A DNA stretch of 64,000 bases from Robertmurraya sp. FSL R5-0851 (GTDB lineage: Bacteria; Bacillota; Bacilli; Bacillales; Cytobacillaceae): positions 2,337,001-2,401,000 of the forward strand of contig NZ_JBBOOE010000001.1 of the NCBI RefSeq assembly GCF_038002965.1, given 5' to 3'. Below, piece by piece: positions 1 through 64,000 of this stretch (position 1 is the first letter of the stretch; the number at the start of each line of letters is the position of its first letter). The notes under the pieces were generated by a model. It was not told the DNA's origin. It searched no databases and was given only the letters and a program-made list of their open reading frames with translations. Both the position numbers and the translations under genes were made by a program.

Positions 1-662
1 AAGGCATTATATAGCTCCGCAAATTCAATAGGTACAGGATTTGCTCCGTATGTTTCATATGTTTTAATTAAAATCTCAGAAGGTATAACTCTCATATTTT
101 TCCCACTTAAATCTGAGGGAGTAAGGATAGGGTCACCTTTACTTGTCATTGACTTAAAGCCCCCTGCCCAAAAACCAAATCCCTTAAATTTAACTGCCTC
201 GAGATGATCTAATGCTTTTGTACCTGCCTCCCCTGATAATACCTCCCAAATCTGATCCTCATTATTAGGCCATAAGAATGGATATTCAAAAACTTGAAGA
301 GTTTCTGCATTAAAGGAGGTAACAGTTGAAAGCAATGTTTGGGTCATATGTATGGTACCTAGTTGAACCTGTTCTGTTTGCTCTCTTATTGCACCTAGCT
401 GAAGGTTCGGATATAATTCTACTTTAATTTTCCCTTCCGATTTTTCCTCGACAAGCTCCTTGAATTTTTCAGCACCTACTGTTAATGGATGATCTGGTGG
501 AGTCATACCTGCCAATTTAATCGTTAGACTTTCTGCTTGACTACCTGTATTTTCATTCCCAGCACCTGTGGTAGATGATGAATTGCCACATCCGGTTAAA
601 AATAGGATTAGAATGAGTGTAAGACTAACTATTTTAGGGTAACTAAGCTTTATTCTCTTCAT
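1..662 (-). CDS. TRAP transporter substrate-binding lipoprotein, DctP family (3' end outside window)
   Basis: This would be the extracytoplasmic solute receptor of a tripartite ATP-independent periplasmic transporter, which binds a carboxylate-type substrate and hands it to the DctQM membrane pair. The reading frame stays open to the window edge, so only about 220 N-terminal residues are visible. They begin with a lipoprotein signal ending in the lipobox L-T-G-C (Cys about residue 24), then a Ser/Thr/Gly-rich linker, then the DctP-type start (KLAGMTPPDHPLTVGAEKF) and later GFGFWAGGFKSM. The ATG at 662 is preceded by a GGAGG at 670-674. The insertion element begins only about 50 bases upstream, so the native promoter may have been displaced. 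The substrate cannot be told. Confidence 0.85.
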   Translation of the reverse strand, partial: MKRIKLSYPKIVSLTLILILFLTGCGNSSSTTGAGNENTGSQAESLTIKLAGMTPPDHPLTVGAEKFKELVEEKSEGKIKVELYPNLQLGAIREQTEQVQLGTIHMTQTLLSTVTSFNAETLQVFEYPFLWPNNEDQIWEVLSGEAGTKALDHLEAVKFKGFGFWAGGFKSMTSKGDPILTPSDLSGKNMRVIPSEILIKTYETYGANPVPIEFAELYNA

Positions 663-684
663 GATAAATCCTCCCTCTATAAAT

Positions 685-698
685 GTTGATCTATCAAC
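685..698. promoter_or_regulatory. short palindrome upstream of the dctP-like gene
   Basis: GTTGAT and ATCAAC form a 6-bp inverted repeat with a 2-base centre, 23 bases upstream of the lipoprotein start. Its size and position fit an operator for a GntR- or LacI-type regulator, but no regulator gene is visible nearby. It could be chance. Confidence 0.3.
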
Positions 699-714
699 GG
701 TTTACCCCGTTGGT

Positions 715-1050
715 GGGGTGTCAAAAAAATATTTTTCGACACGTTCCCTAACAATATTTTTATATTATGTTAATCTATCCCAACACATGGGTACGCTACG
801 CGGTCACTACTGGATAATAGTGGTAAGTAGTGTTGGAGAATTATGTGATGCACAATGGATCTCTGCGTAGCTTATGATGACGTACCCTCCCATGTCTCTG
901 GGCATCAATGTGCCTACATTCCTTCGTTCGGTCTAGTCATAAGGCAGAGGCTAGCGAAGCTCCTATAGGGACTCAAGGTCGAATGGAAAAAATATTGCCA
1001 GCTTCTCCGTGTCATCCTGTTGTCTAGGTCTGTTAAGGGGATGTAGAACT
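715..1050 (-). ncRNA. candidate bridge (seek) RNA region of the IS110-family element
   Basis: This stretch lies between the transposase stop and the left inverted repeat and has no convincing gene. It contains local inverted repeats, for example CACTACT paired with AGTAGTG around 805-830. IS110-family elements are known to encode a structured guide RNA in their long non-coding end, on the 3' side of the transposase in the IS1111 subgroup. The assignment rests on position and family knowledge. I did not derive the guide loops. Confidence 0.35.
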
Positions 1051-2328
1051 TTACATAGCCTCTGCGAGACTAGGAATATCCTTCATCATTCGCTGAGCGT
1101 CAAACGCTTTGTGCTTTGTACATATTCCATGTAACACTTTTAATAGTTTTCCGCATAGTACCACGATAGATTGCTTCTTGCGTAACGGATTATCCTTACG
1201 GCTTGTGTAATACTCATGTAGTTTTCTAAAGGCTTCATTATGGCGAATCATCGGCATCATTACCCGGAAAAGGAGGGCGCGAAGCCTTCTTCTGCCTCTT
1301 TTGGAAATGCGTTTTTGTCCTTTATGCTGCCCAGAGGAATTTTCACGTAATGTTAGTCCCGCAAGTTTAATGATTTGGCGTGGATCTCTATAGTGTGAAA
1401 AGCTACCGATTTCAGCTAATAAATCGACAATTGTGATATCTCCAAGTGCTTGAACCGTTGAGAGCCATTCGTACTCTACGGATGTTTGTGTAAGTTCAAC
1501 TAAGTGCTGTGTAATACTTTCAATATCTTGTTCCAACTGGTGGTAACGGCGAACGAGTGTGGCGATTTCAATACGGGCCATCTCACGTCCCTCTGTTACT
1601 CCTATGGAGTTAGCAGCGACTTCAATGAGACGCATTGCTTTCGGTCTCTGGGGGGATTTGAGTCCCTCAACCTGACGATAAAGAGTTAAAACTTCATCGG
1701 GTTGTTTCTGATGAAGATCACTTGGAAATGGGGTACATTCAAGTACAGCCATAGCCATTTTTCCGAATGACGGAAACACCTGGGTAAACTCAGGAAAATA
1801 GCGATCTAACCAGCGAATCATCATATTTTTGACAGCTCCAAGTTCCTCTGTCAACTTACTTCTAAAGGTTGCGCCCACACGGAGTTCGGCTTCCATGTCT
1901 TTCAATATACGTGGATAACTGAAGCGTCCATCTTTTATAAGACGAGCGATTACTAGCGCATCTTTACGATCATGTTTGGTTGGTAGATTGTCGTCTAACT
2001 CTTTTGATCGCTTGACGTGCATAGGGTTGGCCATAACTAGGGGGATGCCTCGTTCTTCTAGAAAATAGGCTAAATTGAGCCAGTAATGGCCAGTAGGTTC
2101 AATCCCGACGATAACTTCCGTTTTCTCTTGTTCTTTCATTTCACTTAGAACACATTGATAGAAAAGCTCAAACCCATCTCGAGATTGAGAAACAGAGAAT
2201 GACTTTCGGAGCACCCGTCCACGATCATCCACAAAGCATGCGTAATGTGTACGTTTGGCAATGTCGATTCCAACAACAAGTGTTTTTTCGGTGACTTGAT
2301 TTATCTTCTGGTTTTGTTTAAAATTCAT
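1051..2328 (-). CDS. IS110-family transposase (DEDD recombinase)
   Basis: The protein catalyses guide-RNA-directed excision and insertion of the surrounding element. An N-terminal RuvC-like domain shows the DEDD residues: Asp in VVGIDIAKRTH near residue 20, Glu in VGIEPTGHYW, and two Asp in LPTKHDRKDALV. The C-terminal Transposase_20 domain carries LAGLTLRENSSGQHKGQ, containing the catalytic serine region, followed by KRISKRGRRRLR. The start at 2328 was chosen because AGGAGGA lies just upstream at 2334-2340; an in-frame ATG at 2394 would reach into the inverted repeat. The length of 425 residues is normal and the frame is intact, so the copy may be active. Confidence 0.93.
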   Translation of the reverse strand: MNFKQNQKINQVTEKTLVVGIDIAKRTHYACFVDDRGRVLRKSFSVSQSRDGFELFYQCVLSEMKEQEKTEVIVGIEPTGHYWLNLAYFLEERGIPLVMANPMHVKRSKELDDNLPTKHDRKDALVIARLIKDGRFSYPRILKDMEAELRVGATFRSKLTEELGAVKNMMIRWLDRYFPEFTQVFPSFGKMAMAVLECTPFPSDLHQKQPDEVLTLYRQVEGLKSPQRPKAMRLIEVAANSIGVTEGREMARIEIATLVRRYHQLEQDIESITQHLVELTQTSVEYEWLSTVQALGDITIVDLLAEIGSFSHYRDPRQIIKLAGLTLRENSSGQHKGQKRISKRGRRRLRALLFRVMMPMIRHNEAFRKLHEYYTSRKDNPLRKKQSIVVLCGKLLKVLHGICTKHKAFDAQRMMKDIPSLAEAM

Positions 2329-2387
2329 ATGGAGTCCTCCTTGGTTTACTAAGTTAGGGGTCATTTCGGTACACGATTTGACACCCC

Positions 2388-2712
2388 GTATCATACCAAG
2401 AGGGCTCTTTTTTGTTCAAGTCCCCGAAAATCCTTCTAACAGGAATGCTCCTATTTATTAAATGATCGTTTTGAATAACTCTAAAGCACAAATCCCATTT
2501 GTATGGTGTAGACAGTATGATGTAGACAGAGAACAGTGTACGTGTATTCTTTGTTATTTTTTGTTTATTTTTTATTTTCAAAAAATTAAAAACACAATTG
2601 GTTGAGTACATTTTACTTTTGTACCCAACCTTGTTTCAACTAATTAGGTACTATTTATCGAAAACACTTAATCTTATTCCCACATTTAATATAGTGAAAA
2701 TAAATTATAAAA
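2388..2712. other. intergenic region right of the insertion element
   Basis: I see no supportable gene here. The stretch is very AT-rich. A short open frame on the minus strand has no recognisable family and no good ribosome binding site. This is the flank into which the insertion element moved, and it may contain the separated upstream region of the dctP-like gene. Confidence 0.4.
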
Positions 2713-2746
2713 AAGCTATTTCTTCTTCTAGTTTATTTTCTAGCTT
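2713..2746 (-). terminator. probable terminator of the dsrE-DUF3891 operon
   Basis: AAGCTA and TAGCTT form a stem with a long AT-rich loop, followed on the minus strand by a T-rich run. It overlaps the stop codon of the DUF3891 gene. The stem is short, so efficiency is uncertain. Confidence 0.45.
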
Positions 2747-3554
2747 ACTTCCCGGTTATCCTCCAAGCAATTGTTTCTGTTTCCGTATGCTCTACTACAT
2801 CTTTCGCTTCCTGATGATTTTCATAGTCGCGATCTTCAATGATTCTACCTGGCACTGTCGTTACAAATTCTTCGTCAAACGGAAATGGATGAACAAGAAG
2901 TGTTCCATTCCCTTTAGCTTGGAGAGTTAAATTGATAGGATCACTTTTTTGTTTTGTTCTAATCGGACCTAATGTAATCTCATTTTCTATATTTGGATCA
3001 TTTAAGCCCATAAATAATCCCATTCGATCCATCACTTGGAAAAATTCGTATTGCATCCATACATTATCTTCAAACTCGCTACGCTTTTGATTTTTTTTCC
3101 AATACTGAAGCTTTACATCCACCCACTCTTTTTGAATAGTAGAAACTGTTTCATCCATAAAATCTACTAAATCGTCAGCGACCTTGTATGTAAAAGTAGG
3201 ATCATACCCGAATCTACTTGTATAAAGTCCAATCCAATGCATCCCCAACATCATCCCTGCATAGGGGTCCTGCTGTAATGTTTTACGATACCCTAACTCG
3301 TAAAATTCGACATGTTGTTTTAGATTTACATCCATAAAATTTCGCGGCCTTTTTTTATCAGGATTGAACAAAACCTCATCATCTGGTCCTTTCCAGCCTG
3401 AGTCATGCTTTTCAATTCCTAAACTTACAGATTCATGGTTTAACAGTTTCTCAAACTCTCCATTTCCCCATCTTCTTGCTACTTCACCCATTTGAATCGC
3501 GTGGTCATCCTGTCGAACTAACACTAGTTTGCCGTTCTGATTTGAGATAATCAT
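2745..3554 (-). CDS. DUF3891 family protein
   Basis: The 269-residue protein resembles the DUF3891 family, whose function is not established. It has conserved His/Asp-rich motifs near the N terminus, LVRQDDHAIQMGEVARRWG and GIEKHDSGW, and an internal GMHWIGLYTSRFGYDP. This HD-like spacing suggests a metal-dependent hydrolase, which is inference. There is no signal peptide or membrane segment, so it should be cytosolic. It overlaps the upstream isochorismatase-like gene by 4 bases (ATGA), pointing to translational coupling. It is the last gene of the TetR-adjacent operon. Confidence 0.75.
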   Translation of the reverse strand: MIISNQNGKLVLVRQDDHAIQMGEVARRWGNGEFEKLLNHESVSLGIEKHDSGWKGPDDEVLFNPDKKRPRNFMDVNLKQHVEFYELGYRKTLQQDPYAGMMLGMHWIGLYTSRFGYDPTFTYKVADDLVDFMDETVSTIQKEWVDVKLQYWKKNQKRSEFEDNVWMQYEFFQVMDRMGLFMGLNDPNIENEITLGPIRTKQKSDPINLTLQAKGNGTLLVHPFPFDEEFVTTVPGRIIEDRDYENHQEAKDVVEHTETETIAWRITGK

Positions 3555-4261
3555 TTGATTTTTTTCCTCACTTTCAATTTTTCCAGTTCCTCAATCACTT
3601 CATCAGTACTTATTACATCAGCATATTTTTGCTGCATATCAAACAAATTCATGGCATGAGTGGTAATCCCACGATCAAATACAGATTCTTCAGGTACGAT
3701 TACCTTATAATTATAGGAAAATGCATCTACTACTGTTGCTCTTACACACCCGCTAGTCGTACAGCCTGTAACAATCACACTATCAACATTATATTTAGTT
3801 AATTGAGTTACTAAGGGAGTACCAAAAAATGCACTAGGCTTCTTTTTTGATAGAATAACTTCTCCCTTTAATGGTTGTAGCTCTTCAACAACCTTTGTAC
3901 CTTTTGCACCCTCCAGCAACTCTGGATGGCTAAACAGCTGACCCTTTATCGCAACCCTGTCATTATTGCTGTCTTTATCTCCTTTAATAATTGTAAAGAT
4001 AACAGGTATTTCAACCTCACGCGCTTTATCTAGCACTCTCTTAATCTGTGGAATGGCTTCCCAACTTACAGAACCACAGCTAGTAGGATATTTTTCGATT
4101 GATTTTTCAATTTCTTCTGATTTGTCGCCGGTAAATCCATATTGAACATCAACGATAATTAGCGCTGGCCTCTTTCCCAATCCATAACTTTTTCCTAGGC
4201 CAGCTCCACTATACACTCTTCCATCCCGCTCATCTAGAAATTTCTCCCATATCCTCGCCAT
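3551..4261 (-). CDS. isochorismatase-like cysteine hydrolase (N-carbamoylsarcosine amidase type)
   Basis: Members of this superfamily cleave amide or related bonds with an Asp-Lys-Cys triad. All three elements are visible: Asp in ALIIVDVQYGFTG near residue 38, Lys in SKKKPSAFFGT, and Cys in VTGCTTSGCVRATVVDAF. The cis-peptide region before the nucleophile is typical. At 236 residues it is nearer the N-carbamoylsarcosine amidase branch than short nicotinamidases; the substrate is not identifiable. The gene sits between dsrE-like and DUF3891 genes with 11-base and -4-base spacing, so the three probably act in one catabolic or detoxifying process under the TetR repressor next door. Confidence 0.85.
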   Translation of the reverse strand: MARIWEKFLDERDGRVYSGAGLGKSYGLGKRPALIIVDVQYGFTGDKSEEIEKSIEKYPTSCGSVSWEAIPQIKRVLDKAREVEIPVIFTIIKGDKDSNNDRVAIKGQLFSHPELLEGAKGTKVVEELQPLKGEVILSKKKPSAFFGTPLVTQLTKYNVDSVIVTGCTTSGCVRATVVDAFSYNYKVIVPEESVFDRGITTHAMNLFDMQQKYADVISTDEVIEELEKLKVRKKIK

Positions 4262-4272
4262 TCAACTTCCCC

Positions 4273-4641
4273 CTATCCGTATGTAATAACCTTGTCACAT
4301 TGGGCTGTCATCTCCACTAGTACACTAGGAGAACCTAATTCTATATTTTTGCCTTTTAAATCCTCTTCGGTTACACCTCTTGCCGCGCATGAAATCTGCG
4401 AAAGAACAATTCGGCCATTAGCACCTAGAATTTCATTGACCGAATTCCTTAATTCGGTAGCTGTTACTCCAACTCCTAATACTGAATCAAGGTTTTCATC
4501 TTTCATTAGACCAACTGCACTTCCAGCTAAGAACATAGATACTTGATGTCCATCCCTAAGTGCTGTTTTAGCAATTAAGAATGCTCGATCTGCCTGTGTT
4601 GGAGATTCAATACCATGTGTTAAATGAATAAACAAATGCAT
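4273..4641 (-). CDS. DsrE/DsrF-like sulfur-relay family protein
   Basis: This small single-domain protein of about 122 residues matches the DsrE fold family: MHLFIHLTHGIESPTQADRAFLIA at the start, a central AGSAVGL segment, and a conserved cysteine region ISCAARGVTEEDL. Relatives move sulfur or act as peroxiredoxin-like small proteins; the exact role here is unknown. The start at 4641 follows a GAAAGGGGAA ribosome binding site; an in-frame ATG at 4668 lacks one. It is the first gene of a three-gene operon, and a perfect copy of the presumed TetR operator lies 58 bases upstream. Confidence 0.8.
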   Translation of the reverse strand: MHLFIHLTHGIESPTQADRAFLIAKTALRDGHQVSMFLAGSAVGLMKDENLDSVLGVGVTATELRNSVNEILGANGRIVLSQISCAARGVTEEDLKGKNIELGSPSVLVEMTAQCDKVITYG

Positions 4642-4698
4642 AAATAGTTCCCCTTTCTCTCTTTTCATTTTATGTTCAAATAATCATAACGCTCGATA

Positions 4699-4714
4699 GT
4701 TAGTACTCACTAAC
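4699..4714. promoter_or_regulatory. TetR-type operator upstream of the dsrE-like operon
   Basis: GTTAGT and ACTAAC are inverted around ACTC. The same 16 bases occur in front of the tetR gene at 5366-5381. Two identical palindromes at the two promoter regions flanking the regulator strongly suggest that it represses both units. Confidence 0.75.
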
Positions 4715-4749
4715 ATAATATATTTATTTCACCAATAATATTCCAACTT

Positions 4750-5343
4750 CTATCTTGTATACGTATAAATAGTAGATAGATTTTGGGCAAAATTTCTTAC
4801 TCCACCTTGAACAATTTCATCCTCAGAAATTTGTGTGATATTTTCTCCTTGCATAAATGAACGTGAGATAAAGTGTCCATAACACATATACAAAAAGTTC
4901 ATCGCATGTAGCTCATAGTTTGTTTCAACTACTAGACCTTTGCTATTCATTTCTTGAAAATACTTTACTAGCAATTCTTTTAACTGTCGGGGATGTTTAT
5001 TTACTTGCTCGTGCAAACCTGATACACTACCTCCTTCTTGGAGAGCGATTTTGATGACATTTTTATTTTTTTTCATTAATTTATGGTAGGTTTCTGCCAC
5101 CATTTGCAAATCCTTTTCTATTTCCCATACAATTCTTTGTTCGAAAATTTCTTTCATCTGAATGCTGTAATAATAACGATCTACGGCAGCTTCTAAAATC
5201 TTTTTCTTACTTCCAAAGTTTCGAAAAAGAGTCATCTCGCTAACCCCAGCTTTCTCTGCTATCTGTTTCGTAGTGGCACCTTTATACCCCTTCTTAGCCA
5301 TTAAATCAATTGCTACTTTTAAGATCTTTTCATTAATTGTCAT
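4750..5343 (-). CDS. TetR/AcrR family transcriptional regulator
   Basis: This 197-residue dimeric repressor has the TetR DNA-binding domain at residues 1-50: MTINEKILKVAIDLMAKKGY, then TTKQIAEKAGVSEMTLFRNFGSKKKI, the helix-turn-helix with its recognition helix. The remaining helical domain is the variable ligand pocket, so the inducer is unknown. The gene lies upstream of and parallel to the dsrE-like operon. A palindromic site lies 21 bases upstream of its own start and an identical core lies before dsrE, consistent with autoregulation plus control of the operon. Length is typical and the frame is intact. Confidence 0.9.
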   Translation of the reverse strand: MTINEKILKVAIDLMAKKGYKGATTKQIAEKAGVSEMTLFRNFGSKKKILEAAVDRYYYSIQMKEIFEQRIVWEIEKDLQMVAETYHKLMKKNKNVIKIALQEGGSVSGLHEQVNKHPRQLKELLVKYFQEMNSKGLVVETNYELHAMNFLYMCYGHFISRSFMQGENITQISEDEIVQGGVRNFAQNLSTIYTYTR

Positions 5344-5363
5344 GTTTGCTAACCACCTATTGT

Positions 5364-5383
5364 TTGTTAGTACTCACTAACAA
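5364..5383. promoter_or_regulatory. TetR-type operator upstream of tetR
   Basis: TTGTTAGT and ACTAACAA form a perfect 8-bp inverted repeat around ACTC. It lies just upstream of the tetR start and shares its 16-base core with the site before the dsrE-like operon. Confidence 0.75.
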
Positions 5384-5677
5384 TTTACCAATATTTCATA
5401 TTTATGTCAATTATATTTTCAGAATATTTAGTATAGCCCTTTCTATTACCTTATATTTACCCTTGTTTTTATTTCTATGTTTTTATCTTAGCAAGAGAAA
5501 TACGCTTCGTCTCAAAATTTGTTGCATTTTCTAACATAGAATTTTTTTAAAAAATGTCTATTTACTACTATTTTTCTAGGAATTTGGATGAATATGTAAC
5601 AATCGATCCAATACGAAAAGCACTGCTTTTGCGAGGCTTAGTGGTTGATAGAAATTCTATTATATAGCTAAATGAAC

Positions 5678-6277
5678 TTAATACACTTTATAAACTTGGC
5701 CAGTCTGAGCACCTTCAACACTCTTTACAAATGCATTGGCAACCTTGTTAGCTGATACTGGATTAAAGCCTTTAAAAAACACCTCATATTTTTCCAAGGA
5801 TTCCTCTAGAACGTTCGGACTGACGGTATTAATTCTTATATTACGGTTTAATTCTATCGCAGCAGATTTGACAAAACTAGCAACTGCACCATTAGCCATA
5901 GCAGCAGAACTACCTCTTAAAATAGGATCATCCATCATAATTCCAGTAGTTAGTGTAAAACTACCGCTATCATTGATATAATGTTGTCCTATCAATACTA
6001 GATTTACTTGACCCTTGAGTTTACTATTTATTGCGATATCATTTAGTTCAGGAGTAAGGTCACTCAACTGACCAAAGTGAGATGCTCCTGTTGTACTTAT
6101 CACAGCATCAATATTTGGTATATCTTTATACATTTGTTCGATACGATCTGGAGATGTAATGTCTACTAAATAATCTCCATTTGATTTACTTGCAATGATA
6201 ACTTCATGATTAGATTTTAACTTTTCCGCCACAAATTTCCCTATTGTCCCTGTACCACCAACTATAAGAATTTTCAC
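5678..6277 (-). CDS. short-chain dehydrogenase/reductase
   Basis: This is a cytosolic NAD(P)-dependent oxidoreductase of the SDR type. The N-terminal dinucleotide site is VKILIVGGTGTIGKFVAEKL, with the TGxxGxxG-like spacing. Later ISTTGASHFG replaces the usual NNAG motif, and the catalytic region lacks the standard YxxxK, so it belongs to a divergent short branch of about 199 residues. I chose a GTG start at 6277 because AGAGGAG lies 7 bases upstream; an upstream ATG at 6298 has no such site. It appears to be monocistronic. Substrate unknown. Confidence 0.75.
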   Translation of the reverse strand: MKILIVGGTGTIGKFVAEKLKSNHEVIIASKSNGDYLVDITSPDRIEQMYKDIPNIDAVISTTGASHFGQLSDLTPELNDIAINSKLKGQVNLVLIGQHYINDSGSFTLTTGIMMDDPILRGSSAAMANGAVASFVKSAAIELNRNIRINTVSPNVLEESLEKYEVFFKGFNPVSANKVANAFVKSVEGAQTGQVYKVY

Positions 6278-6415
6278 ACTCTCACTCCTCTTATTCATAT
6301 TATTCAGAATTATTATAACACCTAATGGTACTTATTTCTTAACATTTGTATCGTTTAAAATGTGTGTATAGGATTTATTTGTCCAAATTGTTGTATTTTC
6401 TTAACAACAAAAAAC

Positions 6416-6449
6416 ACTCACAAACATTGAATGGACAATATTTGTGAGT
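6416..6449 (-). terminator. rho-independent terminator behind the helicase remnant
   Basis: ACTCACAAACATTG and CAATATTTGTGAGT form a 14-bp stem with one mismatch and a 6-base loop; on the minus strand it is followed by TGTTTTTTGTT. It ends the decayed helicase and the operon above it. Confidence 0.8.
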
Positions 6450-6457
6450 TCCGTCAT

Positions 6458-7159
6458 CTAAATCAATTTATCCTTCCCAAATTTCACTTTTGTCAGAGAC
6501 AAATGAAAAATTATTTTGGCGTAGCCAATCGAGAAAAGAATAATATCACGTTCATCTCCTTGGACATTTTCAATATTTTTCACAAAGATTCGCGCGTCTA
6601 AGTCTCTAGCCATCATTTGATTGTAAACTGCATTAAATTGCTCATCTTCATTTGCCTTATCTTCTATCAGGTCCATTATTTTAGATTGTTGTTTGGCGTT
6701 AAAGGTAATAATCCCAACTTTTTACCAGGTTGAAGTAGTAAAATCTCCTTCAGAGTTTTTACTACTTCAACTGCTTCTATCTCATTTGATTGATTTATCC
6801 ATCTTCCTTCTACCTTTTTCCATTCAATAGCTGGAGGCTTTCTAAATGAAATTACATTAGGTGTAAACTGTACATGACCATTGTAAAAAGCATGATGCGA
6901 GAAGTTAATGAGCTCTTCATATTTCGATCGATAATGCCATTGAAGAATTTTCTCAGGAAACCTTCTTTTCGCCAAATTTCAATAGGCTAACAGATTCATC
7001 TGTATCATACTGCTCATCTTCGTCCTCATCAACTACAACCGACGTTTGAAACATATAGAATGGTGGTAGCTGCTTCTCGTCGCCTGCAATAATGACCTGT
7101 TTTGCGCGATATACAGACGGGATCCCGCTTTCAACCAACCGTACATTGTGATTCCTCAA
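6458..7159 (-). pseudogene. decayed SF1 (AAA_11/AAA_12-type) helicase fragment
   Basis: Three consecutive reading-frame pieces on the minus strand give the C-terminal motor motifs of one superfamily 1 DNA/RNA helicase in order: IIAGDEKQLPP (motif III region), ILQWHYRS (motif IV region) and VKNIENVQGDERDIILFSIGYA (motif V region). They lie in different frames around 6960 and 6676, the Walker A half is absent, and the arginine-finger motif after GYA is lost. This is therefore a remnant rather than a set of small genes. It directly follows the McrC-like gene and may once have belonged to the same system. Confidence 0.8.
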
Positions 7160-7209
7160 AGAAACACGATTTTGGATGATATATTAAATCAAATTTTATT
7201 TAACAAGCT

Positions 7210-9678
7210 TTAAAACAAGGTATTTAGCAATTTAAAGACACCACTAGGATTCTGTATTATTTCATATTTAGGTACTTCTAGTTCATTATGTTTGCTAACA
7301 AATTTTAGACTTTGTTCTTGGATATCTATACTTACTAAAATATCTTTAATTTTGAAGTAAGTTACTCTTTTTGCATTATCCACATTATCATTATCTAAAT
7401 TCAGAACTATTTTATCAGACACCCTTCTCAACATTCGCCAAATAATCATTTCCTCACTAGACTTCATAAATAATTCCGGTAGCTCAGTAGATTCGTTTAA
7501 ACTATGTAAGTTAGTTAACATATAACTAGAAATCCCATAACCAACTGGTTTGATCATGTTTTTTAAAGTAATCCAATTTGATACATGAAAACATATACAG
7601 TTCACGCCATCAAATTTATCTGTTTTAACTTCCTCTATTTCCCCATAGTATTTGATTCCATTTTCCTGCTGCTCAATTCCGCTCTTAACATATAAAGCCA
7701 CATATTTCGCTTCCTGCCAACCCTTTTTCAATTTCCTAACCGGAATAGAATAGTAACCTTCTCTCATGAAGCGGAGATACTCCTCGCCGTTTGAAACAAG
7801 TCCAACTAATACTAATTCATTAAGACTGGATTTCCATTCTTCTAGTGTACCTCTTGGCAATATTCCTTCCTTTTGAATCTCTTCGGGACTTTTATTGATT
7901 AACCATTCTACAAATTGCTCAACTAACACCGTCGCGTTTGGTAGAAAAGGCAACCCACCGATGTTTACCTTGTTTATACTTTGATAAAAATGATGTTTTT
8001 GATAAGAATATTCATCAAACCATGGGAACAGAATATACGCTCCGAAAGCTGTTCTTTCATACGGTCCGTTATTCTCAGCAACTATCGAATCTCGATAACG
8101 ATGCATCGTGTTAATATCATCTTCCATAGGACCAGGGGTTTTGTATCGATTTTTATAGTAGCTATCTTTCTGGGCATAGTCAATCCGGTACTTAGCATCA
8201 AAGATGTAATTAAATGTATAGTCTTTTCCTTTTTTCTCAATACTCAACATCGTGTCAGGCTTTTGTGGAATGGTAGGCAGTTTTCCCTCATACTTTTGAT
8301 AGGTTAACACGATTTCTTCATTGGTAAGGGGATGCCTAAATACACGCTTAGCCGTTCGATTTGCTTCCAGATTCACGAATAATCCATCTCTGTTCACCTG
8401 TATAATATCCTGACTTACGAGAGCATACTTTCGTCCCAGTATCTGTCCAAGCTTTAGGAAGGTCCAATACTCATAGAGATTAGCTACATCTTTTAAAGAC
8501 ATTTGGTACAGCTTTCCTTGTAGGGCAAGTCCCTTTGACACCGTTAGGAATATTTGAAAAGCGTCTCGATAGCCTGTAGCCATTTGTAATACGAGACTCA
8601 TCACCGAACGGTCCAGTTTTCCAATTCTTGACCAGAAATGATTCTTCATTTTAGCTTGAAGTTGAGTAATCATTTTTGAGATTTTTTCCATTAAATCTGG
8701 ATCGGGTTCTACCATAAATTTGTTCATCTTTTGAACGGTCTCTAATAGATCATTTAGCTTACGTATCAATCTCTCCATCATCCACTTGACGTAGCGATTT
8801 TCCAGTGTGTCATATGTTAACTCTTTCTTAGCTTTCAATCCCTCATGAGGCATCAAGTTTATACTATTAATAGCGATTCCTTTTTCAACTTCAACAAACA
8901 AGTTGGATCTCTTTCGCAGGTATGCCCTACTCGTACTATCAATTTTCTTGAGTTGATCCCCTATTGCCTTTTCATACGTTTTTTGAAGTGTATGATGGGG
9001 CTGATGTTCAATGCGCGCAATGGCTTGTGTAAACTGACGGAAATGCTCAGAAATTAACCGGTAAAACTCCGCTCTAGATGGCTTTCCCTCCAGTTTTACC
9101 GAAGCTCCTAAATACGTTTTTCGTATGAAATGATAGGCCAAATTATAGATCTCATCATTTACTTCCTCTAGAAGTTTCTTGTAGTCATTTTTGTAATCAA
9201 TCTTCGACGGAAAAATTTCTAGTGTAACTTCTAATAGCTTTTTGTTGTCCTGCAGAATCTGAAAGGTTGTAAAACCCACTTCATTCTGGAATTGCAGGTT
9301 CCCCATAAGCACGGACTGAGTTCCAAATTCCATTACTGAAACAGCTTGCCGTAATAACGGATGTTCATGGTAGAAGGTTAGTTCCTGGCCATTTTTCGAC
9401 CAAACGACTAGTTGATACACTCCATTTTCGAAAAAGATGGGTCGTAAATTTACTGGATCAACCATTTGTTGTTCGTTGATGTCGTAGACTTTAATCTCCT
9501 GGATATTTACTCCTTCGACATTGAATTCCATGACATCGTGGTAATCCATGCTCCGATATTGCTTAAGTCCTTCATACCCCTCATGATACGGTTTTCCTTT
9601 TAACACTAAAGTTAAGTCATCTGCTTCCACCTTAACTAATTCAACATCCTCACGAGATCCAGAAGGAAGTGAAGCCAT
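7210..9678 (-). CDS. McrC-like nuclease subunit, DUF2357 with PD-(D/E)XK domain
   Basis: This 822-residue protein is the presumed nuclease partner of the AAA+ GTPase encoded just upstream. The N-terminal half is of DUF2357 type. The C-terminal half carries a PD-(D/E)XK-like core, KPDTMLSIEKKG followed by YIFDAKYRID near residues 470-495, giving the Asp and Asp-x-Lys metal-binding residues. By analogy with McrBC-type (type IV) restriction systems it would cut modified or foreign DNA when driven by the GTPase. The start at 9678 has GGGAGG about 10 bases upstream and overlaps the mcrB-like gene by 29 bases, so translation is probably coupled. The C-terminal extension of about 250 residues is unassigned. 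Confidence 0.8.
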   Translation of the reverse strand: MASLPSGSREDVELVKVEADDLTLVLKGKPYHEGYEGLKQYRSMDYHDVMEFNVEGVNIQEIKVYDINEQQMVDPVNLRPIFFENGVYQLVVWSKNGQELTFYHEHPLLRQAVSVMEFGTQSVLMGNLQFQNEVGFTTFQILQDNKKLLEVTLEIFPSKIDYKNDYKKLLEEVNDEIYNLAYHFIRKTYLGASVKLEGKPSRAEFYRLISEHFRQFTQAIARIEHQPHHTLQKTYEKAIGDQLKKIDSTSRAYLRKRSNLFVEVEKGIAINSINLMPHEGLKAKKELTYDTLENRYVKWMMERLIRKLNDLLETVQKMNKFMVEPDPDLMEKISKMITQLQAKMKNHFWSRIGKLDRSVMSLVLQMATGYRDAFQIFLTVSKGLALQGKLYQMSLKDVANLYEYWTFLKLGQILGRKYALVSQDIIQVNRDGLFVNLEANRTAKRVFRHPLTNEEIVLTYQKYEGKLPTIPQKPDTMLSIEKKGKDYTFNYIFDAKYRIDYAQKDSYYKNRYKTPGPMEDDINTMHRYRDSIVAENNGPYERTAFGAYILFPWFDEYSYQKHHFYQSINKVNIGGLPFLPNATVLVEQFVEWLINKSPEEIQKEGILPRGTLEEWKSSLNELVLVGLVSNGEEYLRFMREGYYSIPVRKLKKGWQEAKYVALYVKSGIEQQENGIKYYGEIEEVKTDKFDGVNCICFHVSNWITLKNMIKPVGYGISSYMLTNLHSLNESTELPELFMKSSEEMIIWRMLRRVSDKIVLNLDNDNVDNAKRVTYFKIKDILVSIDIQEQSLKFVSKHNELEVPKYEIIQNPSGVFKLLNTLF

Positions 9679-12229
9679 CGTCTCTTAACCTCCCTAGCAT
9701 TTCCACTACCTTAGCCGCACTTTTTGGGTACTTCGCACTTTGTAATTCCTGCTCAGTCAATTCAACGTCTTCCTCGAACTGCTTGTTGGTAAATTGGGCA
9801 TATAGCTTTTTTAGAAGTTGATCTACCCTCATGTCACTTCCAGTAATTCGAGGTAATATCTTTTGTAAGATACAATGATCGAGTGCCTCGGAGAATTCCA
9901 TCAGCCTTGCCTCTTCGTTATACGCCATGTAGAAACAAATCTCATCACGTACACGATAACCAACATGTGCATTGATTAACTGGAGTGCGGCATTCATTCG
10001 TTCTAATTCGGTTGTTACCAACTCTACAATACGATTATTCTTTACATAAAGATCCTTTAAATGGAGGTAAGTCGAAGCAAATGAATCTTGATCACTTACA
10101 ATTGGATCCACTTGCGCTTGCTCGTGTAAAAATGACAGGTTACCAAGTGCAATACGATTGAACTCAATGGTATTGGCACGGTCTAATACCTTCTTACTGA
10201 ATGGATGGGTTGTTTCGTCCATGTTAACTGTACCAACGATATAAAGATTATTCGGTAGTTTTAAGTCGAATCCTGCTATTTCCTCGGAAAGTAAATTCGT
10301 AGAAACAATATTTCCATTCTTCCACTTACGGCTTTCCATGACACTGAGAATATCACTGAAATAGTACTCCACACGTGCCAGATTCATTTCATCTAATAGC
10401 ACAAAGTACGGAAGTTCAGGATGGTTTTCTGCTCTCTTTATCACTCTCGTCAGTGGACCTTCCTTAAACTCCCCTTTAATATCGACATACCCTAGTAGGT
10501 CCGAGCCATCATTCCAATCTGGACGAATCGGAATTAAAGCAAATTGTCCATTTTCTTCGGTTGCTCCTACACTTTCCGCAAACCATTGAACCATTTTTGT
10601 TTTTCCAGTACCAGAAATTCCTGAGAGAATGACAAAGGGCTTTGTTTTTAAGGATAGGAATAGATTAATTACCTCTTCTTTTTTATAATAGAAACCCTTG
10701 CTTCGAATATAGGAGTATATATGCTCAATTAAATCTCTATCATTAAGTTTGACCGTTTCATGCTCGTGGACCACGTTATGCGTTTCCGTAGGAGCTTCGT
10801 ATGTAAGTCGATTTTTACTAGCAATATAGTTTTCGTAAAAAGTTACCATTTCACCTAGGTCTGCTACAAGGACACTTTCACTTGGCATCTCTTGCATGTT
10901 ATACCGGATATAAGCTGCTGTAGAAAGAGCATATTGCTTTGCTTTCTGACTTGTCCCAAGATTGATTAAGTCATCTCTTTTCACCTTACTTGAGCTATGT
11001 ATGGATTGACGAATGTCTTCTTTAATTTTAAGCATTTCATCCTTTGATGTCTCCGTTACTCCCTGTGCAAGTGTTAGATAAACACTCTGCATATCCTCAC
11101 TAAACAGATATACAATATAGTACCCACGTTGGGTTGAAACAGTAATCTTTCGATTCATGATGGCTATCCATGGAACAGACGCCCAGTTTCCTTGGCCAAC
11201 GGATCCTGTCACTACATACTCTGAAGAATCAATAAAATCCAGCTGATAAAAACCTAATGGGATATCATTTCGAACAAAGGCCCCTAGCTCGTTCCCTCCA
11301 AAGGATTCTCTTTTTGCATCTAAGTAGGTGTTCATTACTTTCAGTAGATTACTACGAATATCACTAGCCATTTTCTGCTCCTTTATGCTTAAGGTATCAA
11401 AGAAGGGTTCCGTTGGAGTCCATTGGTTGTCGATTAATCTTGTGTGCTCCAACCATTGAAGAAGGAGGTTCGTTCTTTCCTTTGCCACAGACTCTACCAT
11501 CAGGTTATCCCCACGTGAATTTCGGACGACTAGCATTCCTAGCTCCTCTATAGCAGCCTTCTTGTCTGATTTGCTGTAATGACGAAGAAGATCCAAGCAA
11601 ATGAGCACCACACGGAAATATCCCAGATTCATTAGAATTCTCTTTATGTATTGATCCTCGTGTTCCGATTCTACATATTCTCTTAGTTGAAAGTGATTAG
11701 ACTCATTGAACTCATTGATAAAACCCAGCAACCGGGCATCCTGTCTGCTTCTTGATTTGATTCTGTATAAATTCCCCTCGAACTGCTCATTTAACTGTGT
11801 TGGATTATAGGTACCAGAGATAATCTCATCTAAAAATTCTTTTACGCTTTTATAAGAAACATTTGGTAGCTCGTCAGTCTGGAATTCTCTTAAATGAATA
11901 GAAGTACTTTTATTTTTCGATACATCCACAAACGGAAGATGTGAAAATAATGACATCAGGAAGGAAGTCCGTCCTCTTACCTTTTTAAAATCATTAGCTT
12001 CAGCATTCCGAATATCGATAAATTCATACCACCCATCTCGAAGGAAGCGAAACGGGATGAATTCATCAGGTTCTCTTTTGTTACCACTTTGATACTTTGA
12101 TTTAGAGGATTCCGTTTCTACATAAATCCCTTTATCATCGATCTTCGTTATTACGTTCTCTTTCTTAGAGGTTAAAGTATGAATGGTTTTTACCCTTTTT
12201 ACTAATTCAAATATGATGTTATCTAACAA
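9650..12229 (-). CDS. McrB-like AAA+ GTPase with DUF3578 (MrcB_N-like) domain
   Basis: The 859-residue protein is the motor and recognition subunit of an McrBC-like system. Its C-terminal AAA+ domain shows Walker A GISGTGKT at residues 537-544, Walker B FVLLDEMNLAR near 608-617, and the McrB-type block IVGTVNMDETTHPFSKKVLDRA. Upstream, around residues 325-395, the segment FYQLDFIDSS...GNWASVPWIAIMNRKIT matches the MrcB_N (DUF3578) specificity-type domain. The first 290 or so residues are unassigned. It is followed by the McrC-like gene with a 29-base overlap and preceded, 21 bases away, by a MazG-like gene. The modified base or signal recognised cannot be inferred. Confidence 0.85.
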   Translation of the reverse strand: MLDNIIFELVKRVKTIHTLTSKKENVITKIDDKGIYVETESSKSKYQSGNKREPDEFIPFRFLRDGWYEFIDIRNAEANDFKKVRGRTSFLMSLFSHLPFVDVSKNKSTSIHLREFQTDELPNVSYKSVKEFLDEIISGTYNPTQLNEQFEGNLYRIKSRSRQDARLLGFINEFNESNHFQLREYVESEHEDQYIKRILMNLGYFRVVLICLDLLRHYSKSDKKAAIEELGMLVVRNSRGDNLMVESVAKERTNLLLQWLEHTRLIDNQWTPTEPFFDTLSIKEQKMASDIRSNLLKVMNTYLDAKRESFGGNELGAFVRNDIPLGFYQLDFIDSSEYVVTGSVGQGNWASVPWIAIMNRKITVSTQRGYYIVYLFSEDMQSVYLTLAQGVTETSKDEMLKIKEDIRQSIHSSSKVKRDDLINLGTSQKAKQYALSTAAYIRYNMQEMPSESVLVADLGEMVTFYENYIASKNRLTYEAPTETHNVVHEHETVKLNDRDLIEHIYSYIRSKGFYYKKEEVINLFLSLKTKPFVILSGISGTGKTKMVQWFAESVGATEENGQFALIPIRPDWNDGSDLLGYVDIKGEFKEGPLTRVIKRAENHPELPYFVLLDEMNLARVEYYFSDILSVMESRKWKNGNIVSTNLLSEEIAGFDLKLPNNLYIVGTVNMDETTHPFSKKVLDRANTIEFNRIALGNLSFLHEQAQVDPIVSDQDSFASTYLHLKDLYVKNNRIVELVTTELERMNAALQLINAHVGYRVRDEICFYMAYNEEARLMEFSEALDHCILQKILPRITGSDMRVDQLLKKLYAQFTNKQFEEDVELTEQELQSAKYPKSAAKVVEMLGRLRDDGFTSFWIS

Positions 12230-12250
12230 ATGTAATCACTCCGCACGTCA

Positions 12251-12574
12251 TTAATCTTCCACTTCTACAAGAAGAATTCTTTTATCAAATCCACCACGTT
12301 CCTTAAACTTTTCATTTCTTACTTTTTCCACTTCCTCAATGGAAGAACCATGTACCTTTGCTAAGGAGCTAATAACCTCTAACAAATCGGCCAATTCTTC
12401 AATAGCAGCCTCATTACTGTCAGCGTTCATGTATTCCTCTAGCTCTTCTCTACTCTTCTTTCTCAGCTCACTTATGTATTCTTGATTTTTTAATATCCTT
12501 GTAGAATATTGCTTTCCAGTCGAAGCGATCATCTCAGGTATCTGATCACGGATTAATTTATTGTATACGGGCAT
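12251..12574 (-). CDS. MazG-like / phosphoribosyl-ATP pyrophosphohydrolase-like protein
   Basis: This small all-helical protein of 107 residues starts MPVYNKLIRDQIPEMI and contains the acidic metal-binding pattern SREELEEYMNADSNEAAIEELADLLEV. It resembles the HisE/MazG-fold house-cleaning proteins often called phosphoribosyl-ATP pyrophosphohydrolase-like. The expected chemistry is Mg-dependent cleavage of a nucleotide or noncanonical NTP. A good AGGAGAT ribosome binding site precedes the ATG. It is co-oriented with the McrBC-like pair and separated by only 21 bases, so it is probably co-transcribed, perhaps as an accessory of that system. Confidence 0.8.
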   Translation of the reverse strand: MPVYNKLIRDQIPEMIASTGKQYSTRILKNQEYISELRKKSREELEEYMNADSNEAAIEELADLLEVISSLAKVHGSSIEEVEKVRNEKFKERGGFDKRILLVEVED

Positions 12575-12752
12575 TGGTATCTCCTATTCCAACAACACAA
12601 AGTTTCTTACGGGACTAATTTCTTACTTTTTCCCATTATACAACAAAAGTTGCATCTTCTTACAGAATAGAGGAATGTTCAAATTATTGTCATGTAGCCT
12701 GTCCGATTGAGCTACTTCTTTATATATAAGGATTAAAAGGAGGTGAAGGCAA

Positions 12753-13124
12753 GTGTCAATTAAGGCTAGTACAATCGACGCTTTTGTGGGTTATTCGCAG
12801 TTTAATCATGTGGAGGAGTTTCGTGACCATGTGACTTTATGGATGGTAGATTATAAGAATCATTTCACAAGAAATGAGCAGATTGCATTGCAGCGACTGA
12901 TACTTTTCGCTGAAAAGGTGCCAGGAGTTTGTAACGCGAAAATAGGTACTATGCTTAAAAGTATCTATGAGGAACGGGGAGAACTTGGTATGATTTCACG
13001 ATCATCCTTTAAACGAATGCTTCAAAAGGCGATTAAATTTGGCATTATAACTGTATATGAAACTGTACGGAAGAATGGGTCGCAGTTTAGTAACCTTTAT
13101 GTGTTTAATCGGTATCCCTACTAA
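12753..13124 (+). CDS. small protein with a putative helix-turn-helix
   Basis: This 123-residue protein starts at GTG behind a near-perfect Shine-Dalgarno, AAAGGAGGTGA. The middle and C-terminal part looks like a winged-helix module: NEQIALQRLILFAEKVPGVCNAKIGTMLKSI, then SRSSFKRMLQKAIKFGIITVYETVRKNGSQFSNLYVFN. Longer proteins of this kind are described as helix-turn-helix or plasmid-replication-like proteins; here only the short form is present. It is one of the few plus-strand genes in this region, transcribed away from the MazG-McrBC operon, and is followed by its own terminator. The function is unknown; a regulator role is plausible. Confidence 0.65.
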   Translation: MSIKASTIDAFVGYSQFNHVEEFRDHVTLWMVDYKNHFTRNEQIALQRLILFAEKVPGVCNAKIGTMLKSIYEERGELGMISRSSFKRMLQKAIKFGIITVYETVRKNGSQFSNLYVFNRYPY

Positions 13125-13132
13125 TACCATAA

Positions 13133-13172
13133 AAAGAGCGTTTCTCCTTTTGGTGGAAAAACGCTTTTCTCT
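13133..13172 (+). terminator. rho-independent terminator
   Basis: AGCGTTT (13137-13143) and AAACGCT (13159-13165), extended by TCC/GGA pairing, form a stem followed by TTTCTCTTA. It terminates the small helix-turn-helix-like gene. Confidence 0.75.
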
Positions 13173-13177
13173 TATTT

Positions 13178-13421
13178 TTAAAAGCTATTATTCTTTTCGG
13201 GAATAATACCGTAACAACCTTTTGATATTCTTAGCAAAATGCGGAACCTTGATGGTACAGTCGAGCTATTATTGCCTCCATGTGTAACAGGTACCATATC
13301 TACCATAACAGTACCTATTCTTTTTGAAATTTTTTTGTATCCATTCATCTATTTCTTTCTTACTTTGAACGCCACCTAAATGTTTAAATGCTTCAAGAAT
13401 TGCTTCGTATTGTGTAATCAC
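13178..13421 (-). pseudogene. frameshifted small gene of unknown family
   Basis: A GTG start at 13421 behind AGGTGAG opens VITQYEAILEAFKHLGGV and continues through KKEIDEWIQKNF, then runs out of frame. One base further on, a second frame continues smoothly as IGTVMVDMVPVTHGGNNSST and on through FRILLRISKGCYGIIP to a stop at 13178. Together they give an 80-residue protein of coherent composition, so I read this as one gene broken by a single-base shift near an A-rich run around 13315-13330. Similar short domains occur near restriction-type genes, but I cannot name the family with certainty. Confidence 0.6.
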
Positions 13422-13497
13422 TTTTCTCACCTTTAGCTTCATTATTAATTGATTCAGTCAAACTTTATTCTAGTGTTAACTGATCATGAATCCTTTT

Positions 13498-13531
13498 AGA
13501 GGGCTGCAAATCAAAGAATACTCAGCCCTCT
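13498..13531. terminator. hairpin 3' of the PD-(D/E)XK gene
   Basis: AGAGGGCTG and CAGCCCTCT form a perfect 9-bp stem. There is no clear T-run on either strand, so a terminator or mRNA-stabilising role is possible but unproven. It lies 32 bases beyond the stop of the nuclease-like gene. Confidence 0.4.
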
Positions 13532-13562
13532 ATGATAATAAGGTATTAGGATTTAGAAAAGT

Positions 13563-14942
13563 CTATACGAGAACAGTCCCACCCGTCTCGAGCAACGGAG
13601 TTTCCACCGCAACCCCCAGATTCTTCAGTAACTTAGCAATCGTCAACATCCCACTATGAGGATTAATCTTCGTCTCCAAGAAGTAAGTCTCCCCTGTAAT
13701 GATAGATTCATAGGTATGGATGGAAGCAAACTTCTTCCTGTTTTTATGAATCGGCTGCAACGCGATTGCATACCGATTTCCTCTGTCCCCGCCACCAAGA
13801 ATAAAGCCTTCCTCGACCAGCTGATGAAGAGGAAGTTGCTGCTCTTCGATCCACTGCAACGACTTTTTCCAAAGTTCCGCCACTGTTTTTCCATCAATAA
13901 TGGTTTCTTCATTCTCATGATTTATCACGATATGAAGCTCGTCCCATCTTTTGTGTATGGTTCTTTGAAATGGGGTTGAGAAATTCCATAGCTCTTCTAC
14001 ATCGTTTTCCTCGTTCAGGATCCATTTGATGGTTCTGAATACTTCCCCATAGGTTTCGTTTACGACTGTGTTCACGTAGTTTCTTTCTTCACTGTCGTCT
14101 TCATTTGATATGTTCGTAATGGCTTTAAACACATCTTCAAAGCGGTCATAAATGGAACGTACGAGGATGCGTTCTTCTTCAATCGTCGCCAATTTTTCAC
14201 GTTTACCTTTATATGGCATACGTAGAGCATCTACATACTGCTGAATGATCGGTTTGGCGTAAATGCTTAGATCTGGGTTTTCTAGGCACGGCATGAGAAC
14301 GATGTCTACTAATTGCTGATAATCAATTCCATTCCATTTGGAGCTGCCAAACGTTGCTTCATTGGAATCTTTGATTTGGCTTTTGGGTACTAAGCCTACC
14401 AGCAGAAACGTTTCGTCTTTGAATTTCTCTTCGAACTTTCTTAAGTACTTGTTGCATTGATTCACGTCTACTCTGGCGTAAACCTTTTGCTCGACCGCTA
14501 GGATTAATCTTTTCTCCTGACTAGGGTCTTTTTCATCAACGATATTTACCTTAAAGAAGACATCGAGCCTTCCTTTGTCGTCATTCTTTTCAGATTCCTC
14601 GAGGTTTTCCTGCTCATCGATATCCAGTTTGTTTATATCCTTTTCAGCGATAACTTCCGGATGTCTGAATTGATTCACATTTAGCATGGCGAGATCCGTA
14701 ATATCATCCAAGTTTTCATCGGCCGATTCTGCCACGGCCATTAAGAATCGTTGAAACGGATAATACCCTAGCATATGTCGTTCAGTAGGATCCAACAACC
14801 AAGTTAAGAACCGTGAATGCCAGGTTTCTAAATGGGTCGCTCCCACTACATGGAACACATTCGGGCGGTCTATTAGGAATTTTAAGGCGACAAACTCTTT
14901 ATCCATCGTTAATTCATACAACATTCGTTTTAGTGATTTCAT
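13563..14942 (-). CDS. PD-(D/E)XK nuclease family protein (PDDEXK_4-like)
   Basis: This cytosolic 459-residue protein has the family pattern VVGATHLETWHSRFLTWLLDP near the N terminus and a nuclease core: Asp in GRLDVFFKVN near residue 122 and Glu-x-Lys in LILAVEQKVYARVDVNQ near 150. Its relatives are uncharacterised nucleases often found in defence islands or beside restriction genes. The ATG at 14942 was preferred to one at 15002 because TTGGAGGAATC lies directly upstream. It stands alone on the minus strand next to the McrBC-like region. Its substrate is unknown. Confidence 0.8.
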   Translation of the reverse strand: MKSLKRMLYELTMDKEFVALKFLIDRPNVFHVVGATHLETWHSRFLTWLLDPTERHMLGYYPFQRFLMAVAESADENLDDITDLAMLNVNQFRHPEVIAEKDINKLDIDEQENLEESEKNDDKGRLDVFFKVNIVDEKDPSQEKRLILAVEQKVYARVDVNQCNKYLRKFEEKFKDETFLLVGLVPKSQIKDSNEATFGSSKWNGIDYQQLVDIVLMPCLENPDLSIYAKPIIQQYVDALRMPYKGKREKLATIEEERILVRSIYDRFEDVFKAITNISNEDDSEERNYVNTVVNETYGEVFRTIKWILNEENDVEELWNFSTPFQRTIHKRWDELHIVINHENEETIIDGKTVAELWKKSLQWIEEQQLPLHQLVEEGFILGGGDRGNRYAIALQPIHKNRKKFASIHTYESIITGETYFLETKINPHSGMLTIAKLLKNLGVAVETPLLETGGTVLV

Positions 14943-15161
14943 TGTTGATTCCTCCAAATTTGTATTATGTATCTGACCCTCAATACGTGATCGTTTAAAC
15001 AAACAAGCTTTGGTCAGTTATTTACTATTTTTATAGGATTGTAGATGCATATTCCCACTCATAGATCCTTATAGGAGTATACTAATTAAGGAGAAATTTT
15101 ACAATTCTTAGCCTTTCTCCTTTAGCCCATTCCTACCTATTACTTATTGAATTCAAGGATC

Positions 15162-15189
15162 TGCCTAACCCATCAAAGCAGGTTAGGCA
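15162..15189 (-). terminator. hairpin terminator candidate
   Basis: TGCCTAACC and GGTTAGGCA form a perfect 9-bp stem with a 10-base loop just past the stop codon of the lipoprotein gene. The T-run is poor on the minus strand. Confidence 0.5.
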
Positions 15190-15197
15190 TAGACCCC

Positions 15198-15809
15198 CTA
15201 TTCCTCTAATGCATCCGGATAAACCACTTCTTCAAACACCTCTCCGGTTGCTTGGTCCTTTACCATAATTTTCACCTGATAATCCTCACTATCTGCGCCG
15301 TTAAACAGCTGATAGTACATGCCAGATAAACCAAGTCCAAATACAACAAAGCTATCCATGCTGTTTTCATAGGTTGCTTGATCTACCACCATCGTAAACT
15401 CTGAAAATGACTTATTGTACGTGATCTCTTGAATCGAAACAAAGTCTTCATTGTGTTTCATATCCGCTACAGACTCAATGATCCCAGTTTCTAACTCCTT
15501 CATAATTTCCTTGTGTTTCGATTTGGACATTTTATACGTGACGGAACCGTCTTCGTTCTTCGTTGCTTTAACGCCTTCCTTTTCTACTTCAGCAATGGAA
15601 GCATCCACATCTTCTCCTTCAAACATCGAAGCGGGCAGAGTGACTTCTACATTGAGTAACCCTTTATCCACTTCCACCGCTTCATTGGTTGGTTCTTGTT
15701 CCGTTGTCTCACTATTCTCTTTGTCAGCTGCCTTCGATGTGTCCGATGACGAGCACCCCGTTAAAAGAGTAAAAATAAGTACCACCATCATTAATATAAA
15801 TTTTTTCAT
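15198..15809 (-). CDS. hypothetical lipoprotein
   Basis: The 203-residue protein has a lipoprotein signal, MKKFILMMVVLIFTLLTGC, with the lipobox Cys at residue 19, followed by an acidic Ser/Glu-rich linker. The mature part (VEVTLPASMFEGEDVDASIAEVEKEGVKATKNEDGSVTYKMSK) is found in secreted proteins of Bacillaceae with no known function. It should be anchored to the outer face of the membrane. It lies 30 bases downstream of another lipoprotein gene and is probably co-transcribed with it. Confidence 0.8.
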   Translation of the reverse strand: MKKFILMMVVLIFTLLTGCSSSDTSKAADKENSETTEQEPTNEAVEVDKGLLNVEVTLPASMFEGEDVDASIAEVEKEGVKATKNEDGSVTYKMSKSKHKEIMKELETGIIESVADMKHNEDFVSIQEITYNKSFSEFTMVVDQATYENSMDSFVVFGLGLSGMYYQLFNGADSEDYQVKIMVKDQATGEVFEEVVYPDALEE

Positions 15810-15839
15810 TTTAATTCCTCCTAATAAAATTTCACTAGA

Positions 15840-16604
15840 TTACCAAGTCCAACCATACGCCTTTACATCAATCGTTTTAACTTTGCCGGCAATTTCTCTC
15901 GGTACTTCTGGGTAGTTTAATTCAAATCCGGCTTCACTACCTGGATTCACACCCACATCCACACTCCCATTTAACACACCAAGTAAGGTTCCACTTTCAT
16001 CAAATAACGCCGCAGAGATTCGGATGTCATCTTGTAATTCACTTGTCGTATTTTTCACTACTCCCGTCACGGTATACGGAGTGCTATAGTCATCGGTGGA
16101 AGGAATTCCTTTCGTTCCTGACACTTCTAGTAAATTAGCACTTTCTTCGGTTGGATCAAACCCATAATTATAAGTAGTTTCACCGTATAGGGCTGGGTCG
16201 GTCATTCCTTCAAGGATCGTCGTTTCGGTAATATAGGCTTGTTCACCAGGACCTACCACACTTGGGACTGAATAGATCATGGTTGAAGTTCCGAGAATGC
16301 CCCCTTCTTTATCTTTGTAATTCATTTGCGTTTCTCCAATTGAGACCGGCACATCGCCCGTATTTTCAAAGATCGCAGAGGAATGAACCCACACGCTATC
16401 AATGGAATCCTTCCAGGCTCCCCCAGTGGATTGGACAATTTCAAGCTTTGGCTCCTCTTGAACTTCTTTTGATTCTTCTTGTTTTGATCCTGCTTGCTCT
16501 TCGATCCCTTCCGAAGAATGGGTATCTCCCGCGAGCTCATTTCCACATGCGGATACAAATACCATTAAAGTTACTGCTAAGATAACATTCAACCAACCTC
16601 TCAT
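15840..16604 (-). CDS. lipoprotein with FxLYD-like domain
   Basis: The start at 16604 is the third of three consecutive ATGs and has GAGGTGG at the right spacing. The protein begins MRGWLNVILAVTLMVFVSAC, a lipoprotein signal with Cys near residue 20, followed by an acidic linker. The rest contains two beta-rich repeats: SVWVHSSAIFENTGDVPVSI and YTVTGVVKNTTSELQDDIRI with DESGTLLGV and PGSEAGFEL, which resemble FxLYD/DUF3426-type extracellular domains. It is likely cell-surface; its function is not known. It forms a pair with the downstream lipoprotein gene. Confidence 0.75.
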   Translation of the reverse strand: MRGWLNVILAVTLMVFVSACGNELAGDTHSSEGIEEQAGSKQEESKEVQEEPKLEIVQSTGGAWKDSIDSVWVHSSAIFENTGDVPVSIGETQMNYKDKEGGILGTSTMIYSVPSVVGPGEQAYITETTILEGMTDPALYGETTYNYGFDPTEESANLLEVSGTKGIPSTDDYSTPYTVTGVVKNTTSELQDDIRISAALFDESGTLLGVLNGSVDVGVNPGSEAGFELNYPEVPREIAGKVKTIDVKAYGWTW

Positions 16605-16673
16605 CATCATCCACCTCATTCATTTTTTCTATAAAACTAGTAAGTTACCAGTAGTCTGATCCAGTCACTCATT

Positions 16674-16934
16674 TTACCTAAGAAAAGATACATCCCCTTT
16701 AAGCACTTCTTCAATTTCTTCTGCTGCTTTCATATCAAACCATTTCATCGGTGCGAGCAACGAGAAGGCTTGCTGATTCTCAAGCTCCCTTGCGACCGTT
16801 CGAACATCTTGTAACATCTTCAAATCGTCAATATAATGTTCCATCGTTAACATCGCGAGTTCTTGATTCTTTTTGTCGGAGTAAAATAAGTCTGCCAATA
16901 CTCCAATGGCACTTCTGATCTGCTGTTGGTTCAT
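16674..16934 (-). CDS. hypothetical small cytosolic protein
   Basis: The 86-residue helical protein starts MNQQQIRSAIGVLADLFYS; AGGAGAG lies upstream of 16934, which favours this start over ATGs farther up. It has no signal, membrane segment or recognised motif. It precedes the two lipoprotein genes on the same strand, 70 bases away. A GC-rich hairpin at 16978-17006 lies in its 5' leader. Confidence 0.6.
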   Translation of the reverse strand: MNQQQIRSAIGVLADLFYSDKKNQELAMLTMEHYIDDLKMLQDVRTVARELENQQAFSLLAPMKWFDMKAAEEIEEVLKGDVSFLR

Positions 16935-16977
16935 ACGCACTCTCCTCTTCTTCATTCCTATAGTTGAAGTATAAGAA

Positions 16978-17006
16978 AAAAGGTGGTCCATTTTCGGACC
17001 CCTTTT
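16978..17006 (-). terminator. hairpin with T-run in the leader of a small gene
   Basis: GGTGGTCC (16982-16989) pairs with GGACCCC (16996-17002) around ATTTTC; on the minus strand it is followed by TTTTTTCTT. It resembles an intrinsic terminator but sits upstream of the 86-residue protein gene with no minus-strand gene above it, so it may be an attenuator or the end of a short RNA. Confidence 0.5.
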
Positions 17007-17131
17007 GCATGATTTTTATGAATATTTCACTTCGCTGAAAGAAAAAATATACAAAAACAACAATTATTTATTGTAAAACGATAAATAATACACTAGAATC
17101 AATATATAAATATTTTAGTGAGGTGTTTTTA

Positions 17132-17608
17132 ATGAAACGAGGATCCACATTATTTTTAAGAATGGCACTTGTTCTTATTGGGCTTCCAGTTCTAGCTTTA
17201 GGTATTTTTGGGTTCACTTGGTTGCCCCAGCATCCAATCAATCCAAGTTATGACCACATTCTCTATCCCATTATTGTAGGGATGTATGTATCTGCCCTAC
17301 CGTTCTTCGGTGCCTTGTATCAGGCGTTCAAACTTTTGAACTATATTGACAAAAACGAAGCTTTTTCTGAGCTGTCTGTGAAAGCACTACAGAAGATCAA
17401 ATTCTGTGCCTTGACCTTCAGTGGGTTGTATGTGGTCGTTCTGCCATTTGTGTATGTGGTCGCCGAAATTGATGATGCACCTGGCCTGATTCTCATGGGA
17501 ATGGTTCCTACCTTTGCTTCTTTGGTCATCGCTGTCTTCGCTGCGGTTCTCCAACGACTATTAAAAGAAGCAATTGATATCAAATCTGAAAATGATTTAA
17601 CGGTCTGA
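17132..17608 (+). CDS. DUF2975 integral membrane protein
   Basis: The 158-residue protein has four hydrophobic segments: FLRMALVLIGLPVLALGIFGF, HILYPIIVGMYVSALPFFGAL, IKFCALTFSGLYVVVLPFVYV and LILMGMVPTFASLVIAVFAAV. The cytosolic KLLNYIDKNEAFSELSVKALQKIK motif between TM2 and TM3 is characteristic of DUF2975. The start at 17132 follows GAGGTG. It is followed after 10 bases by a YozG-like XRE regulator, a pairing widely conserved in Firmicutes (B. subtilis yoaS/yozG). Biochemical function is unknown. Confidence 0.85.
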   Translation: MKRGSTLFLRMALVLIGLPVLALGIFGFTWLPQHPINPSYDHILYPIIVGMYVSALPFFGALYQAFKLLNYIDKNEAFSELSVKALQKIKFCALTFSGLYVVVLPFVYVVAEIDDAPGLILMGMVPTFASLVIAVFAAVLQRLLKEAIDIKSENDLTV

Positions 17609-17618
17609 GGTGAATATA

Positions 17619-17843
17619 ATGGCGATAATTATTAATGTTGATGTGATGTTGGCGAAACGGAAGATGAGTGTAACCGAACTTTCGGAGAGAGTGGGAATCA
17701 CTATGGCAAACCTTTCGATCTTGAAAAATGGAAAAGCCAAGGCGATTCGATTATCCACGTTAGATGCCATATGCAAGGCTTTGGACTGTCAGCCTGGAGA
17801 TATTTTGGAGTATCGAAGGGATGAGGAAAATCAAGAATCGTAG
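17619..17843 (+). CDS. small XRE-family regulator, YozG-like
   Basis: This 74-residue protein is almost entirely a Cro/C1-type helix-turn-helix: VDVMLAKRKMSVTELSERVGITMANLSILKNGKAKAIRLSTLDAICKALDCQPGDILEY. The GAGGTGA ribosome binding site supports the ATG at 17619. It sits directly behind the DUF2975 membrane gene; in this conserved pair the regulator is thought to act on the operon itself, which is inference here. Confidence 0.9.
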   Translation: MAIIINVDVMLAKRKMSVTELSERVGITMANLSILKNGKAKAIRLSTLDAICKALDCQPGDILEYRRDEENQES

Positions 17844-17863
17844 ACACCTTTCCTGCAACAAAT

Positions 17864-17912
17864 AAAAAGGATTAATTGAGCAGATAAGAAATGCTCTATT
17901 AATCCTTTTTTT
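17864..17912 (+). terminator. rho-independent terminator of the DUF2975-XRE operon
   Basis: AAAAAGGATTAAT and ATTAATCCTTTTT form a 13-bp stem with a T-run at its 3' side. It lies shortly after the XRE stop codon. Confidence 0.9.
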
Positions 17913-17918
17913 CAAAAG

Positions 17919-18081
17919 GCTCTTTTCTAAAACATTGTTGCTATATACACACTTTTTAGAAATTAACTATTTGTTTCAACAGCCAATCAGAATATTTTCA
18001 TCCTTAGAAAAGAGCTACTCTACAAATAGACCAATAAATCCAGCGTTATGTGGGGAAAAATCCGGCATTTGGGATTTTTCC
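17919..18081. repeat. intergenic element built from two inverted repeats
   Basis: GCTCTTTTCTAA (17919-17930) is inverted at 18004-18015, and GGAAAAATCC (18054-18063) is inverted at 18072-18081. No gene in the interval is convincing. The arrangement resembles a small palindromic interspersed repeat or MITE remnant, but copy number elsewhere is unknown. Confidence 0.45.
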
Positions 18082-18117
18082 AAAACAACAAACTTTACGA
18101 AAAACAACCTTTCATAA

Positions 18118-18825
18118 TTAATAATGACTATTCGCCTGAATAAAAAATTGCGACTGTTTGTAGTTATAGATGTTTTTCGAGTAGTCGAAGGGCTGTCCGT
18201 TTGTTAAATGAAAAATAACTTCGAGGCAAAACTTTGGGTCTCCAGGTTCTAGACCTAAATACCCCGCTTCTTCCTTATTCAATTTATCTGCTTGAAGGTA
18301 CATATCCGAAAATCCAACCTTTAATCCTAATCCCTCTTGAATGTAATGAAAGATCGATTCAGACACAATTTCTTTATTTAAATAAGGTATGATGGCTTTA
18401 TTATAATAGGAATGCTCCAGACACAAGGTTTCCCCGTTAATATATTGAATCCGTTTGACATAATATACTTCATCCTCTGGTCCAATATTTAAATTGTCCA
18501 TCACCTCTTGTGTTGGCTTAACCACATCTAATTCGATGACCTCAGACGTTGGCTGAGATTCTTCCATTTCTTTTTTAAATCCTTGATTGGACAACAGGCT
18601 GATGTAACCCTTCCGTTTATGGCGTCTCACAAAGATTCCGCTTCCTCGCACTTGGAAAACAATCCCTTTTCTCTCCAAAAGATCTAAGGCACTCGTAATC
18701 GTGCTCTTACTTACGGCAAATTGCGCCGTTAACGTTTCTAATATGGGAAGCTTATCTCCCTGCTGCAGGTTATGGTCAACTATATATTTTTCAATTTCGC
18801 TGGCTATTTGTTGGTACTTTAACAT
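18118..18825 (-). CDS. GntR-family regulator with UTRA domain (HutC subfamily)
   Basis: The 235-residue protein has an N-terminal winged helix, YQQIASEIEKYIVDHNLQQGDKLPILETLTAQFAVSKSTITSALDLLERKGIVFQVRGSGIFV, and a C-terminal UTRA effector domain from about residue 95 (EVYYVKRIQYINGETLCLEHSYYN). HutC-type proteins respond to small metabolites, often sugar phosphates. It is divergently transcribed from an SDR gene, and a 9-bp palindrome lies in the shared region next to the SDR promoter, making that gene its probable target. Confidence 0.9.
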   Translation of the reverse strand: MLKYQQIASEIEKYIVDHNLQQGDKLPILETLTAQFAVSKSTITSALDLLERKGIVFQVRGSGIFVRRHKRKGYISLLSNQGFKKEMEESQPTSEVIELDVVKPTQEVMDNLNIGPEDEVYYVKRIQYINGETLCLEHSYYNKAIIPYLNKEIVSESIFHYIQEGLGLKVGFSDMYLQADKLNKEEAGYLGLEPGDPKFCLEVIFHLTNGQPFDYSKNIYNYKQSQFFIQANSHY

Positions 18826-18885
18826 GTCGTCCCCTCATTTGTTCATTCATTTGCCCATATTATAGCACAAACCAAGCAAAAAGAT

Positions 18886-18912
18886 TACATGAATAAAAAA
18901 ATAATTCATGTA
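18886..18912. promoter_or_regulatory. palindromic operator candidate between gntR and the SDR gene
   Basis: TACATGAAT and ATTCATGTA are perfect 9-bp arms around a 9-base spacer. The site abuts the -35 box of the SDR promoter and lies upstream of gntR, a typical place for an autoregulated divergent switch. Confidence 0.6.
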
Positions 18913-18941
18913 TTGAAAAATTATACCGGCACAATTATAAT
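18913..18941 (+). promoter_or_regulatory. sigma-A-type promoter of the SDR gene
   Basis: TTGAAA and TATAAT are separated by exactly 17 bases and lie 36 bases before the SDR start codon. The -10 is a perfect consensus and the -35 matches 4 to 5 of 6 positions. Confidence 0.8.
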
Positions 18942-18976
18942 GTGAATATACAAACAATAAGGAAGGGTGTTACTTA

Positions 18977-19717
18977 ATGATGTCAAATATACAAGATAAA
19001 GTGGTTATTATTTTGGGAGCTTCGAGTGGAATTGGTGAGGCTACCACCAAGAAACTTGCACAAGAAGGAGCAAAACTAGTCATCGCGGCACGTCGTGAAG
19101 ATCGTTTGAAAGCGCTTATCGAATCATTACCAAATACTGATATTTCCTTTATGGTTGCAGATGTAACGAATAAAGACGAAGTTGAAGCGGTGGTCGATTT
19201 AGCAATCGAAAAACATGGCCGTGTCGATGTCCTCTTCAATAACGCCGGAATCATGCCACAATCTTTGCTCTCAGACTTAAAAATCGATGAATGGCGCCAA
19301 ATGCTTGATATCAATGTCATGGGTGTTTTAAATGGAATCGCTGCCGTGTTACCGATCATGCAAAAGCAAAAATCAGGTCACATTGTCACAACTGCCTCTG
19401 AAGCAGGACATGTTGTTTTTCAACAAGGGGCTGTTTACAGTGGAACAAAGTTTGCCGTTCGTGCCATCATGGAAACATTGCGTCAAGAGGAACGAAATAA
19501 CCATATCCGAAGCACACTCATCTCTCCAGGAACGGTCAACACGGAACTTCATTTAACAATCAGTGACTCTGAAAGACGGGAATGGATTGAGAATCTTCAA
19601 CGAGAGATCGGGTTACAATCAAGTGATGTCGCAGATGCCGTCGCTTATGCCATTGGTACACCAAAATCGGTTAATATAAGTGAAATCCTTATGGTCCCAG
19701 CGACACCAATGGACTAA
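18977..19717 (+). CDS. SDR-family oxidoreductase (YdfG-like)
   Basis: This 246-residue classical SDR shows the cofactor motif VIILGASSGIGEATTKKL, an Arg-Arg after the second strand (AARREDR) indicating NADP(H), the structural motif NNAGIMPQ, the catalytic Ser in TTASEAG and Tyr-x3-Lys in YSGTKFAVRAI. The likely reaction is reduction of a ketone or semialdehyde. Promoter and operator candidates lie directly upstream, shared with the divergent GntR regulator. Two adjacent ATGs are possible starts. Confidence 0.9.
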   Translation: MMSNIQDKVVIILGASSGIGEATTKKLAQEGAKLVIAARREDRLKALIESLPNTDISFMVADVTNKDEVEAVVDLAIEKHGRVDVLFNNAGIMPQSLLSDLKIDEWRQMLDINVMGVLNGIAAVLPIMQKQKSGHIVTTASEAGHVVFQQGAVYSGTKFAVRAIMETLRQEERNNHIRSTLISPGTVNTELHLTISDSERREWIENLQREIGLQSSDVADAVAYAIGTPKSVNISEILMVPATPMD

Positions 19718-19781
19718 CGGGTGCTCAGGACACCTTTTTTAAATAAAAACTAAAAGTTGGTTCTTTCATGGAGGAAAAATA

Positions 19782-20468
19782 ATGAAACAAATAAAGATCA
19801 TGTTTCTCCTATTATTAATCATCCTTTCAGTAGGGATTGCTGCATCCTTATCTTTAAAAGTTTCGGTTGGTGTGGGGGCATATGATGCATTAGCACAATC
19901 TATTTCTTTCCTATCTGGAATTAAAGTAGGAACGATTGGAATGATTTTTAATAGTAGCTGTATAGTAGGCCAAATGATTCTTCTTAGAAAGGGTTTTAAA
20001 ATACGCCATCTATTACAATTGCCTTTGACCATTCTCATTGGGGTTGTAATCAATTTCTTTTTCTATGAAGTTTGGGGCTCAATTACAATAGATAGTTATA
20101 TACTTAGAGTGATATTGTTAATTGCTGCGTTAACCATAGTAGCTTTTGCATTAGCGATCATGTTGGTATTAGATGTAGTCACTTTTCCATTGGAAGGATT
20201 TTGTATGACCTTGTCCAAAAAAACAAAATGGAAATTTGTTTACATCAGACAATCGGTCGATCTTTTATGTATCCTTCTTGTCGTTCTACTAACATTTGGG
20301 TTCTCATTATCGCTTACTATAAGGGAAGGAACCGTAATTGGTATGCTCCTTATGGGACCGTTGATTGGATTCTTTATGAAGAAGGTTGAACCCATTTTAA
20401 GAAAATATAATCTTATAAATGAAGAAGAAGAAATGGTAGTAAATAAAGATTCTGTAAAAGTCGTTTAG
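19782..20468 (+). CDS. YczE/YitT-like integral membrane protein
   Basis: This 228-residue protein has about five hydrophobic segments, beginning KIMFLLLLIILSVGIAASLSL, followed by the family motif VGVGAYDALAQSIS with its conserved small residues, and LTILIGVVINFFF farther on. The TFPLEGFCMTLSKKTK segment is typical of the YczE/YyaS/YitT group. The transported substrate, if any, is unknown. A clear GGAGG precedes the start and a strong terminator follows; it is probably its own transcription unit or read through from the SDR gene. Confidence 0.8.
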   Translation: MKQIKIMFLLLLIILSVGIAASLSLKVSVGVGAYDALAQSISFLSGIKVGTIGMIFNSSCIVGQMILLRKGFKIRHLLQLPLTILIGVVINFFFYEVWGSITIDSYILRVILLIAALTIVAFALAIMLVLDVVTFPLEGFCMTLSKKTKWKFVYIRQSVDLLCILLVVLLTFGFSLSLTIREGTVIGMLLMGPLIGFFMKKVEPILRKYNLINEEEEMVVNKDSVKVV

Positions 20469-20526
20469 TCGGTTAAACCCTTGAAACCAGTTACGACTAC
20501 CCCGGCAGTTGTACATCACGGAAAAG

Positions 20527-20560
20527 AGTGAACAAGAAATATTTCTTGTTCACTTTATCT
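20527..20560 (+). terminator. strong rho-independent terminator
   Basis: AGTGAACAAGAAAT and ATTTCTTGTTCACT form a perfect 28-base palindrome at 20527-20554 followed by TTATCTTTTATC. It ends the YczE-like gene. Confidence 0.85.
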
Positions 20561-20671
20561 TTTATCTTATCATTTCATCTCTTCTACTGAAATCTCGGTA
20601 TTAACTTTTATAGTTTCCTTACGATTAGTTAGATTTTTCGGTAATAAAAAGGATATTCCGAAGACGTAATC

Positions 20672-21211
20672 TCACTTTTTAGAAAAGATAAAATGATCAT
20701 CAGCATTCCAAACGTGCAGATGATCTGCACGGTATCCGCGTAACCACAACACCCCATTTATTCGTCTCAGATAAAAGCCTTTTGGAAAATCGTCCTCTTC
20801 CGATAGAATTTCAGATGCGATCGTGATGGAGCCGGATGGAGCTTGTTGTTTCTGTAGAGAATTCCCTACTTCCCCTTCAGTCTGGTCGAGATACGCTAGT
20901 CTTAGGTAAGGTCCGAGCTCTACCGGGCACAAAGCCAACCCCAGTTCGCTCGCTCTTTTATAGATTTGATCGGTAGTCGCTCCCTCAAGAAAGCCAAGGT
21001 TACCAACGGTTAATTCCACCGTCTCCAGGCTGTATTTTGTTTCAGAAGTCGTAAACCGATCGGAAGCGAATAGCCTCTTTCCATATTCATTCATCATGAT
21101 CGAAGATTGCTTTAACTTCTCGATCAGTTCCCCTTTTGAGAGTCCCCCCACCTCTATGGTTCTCGATATAAATGGGCATTCAGGGTAGATTTTTTCATGT
21201 GGAATACGCAT
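20672..21211 (-). CDS. hypothetical cytosolic protein
   Basis: The 179-residue protein has no signal or membrane segment. It begins MRIPHEKIYPECPFISRTIEVGG and ends with WLRGYRADHLHVWNADDHFIF, with a conserved-looking LGLALCPVELGPYLRLAYLDQ in the middle. Similar unnamed proteins occur in Bacillaceae, but I cannot assign a function. A CCTCC on the plus strand just upstream gives a good ribosome binding site for the minus-strand ATG. Confidence 0.75.
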   Translation of the reverse strand: MRIPHEKIYPECPFISRTIEVGGLSKGELIEKLKQSSIMMNEYGKRLFASDRFTTSETKYSLETVELTVGNLGFLEGATTDQIYKRASELGLALCPVELGPYLRLAYLDQTEGEVGNSLQKQQAPSGSITIASEILSEEDDFPKGFYLRRINGVLWLRGYRADHLHVWNADDHFIFSKK

Positions 21212-21317
21212 TTCTATTCCCTCCTAACAAAGGATGAGCGATCATCAAGATAATATTCATTATTTGGTTGTATAATAGTTAACGGTATCATTTTAAAATA
21301 GGTATCGGAGGTTCGTC

Positions 21318-21599
21318 ATGGAAAATGAAAAATGTGACATGATACACCCAAACGGTGTGAAGGAAAAGAAACTAGAGGTGAATAATGATTACACGATTAA
21401 ATACCATGCCAATGGAAAAACCATATGGTCAAAAGGTAAAATCATCGATGATATGCCAGATGGCTATTGGGAATGGTATCGGACCGATGGAACGATAAAG
21501 CGGTCCGGGTATTTTGAAATGGGTGAGCCTGTTGGAGAATGGATCACCTATGATAGCCAAGGTTTAAAATACAAAACCACCAATCGTGATAAAAAATAA
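21318..21599 (+). CDS. MORN-variant repeat protein (YwqK-like)
   Basis: The 93-residue protein consists mostly of short aromatic/glycine repeats of the MORN_2 kind: YHANGKTIWSKGKI, DGYWEWYRTDGTIKRSGYF and VGEWITYDSQG. Proteins with these repeats include YwqK, described as an antitoxin in B. subtilis, but no toxin gene is adjacent here, so an antitoxin role is not supported by context. It is followed 19 bases later by the VOC gene. Confidence 0.7.
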   Translation: MENEKCDMIHPNGVKEKKLEVNNDYTIKYHANGKTIWSKGKIIDDMPDGYWEWYRTDGTIKRSGYFEMGEPVGEWITYDSQGLKYKTTNRDKK

Positions 21600-21618
21600 G
21601 GGTATAGGGGTCAAACAT

Positions 21619-22125
21619 GTGAACAATAAAATCCAAAAAATCACCACGAATTTATGGTTTGAACACCAAGCAGAGGAAACAGCCACCTTTTATACGTCCA
21701 TCTTTAAGAATTCAAGCATTCGTAGAATCACCCGCTACGGAAAAGAACGTCATGAAAGCCGTACAGAAGGAGCAGTAATGACGGTTGAATTTGAATTGGA
21801 AGGCATCCCTTTTGTCGCGTTAAATGGAGGTCCAACCTATACATTTACAGAAGCGATCTCGTTTATTATAAACTGTGAGACACAGGAAGAACTAGACTAT
21901 TATTGGGAAAAACTTTCTGAAGGTGGAGACGAAAAGGCACAAGTTTGTGGATGGTTGAAAGATAAGTTCGGCGTTTCTTGGCAAGTGATTCCTGCATCCC
22001 TTAACGAGATGATAAGTGATGAAAATCCTGAAAAATCGGAAAGAGTGATGAATGCTCTTCTCCAAACGAAGACGAAAATTGATATGGGAAAATTAAGACA
22101 AGCATATGAAGGGAATTCTAATTAA
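21619..22125 (+). CDS. VOC-family protein (PhnB/YjdN-like)
   Basis: This 168-residue protein has the double beta-alpha-beta pattern of the vicinal-oxygen-chelate fold in its PhnB-like branch: ITTNLWFEHQAEETATFYTSIF, GAVMTVEFELEGIPFVALNGGP, ISFIINCETQEELDYYWEKL and CGWLKDKFGVSWQVIP. I prefer the GTG start at 21619 because AGGGG lies 9 bases upstream; an earlier GTG at 21586 overlaps the preceding gene. The substrate is unknown, and annotation of this branch as ubiquinone methyltransferase is misleading. Confidence 0.8.
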   Translation: MNNKIQKITTNLWFEHQAEETATFYTSIFKNSSIRRITRYGKERHESRTEGAVMTVEFELEGIPFVALNGGPTYTFTEAISFIINCETQEELDYYWEKLSEGGDEKAQVCGWLKDKFGVSWQVIPASLNEMISDENPEKSERVMNALLQTKTKIDMGKLRQAYEGNSN

Positions 22126-22216
22126 AGTGTTTCTGGATGTACTGCGACTTTAATCGAATTTGCCTCAAAATATACACTAAGAGTTGAACTTATAGCTTCA
22201 ACGGGGTTAGTTGAAG

Positions 22217-22244
22217 TAGGGATATGCATGGAAGCATATCCCTA
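22217..22244. terminator. hairpin between convergent genes
   Basis: TAGGGATATGC and GCATATCCCTA are perfect 11-bp arms with a 6-base loop between the VOC and DUF1232 genes, which converge. It could terminate transcription in both directions, though T-runs are weak. Confidence 0.55.
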
Positions 22245-22262
22245 TATGTATTTAAACTAATT

Positions 22263-22661
22263 TCAATGAAATAAACCGTATAATAATTTACCAACCCAAA
22301 ACGCAAGTAAAATCCAGATTAGAATAAAGAGTATGGCAACAAACCAGTTTTTTGGTTTACCCTTTTCCCTAATTTCTTCAGCCTTTTCTCGGTTTTCTTC
22401 CATAATGTAAGTTGGTATTAATTTTAAAGCCAGTGAAATGCCCAGTGGAACAATAATTAGGTCATCAAGATAACCTAAAACAGGAATGAAGTCAGGGATT
22501 AAATCGATAGGACTAAAAGCATAAGCAACCACACAAATAGCAACCAATTTAGCATACCAAGGAACTCTATTATCTTTGTATGATAAATAAAGGATGAATA
22601 AATTTTGTTTTAAATTTCTTGCGTAGTTTTTTAATTTAGTTAAAGTATTTTGTTGTTCCAT
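22263..22661 (-). CDS. DUF1232 (YkvA-like) membrane protein
   Basis: The 132-residue protein carries the DUF1232 signature AYAFSPIDLIPDFIPVLGYLDDLIIVPLGI in its centre and a C-terminal membrane segment WFVAILFILIWILLAFWVGKLL. The family is widespread in bacteria, with unknown function. GGGGGAG precedes the start. It appears monocistronic. Confidence 0.88.
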   Translation of the reverse strand: MEQQNTLTKLKNYARNLKQNLFILYLSYKDNRVPWYAKLVAICVVAYAFSPIDLIPDFIPVLGYLDDLIIVPLGISLALKLIPTYIMEENREKAEEIREKGKPKNWFVAILFILIWILLAFWVGKLLYGLFH

Positions 22662-22750
22662 CTAACTCCCCCTTGTTAGTAATAATATAAAGTAAATTAG
22701 GAGAGAATTAAATCATTTTCACTTTGTGCTTGTGGGGGGCCATATGGCTC

Positions 22751-22954
22751 TTACGTTTTCTTATGTCTTTTATCAGCTGCATTCGCTATAAATAAGAAAG
22801 CAATACAAAAAACAATCCCTCCAACAACCATCATAGTGACCTTTCCGATAGGAAACAAAAGTGATAACAAGAATAACAAGACTCCACTACCTAATAGTAA
22901 AGTTAAGCCTATAGCAAATGACATCTTTTCAGGTAATGCTTTTATTTTTTCCAA
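22751..22954 (-). CDS. small membrane protein
   Basis: The 67-residue protein has two hydrophobic helices (FAIGLTLLLGSGVLLFLLSLLF and VTMMVVGGIVFCIAFLFIAN) and a basic tail KRHKKT. AGAGGGAG provides a good ribosome binding site. There is no recognisable family. Confidence 0.65.
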   Translation of the reverse strand: MEKIKALPEKMSFAIGLTLLLGSGVLLFLLSLLFPIGKVTMMVVGGIVFCIAFLFIANAADKRHKKT

Positions 22955-22992
22955 TTCTATTTCTCCCTCTTTAAGTTAATTGAATAGATTTT

Positions 22993-23505
22993 TTACTGAA
23001 CAACCATTTTCTTCGTTTTGTTATTTTTAGAATAAATGGCTTGCTCAGCCCCAAATCTGCAAACCGTTCGTTCTAATTCCATCCCTAGTCTTTCTAATAG
23101 CTTACAAGAGGATGTATTGGCCGTTTGCGTTTCCGCAATTATTTTTGATAGGTTTAGTTCATTTAATGCATAATTTAATAGTACCTGAACTGCTTCTGAT
23201 GCATACCCTTTTCCCCACCAATAGGGTAACAGTTGATAGGAAATTTCTTGGTAAACGCCGTCGTGGTGAGGGTCCAGAGAAACCAAACCAATAAAATCCT
23301 CTGTGTGTTTTTCTCTAACCACCCAATACAAAGAGTTCGAGCCTGCATTCAGCATGTCTTCTAATACTTGTTCAATTGAATGTTCCTCGCGTGTACCACC
23401 AAGATATTTTCTTACTTCCTGATTTATATATAATTTTTTCACATCCATGGTATCCGATCTTTGCAAAGTATGGATCAAACATCTTTCTGTTTCAAACAAC
23501 ACCAT
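22993..23505 (-). CDS. GNAT-family N-acetyltransferase (RimJ/RimL-like)
   Basis: This 170-residue acetyl-CoA-dependent transferase has the RimL-like layout: FETERCLIHTLQRSD at the start, the acetyl-CoA loop LLPYWWGKGYASEAVQVLLNYALNEL, and IIAETQTANTSSCKLLERLGM. The substrate may be a protein N terminus or a small molecule. It is followed, on the same strand, by a small membrane protein gene but with no clear coupling. Confidence 0.88.
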   Translation of the reverse strand: MVLFETERCLIHTLQRSDTMDVKKLYINQEVRKYLGGTREEHSIEQVLEDMLNAGSNSLYWVVREKHTEDFIGLVSLDPHHDGVYQEISYQLLPYWWGKGYASEAVQVLLNYALNELNLSKIIAETQTANTSSCKLLERLGMELERTVCRFGAEQAIYSKNNKTKKMVVQ

Positions 23506-23579
23506 TCAACCCCTAAAATTGAATTTAACTAATATACAAACCTAAGACTCTACGACTTTCTTAGTTAAACAGAATGCAA

Positions 23580-23933
23580 CTAGACAATCGTATCTCTAAA
23601 AATAAGAAAGATGGTTGCGTATAACAGAATGTTAAAGACTGCAAGTAACGTCAACACGAATGTCTTTTTTTCTTTCTCATATTTCCATTCCATAAATGCT
23701 CGTAGACTGTTTAACAAAGCAAAAAAGAGGATGGTTAATAGAAAGATGTCATCAATAATCAATAGTAAAATTAAATGAACCGTTAATAAGGCTCTTTCTA
23801 GCCATTTCTGAGTGTTGTTCAAGGGTTTGTAAATGCCCCATGGAGTTTTCTCAATTTGCAACTTTTTACGTAGATACCGATTCAGTATCCAATCGTACAG
23901 AAAAAACAACGCAAATAACCCGAGGATTTTCAT
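23580..23933 (-). CDS. DUF4181 membrane protein
   Basis: The 117-residue protein resembles DUF4181: ILGLFALFFLYDWILNRYLRKKLQI, then a cytosolic WGIYKPLNNTQKWLERALL, and two to three further hydrophobic segments (LILLLIIDDIFLLTILFFAL, FVLTLLAVFNILLYATIFLIF). Function is unknown. Confidence 0.72.
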   Translation of the reverse strand: MKILGLFALFFLYDWILNRYLRKKLQIEKTPWGIYKPLNNTQKWLERALLTVHLILLLIIDDIFLLTILFFALLNSLRAFMEWKYEKEKKTFVLTLLAVFNILLYATIFLIFRDTIV

Positions 23934-24048
23934 AAAAGGGAAACTCCTTTAAGATTTTATACAACTAAATATTACCATATATTTACTTTGACTGATACGA
24001 AAAGAGGATAAGAATTGTCCCCCTCCCTCGTCCCTCCTATAAAACAAA

Positions 24049-24088
24049 AAATACCCGTAGTCGTTAGTGAACGAATACGAGTATTTTG
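24049..24088 (-). terminator. rho-independent terminator of the AddAB-like operon
   Basis: AAAATACTCGTATTCGTT and AACGACTACGGGTATTTT form a long stem with a 4-base loop on the minus strand, followed by TTGTTTT. It lies 20 bases past the helicase-nuclease stop codon. Confidence 0.85.
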
Positions 24089-24108
24089 CTCATTTATAGG
24101 CCATTTCC

Positions 24109-27100
24109 TTAAAAGATGAACTCTTCTTCCGAAAAGTGAATCATCGCACCAACGACTGGCATATGAATCCAAGCTTCATAGACCGGTTGTCCAGTTGCTT
24201 TCTGAAGGGCCTCTGCATAGGTACGCAATTGCGGGAGGTAACTCGTCGCTTGAGAGACCCAGTCGGCTTCTTTTCCCGGAAAGCTTTTATGGTCGACAAT
24301 AATCCAGCCTTTTGGAGTTAATAGCAGTAAATCAATCCAGCCTGATGCCTTTTGTAGACCTTTTTGCAAGTGAACGGGCCATTCACTATGTCGTTTCAGA
24401 AGCTCAGGATAGTGTTCTGTTAAAAACTCCTCCAGTCGGTCGGAGGCTTCTAGCATCGACTCGGTGGATAGAGCTGAGATCTTATAGCGGCCCCGAATGG
24501 CTTGAGCCAGGCTTAATCGCTCTTCTTTTTCCATCTTCTGATTGTCCGCAGCTAAAAAGGCGTGCACCATTTCTCCCAATAGAGCCATGTCCGGGTTCCC
24601 AGAGAGTGGCAGACGGCTACCGATTGGATGAATTTGATTCGTGTCTGTCTCTAGGTTTATATCTGTTTCTTCAGTGCCCAGTTCACTTTTTAGTGCACTC
24701 GGACTAAATCTTGCAGGGACAAAGGTGACCCTTTCAACCGTTTTGCCCACATAGACAACATCCTGTTCTTCATTCATTTCAAATGCTGTTTCTGGTGCTT
24801 CCTCGATCGACAGCACCCTTACCCTACAAGGGAATTCCTCCCCATCTACAATCATTTTTCCGTCTCGATTATGAAGGGGCACTTCTTCTTGATTGTCGTT
24901 TTGCACTCCAATGGCGGATAGCACTTGACGACCGGACACATCGGTCATTTCTTGAATCCATTTTACTTTTGAAAAATCACGTGCGGCAAACACGAGATAA
25001 TCTCTTGCCCGAGTCATTCCTACATATAATAATCGTTGATTTTCGTCTAGTAGCTGTTGCTTGCGTTGCTGTAGTTCTGGTGCCTCTGCTACATGCGCGT
25101 CTAGCCCCACCTTGCTATAGGTTTTTCCATACGGCCATGGCCAATAATACAGCCGGCGACCATGAAGTGGATCTTCCACATTAAATGGGGTGGTGCTGAC
25201 GGCCATTGGTCGATCGAATACCGGAGGAGGACCATTCTTTTCAGACGATTTTTCTAAGGAATTCAGAATCACGAAAGGCCATTCTAACCCTTTTGCCTTG
25301 TGATACGTGAGTACTCTTACAGCATGCTCATCCGTGGATTCTGCCACCAGATTTAACTCTTTGTCTCTTTCGACTTCATTTAAAAATAACAGAAATCCAA
25401 CCGCAGTTGCCGCTGTTCCATTGGTGCCCGCCAGATCCTCGTACTTGGTAGCTAGTTTCCGAAGGGCATCCAAATTGGCTAAGCGTTGATCACCCTGCCC
25501 CCAGCTTAGAGCGACTTCGTCTGCCTTAGCGGTGACTAATGCCAAATCCAATACTTCGGAAGGGCTCATTTGAACGATTTTCTGACGGGCCTGGTCCAAA
25601 CTTTGGATCAATGGCTCCGTCTTGATCGTGTCCAATCCTTTATCTGTTTGAAGCCAATCAGTCAGCCAACGTCCTTCTCCCCAGGTGTCTGAAGAAAAGT
25701 GGACCAATTCAGCGAGTGCCAAGGTATCATTTGCGTCGACTAAGTAACGCATAGCCGCTACGGCAAATACGACTTCGGATGTGGCCATCAATCCGCCTTC
25801 TCCTACGGTCGCAGAAATGCCTAATTTAGAAAGTGCGGTGGCGACTTTTACGCACTCATCATTGGATCGGCATAGGATCGCCATATCCCCGGCTTTCAGC
25901 GATCGCGGCTCACGGGTGGTTTTATCGATAAGGATGTACTGTTCTTTTTGACGTAAGATGGTCTGGACACCTGTTGCTAAATGAGCAGCGTCGGCTTGTT
26001 GATTTTTTGAATGTAGATAGGACCAAGCTTCTACTGCAACGGCTTGTTCCGGCTTGTCCTCTCGCTTTGGGTCTAATGCGACACGGTCCGCTCTCATCCC
26101 TCTGGCTTCAAACACAGGCACGAATATCGCATTCACAAAATCGACTAGAGATTTGCGGGAACGATAAGAGGCATCGAGTATTTCAATGTCCAAATCAGGA
26201 ATGCTCGTCATCGCGGTTTGCATGAGCTCAGGGTCTGTGCCTCGAAAGCCATAGATCGCCTGCTTCACGTCTCCCACCCATGTGGCCTTTTGGGCGATTT
26301 CACGAAGCTGCATATTTAAAGCGATTTGTAGAGGACTCGAGTCCTGAAATTCGTCAATGAACACATCCGAAATTCGGTCCTTTAACACCTCGATATTTGG
26401 TTCATTCTTTAATAATTGAAGAGCAAGCGACTCTTGGTCCGTAAAATCGATCAAGCCTCGTTTGCTTTTTTCGACTTTATACGTTTCCATCGCTTCCGAC
26501 GCACAAAGAAATAAGCCATAAATGGCGTCTTTCATATCTTGATGCAGGCCGGGATGACGGAAATGAACGGAAGCCGCATCTTGTATAGGGTAGGCGACGT
26601 CACGACTGCTTTTCCCAACATCGAGCTTACTTAGTTTCGCCCACATTTGCCAGGTGAGTGATCCGTTCCGCTCCCAATCAGCAAGCGATGTTTTGATCAA
26701 CTCTACCGCATCCAAGGTTTTCTTTGTGGTATCTTCCCCAGGAAGTTCTTGCTTCGCAAAGTTCAGGGCCGCCTTTAACTCGCTGTCCAACTTTCCAGGG
26801 TTTTCGAGGGGAGCGGGAAGCCAATTCGACATCGTCGTCCACGAATATTCGGCACAGGCTTTCACATCGTCTGCGCTCAGCCCATTTTCACGAGCGAGCT
26901 TCAATATCTCAAGCACCTTTTTACGCCAATCTTCTTGACCCAATCGTTCAAAAACAAGTCGGTAATCACGATAGAATTTGTCAATTTCCTCCACGGCCAC
27001 CGTATCAAAAAGGATGGTCGCTTCTGTTTCGGCTAACACCTTTTGAACGGGAGAAAGGCCCATTTCAAGAGCAAATTCTCGTAACAGACGGCCAAACACA

Positions 27101-27339
27101 CTATTCATCGTGCCCACATAGCCATCGAGGATTCGCGCGGCTGATTCCGGATCGTTTGCTTCCAGCAATTTCAGACGAACTCGCTCAATCAGTTCATCGG
27201 CCGCTTTTGTTGTAAACGTGGTTGCCATAATGTTTTCCGGAGGCACCCCATTTTGGATGGCTTTGACAATTTCAGCTGATAAACGGAAGGTTTTCCCCGC
27301 TCCCGCCCCAGCACTTAACATGGTTAATTTTCCGCTCAT
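24109..27339 (-). CDS. UvrD/RecB-type helicase-nuclease (AddA-like)
   Basis: The 1076-residue protein combines an SF1A helicase with a C-terminal PD-(D/E)XK nuclease. Motifs in order: Walker A SAGAGAGKT at residues 9-17, motif Ia ATTFTTKAADEL, motif II VFIDEFQDSS, motif III ATWVGDVKQAIYGFRG, motif V VRVLTYHKAKGLEWPF, motif VI RLLYVGMTRARDYL, and nuclease residues in GWIDLLLLTPKGWIIVDHKSF. The start at 27339 follows GGAGG. It overlaps the AddB-like gene by 4 bases. A typical Bacillus AddA is about 1230 residues, so this is either a divergent AddA or a second complex; role in DNA end processing or phage DNA degradation is inferred. Confidence 0.85.
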   Translation of the reverse strand: MSGKLTMLSAGAGAGKTFRLSAEIVKAIQNGVPPENIMATTFTTKAADELIERVRLKLLEANDPESAARILDGYVGTMNSVFGRLLREFALEMGLSPVQKVLAETEATILFDTVAVEEIDKFYRDYRLVFERLGQEDWRKKVLEILKLARENGLSADDVKACAEYSWTTMSNWLPAPLENPGKLDSELKAALNFAKQELPGEDTTKKTLDAVELIKTSLADWERNGSLTWQMWAKLSKLDVGKSSRDVAYPIQDAASVHFRHPGLHQDMKDAIYGLFLCASEAMETYKVEKSKRGLIDFTDQESLALQLLKNEPNIEVLKDRISDVFIDEFQDSSPLQIALNMQLREIAQKATWVGDVKQAIYGFRGTDPELMQTAMTSIPDLDIEILDASYRSRKSLVDFVNAIFVPVFEARGMRADRVALDPKREDKPEQAVAVEAWSYLHSKNQQADAAHLATGVQTILRQKEQYILIDKTTREPRSLKAGDMAILCRSNDECVKVATALSKLGISATVGEGGLMATSEVVFAVAAMRYLVDANDTLALAELVHFSSDTWGEGRWLTDWLQTDKGLDTIKTEPLIQSLDQARQKIVQMSPSEVLDLALVTAKADEVALSWGQGDQRLANLDALRKLATKYEDLAGTNGTAATAVGFLLFLNEVERDKELNLVAESTDEHAVRVLTYHKAKGLEWPFVILNSLEKSSEKNGPPPVFDRPMAVSTTPFNVEDPLHGRRLYYWPWPYGKTYSKVGLDAHVAEAPELQQRKQQLLDENQRLLYVGMTRARDYLVFAARDFSKVKWIQEMTDVSGRQVLSAIGVQNDNQEEVPLHNRDGKMIVDGEEFPCRVRVLSIEEAPETAFEMNEEQDVVYVGKTVERVTFVPARFSPSALKSELGTEETDINLETDTNQIHPIGSRLPLSGNPDMALLGEMVHAFLAADNQKMEKEERLSLAQAIRGRYKISALSTESMLEASDRLEEFLTEHYPELLKRHSEWPVHLQKGLQKASGWIDLLLLTPKGWIIVDHKSFPGKEADWVSQATSYLPQLRTYAEALQKATGQPVYEAWIHMPVVGAMIHFSEEEFIF

Positions 27340-30047
27340 GTGGTCAACCTCCTTACTCCACATAGATTCTGATATTCACAATACATACAAGGTGGGTCAA
27401 TGATGGACGCAAAAGAGCCCGCTTCCTCTGCATCACTTGATGGTACACCTGGAGCAATGATCGTCCCTTGTTGAAGCTGAGTCCACACGTCTTCTACCGA
27501 TTTTCGCACCATGTCATGATTCTCTAAAAGCGATGGTCCGGGTACATGGTAGTCTTCAGGAAAGTCTTCATGTGGCAAACTGTAAAAATGTCCACTACGC
27601 AGCATGAAATACGCCACAGGCAGTTCTTCATCCTCATGATCCGCTAACAGCCAATGATAGAGCGTTAATTGGATCGACACCTTTTCCAAGCGCTCTTTAT
27701 AATTGCTTGGTTTTCTCGACCATTTCGCATCGAAGAGAATCTTTTTCCCGGTACGGGTTTCACCAACCAAATCCAATCTTCCTTTGAACTCGACACCTTC
27801 GCTCCACGGTTTTTGCAATTCAAGCTCGGTATGTTGAATCTGAACACCCGCTTGATGTAAGACTTTGAAAAATTGCTGTAAAGAGGTTTGCAAATGTCTC
27901 CGTGTTTCATCTCGACGAATGCTATTTTTTGGTTCTAATAGAGGAGCCGCTAACTTTGGCATGAACTCATCAAATAATTCCCCTGCTCTTAAGCGCACTT
28001 CCTGTTCGCTCCAGCTGGATTTTTCAGTAATCAGATGTTCTAGTATCACGTGTCCTAAATTCCCTAACATGAGCGACTCATGAGGGATCGAAAGGGCACT
28101 CCCTGGTTTCACTTTCGCAGCATATCGAAACGTCCATTTAACAGGACAACCAATTAAGCTCTCAAAGCTTGTTGCCGATTCTTCTTCTCGAGGGATAACC
28201 ACTTTTTCGGGTACCTGCCACGTGCGGATGGGTTCTGGGATGTTCCGTTTGTTCAACCCCACGCGTTCAAAGGGTTCCTCAAATAAGGTCACACTTGGCT
28301 GCTTCCGCCATTCCGCTGGGTCCAAGGTGAGTTTCTTCTCCGTATGATGGTCTTTCACGACGGCATACCGAATTTCATCCCATAATGGGTGAATGGGGAT
28401 TTCTTCTCCTTTTACTTTGGCCGGAGCAAACAAAATCAGTTTTCGGTTGGCATAACGGATCGCTTGCTGCCAAGAAGCGGCCTCCCGGCGGCGTCGAACA
28501 TCTTCCTCTGTTAAGAAGACACCTTGCTCCTTGAGCCAATTCCGTTCTTTTACCGTCCACGTTCGAATGCTTGGTCCTGACATATTCTTAAGAAATCCCC
28601 ACCAAAGGATCGTGTCTGCTTCTCCCCAAATCTGCCCCGGATGGTTAACCACCTGCCATGGGGCTGCTTCCTCTCCGTAATGAGATAGCTTGGCGCCTTC
28701 GCCTAAAACCGAGTCCATGATTCGTCCGACCTGCAGCTGAGAAACGGAGGTCACTCCAAGTGTTCTTACTCCATCTAACACTTCCTGCGCATGCTTGATG
28801 GCCTGAGCATAGATCGGGTCATGAGTTCGTTGATAGGTGGATGCGGCCCATTGGCTCACTTTTTGACATATGTGAACGAAGGTTTCTAACGGCATTCCTT
28901 CATTCGGGTCATAGTACTCGTGGCGAACCCACAAATCCAGCTTCTCTTCAAGCTTTTTCCGGCGCTTTTTCTTTTCCTGATCGTCCAGGCCTTCTTCTAT
29001 CCATGCTTCTTCATAATGGCGAAGTCCCTGCTCAATGGCCTCTGTCCATACAGGACCGCCAATTCCTGGATGATTCGCTAATGCGGAAGCCAATCGATAA
29101 CGAATTCGTCCTGGGATAGGAGAAGTAGGAATCGTGACCAATTCCATCATTCGCTCGACTCTGATCGGGTTCCAATACGTATCAATCGTGAGAGGCAACA
29201 CCTGGAGAACCGCACGCCATTTCGAAGCCCCCTCTGCCCCGGCTCCTGCCACGCCACGTCGGTGAAGAAGCTCGTCCAATAATAGAGATCCTTCGTCCTT
29301 AATAATGACCGTCTGTTCGGTGCCATGCTCCTGTAACCAGCTGGTGAGATAATCAGCAGCGTCCCATTCTTGTTCGGATCGAACGAGAAGTAAGCTTCCG
29401 TCCCCCTTTGCTTCTTGAGACAGTGACTCACCAGCGAGAACCCTTTTTAGAAGAGAAAGGTCTGTTGTGGGCTCCTCTTCTTTCTCTTTTTCGCTAGGAG
29501 CTTTCACCATTTCCACTCCATGATATTTCAGCTTTTCAATCAACTGCTTACACCAAGGGTCCCATAAGCTTTTGTCCTCATCGACGATTGTGATGGTTTC
29601 GATATGTACTTGTACCGGTTCTTCGAGCTTGGCTAGTAGGGCACGGACGCGATCGGGCAATCCCCATGTACGGTTTTGATTGGATTGCTCTAGTTCTCCT
29701 AATAGTTCCAACCATTTGCTTCCGCCCATATGGATCGTTGGGTCCCAGCCAGCTAAGACGAGTTCATCCCGACGACGCAGCAATTCCTTCGCTGTGTTCC
29801 AAGAATCGGTTTGATAGGATGGAGAATATAGCCTATTCCCATTGTCATGTTTTCGCAACAATTCTTGCCATTCAGCAATTCGCAGGTTTTCCGATTGCTT
29901 TGGAATCGTTAAGCCTAACTGTGTTTCCAATATCCCAAGTAAGCCGTTGAATCCCGTGACCACCGTACCCGCAGATGCCTCTTGGCCGTGTAGCGCGTCC
30001 GGATAAGACGCCGAATCCAGCCAAAAGCCGAGGATAATTTTCATCAT
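27336..30047 (-). CDS. AddB-like PD-(D/E)XK exonuclease with probable Fe-S cluster
   Basis: This 903-residue protein is the presumed partner of the AddA-like helicase. The large N-terminal part is helicase-like without a recognisable Walker A. The C terminus has the iron-sulfur nuclease arrangement of AddB: a first cysteine in FESLIGCPVKWTFRY, nuclease residues in GRLDLVGETRTGKKILFDAKWSRKP and QLTLYHW, then the triple cysteine IDPPCMYCEYQNLCG near the end. AAGGAGGACCA precedes two adjacent ATGs, so the start may be 30044. It overlaps the helicase gene by 4 bases. It is shorter than housekeeping AddB (about 1160 residues). Confidence 0.8.
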   Translation of the reverse strand: MMKIILGFWLDSASYPDALHGQEASAGTVVTGFNGLLGILETQLGLTIPKQSENLRIAEWQELLRKHDNGNRLYSPSYQTDSWNTAKELLRRRDELVLAGWDPTIHMGGSKWLELLGELEQSNQNRTWGLPDRVRALLAKLEEPVQVHIETITIVDEDKSLWDPWCKQLIEKLKYHGVEMVKAPSEKEKEEEPTTDLSLLKRVLAGESLSQEAKGDGSLLLVRSEQEWDAADYLTSWLQEHGTEQTVIIKDEGSLLLDELLHRRGVAGAGAEGASKWRAVLQVLPLTIDTYWNPIRVERMMELVTIPTSPIPGRIRYRLASALANHPGIGGPVWTEAIEQGLRHYEEAWIEEGLDDQEKKKRRKKLEEKLDLWVRHEYYDPNEGMPLETFVHICQKVSQWAASTYQRTHDPIYAQAIKHAQEVLDGVRTLGVTSVSQLQVGRIMDSVLGEGAKLSHYGEEAAPWQVVNHPGQIWGEADTILWWGFLKNMSGPSIRTWTVKERNWLKEQGVFLTEEDVRRRREAASWQQAIRYANRKLILFAPAKVKGEEIPIHPLWDEIRYAVVKDHHTEKKLTLDPAEWRKQPSVTLFEEPFERVGLNKRNIPEPIRTWQVPEKVVIPREEESATSFESLIGCPVKWTFRYAAKVKPGSALSIPHESLMLGNLGHVILEHLITEKSSWSEQEVRLRAGELFDEFMPKLAAPLLEPKNSIRRDETRRHLQTSLQQFFKVLHQAGVQIQHTELELQKPWSEGVEFKGRLDLVGETRTGKKILFDAKWSRKPSNYKERLEKVSIQLTLYHWLLADHEDEELPVAYFMLRSGHFYSLPHEDFPEDYHVPGPSLLENHDMVRKSVEDVWTQLQQGTIIAPGVPSSDAEEAGSFASIIDPPCMYCEYQNLCGVRRLTT

Positions 30048-30095
30048 TGGTCCTCCTTTTTATCGTTAAAACCGTTTTTTTCTATTATAAACAAA

Positions 30096-30120
30096 GGGGT
30101 GTTCCATTTTTGGACCACCC
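30096..30120 (-). terminator. rho-independent terminator behind the WYL gene
   Basis: GGGTGGTCC pairs with GGAACACCCC around AAAAAT on the minus strand, followed downstream by TTTGTTTATA. It abuts the WYL stop codon, so the regulator and the AddAB-like pair are probably separate transcripts. Confidence 0.65.
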
Positions 30121-31121
30121 TACTCTTCATAGGCACTCATCATCTTCTTTAGCTCCTGTTTCATATCCTCTACAAGAGACGGAGGAGATAACACCTTCAC
30201 ATGTCTTCCCCATCCAAGGATCCACCCCTTCAATCCTTCACTCAGCTTAGCTTTTGCTTTTAAAATAAAGGTGTTGTCTTCTCCCTTTCTAATGTCTGCA
30301 TCCACGCCAAACTTATCAATCACTCCATTGAGGGCGACTCGATTTAAGTGGAATTGCAGTGTGATCCATTCGTCTTGTCCACCGAACATATGAAAGGATT
30401 GCTGAACATAGCTGCTGATGTCTCTTCTATTTTTCACAAACTTTTTTTCGGTAATCACCACATCTCTCATTCGATCCAATCGGTAGTTTCGAGGATTGTC
30501 TTCTTCACTGTATTTCGTATCTTCGCCGATTAAGTAATAAAAGTCTGATTCCCAAATAAGTGCTAGTGGTTTGATCTGGTAATGTTCCCCACCTTTACGC
30601 AGTTGAAACTCTTTATCAATATTAAAGTCTCCGTACTGAAATTTAATCAGCTTACTTTCAAAAATGGCATCGTGAATTATATCAATATGTAGTTTGATTA
30701 GGTTGTAATCTTGGTTAATGGATTGCTGGTAAACAATTGGATCTGGAAGAGACTTTGCTACATGGCTACTTGTCAATTTTTTCACGTTGGATACGATGTT
30801 TCTCTTTTCTTCTTCGGTGATAAAACGGGCCGAGAGAATCGGATCAATCAACAATCTCAATTGATATTTTTCAAATAATCGATCTTGGTGACTGTAGTAT
30901 TTCTTCCCATACTTTTCGGTATTATCAATAATCTCAAATCCGGTATCTTTCAAGATTTCGATATATTCTTTTACTTTTTTCTCATTAGCCGTACATCCTG
31001 GTATTTCTATTTGTAACTTTTCCACCAACTCTTTAATGGAAAGCTGTTTGACTTCATCCGTCTCTCGAAGAAGGATTTCTTTTAATACGAGGAGACGGAC
31101 ACCGGTTGTATCTTCAAGCAT
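30120..31121 (-). CDS. WYL-domain transcriptional regulator
   Basis: The 333-residue protein has an N-terminal helix-turn-helix part (LLVLKEILLRETDEVKQLSIKELVEKLQ, with KVKEYIEILKDTGFEI), a WYL domain with its characteristic YQIKPLALIWESDFYYLIGE and RNYRLDRMRDVVIT, and a WCX tail GLKGWILGWGRHVKVLSPPSL. WYL regulators sense nucleotides or nucleic acid and often control DNA-repair or anti-phage genes. It lies directly upstream of the AddAB-like pair on the same strand, with a terminator between, so it may control that pair; this is inference. Confidence 0.88.
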   Translation of the reverse strand: MLEDTTGVRLLVLKEILLRETDEVKQLSIKELVEKLQIEIPGCTANEKKVKEYIEILKDTGFEIIDNTEKYGKKYYSHQDRLFEKYQLRLLIDPILSARFITEEEKRNIVSNVKKLTSSHVAKSLPDPIVYQQSINQDYNLIKLHIDIIHDAIFESKLIKFQYGDFNIDKEFQLRKGGEHYQIKPLALIWESDFYYLIGEDTKYSEEDNPRNYRLDRMRDVVITEKKFVKNRRDISSYVQQSFHMFGGQDEWITLQFHLNRVALNGVIDKFGVDADIRKGEDNTFILKAKAKLSEGLKGWILGWGRHVKVLSPPSLVEDMKQELKKMMSAYEE

Positions 31122-31172
31122 GGAATTTCCCCTTTTCTTTATCTTTGAAAAAATTATAAAAGCCTAATGGAC

Positions 31173-32057
31173 TTAGTTCAGTATGTCCTTTAATGTCTGA
31201 TCAAGGGTTGGGTAGACAAATGTATAGCCTTCATGTTGTAATCGCTCGGGAAGAACCCAACGGCTTTTTAACACTAATTCCGTTTCGGTTTTGATGAATA
31301 TAGATCCGATTTCTAACATCCATTTCGGACTTGGTAATCCAAACGGGACTCCCATGGTCTTTCTGAGGGTGCTCATGAACTCGTAATTGCTAACAGGGGC
31401 TGGCGATGAACAGTTGAACACCCCGCTCAGATCGTTTCTATCTTTTAAAAATAGGACAATTTGGAATAGGTCTTCCACGTGAATCCAACTGAACTTTTGC
31501 TTTCCGTTCCCTTGGTGCCCTCCTAGACCGAATGTAACTAAATTTTTATAAGGAGTCATGACTCCACCGTCTTTTCCTAAAACGATGGCTATACGTAGGG
31601 CGACTTGTCTCGTGTTTTGAAGGTCAAAGGAGAAGAACGTTTTCTCCCAATTGGTTGCGACATCTACCGAGAAACCCGAACCGATTTCTCCGTTTTCTTC
31701 CGTCATCGGACGGTCTTCTGCGTGTCGATAAATGGTTGCTGTACTGGAGTTTACCCAGGTCTTAGGTGGATGGGTACACGCTTGAATGGATTCTCCAAGG
31801 ATCGTTGTAGTCTTCACCCTTGAATTCATGATCTCATTCCTGTTTACCTCGTTGTATCGGCAATTGACTGATTTACCTGCAAGGTTAATTAAGAGTTCAG
31901 CATCCTCTAAAGCTTCAACCATGTCTTCCTTGTCTTCCCATGAAATATGCTGTTTTTGCCTCGAGATGATTTTCACCTCGTACCCTTGGTCTTCGAATCT
32001 CTTTTGAAAGTATTCGCCGATAAAGCCCGTTCCCCCGGCTATAACCACTTTTTTCAT
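31173..32057 (-). CDS. TIGR01777-type NAD-dependent epimerase (YfhF-like)
   Basis: This extended SDR of 294 residues begins MKKVVIAGGTGFIGEYFQKRF, has LINLAGKSVNCRYNEVNR and the catalytic-region pattern VNSSTATIYRHA, and ends with the family's C-terminal tail VLPERLQHEGYTFVYPTLDQTLKDIL. The subfamily is sometimes linked to cell division inhibitor SulA by name only. The start at 32057 follows GGGAGAGG. It is 15 bases downstream of the DCC-family gene and clearly co-transcribed with it. Confidence 0.85.
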   Translation of the reverse strand: MKKVVIAGGTGFIGEYFQKRFEDQGYEVKIISRQKQHISWEDKEDMVEALEDAELLINLAGKSVNCRYNEVNRNEIMNSRVKTTTILGESIQACTHPPKTWVNSSTATIYRHAEDRPMTEENGEIGSGFSVDVATNWEKTFFSFDLQNTRQVALRIAIVLGKDGGVMTPYKNLVTFGLGGHQGNGKQKFSWIHVEDLFQIVLFLKDRNDLSGVFNCSSPAPVSNYEFMSTLRKTMGVPFGLPSPKWMLEIGSIFIKTETELVLKSRWVLPERLQHEGYTFVYPTLDQTLKDILN

Positions 32058-32071
32058 AGGCCTCTCCCTTT

Positions 32072-32461
32072 CTATAAAAAGCGTTTTCTTATTTCTGGTG
32101 ACGGTATCATGCAATGATCCTTTTTTCCGAACCATTTGTATCTATTCTTGGCAAGGATATCGTAGAAATAGTCTCGTATAGGTTTTGGTATGATGGAAAG
32201 TACGTATAAGAGCTTCCAACCGCCTGATAAATGCTTGCTGATCCGAAGAGCGGCCGCAGACTTAAAGTAACACTTATCGTCTTTTACTAAAATTATGCTG
32301 TCCATATGTTCAGGCACTTGGTACTTTCTTTTTATCTCTTGCCCTATTTCACTTTGTAGCGAGGTGAATTTGTATACGGCATTTTTATCTCTTTTGATGA
32401 TGAATTGAACGCTATGATCACAAAAGTTACATTCTCCATCGAACAAAATAATGTTGTTCAT
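32072..32461 (-). CDS. DCC-family thiol-disulfide oxidoreductase (DUF393)
   Basis: This 129-residue protein starts NNIILFDGECNFCDHSVQFIIKRDK, with the DxxCxxC-like DCC motif at residues 7-14, then FTSLQSEIGQEIKRKYQV and a C-terminal RPIRDYFYDILAKNRYKWFGKKDHC. The CxxC suggests a thioredoxin-like redox role, unproven in this family. The ATG at 32461 follows AGAGGTGAGGGG. It forms a two-gene unit with the epimerase-like gene. Confidence 0.85.
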   Translation of the reverse strand: MNNIILFDGECNFCDHSVQFIIKRDKNAVYKFTSLQSEIGQEIKRKYQVPEHMDSIILVKDDKCYFKSAAALRISKHLSGGWKLLYVLSIIPKPIRDYFYDILAKNRYKWFGKKDHCMIPSPEIRKRFL

Positions 32462-32509
32462 CCCCTCACCTCTTTTCAATATAAGAATATCTAGTTTTAC
32501 TTACTCATC

Positions 32510-35212
32510 TTATGCTAAAAAACGAACGATTAATTTCTCTAATCTCTCAATATTAACCATGGCTGTCTTGGACCCTGGCGAATGTTCCAGTTGTTTCTTA
32601 AAGCATACTACACTCTCTTTATAGGAACGAACGGCCTGCTCCTCTTCCTTCATATCTAAATAACAATCTCCCATTTCCCGATAGATCTTGCCTCGACTGT
32701 TGTGGGCATAAATGTATTCGGGAGAATGCTGGAACAATTCATCACTTTTGATTAGTGACGTTTGGAACGCTTCAATGGCTAATGAGTAGTTCTTTTGTTT
32801 TCTATACAATCTTCCAAGTGAGCGATACGCAGAACTGAGCCTATTTCTTGAACTTCCTTGGACTTCTGAAAGCTCTAGCGCTGTTTCAAACGACTCCACG
32901 GCGAGTTGAAATCTTTCAAAGGCTGGACTGAATTGACCGAGGTCGGCATACAAATCCAACAGATCCACTGACGCATGTCCTCGCATTTCATACCCATCCA
33001 CATATTCCGGTGCCTTCTCGATCACTTCATTGTAGATGGAAATCGCTTGATGGAAGTTTGCTAGTTTCTCTTCTTTTTTAGAAATGGCCTCTGCCAGACG
33101 TTTATAGGCCAGACCTTGGTGCGCCCGGATGGTGATGGTATCTTTTAGCTCCTTCGATGACAGCGCCTGCTCATAGGATTGAATGGATTGGTAAAAATGA
33201 TGAAGATCCTCGCCAAGTGACCCTTCATCATTCTGTAACTCTCCTAATTTTTCGTGCACTTGCCCGAGGGTGGCGTATAGTTCAGCTGATGGTTCACCCC
33301 ATTCAATTAACCTAGAGCACTTGTCTAAAGCCTTCTGATACGATTGTTGTGCTAGCTCGTATTTGGATTGAAGTTTATAGATTTTTCCTAGTCGTGTGGA
33401 AATCCAAGCGATCTCTTGTAGAACTTGTGGTTCTTCTTGGACTTTTTCTAATTCTTGAATTGCACTCACAAACGCATAAACCGCTTTTTCATAGTCATTG
33501 GTATTTCGGTACAAGTCTCCCAGCTTCTTTTGAAGATAGGCAATTTGTATCTGACCTTCACCCTGTATTTCGTAAAGCTGAATCGCCCTATTCGCCCGCG
33601 CTTCTGCTAACTCATATTGTCCATTTAACAGATACAGTTCACATAGACCTTGTTGTACCAGCGTCTGTACTTGCCAGTCACTGTACTCCTCCGCTAATCT
33701 TTCATACTCTTTGATTAACGAACTCCAATGCCCGTTATTGGTCATCACCACAGAGTATTGAGAAAGCCAGTCAACTAATTTATCCGTGGTGAGGACCCTT
33801 TCCCCGTGATGAAGGGCCTCCACAAATGCGGTTGGAAGTTCCTCCTGCTGATCCAGTCTTTTAGAATAATAGGTATGAAGAAACGTATGAACTTGCTGGA
33901 ACAATGAGGGTGTTTGCTCCTCCACCTGATGATACAGCCCTTGCTTCATCAACTTATGCATCGACCAGGATCCGTCCTGATCTAGCTCTTGGATAAAGGA
34001 GAATTCACAAAGCTCGGGAAATGCCGTCACAGGATAAAAGGTTTTGAATTCAGTGACGAGCTCGACAAAAAGATCCTCTGTCCAAAATCTTGGAACCGAT
34101 AAGATTTTTAACGTTTCTTTTTCCGGACGGTCTAAATATTTTAAAAAGCGATGAAGCACTTCTTCTGGACGCTTTGAAAAGTCCGCTACCTCAGGCACTT
34201 GTTTTCTTGAAATGAGCTGATACGTATCTACCATTAAGTCTAGATAGTAGGGAAGTCCTTCGCTTCCTTGGATGATCGCCCCTTGGATGAATTCATCTGA
34301 AATGAGGCAGGAATTCAGAAAGCTTTTGCAGTCCGTTGGAGATAGTTCCCCCATTAAATGCTGCTCAACTACCGAATTCCACTCCGGATTGCTTTTTTCC
34401 CAGACGAGTTTTTCTCGGCCACAAATGACATTTAGGACCGAGACCTCGTCAAATTGCAGGATCAATTCCTTAATCCACTCGTCCCTTTCATCGAAGGAAC
34501 CGACCGAACGATCCTTTTCCCATAAGGCTTCATAGGTATCGAAAAAGAACACCGCTTTTTTGTTTGTTTTTTTCAACCAACTGATTACATCTGCCGCCCA
34601 ATACACCAAAAGCATGTCTTCAATATCCTTTGGGTGCATGTCCTTCAAGTCAGCTAGTATTTCTTTGCCAATTCGATTCCACCATTGCATCACGTCCCGG
34701 TAGTTGGCTAGGCCATCAATGAGCTTGATCGTCTTCGGAATCCATTGAACGACCGGGAGATTTTCAAGTTGTGTGACTAATTCAGCCACAAAGCTTCCTT
34801 CTTCTAAAAATGGAATCGACTTTCGCTCAGACTTCATCGTGATTTGCGATTTCATCCGACTCCAATAAATCGCATACGCCAAATCAAAGGTCGTAAATTT
34901 GATGTTATGCTCCTGTGTTAATTGCTGGCGAAACCAAATCAGGGCTTCTGAAGGATCCCGGTGTTTTTCTTCGCGAAAATCAATCGTCACTTTTATGGCA
35001 GTGTCATCAAGTGTACTGGTCATATGTTGTAATTCTTTTTGCAATCGTGACTTGCCAATCCCCCCGACTCCATAATAGACGAGTACTTTATATTGCTCGT
35101 GGGATAACGATTGGAAGGCATTAATATACGACCGTCTCGGCTCCTCACGATCGGTAAACTGCCGAGACGCGGTTTCTTTCAATTGTTTGATCGAGCGTTT
35201 TGGTTTTAGCAT
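32510..35212 (-). CDS. large STAND-type NTPase with C-terminal TPR repeats
   Basis: The 900-residue protein has an AP-ATPase-like NTPase domain: Walker A GVGGIGKS at residues 48-55, Walker B KAVFFFDTYEALW near 222-235, and a GxP-type LPYYLDLMVDTYQL farther on. The C-terminal half, from about residue 500, is a run of tetratricopeptide repeats (for example GQYELAEARANRAIQLYE, NDYEKAVYAFVSAIQEL, SKYELAQQSYQKALDKC, KNYSLAIEAFQTSLIKS). I see no separate effector domain at the N terminus. STAND proteins are signal-responsive oligomerising switches used in regulation and in anti-phage defence; which applies here is not decided by the sequence. Confidence 0.8.
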   Translation of the reverse strand: MLKPKRSIKQLKETASRQFTDREEPRRSYINAFQSLSHEQYKVLVYYGVGGIGKSRLQKELQHMTSTLDDTAIKVTIDFREEKHRDPSEALIWFRQQLTQEHNIKFTTFDLAYAIYWSRMKSQITMKSERKSIPFLEEGSFVAELVTQLENLPVVQWIPKTIKLIDGLANYRDVMQWWNRIGKEILADLKDMHPKDIEDMLLVYWAADVISWLKKTNKKAVFFFDTYEALWEKDRSVGSFDERDEWIKELILQFDEVSVLNVICGREKLVWEKSNPEWNSVVEQHLMGELSPTDCKSFLNSCLISDEFIQGAIIQGSEGLPYYLDLMVDTYQLISRKQVPEVADFSKRPEEVLHRFLKYLDRPEKETLKILSVPRFWTEDLFVELVTEFKTFYPVTAFPELCEFSFIQELDQDGSWSMHKLMKQGLYHQVEEQTPSLFQQVHTFLHTYYSKRLDQQEELPTAFVEALHHGERVLTTDKLVDWLSQYSVVMTNNGHWSSLIKEYERLAEEYSDWQVQTLVQQGLCELYLLNGQYELAEARANRAIQLYEIQGEGQIQIAYLQKKLGDLYRNTNDYEKAVYAFVSAIQELEKVQEEPQVLQEIAWISTRLGKIYKLQSKYELAQQSYQKALDKCSRLIEWGEPSAELYATLGQVHEKLGELQNDEGSLGEDLHHFYQSIQSYEQALSSKELKDTITIRAHQGLAYKRLAEAISKKEEKLANFHQAISIYNEVIEKAPEYVDGYEMRGHASVDLLDLYADLGQFSPAFERFQLAVESFETALELSEVQGSSRNRLSSAYRSLGRLYRKQKNYSLAIEAFQTSLIKSDELFQHSPEYIYAHNSRGKIYREMGDCYLDMKEEEQAVRSYKESVVCFKKQLEHSPGSKTAMVNIERLEKLIVRFLA

Positions 35213-35283
35213 AGGTACTCCTCAAAAGGCTTTAGTATATAGGAATATTTTAACATGAAATAATTAGCAGCTGGGTAAAGAAA

Positions 35284-35313
35284 AATGCCAAGTGAATATC
35301 TCCACCTGGCATT
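35284..35313 (-). terminator. rho-independent terminator on the minus strand
   Basis: AATGCCA and TGGCATT with extra GTG/CAC pairing form a stem followed on the minus strand by TTTCTTT. It lies upstream of the STAND NTPase and would stop transcripts arriving from the decayed ABC gene. Confidence 0.65.
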
Positions 35314-35396
35314 CTTCTAATGGCTTATGGTTTAAAAATCGTGCCTCTCCTAGTATTGCAAGTGTAAGTTAGAGGATGCATGAGGAATGATTACCA

Positions 35397-35425
35397 TTGA
35401 ATTAAACATCAAATCATAGTAATAT
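35397..35425 (+). promoter_or_regulatory. sigma-A-type promoter for the candidate structured RNA
   Basis: TTGAAT and TAATAT are separated by exactly 17 bases on the plus strand. Transcription would start near 35432, at the base of a long helix. Confidence 0.55.
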
Positions 35426-35431
35426 AAGTAC

Positions 35432-35668
35432 ATCAGCTGCATTGTTCGTATTCATAATAAAGTTTTAACCTTTAAGCTGTAATAGGGAGTTTAACATCGA
35501 AACACGAATGACAAGTCTCCGTCTATACGACAAGGAGGACAGGCAGGAATGTTTCTGCGAACACCCACTTTGAGGAGTGGTGGTTTAAAACTTTCTTATC
35601 CTTTAATACGGCAAATGCGGCACTACATATGAGAGAAACCAGTTTCCATTGGAGACTGGTTTTTTTCA
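35432..35668 (+). ncRNA. candidate structured non-coding RNA of unknown class
   Basis: No gene fits this stretch, but it has a promoter-like sequence, a long closing helix and an intrinsic terminator. Paired blocks, outside to inside: 35436-35443 with 35614-35621 (one G-U), 35447-35452 with 35605-35610, 35454-35457 with 35596-35599, and 35459-35470 with 35582-35594 (12 pairs, one bulge). Inside, GTCTCC/GGAGGAC, GCAG/CTGC and CCACT/AGTGG form smaller hairpins. The transcript would be about 235 bases. I could not match it to 6S, SRP, tmRNA, RNase P or a riboswitch I can recall. It could be a free-standing RNA or the leader of a deleted gene. Confidence 0.6.
35637..35667 (+). terminator. rho-independent terminator of the candidate RNA
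   Basis: AACCAGTTTCC and GGAGACTGGTT form a stem around ATT, followed by a run of seven T. It closely resembles the terminator behind the znuA stump at 40412-40440. Confidence 0.85.
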
Positions 35669-35737
35669 TTAGAAAATGGATATCAGTTCTTTTGTATAAG
35701 GATGGCGATCGGTACTAAATAGCTGTTCTTGGTTGAA

Positions 35738-36156
35738 CTAATCGACTATCTCCCCATCTTTCATAACCATGATTCTTTGGCTCATTTGGTTAACGGCAGC
35801 AAGATCATGTGAAATAAACAAATAAGAAAGATTCAAGGTTTCACGAAGCTCTGTTAAAAGAGTGAGCACGGCCCCCTGGGAAATCACATCTAAGCTTGCG
35901 GTCGGCTCATCTAGAACAATCAGATCTGGCTCAATACTGATCGAACGCGCAATCGTTACACGTTGCTTTTGTCCGCCACTTAATTCATGCGGATATTGAT
36001 TCGCTACATGTGAAGGCAGTTCCACCGCTTCAAGAAGCTGTCGGATAATGCGTCCTTTGAGGTATAGGAAAAATGACTAAGGACGAATTCTTTTCTATAC
36101 TGTTCATAAGGTTCAAAGATGGATTCTTTTATTTTCAGCTTTGGATTAAGCAGCTG
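35738..36156 (-). pseudogene. truncated, frameshifted ABC transporter ATPase (OppF/NikE type)
   Basis: The intact 3' half reads ELPSHVANQYPHELSGGQKQRVTIARS, then LIVLDEPTASLDVIS and YLFISHDLAAVNQM: signature, Walker B and H-loop of a peptide/nickel-type ATPase. A frameshift near 36025-36070 separates it from QLLNPKLKIKESIFEPYEQY, the Q-loop region. The Walker A end is missing upstream of about 36156. It is related to, but not identical with, the intact ATPase at 40462-41244. The rest of its transporter is not present, so this is a relic. Confidence 0.8.
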
Positions 36157-36285
36157 TCGGGTTTTGAAATACGATTTGAATTTTTTTTCGATAAGGATAT
36201 AATTCACCATATCGGTCAATTTTCTGTTTGGGAAAGAGAATTAGAACTAATGGCTGTATCTGCTAAATTATCGGTAGAAAGTTAA
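36157..36285 (+). pseudogene. possible 3' fragment of a DinB-like protein gene
   Basis: A plus-strand frame ending at 36285 reads GFEIRFEFFF then DKDIIHHIGQFSVWERELEL. The HHIGQ segment resembles the C-terminal metal-ligand helix of DinB/YfiT-type proteins. A plus-strand terminator follows at 36330. The start and most of the protein are absent. The match is short, so this is tentative. Confidence 0.3.
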
Positions 36286-36329
36286 AATCTGTATATTCTT
36301 ATTAAAGTATGCTTAGTTGAACAAGGATT

Positions 36330-36367
36330 GGGAAACCATTCTAGTTTGGTTCCCTTTGTTTTTTTCT
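36330..36367 (+). terminator. rho-independent terminator on the plus strand
   Basis: GGGAAACCA and TGGTTCCC pair around an 8-base loop, followed by TTTGTTTTTTT. No intact plus-strand gene precedes it, which supports a lost gene here. Confidence 0.7.
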
Positions 36368-36407
36368 AATTATCTATTTAACATTTACCACAGCCTTCAT
36401 AAAAAAT

Positions 36408-36436
36408 AAGGCTGATTTCTTTTTAAAATCAGCCTT
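36408..36436 (-). terminator. rho-independent terminator of the rpmE2-rpsN2 unit
   Basis: AAGGCTGATTT and AAATCAGCCTT are perfect 11-bp arms; on the minus strand they are followed by ATTTTTTAT. It ends the unit containing the 118-residue protein gene. Confidence 0.88.
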
Positions 36437-36442
36437 ACTATC

Positions 36443-36799
36443 CTACGAGGTAACAAAGAAATACTGTACCTGTTGATTGGTTTCTACTTGCTTTCCATGT
36501 AATTGTTCAGTAAAATCAATCCACTTATAATTCTTCAGTTTATTTTCAAGCTTTTCGCTAATTTCATCTTCAATGTCATGCATGACCCTTACCGTTTCTT
36601 CTATTGACATGTTGAATCGCTCGGCCGCTTGATGGTGTGGGGAATGTTCCCTTAGAAGGGCTAAGAATTCTTCCCTCGTATCGGATTGCTGAGCAAGAGA
36701 ATCTTCAATGCTTTCAATAAATTGGTAGAGCTTTCTCCGATTCCTTGGCAAGGAAGCTACAATATTTCTTACGAAAACCTCCATCATTTTTTCATTCAT
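36443..36799 (-). CDS. hypothetical protein in the zinc-response cluster
   Basis: The 118-residue acidic, helical protein has no signal or membrane segment. The N-terminal half (VRNIVASLPRNRRKLYQFIESIEDSL) and middle (SPHHQAAERFNMSIEETVRVMHDIEDEI) resemble a small helix-turn-helix, and the tail ends QVETNQQVQYFFVTS. I do not recognise the family. It lies 20 bases downstream of rpsN2 and before a strong terminator, so it should be induced by zinc limitation together with the ribosomal protein gene. Confidence 0.65.
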   Translation of the reverse strand: MNEKMMEVFVRNIVASLPRNRRKLYQFIESIEDSLAQQSDTREEFLALLREHSPHHQAAERFNMSIEETVRVMHDIEDEISEKLENKLKNYKWIDFTEQLHGKQVETNQQVQYFFVTS

Positions 36800-36819
36800 G
36801 ATCCATGCCCTTCTTTCTT

Positions 36820-37089
36820 TTACCAGCTGGATTTCTTTACACCAGGGATCTGACCCTTATGGGCAAGCTCACGAAAGGCAATACGCGACATCTTAAATTT
36901 TCTCAAATATCCTCTTGGTCTGCCAGTCACTAAGCAGCGATTGTGAAGACGGGAAGGAGCTGAATCACGTGGTAGCTTACTTAACGCTTCATAATCCCCT
37001 TTTTCCTTTAGTTCTCTTCTCTTTTCTGCGTATTGTTCCACTAGCTTTTGTCTTTTAAGTTCTTTTGCCACTTTAGACTTCTTTGCCAT
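36820..37089 (-). CDS. rpsN2: alternative 30S ribosomal protein S14, zinc-independent
   Basis: This 89-residue protein is the long C-minus form of S14: it lacks the paired CxxC zinc ligands of the 61-residue housekeeping form and carries the conserved core [31 protein letters not shown] and PGVKKSSW. In Bacillus the equivalent (yhzA/rpsNB) replaces zinc-containing S14 when zinc is scarce and is Zur-regulated. A Zur-box-like site lies 24 bases upstream of the start. AGGAGG sits before the ATG. Confidence 0.95.
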
Positions 37090-37112
37090 ATTAGACTCCT
37101 CCTATATGATAA

Positions 37113-37127
37113 GCATAATCATTACGA
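37113..37127. promoter_or_regulatory. Zur-box-like site upstream of rpsN2
   Basis: The 15 bases match TCGTAATNATTACGA at 12 of the 14 specified positions, with a complete right half. It lies between rpmE2 and rpsN2, so rpsN2 may have its own zinc-controlled promoter. Confidence 0.65.
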
Positions 37128-37128
37128 T

Positions 37129-37380
37129 TTATTTTTCTTTCATATTGTATTTCTGAAGGAAACGATCCACTCTTCCGCCTTTATCTGCGAACTTCTGCTT
37201 GCCTGTGTAGAAGGGATGGGTGTCCGAACTAACTTCTACTTTTAGTAAGGGGTACGTATTTCCATCTTCCCATTCAATCTTCTCGTTCGATCTTTTTGTA
37301 GAACCGGTTAAGAATTTATAGCCACTGTTCACGTCCATAAAGACCACTTTATTGTAAGTAGGATGTGTATTTGGTTTCAT
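37129..37380 (-). CDS. rpmE2: alternative 50S ribosomal protein L31, type B
   Basis: The 83-residue protein is the C-minus type-B L31: [28 protein letters not shown], lacking the CxxC zinc ligands of type A, and ending [24 protein letters not shown]. In Bacillus (ytiA) it displaces zinc-containing L31 during zinc starvation, which frees zinc. GGAGG precedes the ATG. I see no good Zur box directly upstream; instead the leader contains an unusual phased array of palindromes (37404-37550). Confidence 0.95.
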
Positions 37381-37403
37381 ATTTTTTTACCTCCGATTAT
37401 TTT

Positions 37404-37550
37404 TTATGACAAATGCTCTTCCTTTTTCTCGCTACGGAAGTCATAACACTCTCTTTATGACTTCTCCCCTTCCTTATCCCATGCATCAGACGTCATAACT
37501 TTCACTTTATGACCTCTGTAACCTCCTATTTGATACCCAACGAGTCATAA
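37404..37550. repeat. phased array of GTCATAA/TTATGAC palindromes upstream of rpmE2
   Basis: Two full sites, GTCATAA-N8-TTATGAC at 37440-37461 and 37492-37513, are exactly 52 bases apart. Single half-sites occur at 37544-37550 (again 52 bases on) and 37404-37410 (51 bases before). The first full site extends to a 10-bp palindrome at 37437-37464. The array fills the gap between cobW and rpmE2 and could be a multi-dimer operator or, in RNA, tandem hairpins. It does not match the Zur, Fur, MntR or CzrA sites I know. Confidence 0.7.
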
Positions 37551-37557
37551 ATCTTCC

Positions 37558-38751
37558 TCACACCGTTACTTCTTCTACATAAAAAGGTGGCAGTGGATCA
37601 CTTAGCTTGTTCCAATCTTGATCCATTTCCTCTTCTGTTAATAAACAGGCATCTAGGCTCTCTATCAGTTCTTCTTTGTTAAAATCTATGCCGATAAAAA
37701 CAAGTTCATTCATTCGGTCACCATACTCCTTATCCCAACGTTCCAGTAATTCTGGTTCCTCCTCCAGAATTCTCGCTTGTTCTTCTTTAGGAGCTGCGGC
37801 AATCCATTCTCCTGCTCCCTGAAAGATAATAGAGGGCCCAGCCTGCGAGAGTAGACCTGTCATATCGTTTCGAGTCGCTAACCAGAAGAACCCCTTCGCA
37901 CGAACAATTTCTGATGGCCAATTTTCCAACCAATGATTCCATCTTTCTGGATGAAATGGCTTTCTACTGCGATACACAAAGGAAGAGATTCCGTACTCCT
38001 CTGTCTCTGGTGTATGCTCTTCATTTAACTCCTTAATCCAGCCTGCCGCTTGACTTGCTTTGTCAAAATCAAACAGCCCCGTATGTAGGATATTTGATAA
38101 AGCAACAACAGAATGTGCACTTTCAACCACTTTCGCCTCTGGGTTCAGCTTTTGAAGCACGGCTTTTAATTCCTCCATGCTTTCTTGACTCACTAAATCA
38201 ATTTTATTTAAGATAAGAACATTCGCAAATTCAATCTGATCTATGAGTAGATCTACCACTTCCCTTGTATCGGTTTCATCATTCGCCTGTTTTCTATCAA
38301 GGAGACTTTCACCTGAAGCAAAGTCATGCCAAAAACGATTCGCGTCAACCACCGTCACCATCGTATCCAGTTGACAGTACTCAGACAGGTTCATTCCTAA
38401 GTCTTCATCCAAATAACTAAACGTTTGTGCAACGGGTACAGGCTCAGAAATCCCCGATGATTCGATCAAGATATAATCAATATCCCCTTCTTTCACAAGC
38501 CGCTCTACTTCCACCATTAAGTCCTCGCGCAATGTACAGCAAATACAGCCATTCTGCATTTCAACCAGCTTTTCTTCCGTGCGGCTGAATCCACCTTTTT
38601 TCACCATGGACGCATCAATATTTACCTCGCTCATATCGTTAACAATAACGGCAAACTTTAAATTTTCTTTGTTTTGTAACACATGATTTAACAAGGTCGT
38701 CTTCCCCGAACCTAAGTATCCACTTAAAACCGTTACCGGTACCTTTCTCAT
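37558..38751 (-). CDS. COG0523 GTPase, zinc metallochaperone-like (YciC/ZagA type)
   Basis: This 397-residue G3E GTPase has Walker A GYLGSGKT at residues 11-18, the metal-binding CxCC motif NGCICCTLRED at 68-76, ESSGISEPVPVAQTF, the base-specificity region NVLILNKIDLV, and a CobW_C domain to the end. Bacillus orthologues (YciC/ZagA) are Zur-repressed and deliver metal, or support folate synthesis, under zinc limitation. I chose 38751 because GGGAG lies just upstream; an ATG at 38772 lacks a site. A Zur-like box at 38776 precedes it. Despite the family name it is unlikely to belong to the cobalamin operon. Confidence 0.9.
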   Translation of the reverse strand: MRKVPVTVLSGYLGSGKTTLLNHVLQNKENLKFAVIVNDMSEVNIDASMVKKGGFSRTEEKLVEMQNGCICCTLREDLMVEVERLVKEGDIDYILIESSGISEPVPVAQTFSYLDEDLGMNLSEYCQLDTMVTVVDANRFWHDFASGESLLDRKQANDETDTREVVDLLIDQIEFANVLILNKIDLVSQESMEELKAVLQKLNPEAKVVESAHSVVALSNILHTGLFDFDKASQAAGWIKELNEEHTPETEEYGISSFVYRSRKPFHPERWNHWLENWPSEIVRAKGFFWLATRNDMTGLLSQAGPSIIFQGAGEWIAAAPKEEQARILEEEPELLERWDKEYGDRMNELVFIGIDFNKEELIESLDACLLTEEEMDQDWNKLSDPLPPFYVEEVTV

Positions 38752-38775
38752 CCTCTTCTCTCCCTTGTTCATTTT

Positions 38776-38790
38776 TAGGAATCATTACGA
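38776..38790. promoter_or_regulatory. Zur-box-like site upstream of the COG0523 GTPase gene
   Basis: The site matches TCGTAATNATTACGA at 12 of 14 specified positions with a perfect right half. It lies in the short gap between the flavoprotein and GTPase genes. Confidence 0.6.
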
Positions 38791-38798
38791 TTTAAATT

Positions 38799-39959
38799 TT
38801 ATAAACTAGCAACAATTTTTTCGGCTGCCTGTCTGGCACCAGAAATATTTCTAGCAATTGGGCCGATCTCCAACTCTGCCAACGGTCCCATCACATACAA
38901 ATGCGGACACCACTGAAGGTTTTTGCTGACAATTGGATAGCCACAATTGGCACAATGTAAATGTTCTTCTTCAATCAGTTTCTCTACCCAGTTGCCAGGT
39001 CTTGTTGGGTAAAATCCTGTTGCAAGTAATACATGTCGGGCTTGATAAGACTTAGAGCTTACGTGTAGGGTTAGATACTCCTGTTCCATTGCATAAGAGT
39101 TTACTTCTCCGTCAACAATACGTAGCTTTTGCTTAGCTTCTAGACCCTTTATTTTATGAAAGACGTCCTTAGGTACAGAGCCTTTTAATCTAGCCTCTTT
39201 TATCTGTTCTCGACGAATCGTATAATCCATCACCCTACGATAGGGCCCTTGTCGTTTTACCCCTAACCAGCCTGGATCACTATCAAAATCATGAACCCGA
39301 AAAGGATGACGTTTGATTAAGGTCACTTCACCAGGAAATTCTCTTGCCATCTTGATGGCAAGATGAGCTGCCGTAATCCCTCCCCCAATGATTGCAATCG
39401 GAGGTTTCATTTCCTTTAGATTTTCGAGCTTATCGTCAAATATATGGTGAACCTGTTTCGGAGAATGGAAAGCAAGTTCCTTTGCCCAATCAGGTACCAA
39501 TAGTTGCTCATTTACACTAATCGCTATGACCACATTTTTCGATTGAATCATTTTTCCATCTTCCGTTGTTACTTCCCATCCCCCTTTAGCTTTTTGAACC
39601 TTTTCCACTACTCCTCTATACCAACTTTTCTTCAAGTTGAAATCAGAAATTATTTTTTCACTATGGTCGTTAAACAATTGTAGCGATGGACGGTTATACA
39701 CCCCATAAAATGGGTTATGTAGATCGGTTTGCTTTCCGAATTGCAGCAAACTAAAAGGATGAACATCAATATGATGAACGGACGGAGACCGAAGAAATGT
39801 CATACCGATTCTTTCCGTATTTCGTTTCCATCTTGCCATGGGCTCCGAATGGGGATCGATGATACATAGTTTCTCATTTCGAACTTTCCCATGTTTAAGT
39901 AAATACGTTGAAATCGTACAGCCATGAATTCCGCCTCCGATCACTAACCAATCAAACAT
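38799..39959 (-). CDS. FAD/NAD(P)-binding flavoprotein in the Zur cluster
   Basis: The 386-residue protein has an N-terminal Rossmann motif FDWLVIGGGIHGCTIS and a second dinucleotide site PIAIIGGGITAAHLAIKMA near residue 190, plus HVLLATGFYPTRPG. This layout is that of flavin monooxygenase/SidA-like proteins. A C-terminal HCANCGYPIVSKNLQWCPHLYV contains three cysteines that may bind metal. The substrate is unknown. A strong Zur-like box lies 23 bases upstream, and the GTPase gene follows closely, so the two are part of the zinc-starvation response. Confidence 0.8.
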   Translation of the reverse strand: MFDWLVIGGGIHGCTISTYLLKHGKVRNEKLCIIDPHSEPMARWKRNTERIGMTFLRSPSVHHIDVHPFSLLQFGKQTDLHNPFYGVYNRPSLQLFNDHSEKIISDFNLKKSWYRGVVEKVQKAKGGWEVTTEDGKMIQSKNVVIAISVNEQLLVPDWAKELAFHSPKQVHHIFDDKLENLKEMKPPIAIIGGGITAAHLAIKMAREFPGEVTLIKRHPFRVHDFDSDPGWLGVKRQGPYRRVMDYTIRREQIKEARLKGSVPKDVFHKIKGLEAKQKLRIVDGEVNSYAMEQEYLTLHVSSKSYQARHVLLATGFYPTRPGNWVEKLIEEEHLHCANCGYPIVSKNLQWCPHLYVMGPLAELEIGPIARNISGARQAAEKIVASL

Positions 39960-39981
39960 TTTTTGACCTCCTTCCCTTTAA

Positions 39982-39996
39982 TCGTAATTGTTACGA
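39982..39996. promoter_or_regulatory. Zur box upstream of the flavoprotein gene
   Basis: TCGTAATTGTTACGA matches the Bacillus Zur consensus TCGTAATNATTACGA at all but one position and extends as a palindrome in the flanks. It sits just upstream of the gene's ribosome binding site. Confidence 0.85.
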
Positions 39997-40105
39997 TTTA
40001 CATTCTAAACAAAATGAAAAATAAACACAACCCCCTTTTTGAAAATTTTTGCTGATGCTTCTACCTTTGCTCTTTTCATAAATTTTTCAAATAATCAATT
40101 GCAAA

Positions 40106-40120
40106 TCGTAATGATTACTA
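40106..40120. promoter_or_regulatory. Zur box, first of two before the znuA stump
   Basis: TCGTAATGATTACTA matches the consensus at all but one position. With the next box it forms the divergent control region between the flavoprotein and the former znuA gene. Confidence 0.85.
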
Positions 40121-40136
40121 TTATAATCAACATAAA

Positions 40137-40151
40137 TCGAAATTATTACGA
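40137..40151. promoter_or_regulatory. Zur box, second of two before the znuA stump
   Basis: TCGAAATTATTACGA matches the consensus at all but one position and starts 31 bases after the preceding box, about three helical turns. Confidence 0.85.
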
Positions 40152-40193
40152 TTAACATAAAGAGAGATGGTTTTACAGAGGGGTGACGAGAAA

Positions 40194-40383
40194 TTGAAGA
40201 AAAAAATGATTTCGCTATTATCTTTTCTAACCGGTTTTGTTCGTATTGTCGGCTTGTAACAGTACTACGTCAACAGAGAGTAATACTGAGAATACGAGTG
40301 ACAAACTACAAATCTATACAACTATATACCCCATACAATATTTTACTGAGAGAATCGGTGGAGACTATGTTTCAACAAAGAAT
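40194..40383 (+). pseudogene. stump of a zinc-binding lipoprotein gene (znuA/adcA-like)
   Basis: A TTG start at 40194 behind AGGGGTGA opens a lipoprotein signal that is out of frame with the lipobox: the frame from 40237 continues FVLSACNSTTSTESN and then KLQIYTTIYPIQYFTERIGGDYV, the N-terminal part of ZnuA/AdcA-type zinc receptors. After about 45 mature residues the homology stops and a terminator follows. The gene thus has both a frameshift and loss of most of its 3' part. Two good Zur boxes upstream confirm its former role in zinc uptake. No znuB or znuC is present. Confidence 0.8.
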
Positions 40384-40411
40384 TCTGAGGACTATTTTTA
40401 TATAATGAAAG

Positions 40412-40440
40412 ACCAGTTTCCTTTGGAAACTGGTTTTTAT
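40412..40440 (+). terminator. rho-independent terminator behind the znuA stump
   Basis: ACCAGTTTCC and GGAAACTGGT are perfect 10-bp arms around TTT, followed by TTTTAT. It is nearly the same as the terminator at 35637-35667. Confidence 0.85.
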
Positions 40441-40461
40441 TATTTATGTGTTTCACACTTC

Positions 40462-41244
40462 TTAGTTTCTAATTATATCTAGAGTTTTAAACAGTACACG
40501 TGAATAAGAGTGTTTGATGTTATTGGTATTTTTTCCCTCAATTGTCTCCACTAGTTTTCCGTCATACATTACCATTATGCGGTCACAAAATTTTCTAGTT
40601 GTCACTAGGTCATGTGAAATAAATAAATAGGTTAGTTTATATTGTTTTTTTATATTTTCCAACATGTTTATGATAACTTGTTGCGAATCTTGGTCGAGGC
40701 TAGAGATGGATTCATCAAATATTATCAGTTCTGGTCTTACAACCAAGGCCTTCGCAATACAAACCCGTTGCTTCTGCCCACCACTCAATTGATGAGGATA
40801 TCTTGAAAGATATGACTCATCAAGATTTACTAGCCTGAGGACTTTCTTGTAGCTTTCTTCCCATGTCGATTTTTCATTTGGATAATAATTAAGAAGAGGT
40901 TCTAACAAAATTTCCTTTATTGTCATTTTTGGAAACAAGGATGACGAAGAGTCTTGAAAAACTAGTTGAATATGTTTATATAACCATTGACTTCTCTTGT
41001 CCTTTATCGACTGACCTCTGAAGCAAATTTTTCCTGATGTGAGAGGCTCTAATTTTGTGATTAGTTTAGCCAACGTACTTTTTCCACTTCCACTTTCCCC
41101 TACTAGACCAATACTTTCCCCGCTCGCTATTGTAAAATTTATTTGATGAACCGCCTTGATATATTCCTTTTTCACAAATAATGATTTGTTTCTAGCTCTT
41201 CTTGGAAACGCTTTTGTCACATTCTTCAGTTCTAATAGGATCAA
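40462..41244 (-). CDS. metal/peptide ABC transporter ATPase, OppF/NikE/CntF type
   Basis: The 260-residue cytosolic ATPase shows Walker A GESGSGKST at residues 49-57, Q-loop LVFQDSSSS, signature LSGGQKQRV, Walker B ELIIFDESISSLD (Ser in place of the usual Pro) and the H-loop LFISHDL. It lacks the C-terminal oligopeptide extension of classical OppF, as in nickel/cobalt importers. It overlaps the second ATPase gene by 4 bases and is the last gene of a five-gene ABC operon that starts downstream of a cobalamin-type riboswitch. Confidence 0.88.
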   Translation of the reverse strand: MILLELKNVTKAFPRRARNKSLFVKKEYIKAVHQINFTIASGESIGLVGESGSGKSTLAKLITKLEPLTSGKICFRGQSIKDKRSQWLYKHIQLVFQDSSSSLFPKMTIKEILLEPLLNYYPNEKSTWEESYKKVLRLVNLDESYLSRYPHQLSGGQKQRVCIAKALVVRPELIIFDESISSLDQDSQQVIINMLENIKKQYKLTYLFISHDLVTTRKFCDRIMVMYDGKLVETIEGKNTNNIKHSYSRVLFKTLDIIRN

Positions 41245-41945
41245 CTTATCACTCCTCCAGCATTCATCTGAATAATACGATTTGCATATTTATTTATACT
41301 TTGTTGATCATGAGAGATTAATAAAATGGTTAGCTGATAGTCCTTCTGTAATTTCTTTAATAGTGTCATAACCTTTTCTCTATTTATGGCATCAAGTGCA
41401 GTGGTTGGTTCATCTGCGATTAATATCTTAGGTTTCATGCTGACCATCATAGCTAATAAAATCCGTTGGCGCATTCCCCCACTAAGTTCAAATGGATATG
41501 ACGATAATATTAGGTTTGGATGAGAAAAACCAACCTGATCTAAAAGAGAATGTAGGTACTCTTCTAACTCCTTACTCTTCCACTTTTGTCTAAGTCTTAA
41601 TGTTTCCACCATTTGTTTTTTTACCGTTCTAATGGGATTTAAACCATTTAAAGATTCTTGAATCAGTAAGGAAATTTCCTTTCGTCTAAACCTTTGCCAT
41701 TCCTTCTCGTCAAGAAAGTTAATGATCTGGTCATTATAAATCATTTGGCCTTTGGTCACCTTCCACCGATCTCCTAACATGCCTACCATTGCATGCGCTG
41801 TTACACTTTTTCCACATCCACTAGGTCCTGTTATAGCGACCATTTCTCCGGCAAATAATTCAAAAGATATATTTTGAACGATAGGTTTATGATAATAAGA
41901 AATCTCTAAATCTTTTACACGTAAAAGAGGCCTGTTTGAAATCAA
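41241..41945 (-). CDS. metal/peptide ABC transporter ATPase, OppD/NikD/CntD type
   Basis: The 234-residue ATPase has Walker A GPSGCGKS at residues 40-47, Q-loop LLIQESLNGLNPIRTV, signature LSGGMRQRI, Walker B ILIADEPTTALD and H-loop LLISHD. It is short, without the oligopeptide extension. It works as a heterodimer with the downstream ATPase to drive the permease pair. Four-base overlaps on one side and a 4-base gap on the other show tight co-translation. Confidence 0.88.
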   Translation of the reverse strand: MISNRPLLRVKDLEISYYHKPIVQNISFELFAGEMVAITGPSGCGKSVTAHAMVGMLGDRWKVTKGQMIYNDQIINFLDEKEWQRFRRKEISLLIQESLNGLNPIRTVKKQMVETLRLRQKWKSKELEEYLHSLLDQVGFSHPNLILSSYPFELSGGMRQRILLAMMVSMKPKILIADEPTTALDAINREKVMTLLKKLQKDYQLTILLISHDQQSINKYANRIIQMNAGGVIS

Positions 41946-41949
41946 TTCC

Positions 41950-42771
41950 CTACACCTCTTTCACACTGTGTTTACTATACTGATCACCTATTAATTGACA
42001 GGCTAACATAAACAGGAAGAGGGCCAGTCCCGGAAAAATCATGACAAATGGTGCAATCTGAAAATACAAAGTGGCATCATGTAGCATACTTCCCCATTCT
42101 GGAGTCGGGGGTTGGGTTCCCAGGCCTAAAAAAGAAAGTGCTGCTATTAAAAGGACAATTTTCCCCATATCCAACGTTCCAAACACCACTAGATTTTGGA
42201 GAATAACAGGAAATATATAATACCTCATGATACGAAAATGTGAATTCCCTGACATTCGAGCAGAGAAAATATAATCTTCTTCGCATGTTTTTATTACTAA
42301 ACTACGAATGAACCGAACATAATTAGTCCATCGAACGATTAAAATAGCCATTACCATATTGAAAAGACTGGGACCTAATACGCCAACAATCGTTATTGCC
42401 AGGATAATATCTGGAATGGCAAGGGTGACATCGATGAAACGCATGATCAAATAGTCTAACCTCCCACGAAAATATCCTATAAATAAAGCAATAGGAAGGC
42501 TAATAACAAAGGTTAAAAGCATAATGATCACAGAATACACAACACTTACTCTTATCCCATAAATAATTCGTGATAAGATACAACGTCCTAAATGATCCGT
42601 TCCAAAGGGATATTCGAAATTTGGCGATACTAGGCGTTTAGAGAGATTTACTTCCAGAGGGTCATGAGGAGATACCCCTGGTGCTAATAAGCCAATTACA
42701 AAAATAAAGATAAGAAGAGATACACCAACCATTTTCTTACACTTAAATATATCTCTGACCTTCATGGACAT
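41950..42771 (-). CDS. ABC transporter permease, OppC/NikC/CntC type
   Basis: The 273-residue inner-membrane protein has the layout of this family: an N-terminal membrane anchor VGVSLLIFIFVIGLLAPGV, the motif HDPLEVNLSKRL with YPFGTDHLGRCILSRIIYG, then a five-helix core ending with ALSFLGLGTQPPTPEWGSML, the EAA-type coupling segment of this family. It pairs with the preceding permease as the translocation channel. The gene lies 7 bases after that permease gene. Confidence 0.9.
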   Translation of the reverse strand: MSMKVRDIFKCKKMVGVSLLIFIFVIGLLAPGVSPHDPLEVNLSKRLVSPNFEYPFGTDHLGRCILSRIIYGIRVSVVYSVIIMLLTFVISLPIALFIGYFRGRLDYLIMRFIDVTLAIPDIILAITIVGVLGPSLFNMVMAILIVRWTNYVRFIRSLVIKTCEEDYIFSARMSGNSHFRIMRYYIFPVILQNLVVFGTLDMGKIVLLIAALSFLGLGTQPPTPEWGSMLHDATLYFQIAPFVMIFPGLALFLFMLACQLIGDQYSKHSVKEV

Positions 42772-42778
42772 CCCTCCC

Positions 42779-43708
42779 CTAACGTACGGTTAATCTTGGA
42801 TCTAATACGATATATATAAAATCTACAATTATATGGACAGTGACAAATAGACATGAAGTAAACACTACATATCCTTGAATGACTGGATAATCTCGCATAT
42901 TAATGGCATCAATTATATACTTTCCTAACCCAGGCCAAGAAAAAATAGTTTCTACAATTACACTTCCAGCTAGCATAAATGCTAAACTAGTCCCAAGCAT
43001 GGTTAGCACTGGTAGAAAAGCGTGTTTAAAAATATGAAAAATAAAGATTCTTGTTCTTGAAATACCTCTCATTTTTGCAGCCTTAACAAAAGGTTGATTG
43101 TTCAGCTCGAGCATATTTGTTCGAAGGATACGAGCATACACCATTCCCAAACCCAATCCCAGGGTTATAGCAGGTAGCACAAGGTGTTGTAATGTTCCAC
43201 GACCCATAGAAGGAAACCAACCAAATTGAACAGAGAAAAAATAAATAAATAGAAATCCCAACCAAAAGGTAGGAACGGAAGAACCGACAATGGCCAGAAT
43301 TCTTCCCACTAAATCCAAGCAGTTATTAGAATAAATAGCCGTAGAAATCCCCAAAATGATCGTCACAAAAAACATAACAAGTAATCCAGCGAATGCCAGT
43401 TCCAACGTCGCGGGTAGCCTATATACTAATTCCTTTACAACGGGTTCTTTGGAAACATAGGATGTCCCCCAATCCCATAAAATAGCGTCTTTTAACCAAT
43501 GAATATATTGACTCCATAAGCTCTCTGTCAAACCTAATTCTGCTCTTAAGGCTATCAATGCTTCTTCAGATGCTGGCACATTATGCTTGGTTAATAGGAT
43601 ATATGCTGGATCACCTGGTGCTAACCTTAATAATAGAAAAGTGAAAGTAGATACGAAAAAAATCACGAAAAACAAATGCAATAAACGGGCTAACCCATAA
43701 CGAATCAT
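42779..43708 (-). CDS. ABC transporter permease, OppB/NikB/CntB type
   Basis: The 309-residue membrane protein begins MIRYGLARLLHLFFVIFFVSTFTFLLLRLAPGDPA, the usual OppB-type start, followed by ALRAELGLTESLWSQYIHWLKDAILWDWGTS. Six membrane segments follow, with the coupling motif VKAAKMRGISRTRIFIFHI. It forms a heterodimer with the NikC-type permease. It is 8 bases downstream of the binding-protein gene. Confidence 0.9.
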   Translation of the reverse strand: MIRYGLARLLHLFFVIFFVSTFTFLLLRLAPGDPAYILLTKHNVPASEEALIALRAELGLTESLWSQYIHWLKDAILWDWGTSYVSKEPVVKELVYRLPATLELAFAGLLVMFFVTIILGISTAIYSNNCLDLVGRILAIVGSSVPTFWLGFLFIYFFSVQFGWFPSMGRGTLQHLVLPAITLGLGLGMVYARILRTNMLELNNQPFVKAAKMRGISRTRIFIFHIFKHAFLPVLTMLGTSLAFMLAGSVIVETIFSWPGLGKYIIDAINMRDYPVIQGYVVFTSCLFVTVHIIVDFIYIVLDPRLTVR

Positions 43709-43716
43709 ATGCTTCC

Positions 43717-45258
43717 CTACTTACTTATATCAAGCTGGGAGTGAATATAGTAATACTCAATAGGATGTGGAGTAAACCCTTCCACCCCTTTTTTAGCACT
43801 AAATACGGTCTTGGGATGAACAATAAATGATTGTGGCACGTCATTAATAATCAAATCTTGAATTTCAATCGCTACCTGATCACGCTTCGCTCGGTCAGTA
43901 GTTTCATTTAATTCATTGATTTTCTGATCAACGATTGGAGATTCATAGTTACTAATATTAGATTCACTACTTGATTGATAGAACATACTTAAAAAGTATT
44001 GCGGATCTCCAGTATGCGCAGTTAGCATGCTATACATGGATAAATCCCAATCTTCATTCATTAACGCTTCATCAATATTTTCTACTTGACGTATACTTAC
44101 TTTTATTCCTTGTTTCAATAATTCACTTTGAATTACCTCCGCCATAACGGTTAACTCCGGACGTTGTGGAAAGGTAAAAAGTGTAACATCAAATATAGTC
44201 CCTTGCCTTTCCCAAATACCTTCTTCATTTTTCTTCCAACCTGCTTTTTTTAGTAACTCACTACTAGATAGCGATGGTTCTAGTTTCGCAACATTCCCAA
44301 ATGAGAATACTTCCGGAAAGGGACTTTTTGCTTCTGTACCTGCATTTAGCATAATAGATTGAACAATCTCTTCACGTGGAGTATTCAAATCAACCACTTT
44401 TCTAAGAGCTAATTCCTTAAAAAATGGGGAATTCATATTAAACATCAACATATGAGTTCGTAATGATGGAGTGACGTATACTTCAAATTTTTCATCCTTT
44501 TCTAATACTGCCATGTTATCAATCGGAATATCTGTCGCACCATCCACATCACCTGATTGAAGTGACATTAATCTCGTAGTTCCTTCTGGAATATACTTAA
44601 TGATTACTTCAGACAATAGCGCTTGTTCTCCCCAATAATCTTCAAATCTTTCCACAACAAGGGATTCATCTTTTTTAAATTGTTTAAACGAAAAGGCTCC
44701 TGTAAGAGCAGGATAACGATTCTCATCATCTATAGTGCTTACATCCGCGATCATTGTAGATGGATCTGCTAAATGAGGAATTAATGCTGCGTTCGCTTGT
44801 ACAGTGACAATTATTAACTCATGTGCGGATACAACCTCTATGGTTTCAATGTTCAAAAGGTCTTTTACTTTTGGATCCTTCTCTATCGAGCGCAGTAAGG
44901 AATTCTTTACACTTGACGCATCCATCGCTTTTCCGTTGTGAAAACTAACATTCTCCTCAAGCTTAAATCTCCATGTAGTAGCATCTTCTTGCGTCCATTC
45001 TTTCGCTAACCACGGATTAACTTGTAAATCTTCATCCAACTTTACCAATGTTTCTCCTGTTCCTGTACGCATAACCTCCCAACTATCACTACCATGGGGG
45101 TCAAGACTTTGTGGACTCCAAGGGAATGCCAGAGTCATTTTTTTATCTTTTTTAGGGGAATCTCCAATTCCAATAGTTTTTTCCTGGCTACATCCAGAGA
45201 ACACGATTAGGAAACAAACAAAAAAATACACCATTTTCCCCTTACCATATTTACACAT
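43717..45258 (-). CDS. nickel/cobalt-type ABC substrate-binding lipoprotein (NikA/CntA-like)
   Basis: The 513-residue receptor starts at 45258 behind GGAGGTG and has a lipoprotein signal ending F-S-G-C at residue 23. The mature protein shows the SBP_bac_5 pattern: TLAFPWSPQSLDPHGSDSWEVMRTGTGETL, WRFKLEENVSFHNGKAMDASSVKNSL and YPALTGAFSFKQF. This branch binds nickel, cobalt or metal chelates rather than peptides. A cobalamin-type riboswitch in front makes cobalt, for the adjacent corrin pathway, the most likely metal; this is inference from context. Confidence 0.85.
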   Translation of the reverse strand: MCKYGKGKMVYFFVCFLIVFSGCSQEKTIGIGDSPKKDKKMTLAFPWSPQSLDPHGSDSWEVMRTGTGETLVKLDEDLQVNPWLAKEWTQEDATTWRFKLEENVSFHNGKAMDASSVKNSLLRSIEKDPKVKDLLNIETIEVVSAHELIIVTVQANAALIPHLADPSTMIADVSTIDDENRYPALTGAFSFKQFKKDESLVVERFEDYWGEQALLSEVIIKYIPEGTTRLMSLQSGDVDGATDIPIDNMAVLEKDEKFEVYVTPSLRTHMLMFNMNSPFFKELALRKVVDLNTPREEIVQSIMLNAGTEAKSPFPEVFSFGNVAKLEPSLSSSELLKKAGWKKNEEGIWERQGTIFDVTLFTFPQRPELTVMAEVIQSELLKQGIKVSIRQVENIDEALMNEDWDLSMYSMLTAHTGDPQYFLSMFYQSSSESNISNYESPIVDQKINELNETTDRAKRDQVAIEIQDLIINDVPQSFIVHPKTVFSAKKGVEGFTPHPIEYYYIHSQLDISK

Positions 45259-45286
45259 AAAAACACCTCCATTATTAAATAAAAAA

Positions 45287-45326
45287 AGCACTTCCAACCG
45301 TAATAACGAAAGCGGTCAGAAATACT
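45287..45326 (-). terminator. terminator in the leader of the metal ABC operon
   Basis: AGTATTTC and GAAGTGCT (with two G-U pairs) plus ACCG/CGGT form a stem on the minus strand, directly followed by TTTTTTATTT and then the ribosome binding site of the binding-protein gene. Its position between the riboswitch-like aptamer and the gene marks it as an expression platform. Confidence 0.75.
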
Positions 45327-45392
45327 TTTTATGATAGAGGGAAATAGGAATCTAACCACCTCCCTAAAATCCCGTAGGTCAATCGGCGATGT

Positions 45393-45490
45393 TAAAATAG
45401 GCAGGTCTCCTGACTTAAGGAAACATTCAAACCTTACCAGGAGTACCCCAGTGGTATATAATACTTTGACCTATTCCCTTCCAAAACCAG
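45393..45490 (-). promoter_or_regulatory. cobalamin riboswitch, shortened or degenerate
   Basis: On the minus strand the leader contains GGAAGGGAAT, then ACCACTGG, then GGTAAGG, and the B12 box AAGTCAGGAGACCTGCC. These are conserved blocks of the cobalamin aptamer in the right order. The central block with GCCCCCGC and ACTGT, present in the riboswitch at 59683-59835, is missing, and only about 20 bases lie between GGGAAT and CCACTG. An intrinsic terminator follows. The element may be a natural deletion product, so its response to cobalamin is uncertain. Confidence 0.75.
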
Positions 45491-45501
45491 TTGACTATCC
45501 T

Positions 45502-46701
45502 CTAATTATGGTGATGATGATGTTCATACCCATGTTCTTCCGCATATTTACGGAAATTTTCTAAATCTTGCATTCCAGTCGATGTACCGTTTAAGGCCTG
45601 GTTCATACGTTCTAACAGTACCGTTCTTAACTTTGGATGATAGCCAAAATACTGTGCTATATCTATTGATACATGCGGATAAGACTCTTTAAACTGTTCG
45701 GCCATTTTATTCATTCTTTTCATTAAAATGCCCGTAAATAAAAAATACGGCAGCATGATGATTTTTTTTGCGCCCAATTTAATGCAGCGTTCCATCCCAT
45801 CCTGCACAGTTGGCGTCGTTACCCCCATAAAGGCACTTTCAACAATAGGTACATTTAATTTCTCCCACAATAATCTGCTAATTTTATAAAAATCACCATT
45901 AGCATATGGATCGCTGCCGCCTCGTCCAATTAATAAAATGGCCGTATCCTCATGCTTTTGCTCCACATCAAAACCTGTTTCAGTAAGTCTTGTTTTTAAA
46001 ATTTCAAAAACTTCCTCATGAACACCTATCGTTTGGCCATAGGTAAATTGAACATCTGGGAAATGCTCTTTTGCATGTTCAATTTCTGCAGGAATGTGCA
46101 ATTTTGAGTGTCCTGCATGTAATAAAATGATGGGAATTACATGTATTTCATCCGCACCTTTTTCAACACATATCTGAATCCCATCTTCAATATTTGGTGT
46201 TGCAAATTCTAAAAAGCATGTTTCTACTAAAAGGGCTGGATCAATGTATTCTTTCATCTGCCCGATAAATTCGCGAACCTCTATATTTCCTGCCTCCAGC
46301 CTGCTACCATGTCCAACAAATAATACAGCTTTTTTAATTGGTCCATTACCTTTCTTGTATTTTTCAATTCCTTTTATGCGGTCTTCGCTGCGCTTCCGCA
46401 CACCGTGCTCCATTGAATAAATGATAGCATCTTGTTCAACTGCCTCATGAACAATATCACGAGCGGTTTCTTCATGTTGAACCGAATACCATGTCCCTTT
46501 TGGGTAATCAATTACTACGCATTTATCTTTACAGCGGCCGTTACATCGTGTACGGGATGTATGAATATGCTCATCCAAACGGTTTTTACGGATTTCATCA
46601 CGAATTTGCTGCGTGACCTCTTCAGCTCCTGCTGCCATACAGGTTGCCCCATTGCAAATAAGTAAGTGACGCTGCATTTGTGTTAAATCCCATGTCGTCA
46701 T
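45502..46701 (-). CDS. cbiX: CbiW-CbiX fusion: [2Fe-2S] thioredoxin-like domain plus sirohydrochlorin cobaltochelatase
   Basis: The enzyme inserts cobalt into sirohydrochlorin, the committing step of the cobalt-early pathway. Residues 1-85 form a thioredoxin-like ferredoxin domain with cysteines in LLICNGATCMAAG and TRCNGRCKDKCVV. Two CbiX-type halves follow: VLFVGHGSRLEAGN with HAGHSKLHIPAEIEHAK, and LLIGRGGSDPYANGD with LPYFLFTG. The C terminus is GYEHHHHHN, a metal-binding histidine tail like that known from B. megaterium CbiX. In B. megaterium CbiW and CbiX are separate proteins; here they appear joined. It is the last gene of the cobalamin operon. Confidence 0.88.
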   Translation of the reverse strand: MTTWDLTQMQRHLLICNGATCMAAGAEEVTQQIRDEIRKNRLDEHIHTSRTRCNGRCKDKCVVIDYPKGTWYSVQHEETARDIVHEAVEQDAIIYSMEHGVRKRSEDRIKGIEKYKKGNGPIKKAVLFVGHGSRLEAGNIEVREFIGQMKEYIDPALLVETCFLEFATPNIEDGIQICVEKGADEIHVIPIILLHAGHSKLHIPAEIEHAKEHFPDVQFTYGQTIGVHEEVFEILKTRLTETGFDVEQKHEDTAILLIGRGGSDPYANGDFYKISRLLWEKLNVPIVESAFMGVTTPTVQDGMERCIKLGAKKIIMLPYFLFTGILMKRMNKMAEQFKESYPHVSIDIAQYFGYHPKLRTVLLERMNQALNGTSTGMQDLENFRKYAEEHGYEHHHHHN

Positions 46702-46803
46702 AAAGTTACCTCCCTCTCTCCATCATCTTGGACCCTCTATATCTCTTTGTTATATCAACAGAGCCTCCGATTAAAGCACGTATATTAGAGGTTAAAACGA
46801 AAC

Positions 46804-47643
46804 TTAGTCATGTAACTTCACAGGCTCCCAACTAATGATCGCAGCATAGAATGTGTGACGGTATACATACTGGCCATTCTCCATAGCAATAAAACCTTCG
46901 AGTGATGCTTTCACATGTGCCATATCAAACTGGGGTGATAAGATTTTTTTGCTTTGTGCTTCATATAATTGCTGCAACGTATCATAACGATACTCACGCT
47001 CCAGCTTGAGCATTTCACAATTTGCAAAAATCCCTAACTGATACAGCATATTGACGATGGTAATATAATCACGGCGAGGATATTTAATGTAATAGCCAAA
47101 CTGCTCATCTAAAATAACGTAATGCGGCTGAATAGGTCCTGTTGTTAAGCCAATGATGGCTCGCTTTTTGGCAAGCCGGTTCATTTTTTTCAACGCCGCA
47201 TTCATTTCATACATACGATAAAAGCAGTTCACCCCAATAACAACATCATGTTGCTCAATTTGCGCTTTTTCCCATTTACTATGAACGAACCGAACATTTG
47301 CATCGTTTTCAAAGTATTGTTTTAAATAATCAAGCACACTTTCAGAACCATCCACTAACGTTAATCTTTTGACGTTTTGACGGAGTTGAAAGGTATAATT
47401 GCCCCAGCCCGGCCCCATTTCAATACAAGATGCATTCTGCGGGATATGCTGTTTCATTACTTCGTAAATTTTTTTTGCATAGTTATCTGTTTGCTTGTAT
47501 GTTTTTTTCCTCATGGACTGAGCCCAAAATGCTTCTTCCAGTTCATCATCAATCATTCGTTCTGGCATCTTGCCATGCCAGTTTAACATGCCTTCTTTCC
47601 ACAGCTTTTCAAAATCAAAGCGTAAAGGGGATCCTTTTTTCAT
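46804..47643 (-). CDS. class I SAM-dependent methyltransferase in the cobalamin operon
   Basis: The 279-residue cytosolic protein has a Rossmann-type methyltransferase core: motif I SCIEMGPGWGNYTFQLRQ near residue 90, motif II LTLVDGSESVLDYL, and HDVVIGVNCFYRMYEMNAAL. The first 80 residues are a helical extension. No step of corrin synthesis lacks an assigned methyltransferase in this operon, so its substrate is unclear; it could modify a precursor, act in an alternative late step or be unrelated. It lies between cobO and cbiX on the same strand. Confidence 0.78.
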   Translation of the reverse strand: MKKGSPLRFDFEKLWKEGMLNWHGKMPERMIDDELEEAFWAQSMRKKTYKQTDNYAKKIYEVMKQHIPQNASCIEMGPGWGNYTFQLRQNVKRLTLVDGSESVLDYLKQYFENDANVRFVHSKWEKAQIEQHDVVIGVNCFYRMYEMNAALKKMNRLAKKRAIIGLTTGPIQPHYVILDEQFGYYIKYPRRDYITIVNMLYQLGIFANCEMLKLEREYRYDTLQQLYEAQSKKILSPQFDMAHVKASLEGFIAMENGQYVYRHTFYAAIISWEPVKLHD

Positions 47644-47737
47644 TGAACTTTCTCCTCAATCTCGACAACCTAAATGGACAATCCTTCTCTGGTGAATTGG
47701 GTGCCTGTTTGTGATTTAAATATGGCGTCCTCAATGC

Positions 47738-48277
47738 TTAAAACTCAAGCCCCTTCATCGCTTTAACATCATGATCAGTATAATAATGTTTTGTAGCATC
47801 AATCGTTGACACTAAATCAGCTAAAGCGAGTAAAGATGGATGAGCAGAACGGCCTGTGATTATTAGGTGCATCGTTTTGGGACGGTTTTGTATGGCCGCT
47901 AACACCTCATGTAACGGCAATACATCATCGATTGGAAAACGTGTGATGGCTAACGCATTATTCAACTCATCCAGCACTAAAACATCTGTTGTTACATCAT
48001 TTAGCTCTTCTTTTACTGTCTGCCAGGCTTTCGCCAGTGCTTCGCGATGCTCCTCCGGTGTTTTCGTCCATGTAAAACCGACACCTAATTGCACGGTTTC
48101 AATACCGAGTTTTCGCAGGGCAATTTGTTCACCATATGTACGTTCAGGTGATTTAATAAATTGAAAGTATTTCACCTTCATGCCGCGGCCAATTGCACGT
48201 AATACTACACCAAGTGAAGCAGTTGTTTTTCCTTTGCCTTCTCCTGTGTAAACTAACAACATCCCCTGTCGAGCCAT
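47738..48277 (-). CDS. cobO: cob(I)yrinic acid a,c-diamide adenosyltransferase
   Basis: This enzyme attaches the 5'-deoxyadenosyl group of ATP to the reduced cobalt of cobyrinic acid a,c-diamide. The 179-residue protein is the BtuR/CobO/CobA type: P-loop TGEGKGKTT at residues 11-19, VKYFQFIKSPERTYGEQIALRKLGIETVQLG, VLVLDELNNALAI and MHLIITGRSAHPSLLALADLVS. A GGAGG precedes the start. Its place after the nitroreductase gene matches the biosynthetic order of reduction then adenosylation. Confidence 0.93.
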   Translation of the reverse strand: MARQGMLLVYTGEGKGKTTASLGVVLRAIGRGMKVKYFQFIKSPERTYGEQIALRKLGIETVQLGVGFTWTKTPEEHREALAKAWQTVKEELNDVTTDVLVLDELNNALAITRFPIDDVLPLHEVLAAIQNRPKTMHLIITGRSAHPSLLALADLVSTIDATKHYYTDHDVKAMKGLEF

Positions 48278-48289
48278 GTACTAACCTCC

Positions 48290-48844
48290 CTATAACCACG
48301 TTGTTTTTTCTGCAAATGGTGTACGCTTTTTTACGGAAGTAATCTCTTCTGCAGGGTAACCAATGCATAACGTGCCTACTAATTGCTCTTCATCCGTTGC
48401 ACCAATAAAATCATGTAATGCTGTATCATGCACTAAACCGACACCGCGTGTACGCCATACCATGCCTAAACCCAGCTGTTCGGCTATTAACCACATCGAC
48501 ATAATCGCACTGCTGACTGCAAAGGTATTATCTTTGGTTGCTCCTTCATCTCCAGCCACAATGGCTGATGTCACCACAATGACAAGCGGTGTTTTTGTGA
48601 TGGCTTCCATTGAGCTTTCCACTAAATGTGGTTTTGCTGGGAAACGCCTTTGTAAATAATCAAGCGCCACCTGCTCATAACGTTTTAAGCTGTCGCCCTG
48701 TAATACATAGAAATGCCAGGGTTCACGCATACGGTCATTTGGTGCAAACGTTGCTGCTTCTAATAACGTCTCAATTTTGTCCCGTTCCACTTCGCGAGTT
48801 TCAAATTGGCGAATCGCTCGGCGTTTTTTTAATACATCTAACAT
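48290..48844 (-). CDS. nitroreductase-family flavoprotein, likely corrin reductase (CbiY-like position)
   Basis: The 184-residue protein is a FMN-dependent nitroreductase-fold enzyme: LKKRRAIRQFETREV at the start, LEAATFAPNDRMREPWHFYVLQ, and GLGMVWRTRGVGL. It lies between cobA and cobO in the corrin operon, where the B. megaterium operon has cbiY. A probable role is reduction of cob(II)yrinic acid a,c-diamide before adenosylation, or BluB-like chemistry; residues do not decide between them. It overlaps the cobA stop by 7 bases. Confidence 0.8.
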   Translation of the reverse strand: MLDVLKKRRAIRQFETREVERDKIETLLEAATFAPNDRMREPWHFYVLQGDSLKRYEQVALDYLQRRFPAKPHLVESSMEAITKTPLVIVVTSAIVAGDEGATKDNTFAVSSAIMSMWLIAEQLGLGMVWRTRGVGLVHDTALHDFIGATDEEQLVGTLCIGYPAEEITSVKKRTPFAEKTTWL

Positions 48845-49599
48845 AATTCATGCTCCTTTTCTATAAACCAGGCAATTTGATCCCGTACACTAACCACCTC
48901 GCCAACTAAAATCATAGATGGATTTGAGATACGATGGATTTGAATATCTTGTGCAATCGTGGAGAGATTGCCTGTAATTGTACGCTGATTTTTGGTTGTG
49001 CCCCATTCAATGACAGCAACAGGGGTTGTTTCACTTTTGCCATAGGTTATTAAGCTTTTCGTAATATGAGCGATATTGCCTATGCTCATATAAAAAGCTA
49101 CTGTATCAATTTGAGCAAGCGCGGACCAATTTAAAAAGTTCTGCTCCTTTTCTTGACGGCCATGACCAGTAACGATCGCAAAGCTTACGGCATGATCACG
49201 ATGTGTCACAGGAATCCCAGCATAAGCAGGCGCAGCAATCCCCGCTGTAATACCAGGCACGATTTCAAATGGAATATCTGCTTGCCGTAAAATTGCGGCT
49301 TCTTCTGCACCACGCCCAAAGACAAATGGGTCACCGCCTTTTAAGCGGAGAACCTGCTTACCAAGATTGGCTTGTTCCACTAGCACACGATGAATTTCAT
49401 CCTGAATCAGTCCATGCCTGCCTGGTTCTTTTCCACAATAAATCAGCTCGGTGTCTGCTTTCGCATGTTTTAGTAATTCCGCATTCACCAGTCGGTCATA
49501 TAAAATCACATCCGCTTGCTGAATGCACTCTAATCCACGAATCGTCAATAGTTTTGGGTCACCAGGACCAGCTCCTACAATATATACAAATCCGCTCAA
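48838..49599 (-). CDS. cobA: uroporphyrinogen-III C-methyltransferase (SUMT)
   Basis: The enzyme methylates C2 and C7 of uroporphyrinogen III with S-adenosylmethionine to give precorrin-2. I chose a TTG start at 49599, which has AGGAG seven bases upstream and overlaps the stop of the preceding gene (TTGA). The 253-residue protein begins SGFVYIVGAGPGDPKLLTIRG and has VILYDRLVNAELL, YCGKEPG, LRLKGGDPFVFGRGAEE and YAGIPVTHRDHA, the SUMT signatures. This is the CysG-A component of the B. megaterium operon. Confidence 0.93.
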   Translation of the reverse strand: MSGFVYIVGAGPGDPKLLTIRGLECIQQADVILYDRLVNAELLKHAKADTELIYCGKEPGRHGLIQDEIHRVLVEQANLGKQVLRLKGGDPFVFGRGAEEAAILRQADIPFEIVPGITAGIAAPAYAGIPVTHRDHAVSFAIVTGHGRQEKEQNFLNWSALAQIDTVAFYMSIGNIAHITKSLITYGKSETTPVAVIEWGTTKNQRTITGNLSTIAQDIQIHRISNPSMILVGEVVSVRDQIAWFIEKEHELC

Positions 49600-50225
49600 C
49601 GTATTTCTCCTATACGCTGCCGCAGCCACGCTTCACATTTTTGTTTTTCACCTTGTTCCATCCATTGTAATAACTGTGGATTCAGGAGCTCTGCTAATAG
49701 CTGTTTTTTCGCATCACCCGTAAACACTTGTAAAATCCGCTGACGTGCTTCCCTTAAAAATGAAACATACTGCACGTAATGTACTCCAAATTGCTCTTCT
49801 AATTCCGTCTTTACTTGGCGGGTCAGACCTGGACTTGCTCCAGACGTCGATACAGTCAATACGAAATCACCACGGCGAACGACGGCTGGGTTGATGAAAT
49901 CAACACGTCCTTTTGCATCCGCACGGCTGAGTAATTGCCAATGCTGTGTCGCTTCTTCCACTGCATTATTTACCTCTTCGTCATTTGTTACGGCGAAAAC
50001 CAGTAATGCATCATCTAAATCAGCAGGTACAAATGTCTTTTCTTTCCAAGTCACAAACCCTTCATTGATGTAGTGCTGCAATTTTTCGGTTACCGTTGGG
50101 CTTATCACTGTCACTAGTGCCTTTGTTGGCAATAGTGCTTCTACCTTTTGACGAGCTACATGACCACCCCCAACAATAACAACCTTTTTATAGTCAATAT
50201 TCATTAATAGTGGGAAATAATTCAT
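49596..50225 (-). CDS. precorrin-2 dehydrogenase (SirC/CysG N-terminal type)
   Basis: It oxidises precorrin-2 to sirohydrochlorin with NAD+, supplying the substrate for CbiX. The 209-residue protein starts MNYFPLLMNIDYKKVVIVGGGHVARQKVEALL, the dinucleotide fold, and has SPTVTEKLQHYINEGFVTWKE and VLTVSTSGASPGLTRQVKTELEEQFG. The C-terminal domain is short. It overlaps cbiA by 4 bases upstream and cobA by 4 bases downstream. Confidence 0.9.
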   Translation of the reverse strand: MNYFPLLMNIDYKKVVIVGGGHVARQKVEALLPTKALVTVISPTVTEKLQHYINEGFVTWKEKTFVPADLDDALLVFAVTNDEEVNNAVEEATQHWQLLSRADAKGRVDFINPAVVRRGDFVLTVSTSGASPGLTRQVKTELEEQFGVHYVQYVSFLREARQRILQVFTGDAKKQLLAELLNPQLLQWMEQGEKQKCEAWLRQRIGEIR

Positions 50226-51580
50226 TGTTTATCCTCCAAACATGCTGTCAGCCAATTTTTCACAAGCTGTGGATTTGATGCGAAATGAAAGTGTGTATAA
50301 CCAGCAACAATATTTTTATGAAGATAACCTTCCTGCTGAGCACGAAAACGGCCTTTACTAAAATAAGCTGGTGATGTATGTTCCCCCTCATAAGTCGAGT
50401 AATGGAACTCATGACCTTTTGCCTGCTCCTCTTCATTGATTAGAAAGTTGCCTGGTACACCTGTAATTTCCCGGTAACCAAGTGCCGCTAATTTATCTTG
50501 CATCCGCACACGTCCTGGAATGATCCCGAGCATTGGGAATACCTGTCCTTGACGATTCACAATTTCATCTGTTAAATACATAAAACCGCCGCATTCCGCT
50601 AATGTTGGCACCCCTCGCTCAAGCGCGGCTCTTATCGATTGCTTCGTTTCCTCATTTTTTGCCAACCTTTCTGCAAACTCTTCCGGGAAACCGCCGCCGA
50701 TATACAACCCCTGGGCTTTTTCTGGAACTTCCTCATTTTGTAATGGAGAGAAGTAATGCAACGTGGCACCATATATACGGAGTAATTCTAGGTTTTCTTC
50801 ATAATAGAAGTTAAAGGCCGCATCCTTTGCAACTGCAATATGTACTTCTTGTTTTTGCGGCTGTACATCAAAGATAGATTCAGAAACGTCCAATGATTGT
50901 GTTTTTGTAATTTCTAGAAGTTGTTCAATATTCACTGTTTCTTCGATTGCTTCTGCAAGACTATCAAAATATGAATCTAAATCACCACGCTCAATGGCTG
51001 GTACTAAACCCAGATGACGGCTTGGCATCAAAGGGACAGCTCCTTTAGGCAGATAGCCAATGACAGGAACTCGACATTCTTCTTCAATTGCTGCTTTGAC
51101 AATTTCAAAATGGCTTTTACTTCCTAATTGGTTGGCAATAACACCCACAATATTGGAGCATTCATCTAACATTTGAAATCCTTTGACAATTGCAGCCGCA
51201 CTTCTTGCCATACTTGCTGCATTGACAATTAAAATGACGGGACTTTTTGTAATCTCACTAATATGAGCAGCAGATCCTTCATTTGATAATGGGGATTTGC
51301 CATCATAAAACCCCATCACTCCTTCAATAATAGCTGCATCTGCATCTTTGCTCGCTCTTGAGACAATAGCACGGACTGTATCATGGGACATCATGAAACT
51401 ATCAATATTACGAGAAGGGCGTTTTGTGACAGCTGTATGATACGTCGGGTCAATATAGTCTGGGCCGCATTTAAAGCCCTGGACTGTTAATCCACGCTTC
51501 ATAAGCGTACGCATGATGCCGATTGTGAATGTTGTTTTTCCAACACCGCTTCCTGTGCCGGCTAGAACAAATCGATTCAT
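50222..51580 (-). CDS. cbiA: cobyrinic acid a,c-diamide synthase
   Basis: CbiA amidates the a and c carboxylates of cobyrinic acid with glutamine and ATP. The 452-residue protein has an N-terminal dethiobiotin-synthetase-like P-loop GTGSGVGKTTF at residues 8-18, CGPDYIDPTYHTAVTKRPSRNIDSFM, and IEGVMGFYDG. The C-terminal class I glutaminase has its nucleophile in TLAECGGFMYLT near residue 328, with a late FHFASNPQLV. It overlaps cbiG and the precorrin-2 dehydrogenase gene by 4 bases each. Confidence 0.95.
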   Translation of the reverse strand: MNRFVLAGTGSGVGKTTFTIGIMRTLMKRGLTVQGFKCGPDYIDPTYHTAVTKRPSRNIDSFMMSHDTVRAIVSRASKDADAAIIEGVMGFYDGKSPLSNEGSAAHISEITKSPVILIVNAASMARSAAAIVKGFQMLDECSNIVGVIANQLGSKSHFEIVKAAIEEECRVPVIGYLPKGAVPLMPSRHLGLVPAIERGDLDSYFDSLAEAIEETVNIEQLLEITKTQSLDVSESIFDVQPQKQEVHIAVAKDAAFNFYYEENLELLRIYGATLHYFSPLQNEEVPEKAQGLYIGGGFPEEFAERLAKNEETKQSIRAALERGVPTLAECGGFMYLTDEIVNRQGQVFPMLGIIPGRVRMQDKLAALGYREITGVPGNFLINEEEQAKGHEFHYSTYEGEHTSPAYFSKGRFRAQQEGYLHKNIVAGYTHFHFASNPQLVKNWLTACLEDKQ

Positions 51581-52713
51581 CTTACTTCCTCCTCAAAGTT
51601 GACACGTGCAATGGATATAGTCACATTTCCGCTTTTCTTTTTCTTCAGCAGTAACTCTTTCGCATTCGCATAACGCAATGCGGCCGGTTCACTGACCCCA
51701 TATGCACCTGTATATTTAAAGACTGTTTCCGATGGGTTTTGCATCGGTATTTCATTTAGCTGGTCAGGTGTGTAAGTTACAAACGTCCAGTTATGTTTAG
51801 CAGTTAATTCAAGAAGGCCTGTTTCATTCCTCTTTAAGTCGATGGTCGCAACTGCTTTGACACTTTTTTTACTTAAACACAGCTCCGCTAGTGTTTCATC
51901 AATGACTTGTTCAATTTCTGCCATTGCCGTACCACGATTACAGCCAATTCCAAGTACAATTGATTTTGGGCGATACATAACTCCGTTCTCGAGCAGCAAC
52001 TCTTCATGTGCCTCAAGTAAACGATCTGTAATAAGCAGTGCCGCTTTTGGCTTTGCCATGATCGCTTCATTTATCGTAGGGTAAATTTTCAAATGGTCCG
52101 GCATTGAACGATCGTACATCCACCAATTTTTTTCACCCGTTTCCTGCACAATTGCAACATGCTCTTCATTTACAACCGAAGCACTAACAGGTGTTAATTT
52201 TTCTTCACTATCCCAAACCCACCCAAATTGGGCGCCAAATAAATCTACCGGAATTGTTTTTTGAACATCTGATGCGGTTGTAACAACAGGTGCTGCACCA
52301 ATCGCATTGGCAAATTCATGGGTTAAGGCATTAGCACCGCCAATATGCCCTGATAAAACACTAACGACATACTGACCTTTATCATCTACCACTAACACGG
52401 CAGGGTCTTTCTTTTTATCAATCAAAAGCGGAGCAATCATACGAACGACAGCACCGAGGGAAATGATGCAAATGATTCCTTTATACTGCTGGAACAAAGC
52501 GGGCAATAATAGGCGAACCGTACCATCAAATAACTGAATATGACGGGTCTCTTCGTCCCCCTGTTCGAATTTCTTCATATAATATAGGTCCGCATAGGGG
52601 AATTTTTCAGCGTAGCTTCTTGCATGTGCCACCCCATGTTTCGTGATGGCAACGAGGGCGTATGGTTTTCGCTTTACAATAATAGGGATTTCACCTTCTC
52701 GTAAACTAATCAT
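51577..52713 (-). CDS. cbiG: cobalt-precorrin-5A hydrolase
   Basis: CbiG opens the delta-lactone of cobalt-precorrin-5A and releases acetaldehyde, a step specific to the cobalt-early pathway. The 378-residue protein shows the central FQQYKGIICIISLGAVVRMIAPLL, VVDDKGQYVVSVLSGHIGGANALTHEFA, and the C-terminal VLGIGCNRGTAMAEIEQVI and PAALRYANAKELLLKKKKSGN. It overlaps cbiF by 8 bases and cbiA by 4. Confidence 0.94.
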   Translation of the reverse strand: MISLREGEIPIIVKRKPYALVAITKHGVAHARSYAEKFPYADLYYMKKFEQGDEETRHIQLFDGTVRLLLPALFQQYKGIICIISLGAVVRMIAPLLIDKKKDPAVLVVDDKGQYVVSVLSGHIGGANALTHEFANAIGAAPVVTTASDVQKTIPVDLFGAQFGWVWDSEEKLTPVSASVVNEEHVAIVQETGEKNWWMYDRSMPDHLKIYPTINEAIMAKPKAALLITDRLLEAHEELLLENGVMYRPKSIVLGIGCNRGTAMAEIEQVIDETLAELCLSKKSVKAVATIDLKRNETGLLELTAKHNWTFVTYTPDQLNEIPMQNPSETVFKYTGAYGVSEPAALRYANAKELLLKKKKSGNVTISIARVNFEEEVR

Positions 52714-53488
52714 TCCCCTTCACACCTTTGCGGAAGCCATGAGTAAAAGTTTTGTCATAGAGCTTCGAACGATAATTTTTTTCATGGATATGCGGGTCTA
52801 ATGCCCAGCCTGCTAGAATCATCGCATGCTTACGAATGCCATTGACACGCATTGCCTCATCTAATTCAGCCAGTGTTGTCCGCACAATTTTTTGGTCAGG
52901 CCACGAAGCACGCTGTACAACAGCAACTGGTGTATCATCCGCCCAGCCTGCTGCCTGCAATTCTTTAGTAATTTTCTTTGTTAATGTCGCACTTAAAAAC
53001 ATGGCAATCGTACAGTGATGGCTCGCCAGTGCCTGTAATTTTTCAAGTTCTGGCACAGGTGTACGCCCTTCAGCCCGCGTTAAAATGAGGGTTTGAGTTA
53101 AATCAGGAATCGTCAGCTCTGCACCAACTGCTGCTGCAGACGCAAAAACAGAACTTACACCTGGTACAACTTCATAGCTAATATGATGCTGCTTCAATAG
53201 AGCTACTTGCTCCATCGTTGCCCCGTACATCGCCGGGTCCCCTGTATGTAAACGTACAACCTTTTTTCCTGCGTCGACACGCTCGACAATACAATCCACC
53301 ATTTCCTGAAGATGCATCCCTGCTGTGCGGATAATTTCTGCCGACTCCTTCGCCTCCGCAACTAACGTTTCGCTTACGAGTGAATCCGTATACATCACAA
53401 CATCCGCTTCTTTTAATAGCTTTAACCCTTTCACCGTGATTAAATCCGGATCTCCCGGACCTGCTCCGATAATCCAAATTTTTTTCAT
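52706..53488 (-). CDS. cbiF: cobalt-precorrin-4 C11-methyltransferase
   Basis: CbiF methylates C11 of cobalt-precorrin-4. The 260-residue protein, from the ATG that overlaps the cbiL stop (TAATG), begins [21 protein letters not shown] and contains VVRLHTGDPAMYGATMEQVALL, EVVPGVSSVFASAAA and LTLPDLTQT-like ELTIPDLTQTLILTRAEGRTPVPE, all typical of the CobM/CbiF branch of the tetrapyrrole methyltransferases. The next gene, cbiG, overlaps it by 8 bases. Confidence 0.94.
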   Translation of the reverse strand: MKKIWIIGAGPGDPDLITVKGLKLLKEADVVMYTDSLVSETLVAEAKESAEIIRTAGMHLQEMVDCIVERVDAGKKVVRLHTGDPAMYGATMEQVALLKQHHISYEVVPGVSSVFASAAAVGAELTIPDLTQTLILTRAEGRTPVPELEKLQALASHHCTIAMFLSATLTKKITKELQAAGWADDTPVAVVQRASWPDQKIVRTTLAELDEAMRVNGIRKHAMILAGWALDPHIHEKNYRSKLYDKTFTHGFRKGVKGND

Positions 53489-54192
53489 TATTTGCGCACC
53501 ACCATACATGACAAGTAATTTAATTCTGCACCCCGTAGTTCATTGATCTTCCAAATTACCTCTTCATCAGATGTAACTTTTGTAACGACATGTGCTTTCT
53601 CTAATAAATTCATTTCCTCCAGTAGATCGAGCATTGCGTCTATAACTTTTGCTACTTTGATAAAGACGATTGCATCGTGGTCTTCAATTACTCGGCGCAT
53701 TTCTTCCATATCCTCCGTAGCCGGAATCATGGCGACCTGGTCATCACCATCCGCCAACGCAATCCCTAAGCGATTAACAGAACCATTAAACGACGAAATG
53801 CCTGCGACCGTTTCAATCGGAACATCAGGGTACATCGATTTCATTAAGTTCATTAAATGTATAAATGTGCTAAACAGCATCGGATCCCCTTCAGTCACAA
53901 AAGCTACATCTTTTCCTTGAACTAAATAGCTATAAATAGCTTCCACTGATTTTGTCCACTCAGTTCTTAGAGTATCTTCATCTTTTGTCATGGGGAATAC
54001 TAAACCAAGCATCTCTTTTTCTGCCGGGTTAATATACACTTCCACAATACGATGGGCATAAGATTTGCTGCCCTTTAATTTTTTGGGGTAAGCAATGACC
54101 GGACTTTCCTGCAATCTGCGAAATGCTTTTACTGTGATTAATTCTGGATCTCCCGGCCCAACACCTAATCCATATAAGGTTCCCATTCTCAT
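53488..54192 (-). CDS. cbiL: cobalt-precorrin-2 C20-methyltransferase
   Basis: CbiL adds the C20 methyl group to cobalt-sirohydrochlorin (cobalt-precorrin-2). The 234-residue protein starts [25 protein letters not shown] and shows [41 protein letters not shown] and [20 protein letters not shown], as in CobI/CbiL enzymes. GGAAAGGAAAAG is the ribosome binding site, and the gene overlaps cbiET by 4 bases. Confidence 0.95.
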
Positions 54193-55397
54193 GATTCTTT
54201 TCCTTTCCTTGCCGTCACAATATAGATTGGATTTAACGGTTCAAAACGTGTTAAATTTAAGATTGGCTTACTTTTTGAAATTTGTACCTGTAATATCGTT
54301 ACTTCACAGCCTAATGCTTTTAGATGCTGCAGCGCTTCTGCCAGATTTTCAATCGTGGCAATATTCATAACAAGTCGTCCATTTGGCTGTAAGCGTGAAA
54401 TACATGTTTGCAATAAATGCTCCATATTTCCACCGTTTCCGCCAATAAAAATCGCATGCGGATCTGGAAATTCATCCAGACGGTCAGGTGCCTTCCCCAG
54501 CACTGCAACAAAATCTGTACGATGTTTTAATTGATTTTCCAAGCAGTTTTTAAGATCACCATCATTTTTTTCAATGGCATAAACGGCACCTTCCCTAGCC
54601 ATTTTCGATGCCTCTATTGCAACTGAACCTGTGCAGGTTCCAATATCCCAAACAATGCTATTTTCCTTAATTCCTAACTCCTGGAGACAAAGAGTCCTAA
54701 TTTCTTTTTTCGTAATTAATCCTTTATCTGGCTTTCTTTGAAGAAAAGCATCATCCGAAATTCCAATAGAGGCGCGTTCGACCGACACTCGTTGTTTTAA
54801 AACCACAACATTCAATGGAAAAAAGGAGCTTTGCTCCATCTCGTCTAAGGTAAAAAAGCGGCAACGTTCGTTTTCACCTTGTAGATTTTCAGCAACGAAG
54901 GCATCATATTCTGTCATTCCAAATCGCTTTAAATACGTTGCAATTGCCTGCGGAGAATTCATTTCATCTGTTAAAACAGCAATTTTTTTACGCCCATCAA
55001 TTCTTTGTGCAAACCCTTTTATGGATCGGCCGTGCAAGCTGACAATATACGCATCCTGCCAACTTTCCTTCATTTTAGAAAAAGCGAGCTGTACCGAGCT
55101 GGTATAAGGATAAATCTCTAATGGAAGCTTCTTCGCAAGAACACTGCCAAGTCCATAAAACAGTGGATCACCGGATACTAATATAACGACATTTCGTGTT
55201 TCTTGCTGTAATTCAGCTGTTAACACTGACAAACCGCCTTTTATTACTTTTTTTTCTTTTTTGAATTCCGGAAAAAATTGCAAATGACGCTCCCCGCCTA
55301 CAAGTACATCACATTCATCGATCCAATTTGTATATTGGGGGAGCAATCCTTCCGCGCCATTATCCCCTATACCAATCATCTTCATCCAATTTGTCAA
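54189..55397 (-). CDS. cbiET: bifunctional cobalt-precorrin-7 C5-methyltransferase / C15-methyltransferase-decarboxylase
   Basis: The 402-residue protein is a CbiE-CbiT fusion. CbiE, residues 1 to about 200, has [21 protein letters not shown] and [22 protein letters not shown] and methylates C5. CbiT, the rest, is a class I methyltransferase with [19 protein letters not shown] near residue 250 and [19 protein letters not shown]; it methylates C15 and decarboxylates. The start is a TTG at 55397 with AAAGG upstream, overlapping cbiD by 38 bases; an ATG at 55382 is the alternative. Confidence 0.95.
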
Positions 55398-56496
55398 TAT
55401 TCTCAGCCTTTCCTAAACAATCTCCATTCATGGAATACAAGGTTGTCGACACTTTCATTTCAGTGTTCATATGATTAAGTGCATAGTAGCAGCAGTTTTT
55501 GCAAAGTGCTGCAAAGAATGCCTCGTTTCCCTGAAGCATTTCACCAACTTGTGAAGCTGTATTCGCCTGTAAAATTTCTTGCTGTGTCTCTTCATCAACA
55601 CCCACTTTATTGGCTATACCTGCTAAAAATTCAAAACTAATCGGTGCACTTTTTGAATGAACCATCATCACGCCTTGGGCAACTTTTGAGAACTTCCCCA
55701 TCATCCCTACTAACGAGACACTCGAAATCTTCTTCCGTGCAATATTTTTTAACGTAAAACCAACAAAATCGCCCATTTCGATAAATGCTTCTTCTGGTAA
55801 ATGAGGATACTGCTGCATAGCATATTTTTCACTGCGTCCACCCGTTGTAATGACTAAGTGCTCACATCCTGATTCTTTTGCTACATTGATGGCTTGTACA
55901 ATACTTGCCATATAAGCAGAACTGGAAAACGGAACCACTGTTCCCCGTGTACCTAATATCGAAATTCCGCCGATAATGCCTAACCGCCCATTCAATGTTT
56001 TTTCTGCAATTTCTTCACCATCTGGTACAGAAATGATTACTTCAATTCCACAATCCAATTTGAATTTTTCAATTGCTTCTTGTACAACCCCATAAATCAT
56101 TTTACGTGGCACGGGGTTTATCGCTGCTTGACCAACTGGCACAGGTAGTCCCGCTTTTGTCACTCGCCCAACACCAACCCCGCCATCTAAATGAATGCCT
56201 TTTTCTTTTGAATAACAAACGGTACTCTGAATTCGTGCTTGATGGGTAGCATCAGGATCGTCCCCGGCATCTTTGATCGTTTCGCACATTACCCTGTCTT
56301 CTGACACTTGAAATGCGGATACTTTAAATGTTGCATACTGACCAGCCGGTAAATAAATCGTGACTTCATCTGGTACCTTTCCTACGACAAGAGCGTGCAA
56401 TGCTGCCTTTGTCATGGCTGTTGCACAGGCTCCTGTCGTGTAGCCATGGCGCATTTGTGAAGGGTCTTTTTTATTTCGTTTCTTTTGCTCGTTCAT
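55360..56496 (-). CDS. cbiD: cobalt-precorrin-5B C1-methyltransferase
   Basis: CbiD methylates C1 after ring contraction and is a marker of the cobalt-early pathway. The 378-residue protein has [22 protein letters not shown] near the start, [65 protein letters not shown] and [13 protein letters not shown]. Two starts are possible, 56496 and 56517, neither with a strong ribosome binding site; translation is probably coupled to cbiC, which it overlaps. Confidence 0.94.
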
Positions 56497-57145
56497 CCGC
56501 CATAATCGAAATGGCATTAAGTGCAGCGACTGTCACTGTACTGCCACCCTTTCTCCCTACGTTCGTAATAAATGGAATTCCTTCCAGCACTGCTAACTCG
56601 GCTTTCGACTCTGCCGCTGAAACAAAGCCAACTGGCATTCCAATAATTAAATCCGGTTTTGCCTCACCTTCTTTAATTAAACGAATTAACTCCAACAGCG
56701 CGGTTGGCGCATTACCAATGGCATAAATCCCTCCTTCATGTAAACGCGTTGCTTTTTGCATGGAAATAATAGCCCGTGTTGTTCCTTGAGCCTTTGCTTC
56801 CTTTGAGACATCTTCATCCGCAATATAACAATGCAAGTCCCCGCCATGTTTTTGGAATCGTTTGCGGCCAGAACCGCTTTCAATCATTTGTACATCCGCC
56901 ACTACATGACGGCCTGCTAAAATCGATTGAATCCCTGCCTCAATGGCATCAGGTGTAAAAATCATGCTACGGCCTAACTCAAAATCTGCTGAAGCGTGAA
57001 TCACCCTCCGAACAACTAGCCATTGCTCTTCTGTAAATGAATGTTCACCCATTTCTTCTTTAATAATGGCGAAACTGTGATCATAAATCTTGTCTGGATC
57101 TACCGTTATAGGAATAAATTTTGTATTAAAGTTCATGTTTGCCAA
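56471..57145 (-). CDS. cbiC: cobalt-precorrin-8 methylmutase
   Basis: CbiC moves the C11 methyl group to C12 to form cobyrinic acid. The 224-residue protein carries the catalytic histidine at residue 50 in RRVIHASADFELGRSM, with IEAGIQSILAGRHVVADVQMIESG and LIIGMPVGFVSAAESKAEL. The start is a TTG at 57145 behind GGGAGG, overlapping cbiJ by 20 bases. Confidence 0.95.
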   Translation of the reverse strand: MANMNFNTKFIPITVDPDKIYDHSFAIIKEEMGEHSFTEEQWLVVRRVIHASADFELGRSMIFTPDAIEAGIQSILAGRHVVADVQMIESGSGRKRFQKHGGDLHCYIADEDVSKEAKAQGTTRAIISMQKATRLHEGGIYAIGNAPTALLELIRLIKEGEAKPDLIIGMPVGFVSAAESKAELAVLEGIPFITNVGRKGGSTVTVAALNAISIMADERAKETK

Positions 57146-57902
57146 GAATAAAACCTCCCAATAGTTGAGTTACTTCTTCAAAAGAAGTACAAAAATTTTC
57201 ATATGAAATCACTGGCCTTTTTATTAAAATAACAGGAATCCCTAATTGCAGAGCAGCTGTCATTTTTTCATCTACAGATCCCACTTTGCCGCTTTCTTTT
57301 GTAATCATTAGAGTCACATTGAATTGCTCACATAGCGCTTTATTTAATGATTGCGAAAATGGGCCTTGGATCGCAATAATGTCCTTTTGTTTAATACCTA
57401 AACTATGGCACTTTTCCATATTTCCTATATTCGGAAGCATTCTGCAAATAAGCCGGATTTCATCACGTATTAAATACTTGGCGAATATCTCTAACGTTTT
57501 ACTACCTGTTGTCAGCATAATCGTTCCTTTATGAGATTGAGCTAATTTAGCTGCTTCTTCATAACTATCAACTTGTGTAATTAGTGGAGATATAAACTGT
57601 TCTTCTGGCCTTTCATAACGAATATAGGGAATATCACATGCTTTTGCTGCTGCCATTGCGGTTTTCGACGCTTCTTCCGCATATGGATGGCTGGCATCAA
57701 TGACACAGGTCATCTTTCGCTTCTGAATTAGCGCCATCATGTCATCAACTGATAACCGCCCTACCTGATATGGAATATGATGGGCATTTAAACTTTCGGC
57801 TGCAGATTCTGTGACAACTGTTGCTAATAAAGGATAGCCTTGGTTTTGCAATTGAATGGCTAATGCTCTCGCATCACTTGTGCCTGCTAAAAATAAAATC
57901 AT
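57126..57902 (-). CDS. cbiJ: cobalt-precorrin-6A reductase
   Basis: CbiJ reduces the macrocycle of cobalt-precorrin-6A with NAD(P)H. The 258-residue protein begins MILFLAGTSDARALAIQLQNQGYPLLATVVTESA and shows VIDASHPYAEEASKTAMAAAKACDIPYIRYERPE and TTGSKTLEIFAKY, the CobK/CbiJ signatures. GGAGG precedes the ATG; cbiH60 ends 9 bases upstream. Confidence 0.93.
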   Translation of the reverse strand: MILFLAGTSDARALAIQLQNQGYPLLATVVTESAAESLNAHHIPYQVGRLSVDDMMALIQKRKMTCVIDASHPYAEEASKTAMAAAKACDIPYIRYERPEEQFISPLITQVDSYEEAAKLAQSHKGTIMLTTGSKTLEIFAKYLIRDEIRLICRMLPNIGNMEKCHSLGIKQKDIIAIQGPFSQSLNKALCEQFNVTLMITKESGKVGSVDEKMTAALQLGIPVILIKRPVISYENFCTSFEEVTQLLGGFILGKHEL

Positions 57903-57911
57903 GTGTTCCTC

Positions 57912-59534
57912 CTAATCTCCACATGGTGCCGGCTCGACTTCAATTTTGGAGCTCATATCCTGGTAGTTAAAATACTGAATACTTTTCACGCGTTTAAAAT
58001 ATTTAAAAAGGCGTTCATTGGGATGGGCATTTTGTTTGTACTCTTCAATAATTTTCGTAAGTAACGGCAGCAGTTGATCGGTTTCAATTCCCTCTGCTAC
58101 AGGCTGTGCAGCATGGGCCGTACGGCCAACCGGCTTTGCGCCAATAAATAAATCAAATTTTTTCTTGCGGTAAACGATCCCGATATCATCGAATACTGCC
58201 CGATAACATGCCATACCGCAGCCGTTGAAACCAATATGTAATTCTTTTGGAAGCTTTAAGCCCCCTAATTTTGCTGCTATTTCTTCTGCGTATGGAATCG
58301 ATTCTGCTTTTTCCCCGTAACAAAAATCACAAGCTTTTACATTTAAAACATCGCCCACAGGCATGACAGTTAAATGATTCTGTTCTAGTTTTTCAACTAT
58401 CGATTCAGGCTGTGTTGTTGGAATCTTTACTAAAAAACGATGATCCGGTGTATATTCCATGGTGCCTGTGTCGCCAATGGTTTCTGCCAATACGCGCATT
58501 TGATCAGGCGTAATAAATTTATTGGCAACACCAGGTGAAACAGCAAATTCAAATATATCTTCGATTGGCTGCTGAACTACATGCAGATGTTCTATTTTTG
58601 ATTTAGTCACCATGGATAAAGCCTTTAAGGCCAAATCTAATGAGGTAACTTCTTGTTTTTTTCTTTCAATTTGCTCATACCCAGCTTGCGCTTCCCCGGT
58701 TTCTTGATTCAACGCCCATGGCTCGGCTTCCTTTTTCAAACGCTGATGCGGTTTTAAGCTTTGCTTCTCTTCACCTAAAGTATATTTTCGCTGATAACCT
58801 CGAGGGGTAATGATTTTATTGTCATAAAAGAACGTAGAAGAGTTCCCAATAATAACCGTTGTTAGCATTCCAATATCATGTTCAAGCATTTCAGCCAGTG
58901 TTGTGAGCACAACATTTTGATTTTCACGATAAGCACTTTTCACAAGTCCCACCGGTGTTTCAGGAGAACGATATTTTAATAGAATATTTTGTGCCTCTAC
59001 AATTTGTCGTGTTCGCCGACCGCTTTTCGGATTATATAAAGCTATTACAAAATCCGCCATCGCAGCTGCTTCAATACGCTTTTCTATTACAGTCCAAGGC
59101 GTCAAATGATCACTTAGGCTGATCGTGCAGGAATCATGCATGACTGGCGCCCCCAATAAACTCGCACAAGAATTAATGGCTGATATACCTGGAACAATTT
59201 CAACCGCAATTCCATCTTTCTCAGTCCAACCCTTCTCAATCAGCACTTCATACACTAATCCAGCCATGCCATATACCCCTGAATCTCCGCTGGAAATTAC
59301 TGAGACAATATGACCTGCTTCCGCTTTCTTTACTGCATCCTGTGCACGTGACACTTCTTCAGTCATACCCGTACTGACAATGGATTTTGCTGTTACCAAA
59401 TGTTCAATTAGCTCCACGTATGTTTTATAGCCAATAATACAATCACTTTGCTGCAAGGCAACTACAGCTCGATTAGTAATATGCTCCCGATCACCGGGAC
59501 CGAAGCCAACAACAAAAATTTTCCCCTTTTTCAT
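57912..59534 (-). CDS. cbiH60: cobalt-precorrin-3 C17-methyltransferase with C-terminal Fe-S domain (CbiH60 type)
   Basis: This 540-residue protein methylates C17 and drives ring contraction. The N-terminal half is CbiH: GKIFVVGFGPGDREHITNRAVVALQQSD, IVSVISSGDSGVYGMAGLVYEV, EIVPGISAINSCASLLGAPVMHD. The C-terminal half resembles a nitrite/sulfite reductase-type module with cysteines in KACDFCYGEK and FNGCGMACYRAVFDD, able to bind a [4Fe-4S] cluster, as described for B. megaterium CbiH60. The start at 59534 follows GGAGG. It is the first gene of the operon, directly behind a riboswitch terminator. An acidic-basic linker of about 60 residues joins the two parts. Confidence 0.93.
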   Translation of the reverse strand: MKKGKIFVVGFGPGDREHITNRAVVALQQSDCIIGYKTYVELIEHLVTAKSIVSTGMTEEVSRAQDAVKKAEAGHIVSVISSGDSGVYGMAGLVYEVLIEKGWTEKDGIAVEIVPGISAINSCASLLGAPVMHDSCTISLSDHLTPWTVIEKRIEAAAMADFVIALYNPKSGRRTRQIVEAQNILLKYRSPETPVGLVKSAYRENQNVVLTTLAEMLEHDIGMLTTVIIGNSSTFFYDNKIITPRGYQRKYTLGEEKQSLKPHQRLKKEAEPWALNQETGEAQAGYEQIERKKQEVTSLDLALKALSMVTKSKIEHLHVVQQPIEDIFEFAVSPGVANKFITPDQMRVLAETIGDTGTMEYTPDHRFLVKIPTTQPESIVEKLEQNHLTVMPVGDVLNVKACDFCYGEKAESIPYAEEIAAKLGGLKLPKELHIGFNGCGMACYRAVFDDIGIVYRKKKFDLFIGAKPVGRTAHAAQPVAEGIETDQLLPLLTKIIEEYKQNAHPNERLFKYFKRVKSIQYFNYQDMSSKIEVEPAPCGD

Positions 59535-59554
59535 AGGCTTTCCTCCAAATAAAA

Positions 59555-59589
59555 ATGCCTGTACTCCTTTTAAAGGGAATACAGGCATG
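59555..59589 (-). terminator. riboswitch-controlled terminator before cbiH60
   Basis: ATGCCTGTATTCC and GGAGTACAGGCAT form a long stem on the minus strand, followed by TTTTATTT and at once by the cbiH60 ribosome binding site. It is the expression platform of the upstream cobalamin riboswitch. Confidence 0.88.
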
Positions 59590-59682
59590 TGAAATGACAG
59601 TATAAAAAGCATACTGAAATACAAAAACAATAGGTATAATTGTCCCGCCTATACTTCTCCCACCGAAAAGCAAGTGTCGTTT

Positions 59683-59835
59683 AAATAAGCAGGTTTCCTG
59701 ACTTAAGCTTCTTTTTACTCTTACACCTTCCCGATTTCTCAGTGGCATTGTAATTTCATCAGCTCTTACAGTAGCGGGGGCTGTACTAGACTTTCACTAG
59801 TTTCCCTTTTACCTCACAAATGTGAGCACTTATTT
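59683..59835 (-). promoter_or_regulatory. cobalamin (B12) riboswitch, complete aptamer
   Basis: On the minus strand the conserved blocks appear in order: AAAAGGGAA, GTGAAAGTC, ACAGCCCCCGCTACTGT, GCCACTG, CGGGAAGG and the B12 box AAGTCAGGAAACCTGC. AAATAAG at the 5' end pairs with CTTATTT at the 3' end (P1). Binding of cobalamin should favour the downstream terminator and repress the cobalamin operon. Confidence 0.95.
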
Positions 59836-59940
59836 AAATTTAATTATTAAATTTTTTATAAATATACCATATAAACTCGGTTAACATACTATTTTTTTTG
59901 AAAATTTAATAAAAACCTCCACTAGAATATTCCACTTAAT

Positions 59941-60530
59941 GGAATAGAAGAGAATGGATTGATTATCCCAATTGGTACATGGGTGATTGAACAAGCCTGT
60001 AGACAATTGCAGATGTTAGCGTCAAACGATATGACTACATCAACGTAGCCGTGAATCTTTCCATCCGTCAGTTTTACCAACCCAATTTTGTGTCAATGGT
60101 GGCGAACATCATTAGAAACAAGCGGATAAAGCCTGAAAGATTACATTTCGAAATCACAGAGAGTATGACAGCAGACGTTCAACTTACAACTGCGATACTC
60201 AAGGATTTAAAGTCTCTCGGTGTCTCTATATCCATTGATGACTTTGGAACAGGTTACAGTTCCCTCAGTTATTTTAGGTCTTTTCCTATTAATACTTTAA
60301 AAATCGACCGTTCTTTCATTAAGGATATTTCACAAAATAAAGAGGACCAGGTTTTTATGGCACATAAATTAGGGTTAAAGGTCATTGGAGAAGGTGTAGA
60401 AACATCTGAACAAGCAAAATTCCTAACTGAAAACGGATGTGACATGCTTCAAGGTTACTATTTTAGCCATCCTCTTAGCGAGGACGAGCTTCTCTGTTAT
60501 TTACTTAAAAAACCGATTTTAAATAACTAG
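59941..60530 (+). pseudogene. EAL-domain (c-di-GMP phosphodiesterase) gene remnant
   Basis: A frame from 59941 reads EENGLIIPIGTWVIEQACRQLQ, typical of the middle of an EAL domain, then stops near 60048. After a frameshift the sequence continues NVAVNLSIRQFYQPNFV, FEITESMTADVQL, ISIDDFGTGYSSLSYFRSFP and LGLKVIGEGVETSEQ to the stop at 60530. The EAL motif itself and everything before it are missing, and about ten residues are deleted before the MAHKLG segment. The product would be inactive. Confidence 0.85.
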
Positions 60531-60653
60531 TAAAACTAATATTCATTCAAACCCCACAAAATGATTGGGTTCATGAATATCACTTTTACTGTGAGTTAGG
60601 ATAACTCTGTTTTAGAAAAATATATGTATTTCAATATAGCTAGCAAAACCACG

Positions 60654-60679
60654 AAAAAATGGGACAGTGAACCTGTCCC
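60654..60679 (-). terminator. rho-independent terminator of the DUF3231 gene
   Basis: GGGACAG and CTGTCCC form a perfect 7-bp stem with a 5-base loop at 60661-60679; on the minus strand a run of T follows. It lies 10 bases past the DUF3231 stop codon. Confidence 0.85.
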
Positions 60680-60688
60680 CACATGATC

Positions 60689-61234
60689 CTAAATCTGGGT
60701 TCCAGGCGGATGGTAAAAAGGTGGTACTCTAATCCAACCGCGCTTACGCATCAAATGTTTTAATCTAGTAGCAAATGCAAATTTTTCAGCTTGAAATTGA
60801 ATAAACATTAAACCCACATCTGTACGAATGGATTCGGATGCAGCACCAGCAGCTTGCATAATTAAACTAACAATCTTTAAGGATAACTCATTTGCAAGTA
60901 CATCATCCGTTAATTTAACACCAAGAGGAATATCATTAGAATCTGATTTTGGCATATCTTCAGGGGCAGTAGGTAACGGAACCCCTTCCTTAATCAAGAA
61001 ATCATGGAGTCTTTGTCTTTGACTGTTCCCTAATTTCATATCTTCTTCAAGAATCGCTTTAAGTTCCTCATCAGAAGTCGTATTGATCCCCGCTTGAACA
61101 GATACTTTGGCTAATTCAAGGCCTGATAAATATATCCAGCACGCCATCACTTCTCCCACATGAAGAGGTTGGTCTTTGTCTTGGTCAGATTGTGATTTCA
61201 TTGCATCCATAATAGTTTCTATAATATTTAACAT
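60689..61234 (-). CDS. DUF3231 family protein
   Basis: This 181-residue helical protein resembles half of the usual DUF3231 protein, a ferritin-like helical family common in spore formers: LHVGEVMACWIYLSGLELAKVSVQAGINTTSDEELKAILEEDMKLG and NEISLKI-like ANELSLKIVSLIMQAAGAASESIRTDVGLMFIQFQAEKFAFATRLKHLMRKRGWIRVPPFYHPPG. The start at 61234 follows CAGGAGGG. Function is unknown; relatives are sometimes grouped with spore-coat-like proteins. Confidence 0.8.
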   Translation of the reverse strand: MLNIIETIMDAMKSQSDQDKDQPLHVGEVMACWIYLSGLELAKVSVQAGINTTSDEELKAILEEDMKLGNSQRQRLHDFLIKEGVPLPTAPEDMPKSDSNDIPLGVKLTDDVLANELSLKIVSLIMQAAGAASESIRTDVGLMFIQFQAEKFAFATRLKHLMRKRGWIRVPPFYHPPGTQI

Positions 61235-61279
61235 GTCAATCCCTCCTGAACTCATTACATACTCCATAATTTCTGTCAT

Positions 61280-61603
61280 TTAACTAGTTATTATTCAGCG
61301 GGACCTCATGTAATTTATTATAGAGCGGGACAAAGTATTCATGATTATCCCTCACTTATACGATCCAATGCGTCTTGTATTTCTTTTTCAAAGGGGATAA
61401 TTTCTGAATCAAAATCCTGTTCATGGGGTAGCGTCAGGAAAATGCGGATTTACAACGTTAAGGAAACCAAAATATAAAAAGTCTAATTTCTCGGTGTTAT
61501 AAGTGAAAAATTAGGCTTTAGTTACTTCATTAAAGCGCCTGATTGTTGAAGACTAAAGTTTATATTCACCAAGAAAATTGATGTGCTCTTATCCTAACAA
61601 ATT
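61280..61603. other. intergenic stretch with a possible gene tail and a terminator
   Basis: On the minus strand a frame ending with a stop at 61345 reads EQDFDSEIIPFEKEIQDAL then DRISEG, which looks like the C terminus of a protein, but no upstream part is present beyond about 61430. A terminator for the YetF-like gene lies at 61479-61518. Otherwise I see nothing. Confidence 0.35.
61479..61518 (-). terminator. rho-independent terminator of the DUF421 gene
   Basis: AAGCCTAATTT and AAATTAGACTT pair with one G-U, followed on the minus strand by TTTATATTTT. It lies about 85 bases past the stop codon. Confidence 0.7.
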
Positions 61604-62287
61604 TTATTTAGGACTTACATGTATGCCTTCACTCTCTCGCCAATCTGCGTAAAGTATACGCTTTACATTATCATATCCATTGGTAGTTAATTGGTTATCT
61701 AACCACTGTTGATCAAATCCGAGTTTATGTAAATTATCCCATAAAATTTCCCCATCTATAATTAACGATGTTGGGAGGTCTACTGGACTTTCTGGAAGAT
61801 TGAGATCTTGCTTGTCTGGTTTTTGATACTTGGATTTTAATAATAAACTTATTTGCCCATTAGCTTCCAATATACCGTATTTGACTTCGCGAACTGAAAA
61901 GACATTATTTTGACGGAGTATACTCAATACTTGATTTACATCCAATTTGTTCTTTGTAAGTAACTTTCTGTCCATAACACCATCTCGAATGATGATGTTA
62001 GGATTGCCTAATAAGAGAGAGCGTGTCGATTTATTTTTTAGAGTCATAAACTCTATTCCCAACATAAGAAACGTCCACAATCCGATGGCATATAAAAAAT
62101 GAAAAATCCCTACCTTATCTTCATAAATGTTATTTCCTAAAAAATCTCCAAGTACTAACACAAAAACTAAGTGAAACGGGGTTAACTGATAGATGGATGT
62201 TCTGCCTGTTATGATAATGATAAAAAATAAAGTTGCAAAACCAACGATGACTTTGATCGTCAGTAAACCAATATTAACTTCTTCCAA
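61604..62287 (-). CDS. DUF421 membrane protein, YetF-like
   Basis: The 227-residue protein has three N-terminal membrane segments (TIKVIVGFATLFFIIIITGR, LTPFHLVFVLVLGDFLGNNIYE, FLYAIGLWTFLMLGIEFMTL) and a soluble C-terminal part with the family's LLGNPNIIIRDGVMDRKLLTKNKLDVNQVLSILRQNNVFSVREVKYGILEANG. YetF-like proteins occur in spore formers, some with roles in spore germination; the role here is unknown. A TTG start at 62287 with GGAGG seven bases upstream is preferred. Confidence 0.85.
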   Translation of the reverse strand: MEEVNIGLLTIKVIVGFATLFFIIIITGRTSIYQLTPFHLVFVLVLGDFLGNNIYEDKVGIFHFLYAIGLWTFLMLGIEFMTLKNKSTRSLLLGNPNIIIRDGVMDRKLLTKNKLDVNQVLSILRQNNVFSVREVKYGILEANGQISLLLKSKYQKPDKQDLNLPESPVDLPTSLIIDGEILWDNLHKLGFDQQWLDNQLTTNGYDNVKRILYADWRESEGIHVSPK

Positions 62288-62310
62288 AGTTTTTTCCTCC
62301 AATTTAAATT

Positions 62311-62890
62311 TTACTTAGTTGTAAGATCTTGAGGTTTAGATAAAGAGGCTAGTTTTAGTATTAAAGCTCGAGTTACAATTCCAACAATGATGTAATATAT
62401 GAATGAATATCTGTATCTCCACTCTAAATAATTAACAAGTTTGACCCACTCGCAAAAGGGTTCACCTATACAGGCATATGTTAGTGCCATAATGATCTGG
62501 GCTAAAATAAAAGATTTCCATGTTCTAAAATATTGATATAACAACATGTAAGCTACAGGTACCATTGAAAAATCAAAAGGAAAGGCCTTTGGGAATAAAA
62601 GGTAGGAATGCAATGGGGTAATCCCAAAAACTGTATTGTGCACCAACTACATCTAATAAGGTTGTTGTCAAGATAATTATGGTACCAAATAACAAAATTT
62701 CTAAAATAATGTCTCGTTTAACAAGTTTAGCCCATATAACCCAAGGCACAACTAAAAAAACGACTAGTATCCACCATTCCCAAGTTAAAAACTCATTTTT
62801 TAGCCAACTATTTAATTCTAAATGATAGAGCTTATCTTCTAATAAACGTATTTCCTTAAGATTTTCAAATATATTATCTATTGATATCAC
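62311..62890 (-). pseudogene. frameshifted CBO0543-type membrane protein gene
   Basis: Two overlapping frames together encode one integral membrane protein. The first, from a GTG at 62890, reads WEWWILVVFLVVPWVIWAKLVKR through LLDVVGAQYSFWDYP; the second continues LLFPKAFPFDFSMVPVAYMLLYQYF through FYYIIVGIVTRALILKLASL. The switch is near 62600-62625, in a C-rich and A-rich stretch. The joined protein has the usual length and hydrophobic pattern of CBO0543-family proteins that often sit beside germination genes. It may be a true mutation or a sequencing error. Confidence 0.75.
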
Positions 62891-63124
62891 CTCTATATTT
62901 AAATGAAAAGGTAACAGATATTTTTGAATTCAAACTCTTTGAGCTGCCTTTTTAGTATTACCGTTTTTTAGTAATGAATTTCCATCGTAAATAAGAAAAA
63001 AACCATTGTTGGAAGTTCTTATAATACACGGGTTTTCGACTTTTTTTCAAATAAGTCAGAAATATATTAAAAACAAAGTTAAATCTAGATTTAAGATAGA
63101 ACAATAAAAACAGGATACATCAAC

Positions 63125-64000
63125 TTATAATAATGGAGAAAGCACGCGAGCACCCTGTTCAACAATGCGCTCGGTCAGGGATCGTTGCAACAAGTCTTCA
63201 ATTCTTAATGGTACAGAATCAGTAAGATCCCTCTCGAACTGCTCTGTGAGTTCCCTTGCCACATCAGCACTGTACACGACTTGACACACCTCATAATTCA
63301 GGCGAAAACTTCTCATATCATAGTTTGCTGAGCCTACGGCAGCAATCTCCTCATCGATGGTCAACACCTTCGCATGTATCATTCCTTTGTCGTACTGGTA
63401 GATTTGAACTCCAGCTTCTATAAGTTCTCCGTAATAAGTACGGCTTGCAAGACCCACGATTTTTTGATTATTGTGGCGAGGAACCAGCAATCTTACACGG
63501 ACACCACGAGTTACTGCTGTCTTTAATGCCATGATAATATCCGTTTCTGGTACAAAATAGGGTGTTGTTAAATCAATAGTCTTGGTCGCCTGTGTTATAC
63601 ATATAAAGTAAGCTTGCCGAATGACTGGGGTAGGAATTCCAGGGTTTCCTTCCAACGTATGGATATACGCTTTATGCAATGTCCTAGTTTTTCCGGATAT
63701 GTCCATTTCTTTATCATCAAGGGTGCTCAACTCTGATCCCAATTCGGCTGACCATTTGGAATGATCTGCTCTGCCGATTGAATTGATTTTCGTTACCTCT
63801 GATTTTGTTTTCAAATTTGTTTTTGATTTTATCCTTTCCGGCACAGCGATTTCCCAATGAACATCAAAAACAGTCTGCAAGTCGCCTGTTGCTTCCCCTA
63901 TAATTTGCAAATGAGTGTCCCTCCAAAATCCTACGTCTGGCTTTAATCCTGTATATTCATACCCAACGTTCATACCGCCAGTAAAGGATTCCTTTCTGTC
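63125..64000 (-). CDS. cls: cardiolipin synthase, C-terminal part (5' end outside window)
   Basis: Cardiolipin synthases join two phosphatidylglycerol molecules at the membrane. The visible 291 residues begin just after the first HKD motif, with ESFTGGMNVGYEYTG in the open frame from the window edge, followed by WRDTHLQIIGEATGDLQTVF. The second HKD motif is IHAKVLTIDEEIAAVGSANYDMRS. LTTPYFVPETDIIMALKTA and the tail QRSLTERIVEQGARVLSPLL are typical. The first HKD motif and membrane helices lie beyond the window. Confidence 0.93.
   Translation of the reverse strand, partial: DRKESFTGGMNVGYEYTGLKPDVGFWRDTHLQIIGEATGDLQTVFDVHWEIAVPERIKSKTNLKTKSEVTKINSIGRADHSKWSAELGSELSTLDDKEMDISGKTRTLHKAYIHTLEGNPGIPTPVIRQAYFICITQATKTIDLTTPYFVPETDIIMALKTAVTRGVRVRLLVPRHNNQKIVGLASRTYYGELIEAGVQIYQYDKGMIHAKVLTIDEEIAAVGSANYDMRSFRLNYEVCQVVYSADVARELTEQFERDLTDSVPLRIEDLLQRSLTERIVEQGARVLSPLL

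Follow-up and report, generated by a model that had tools for sequence, protein, structure and literature searches.

The gene at 35431–35627 on the plus strand of the window (the whole 64,000-nucleotide stretch of Robertmurraya sp. FSL R5-0851 DNA analysed here) is an ordinary member of the described 6S RNA family, of the 6S-2 (bsrB) type, and no new kind of RNA. Its assignment comes from the Rfam family RF00013, from its position in sequence trees and from covariation; the coordinates are the ends of the family model, not mapped ends. We hold it very nearly certain that the gene is best explained as a 6S-2 RNA, that is, a decoy of the sigma-A RNA polymerase that is freed via pRNA synthesis, comparable to the 6S RNAs of B. 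subtilis.

Family membership

An Rfam scan of the whole 64-kb window at gathering thresholds gave two matches, 6S/SsrS and a cobalamin riboswitch at 59671–59848 on the minus strand (114.7 bits). The 6S match on the plus strand spans the full model (1–187) and scores 65.5 bits where the gathering score is 46.4 (E = 1e-10), and the alignment retains the closing stem, the central bubble and the apical arm. A sequence-only reading had called the RNA unclassified, which was wrong given that it passes a curated threshold over the complete model. It had also left two options open, a 6S-like regulator and a metal-sensing RNA. The first is the one that the RF00013 match and the 6S-2 clade bear out; the second finds no support, as no riboswitch family matches 35300–35750 even at E values of up to 1. 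Weaker Rfam rows (SpF36, EF3314_EF3315 and MIR5649) are far under their gathering scores and all lie over the terminator hairpin. A riboswitch or a new RNA class is rejected in view of the Rfam result together with the trees.

6S-1 or 6S-2

The window genome has two 6S genes over the cut-off. The other copy scores higher than the window copy (102.7 versus 65.5 bits). The genes around it encode MgsA_C, ThiF, and tRNA-synt_2 plus GAD domains, a set that recurs around one B. spizizenii 6S locus (L113). Judged by these domains, the neighbours can be read as rarA, yrvM/tcdA and aspS. The B. subtilis 6S-1 gene, bsrA, is described as flanked by aspS and yrvM (PMC11077062), and rarA is placed near the bsrA locus (PMC8414754). 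Because the neighbours are shared with B. spizizenii, and because aspS and yrvM flank bsrA, the other copy is 6S-1.

The window copy falls elsewhere. In a tree of 26 sequences it shares a clade with the second 6S of B. spizizenii and that of B. inaquosorum, the B. subtilis-group copies away from aspS, and the two clades split at 100/100, with bootstraps that had not fully settled. In the 127-sequence tree, where the bootstraps were likewise not fully settled, it is again found in the 6S-2 clade (55 rows, 100/99) and apart from the 6S-1 clade (63 rows, 99/100), with 9 rows outside both. R. korlensis G061 (= G003) and Litchfieldia salsa G055 (= G064) had been left out as duplicates by equal coordinates. 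With 6S-1 (bsrA) the window RNA shares the family RF00013, but it differs in clade, in identity (43% to the genome's own 6S-1) and in the motif TTTTAACCTTTA, which none of the 18 compared 6S-1 rows contains.

With the B. subtilis-group 6S-2 (bsrB) it shares the tree clade, the letters of the pRNA template and the layout of promoter, RNA and terminator, whereas it is only 71–72% identical to the B. spizizenii and B. inaquosorum copies and has different neighbours. The second B. spizizenii copy adjoins a RecQ-type helicase gene and a flavodoxin-fold gene, at what we take to be the yocI–yocJ site of bsrB; the window copy lies near a TPR protein gene and an ABC-transporter fragment. No RecQ-type or flavodoxin-fold neighbours were found in the window, although neighbours do not define an RNA. 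Membership in the 6S-2 clade, with neighbours unlike those of the second B. spizizenii copy, makes this a 6S-2 type gene at a different place.

Structure and covariation

All parts of the 6S rod, with covariation to support them, are found in the window RNA (all on the plus strand). In the consensus fold of 43 sequences the closing stem is formed by 35436–35450 pairing with 35607–35621, and helix P2 by 35460–35470 pairing with 35582–35593. The 5′ side of P2 lies in the predicted pRNA template (35460–35473). The 6S model, read together with the consensus fold, would place the 5′ side of the central bubble, the presumed mimic of an open promoter, at 35471–35484; the first bases of this side overlap the template and part of it is weakly paired in the consensus fold. 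Beyond it follows the apical arm (35485–35566), a series of interrupted stems (35485–35492/35559–35566, 35499–35504/35550–35555, 35509–35510/35544–35545 and 35516–35520/35534–35538).

The long-range helix described in the sequence-only reading was recovered: the minimum-energy fold of 35426–35668 contains the closing helix, in blocks close to those first described, and has a z-score of −6.48, with none of 200 shuffles as stable. With the Rfam alignment the closing helix as first described agrees in part. When the terminator is excluded (35431–35627), the z-score is −3.54 and again none of 200 shuffles is as stable. Three internal hairpins had been proposed as well. Several hairpins do appear in the single-sequence fold, but the 43-sequence comparative fold and the Rfam model give one long interrupted apical arm in their place (about 35485–35566).

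Compensatory changes, which that reading had suggested looking for, were assessed in an alignment of 43 close 6S-2 sequences, the window included, out of the 127 tree rows; the 84 rows left out comprise 63 6S-1 rows, 11 divergent 6S-2 rows, 9 that belong to neither clade and a single further row (L187). Standard pairs occupy 98.2% of the paired cells against 96.3% in shuffles. Two-sided changes occur in 39 cells (11.0 in shuffles), and 11 of the 48 pairs have at least one (4.1 in shuffles), 9 of these 11 in the apical arm. None of 500 shuffles reaches the observed value for pairing, for two-sided cells or for two-sided pairs, in a test that is biased toward the structure, which itself comes from this alignment. 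Sliding the partners by one to three columns lowers pairing to 45–53% and the covariation score from 0.113 to 0.031–0.048. The count of two-sided pairs alone does not separate the structure from these slid controls: controls −1 and −2 have 10 such pairs against 11, although their two-sided cells number 15, compared with 39 for the structure. Little covariation comes from helices 2 to 4, in which the sequence hardly varies.

Promoter and terminator

Just upstream of the RNA lies a sigma-A type promoter, TTGAAT-17-TAATAT, at 35397–35425 on the plus strand (hexamers 35397–35402 and 35420–35425). By our own count 8 of its 12 positions agree with the sigma-70 consensus, and a simple promoter scan that requires 9 of 12 does not list it. 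The pattern TTGNNN-(16 to 18)-TANNRT, picked after the sequences had been viewed, occurs just upstream of the 5′ end in 42 of the 43 close 6S-2 sequences, the window included (mean of 0.98 of 43 in 200 shuffles); the sole exception is L145. The window promoter thus appears weak by consensus, yet its conservation supports it.

An intrinsic terminator, the hairpin AAACCAGTTTCC-ATT-GGAGACTGGTTT followed by a T run to 35666, can be read directly and folded at 35636–35666 on the plus strand. A simple terminator scan lists none at this RNA. A strict test that accepts perfect arms only is passed by 7 of the 43 sequences, the window not among them (0.02 in shuffles). All 43 pass a folding test, the window with −15.8 kcal/mol (0.5 per 43 in shuffles), whose criteria were fixed after the strict test had failed for most rows. 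Since simple scans list neither element, the case for both comes from the relatives and from folding. The sequence-only reading was right to describe a structured RNA with its own 17-base-spaced promoter and its own intrinsic terminator.

Template and proposed mechanism

The template AAGTTTTAACCTTT is found in 39 of the 43 close 6S-2 sequences, those of B. spizizenii and B. inaquosorum included; variants occur in L158, L213, L168 and L174. By the rules in the literature we infer a pRNA 5′-AAAGGUUAAAACUU, whose synthesis would start opposite U35473. The predicted pRNA has GG at positions 4/5, and in the template an A (35474) adjoins the start base. We take the B. subtilis 6S-2 pRNA to have the same start. 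Both GG at these positions and an A beside the template start base are stated features of 6S RNAs (PMC8414754).

The analysis itself shows to which family and paralogue type the RNA belongs, together with its conserved structure, its promoter and terminator and the sequence of its template; the proposed function leans on B. subtilis. As in that species, the gene would be transcribed from its own sigma-A promoter and transcription would stop at its own terminator. The transcript is predicted to fold into a rod whose central bubble imitates an open promoter, and the RNA may then occupy the sigma-A RNA polymerase holoenzyme, which would damp transcription at many promoters. With NTPs in good supply, the polymerase would use the RNA as template from U35473, yielding a short pRNA that begins with AAAGGUUAAAACUU; this synthesis would open helix P2, the RNA would refold and the enzyme would be freed. 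Reportedly, going by the title of a 2021 paper, deletion of 6S-2 in B. subtilis has a biofilm phenotype.

Published descriptions are in line with these steps: 6S RNAs are said to mimic an open promoter, bind the housekeeping holoenzyme and leave via pRNA synthesis (PMC8876501; PMC12005410). B. subtilis 6S-2 is enriched with sigma-A in RIP-seq and is described as a pRNA template whose level is reportedly highest in mid-exponential phase (PMC11077062). One paper from 2020 calls the function of 6S-2 unclear (PMC7726162).

Orthologues in the genus

Four congeners were searched. Three have three 6S matches each, by tree and identity one 6S-1 and two 6S-2-type copies; the fourth, a genome only 66% complete, has one. 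Among the 6S-2-type copies, identity to the window 6S is 95% for G001_B, G003_B and G004_B and 88–90% for the extra (C) copies. The R. korlensis B copy aligns to window positions 35359–36202 (849 columns, 91%), a stretch that spans the gene and adjacent sequence.

A search of the window genome did not find the extra copy. The flanks of a congener's extra locus are present there (92% and 84%), 253 bases apart versus 861 in the congener. Of 101 candidates for the missing stretch 40 were scored, and among the 31 matches listed the match at the window gene is the sole one to overlap the RNA part; another part of the stretch is a many-copy repeat. When the window gene was searched against its own genome, only the gene itself matched. 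An extra 6S-2 that is present in three congeners and not found here suggests that 6S copies come and go.

This turnover, together with the presence of another 6S in the genome, is what one could put forward for a functionless paralogue, either transcribed or silent. We consider that very unlikely: promoter, terminator and template of the window copy are intact, and the RNA body is 95% identical to that of three congeners while the promoter spacer between the hexamers, compared by eye, differs more.

Surroundings of the gene

The stretch had been described as having no gene, and Pfam agrees insofar as neither an antisense ORF of 48 aa (35523–35669) nor a plus-strand ORF of 70 aa has a match; the latter is among the ORFs on the plus strand at 35670–39500, none of which is listed as longer than 70 aa. 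The "decayed metal-transport genes" said to lie beside the RNA come down, as far as Pfam tells, to one truncated ABC-transporter ATPase fragment (35738–36025, minus strand), whose match is confined to the final 39 of 137 profile positions and whose substrate cannot be told. Its stretch is common to R. korlensis (the alignment reaches 36202), which suggests that the fragment predates the split of the species.

Farther downstream, the minus strand at 36820–40151 encodes L31, S14 and a CobW GTPase (Pfam), which looks like a zinc-starvation set; these zinc-type genes are on the strand opposite to the RNA. Using what we take to be the Zur box motif, we find boxes with one or two mismatches at 37113, 38776, 39982, 40106 and 40137. 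These five cluster at 36820–40151; the total of seven in the whole window is not significant alone (13 of 100 shuffles reach 7).

That a Zur-controlled-looking gene set lies about 1.2–4.5 kb from the RNA, and that long cis elements are possible, could be taken to suggest a metal-sensing riboswitch or another cis-regulatory RNA serving a neighbour gene, but we give this hardly any credence, since the RNA is closed by a terminator of its own, is followed by no listed plus-strand ORF longer than 70 aa up to 39500, matches no riboswitch family at E values of up to 1, has a same-type relative with a different neighbourhood in B. spizizenii, and has relatives in many genomes, of which those with surroundings inspected sit at different places.

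6S genes in unusual company

Some 6S genes elsewhere keep unusual company. At L214 (G021:C28, 9665–10674) a divergent 6S (87.2 bits) that belongs to neither the 6S-1 nor the 6S-2 clade is part of an array with four tRNAs and a tmRNA. Since another tmRNA above the cut-off lies elsewhere in that genome, the array may be an imported element; among phage and plasmid records none covers 80% of it, and the neighbouring ORFs are not phage-like by eye. Grouping loosely with L214 in the 127-row tree (100/64) is L141 (G010:C138), a divergent 6S that adjoins a large SRP RNA; its 26-kb contig belongs to a genome given as 9% contaminated. The Niallia sp. XMNu-256 plasmid NZ_CP137638.1 (L232; 22 kb) carries two 16S/23S/5S rRNA sets and 29 tRNA genes; its positions 17558–17786 align with 82% of the window 6S at 86% identity, a stretch that stays below the Rfam gathering score.

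Copy number and what it may mean

Across the 65 genomes with tree rows, 6S-1 is present in at least 63 and 6S-2, close or divergent, in at least 40; at least 10 have two or more close 6S-2 and at least 16 have three or more 6S overall. These counts are lower bounds, since most of the genomes were searched only with stricter filters, which missed the window copy itself. Under the same filters one genome of the larger search (G058) gave no 6S match. In one genome (G013, L135–L139) the 6S matches number five, of which three are close 6S-2, one is a divergent 6S-2 and one a 6S-1.

Published statements that we came across speak of one or two 6S copies. A literature search on three or multiple 6S copies and on Bacillaceae paralogs brought up nothing to the point, within a scope that lay outside the main 6S survey (Wehner 2014, cited in PMC7726162); "three 6S RNA" in one Bacillus paper means RNA variants on a gel.

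Identifying the gene gives the locus a proper name and removes one candidate new RNA class. Going further is speculative and may well prove wrong: in Robertmurraya and several other Bacillaceae 6S-2 would have multiplied with the pRNA template nearly fixed, so that cells may tune polymerase occupancy through 6S-2 dosage or through separate promoters, and the window species would apparently have gone back to one copy. The pattern of 6S-2 copy number in Bacillaceae, where the pRNA template hardly changes, could offer a way into the question of 6S-2 function.
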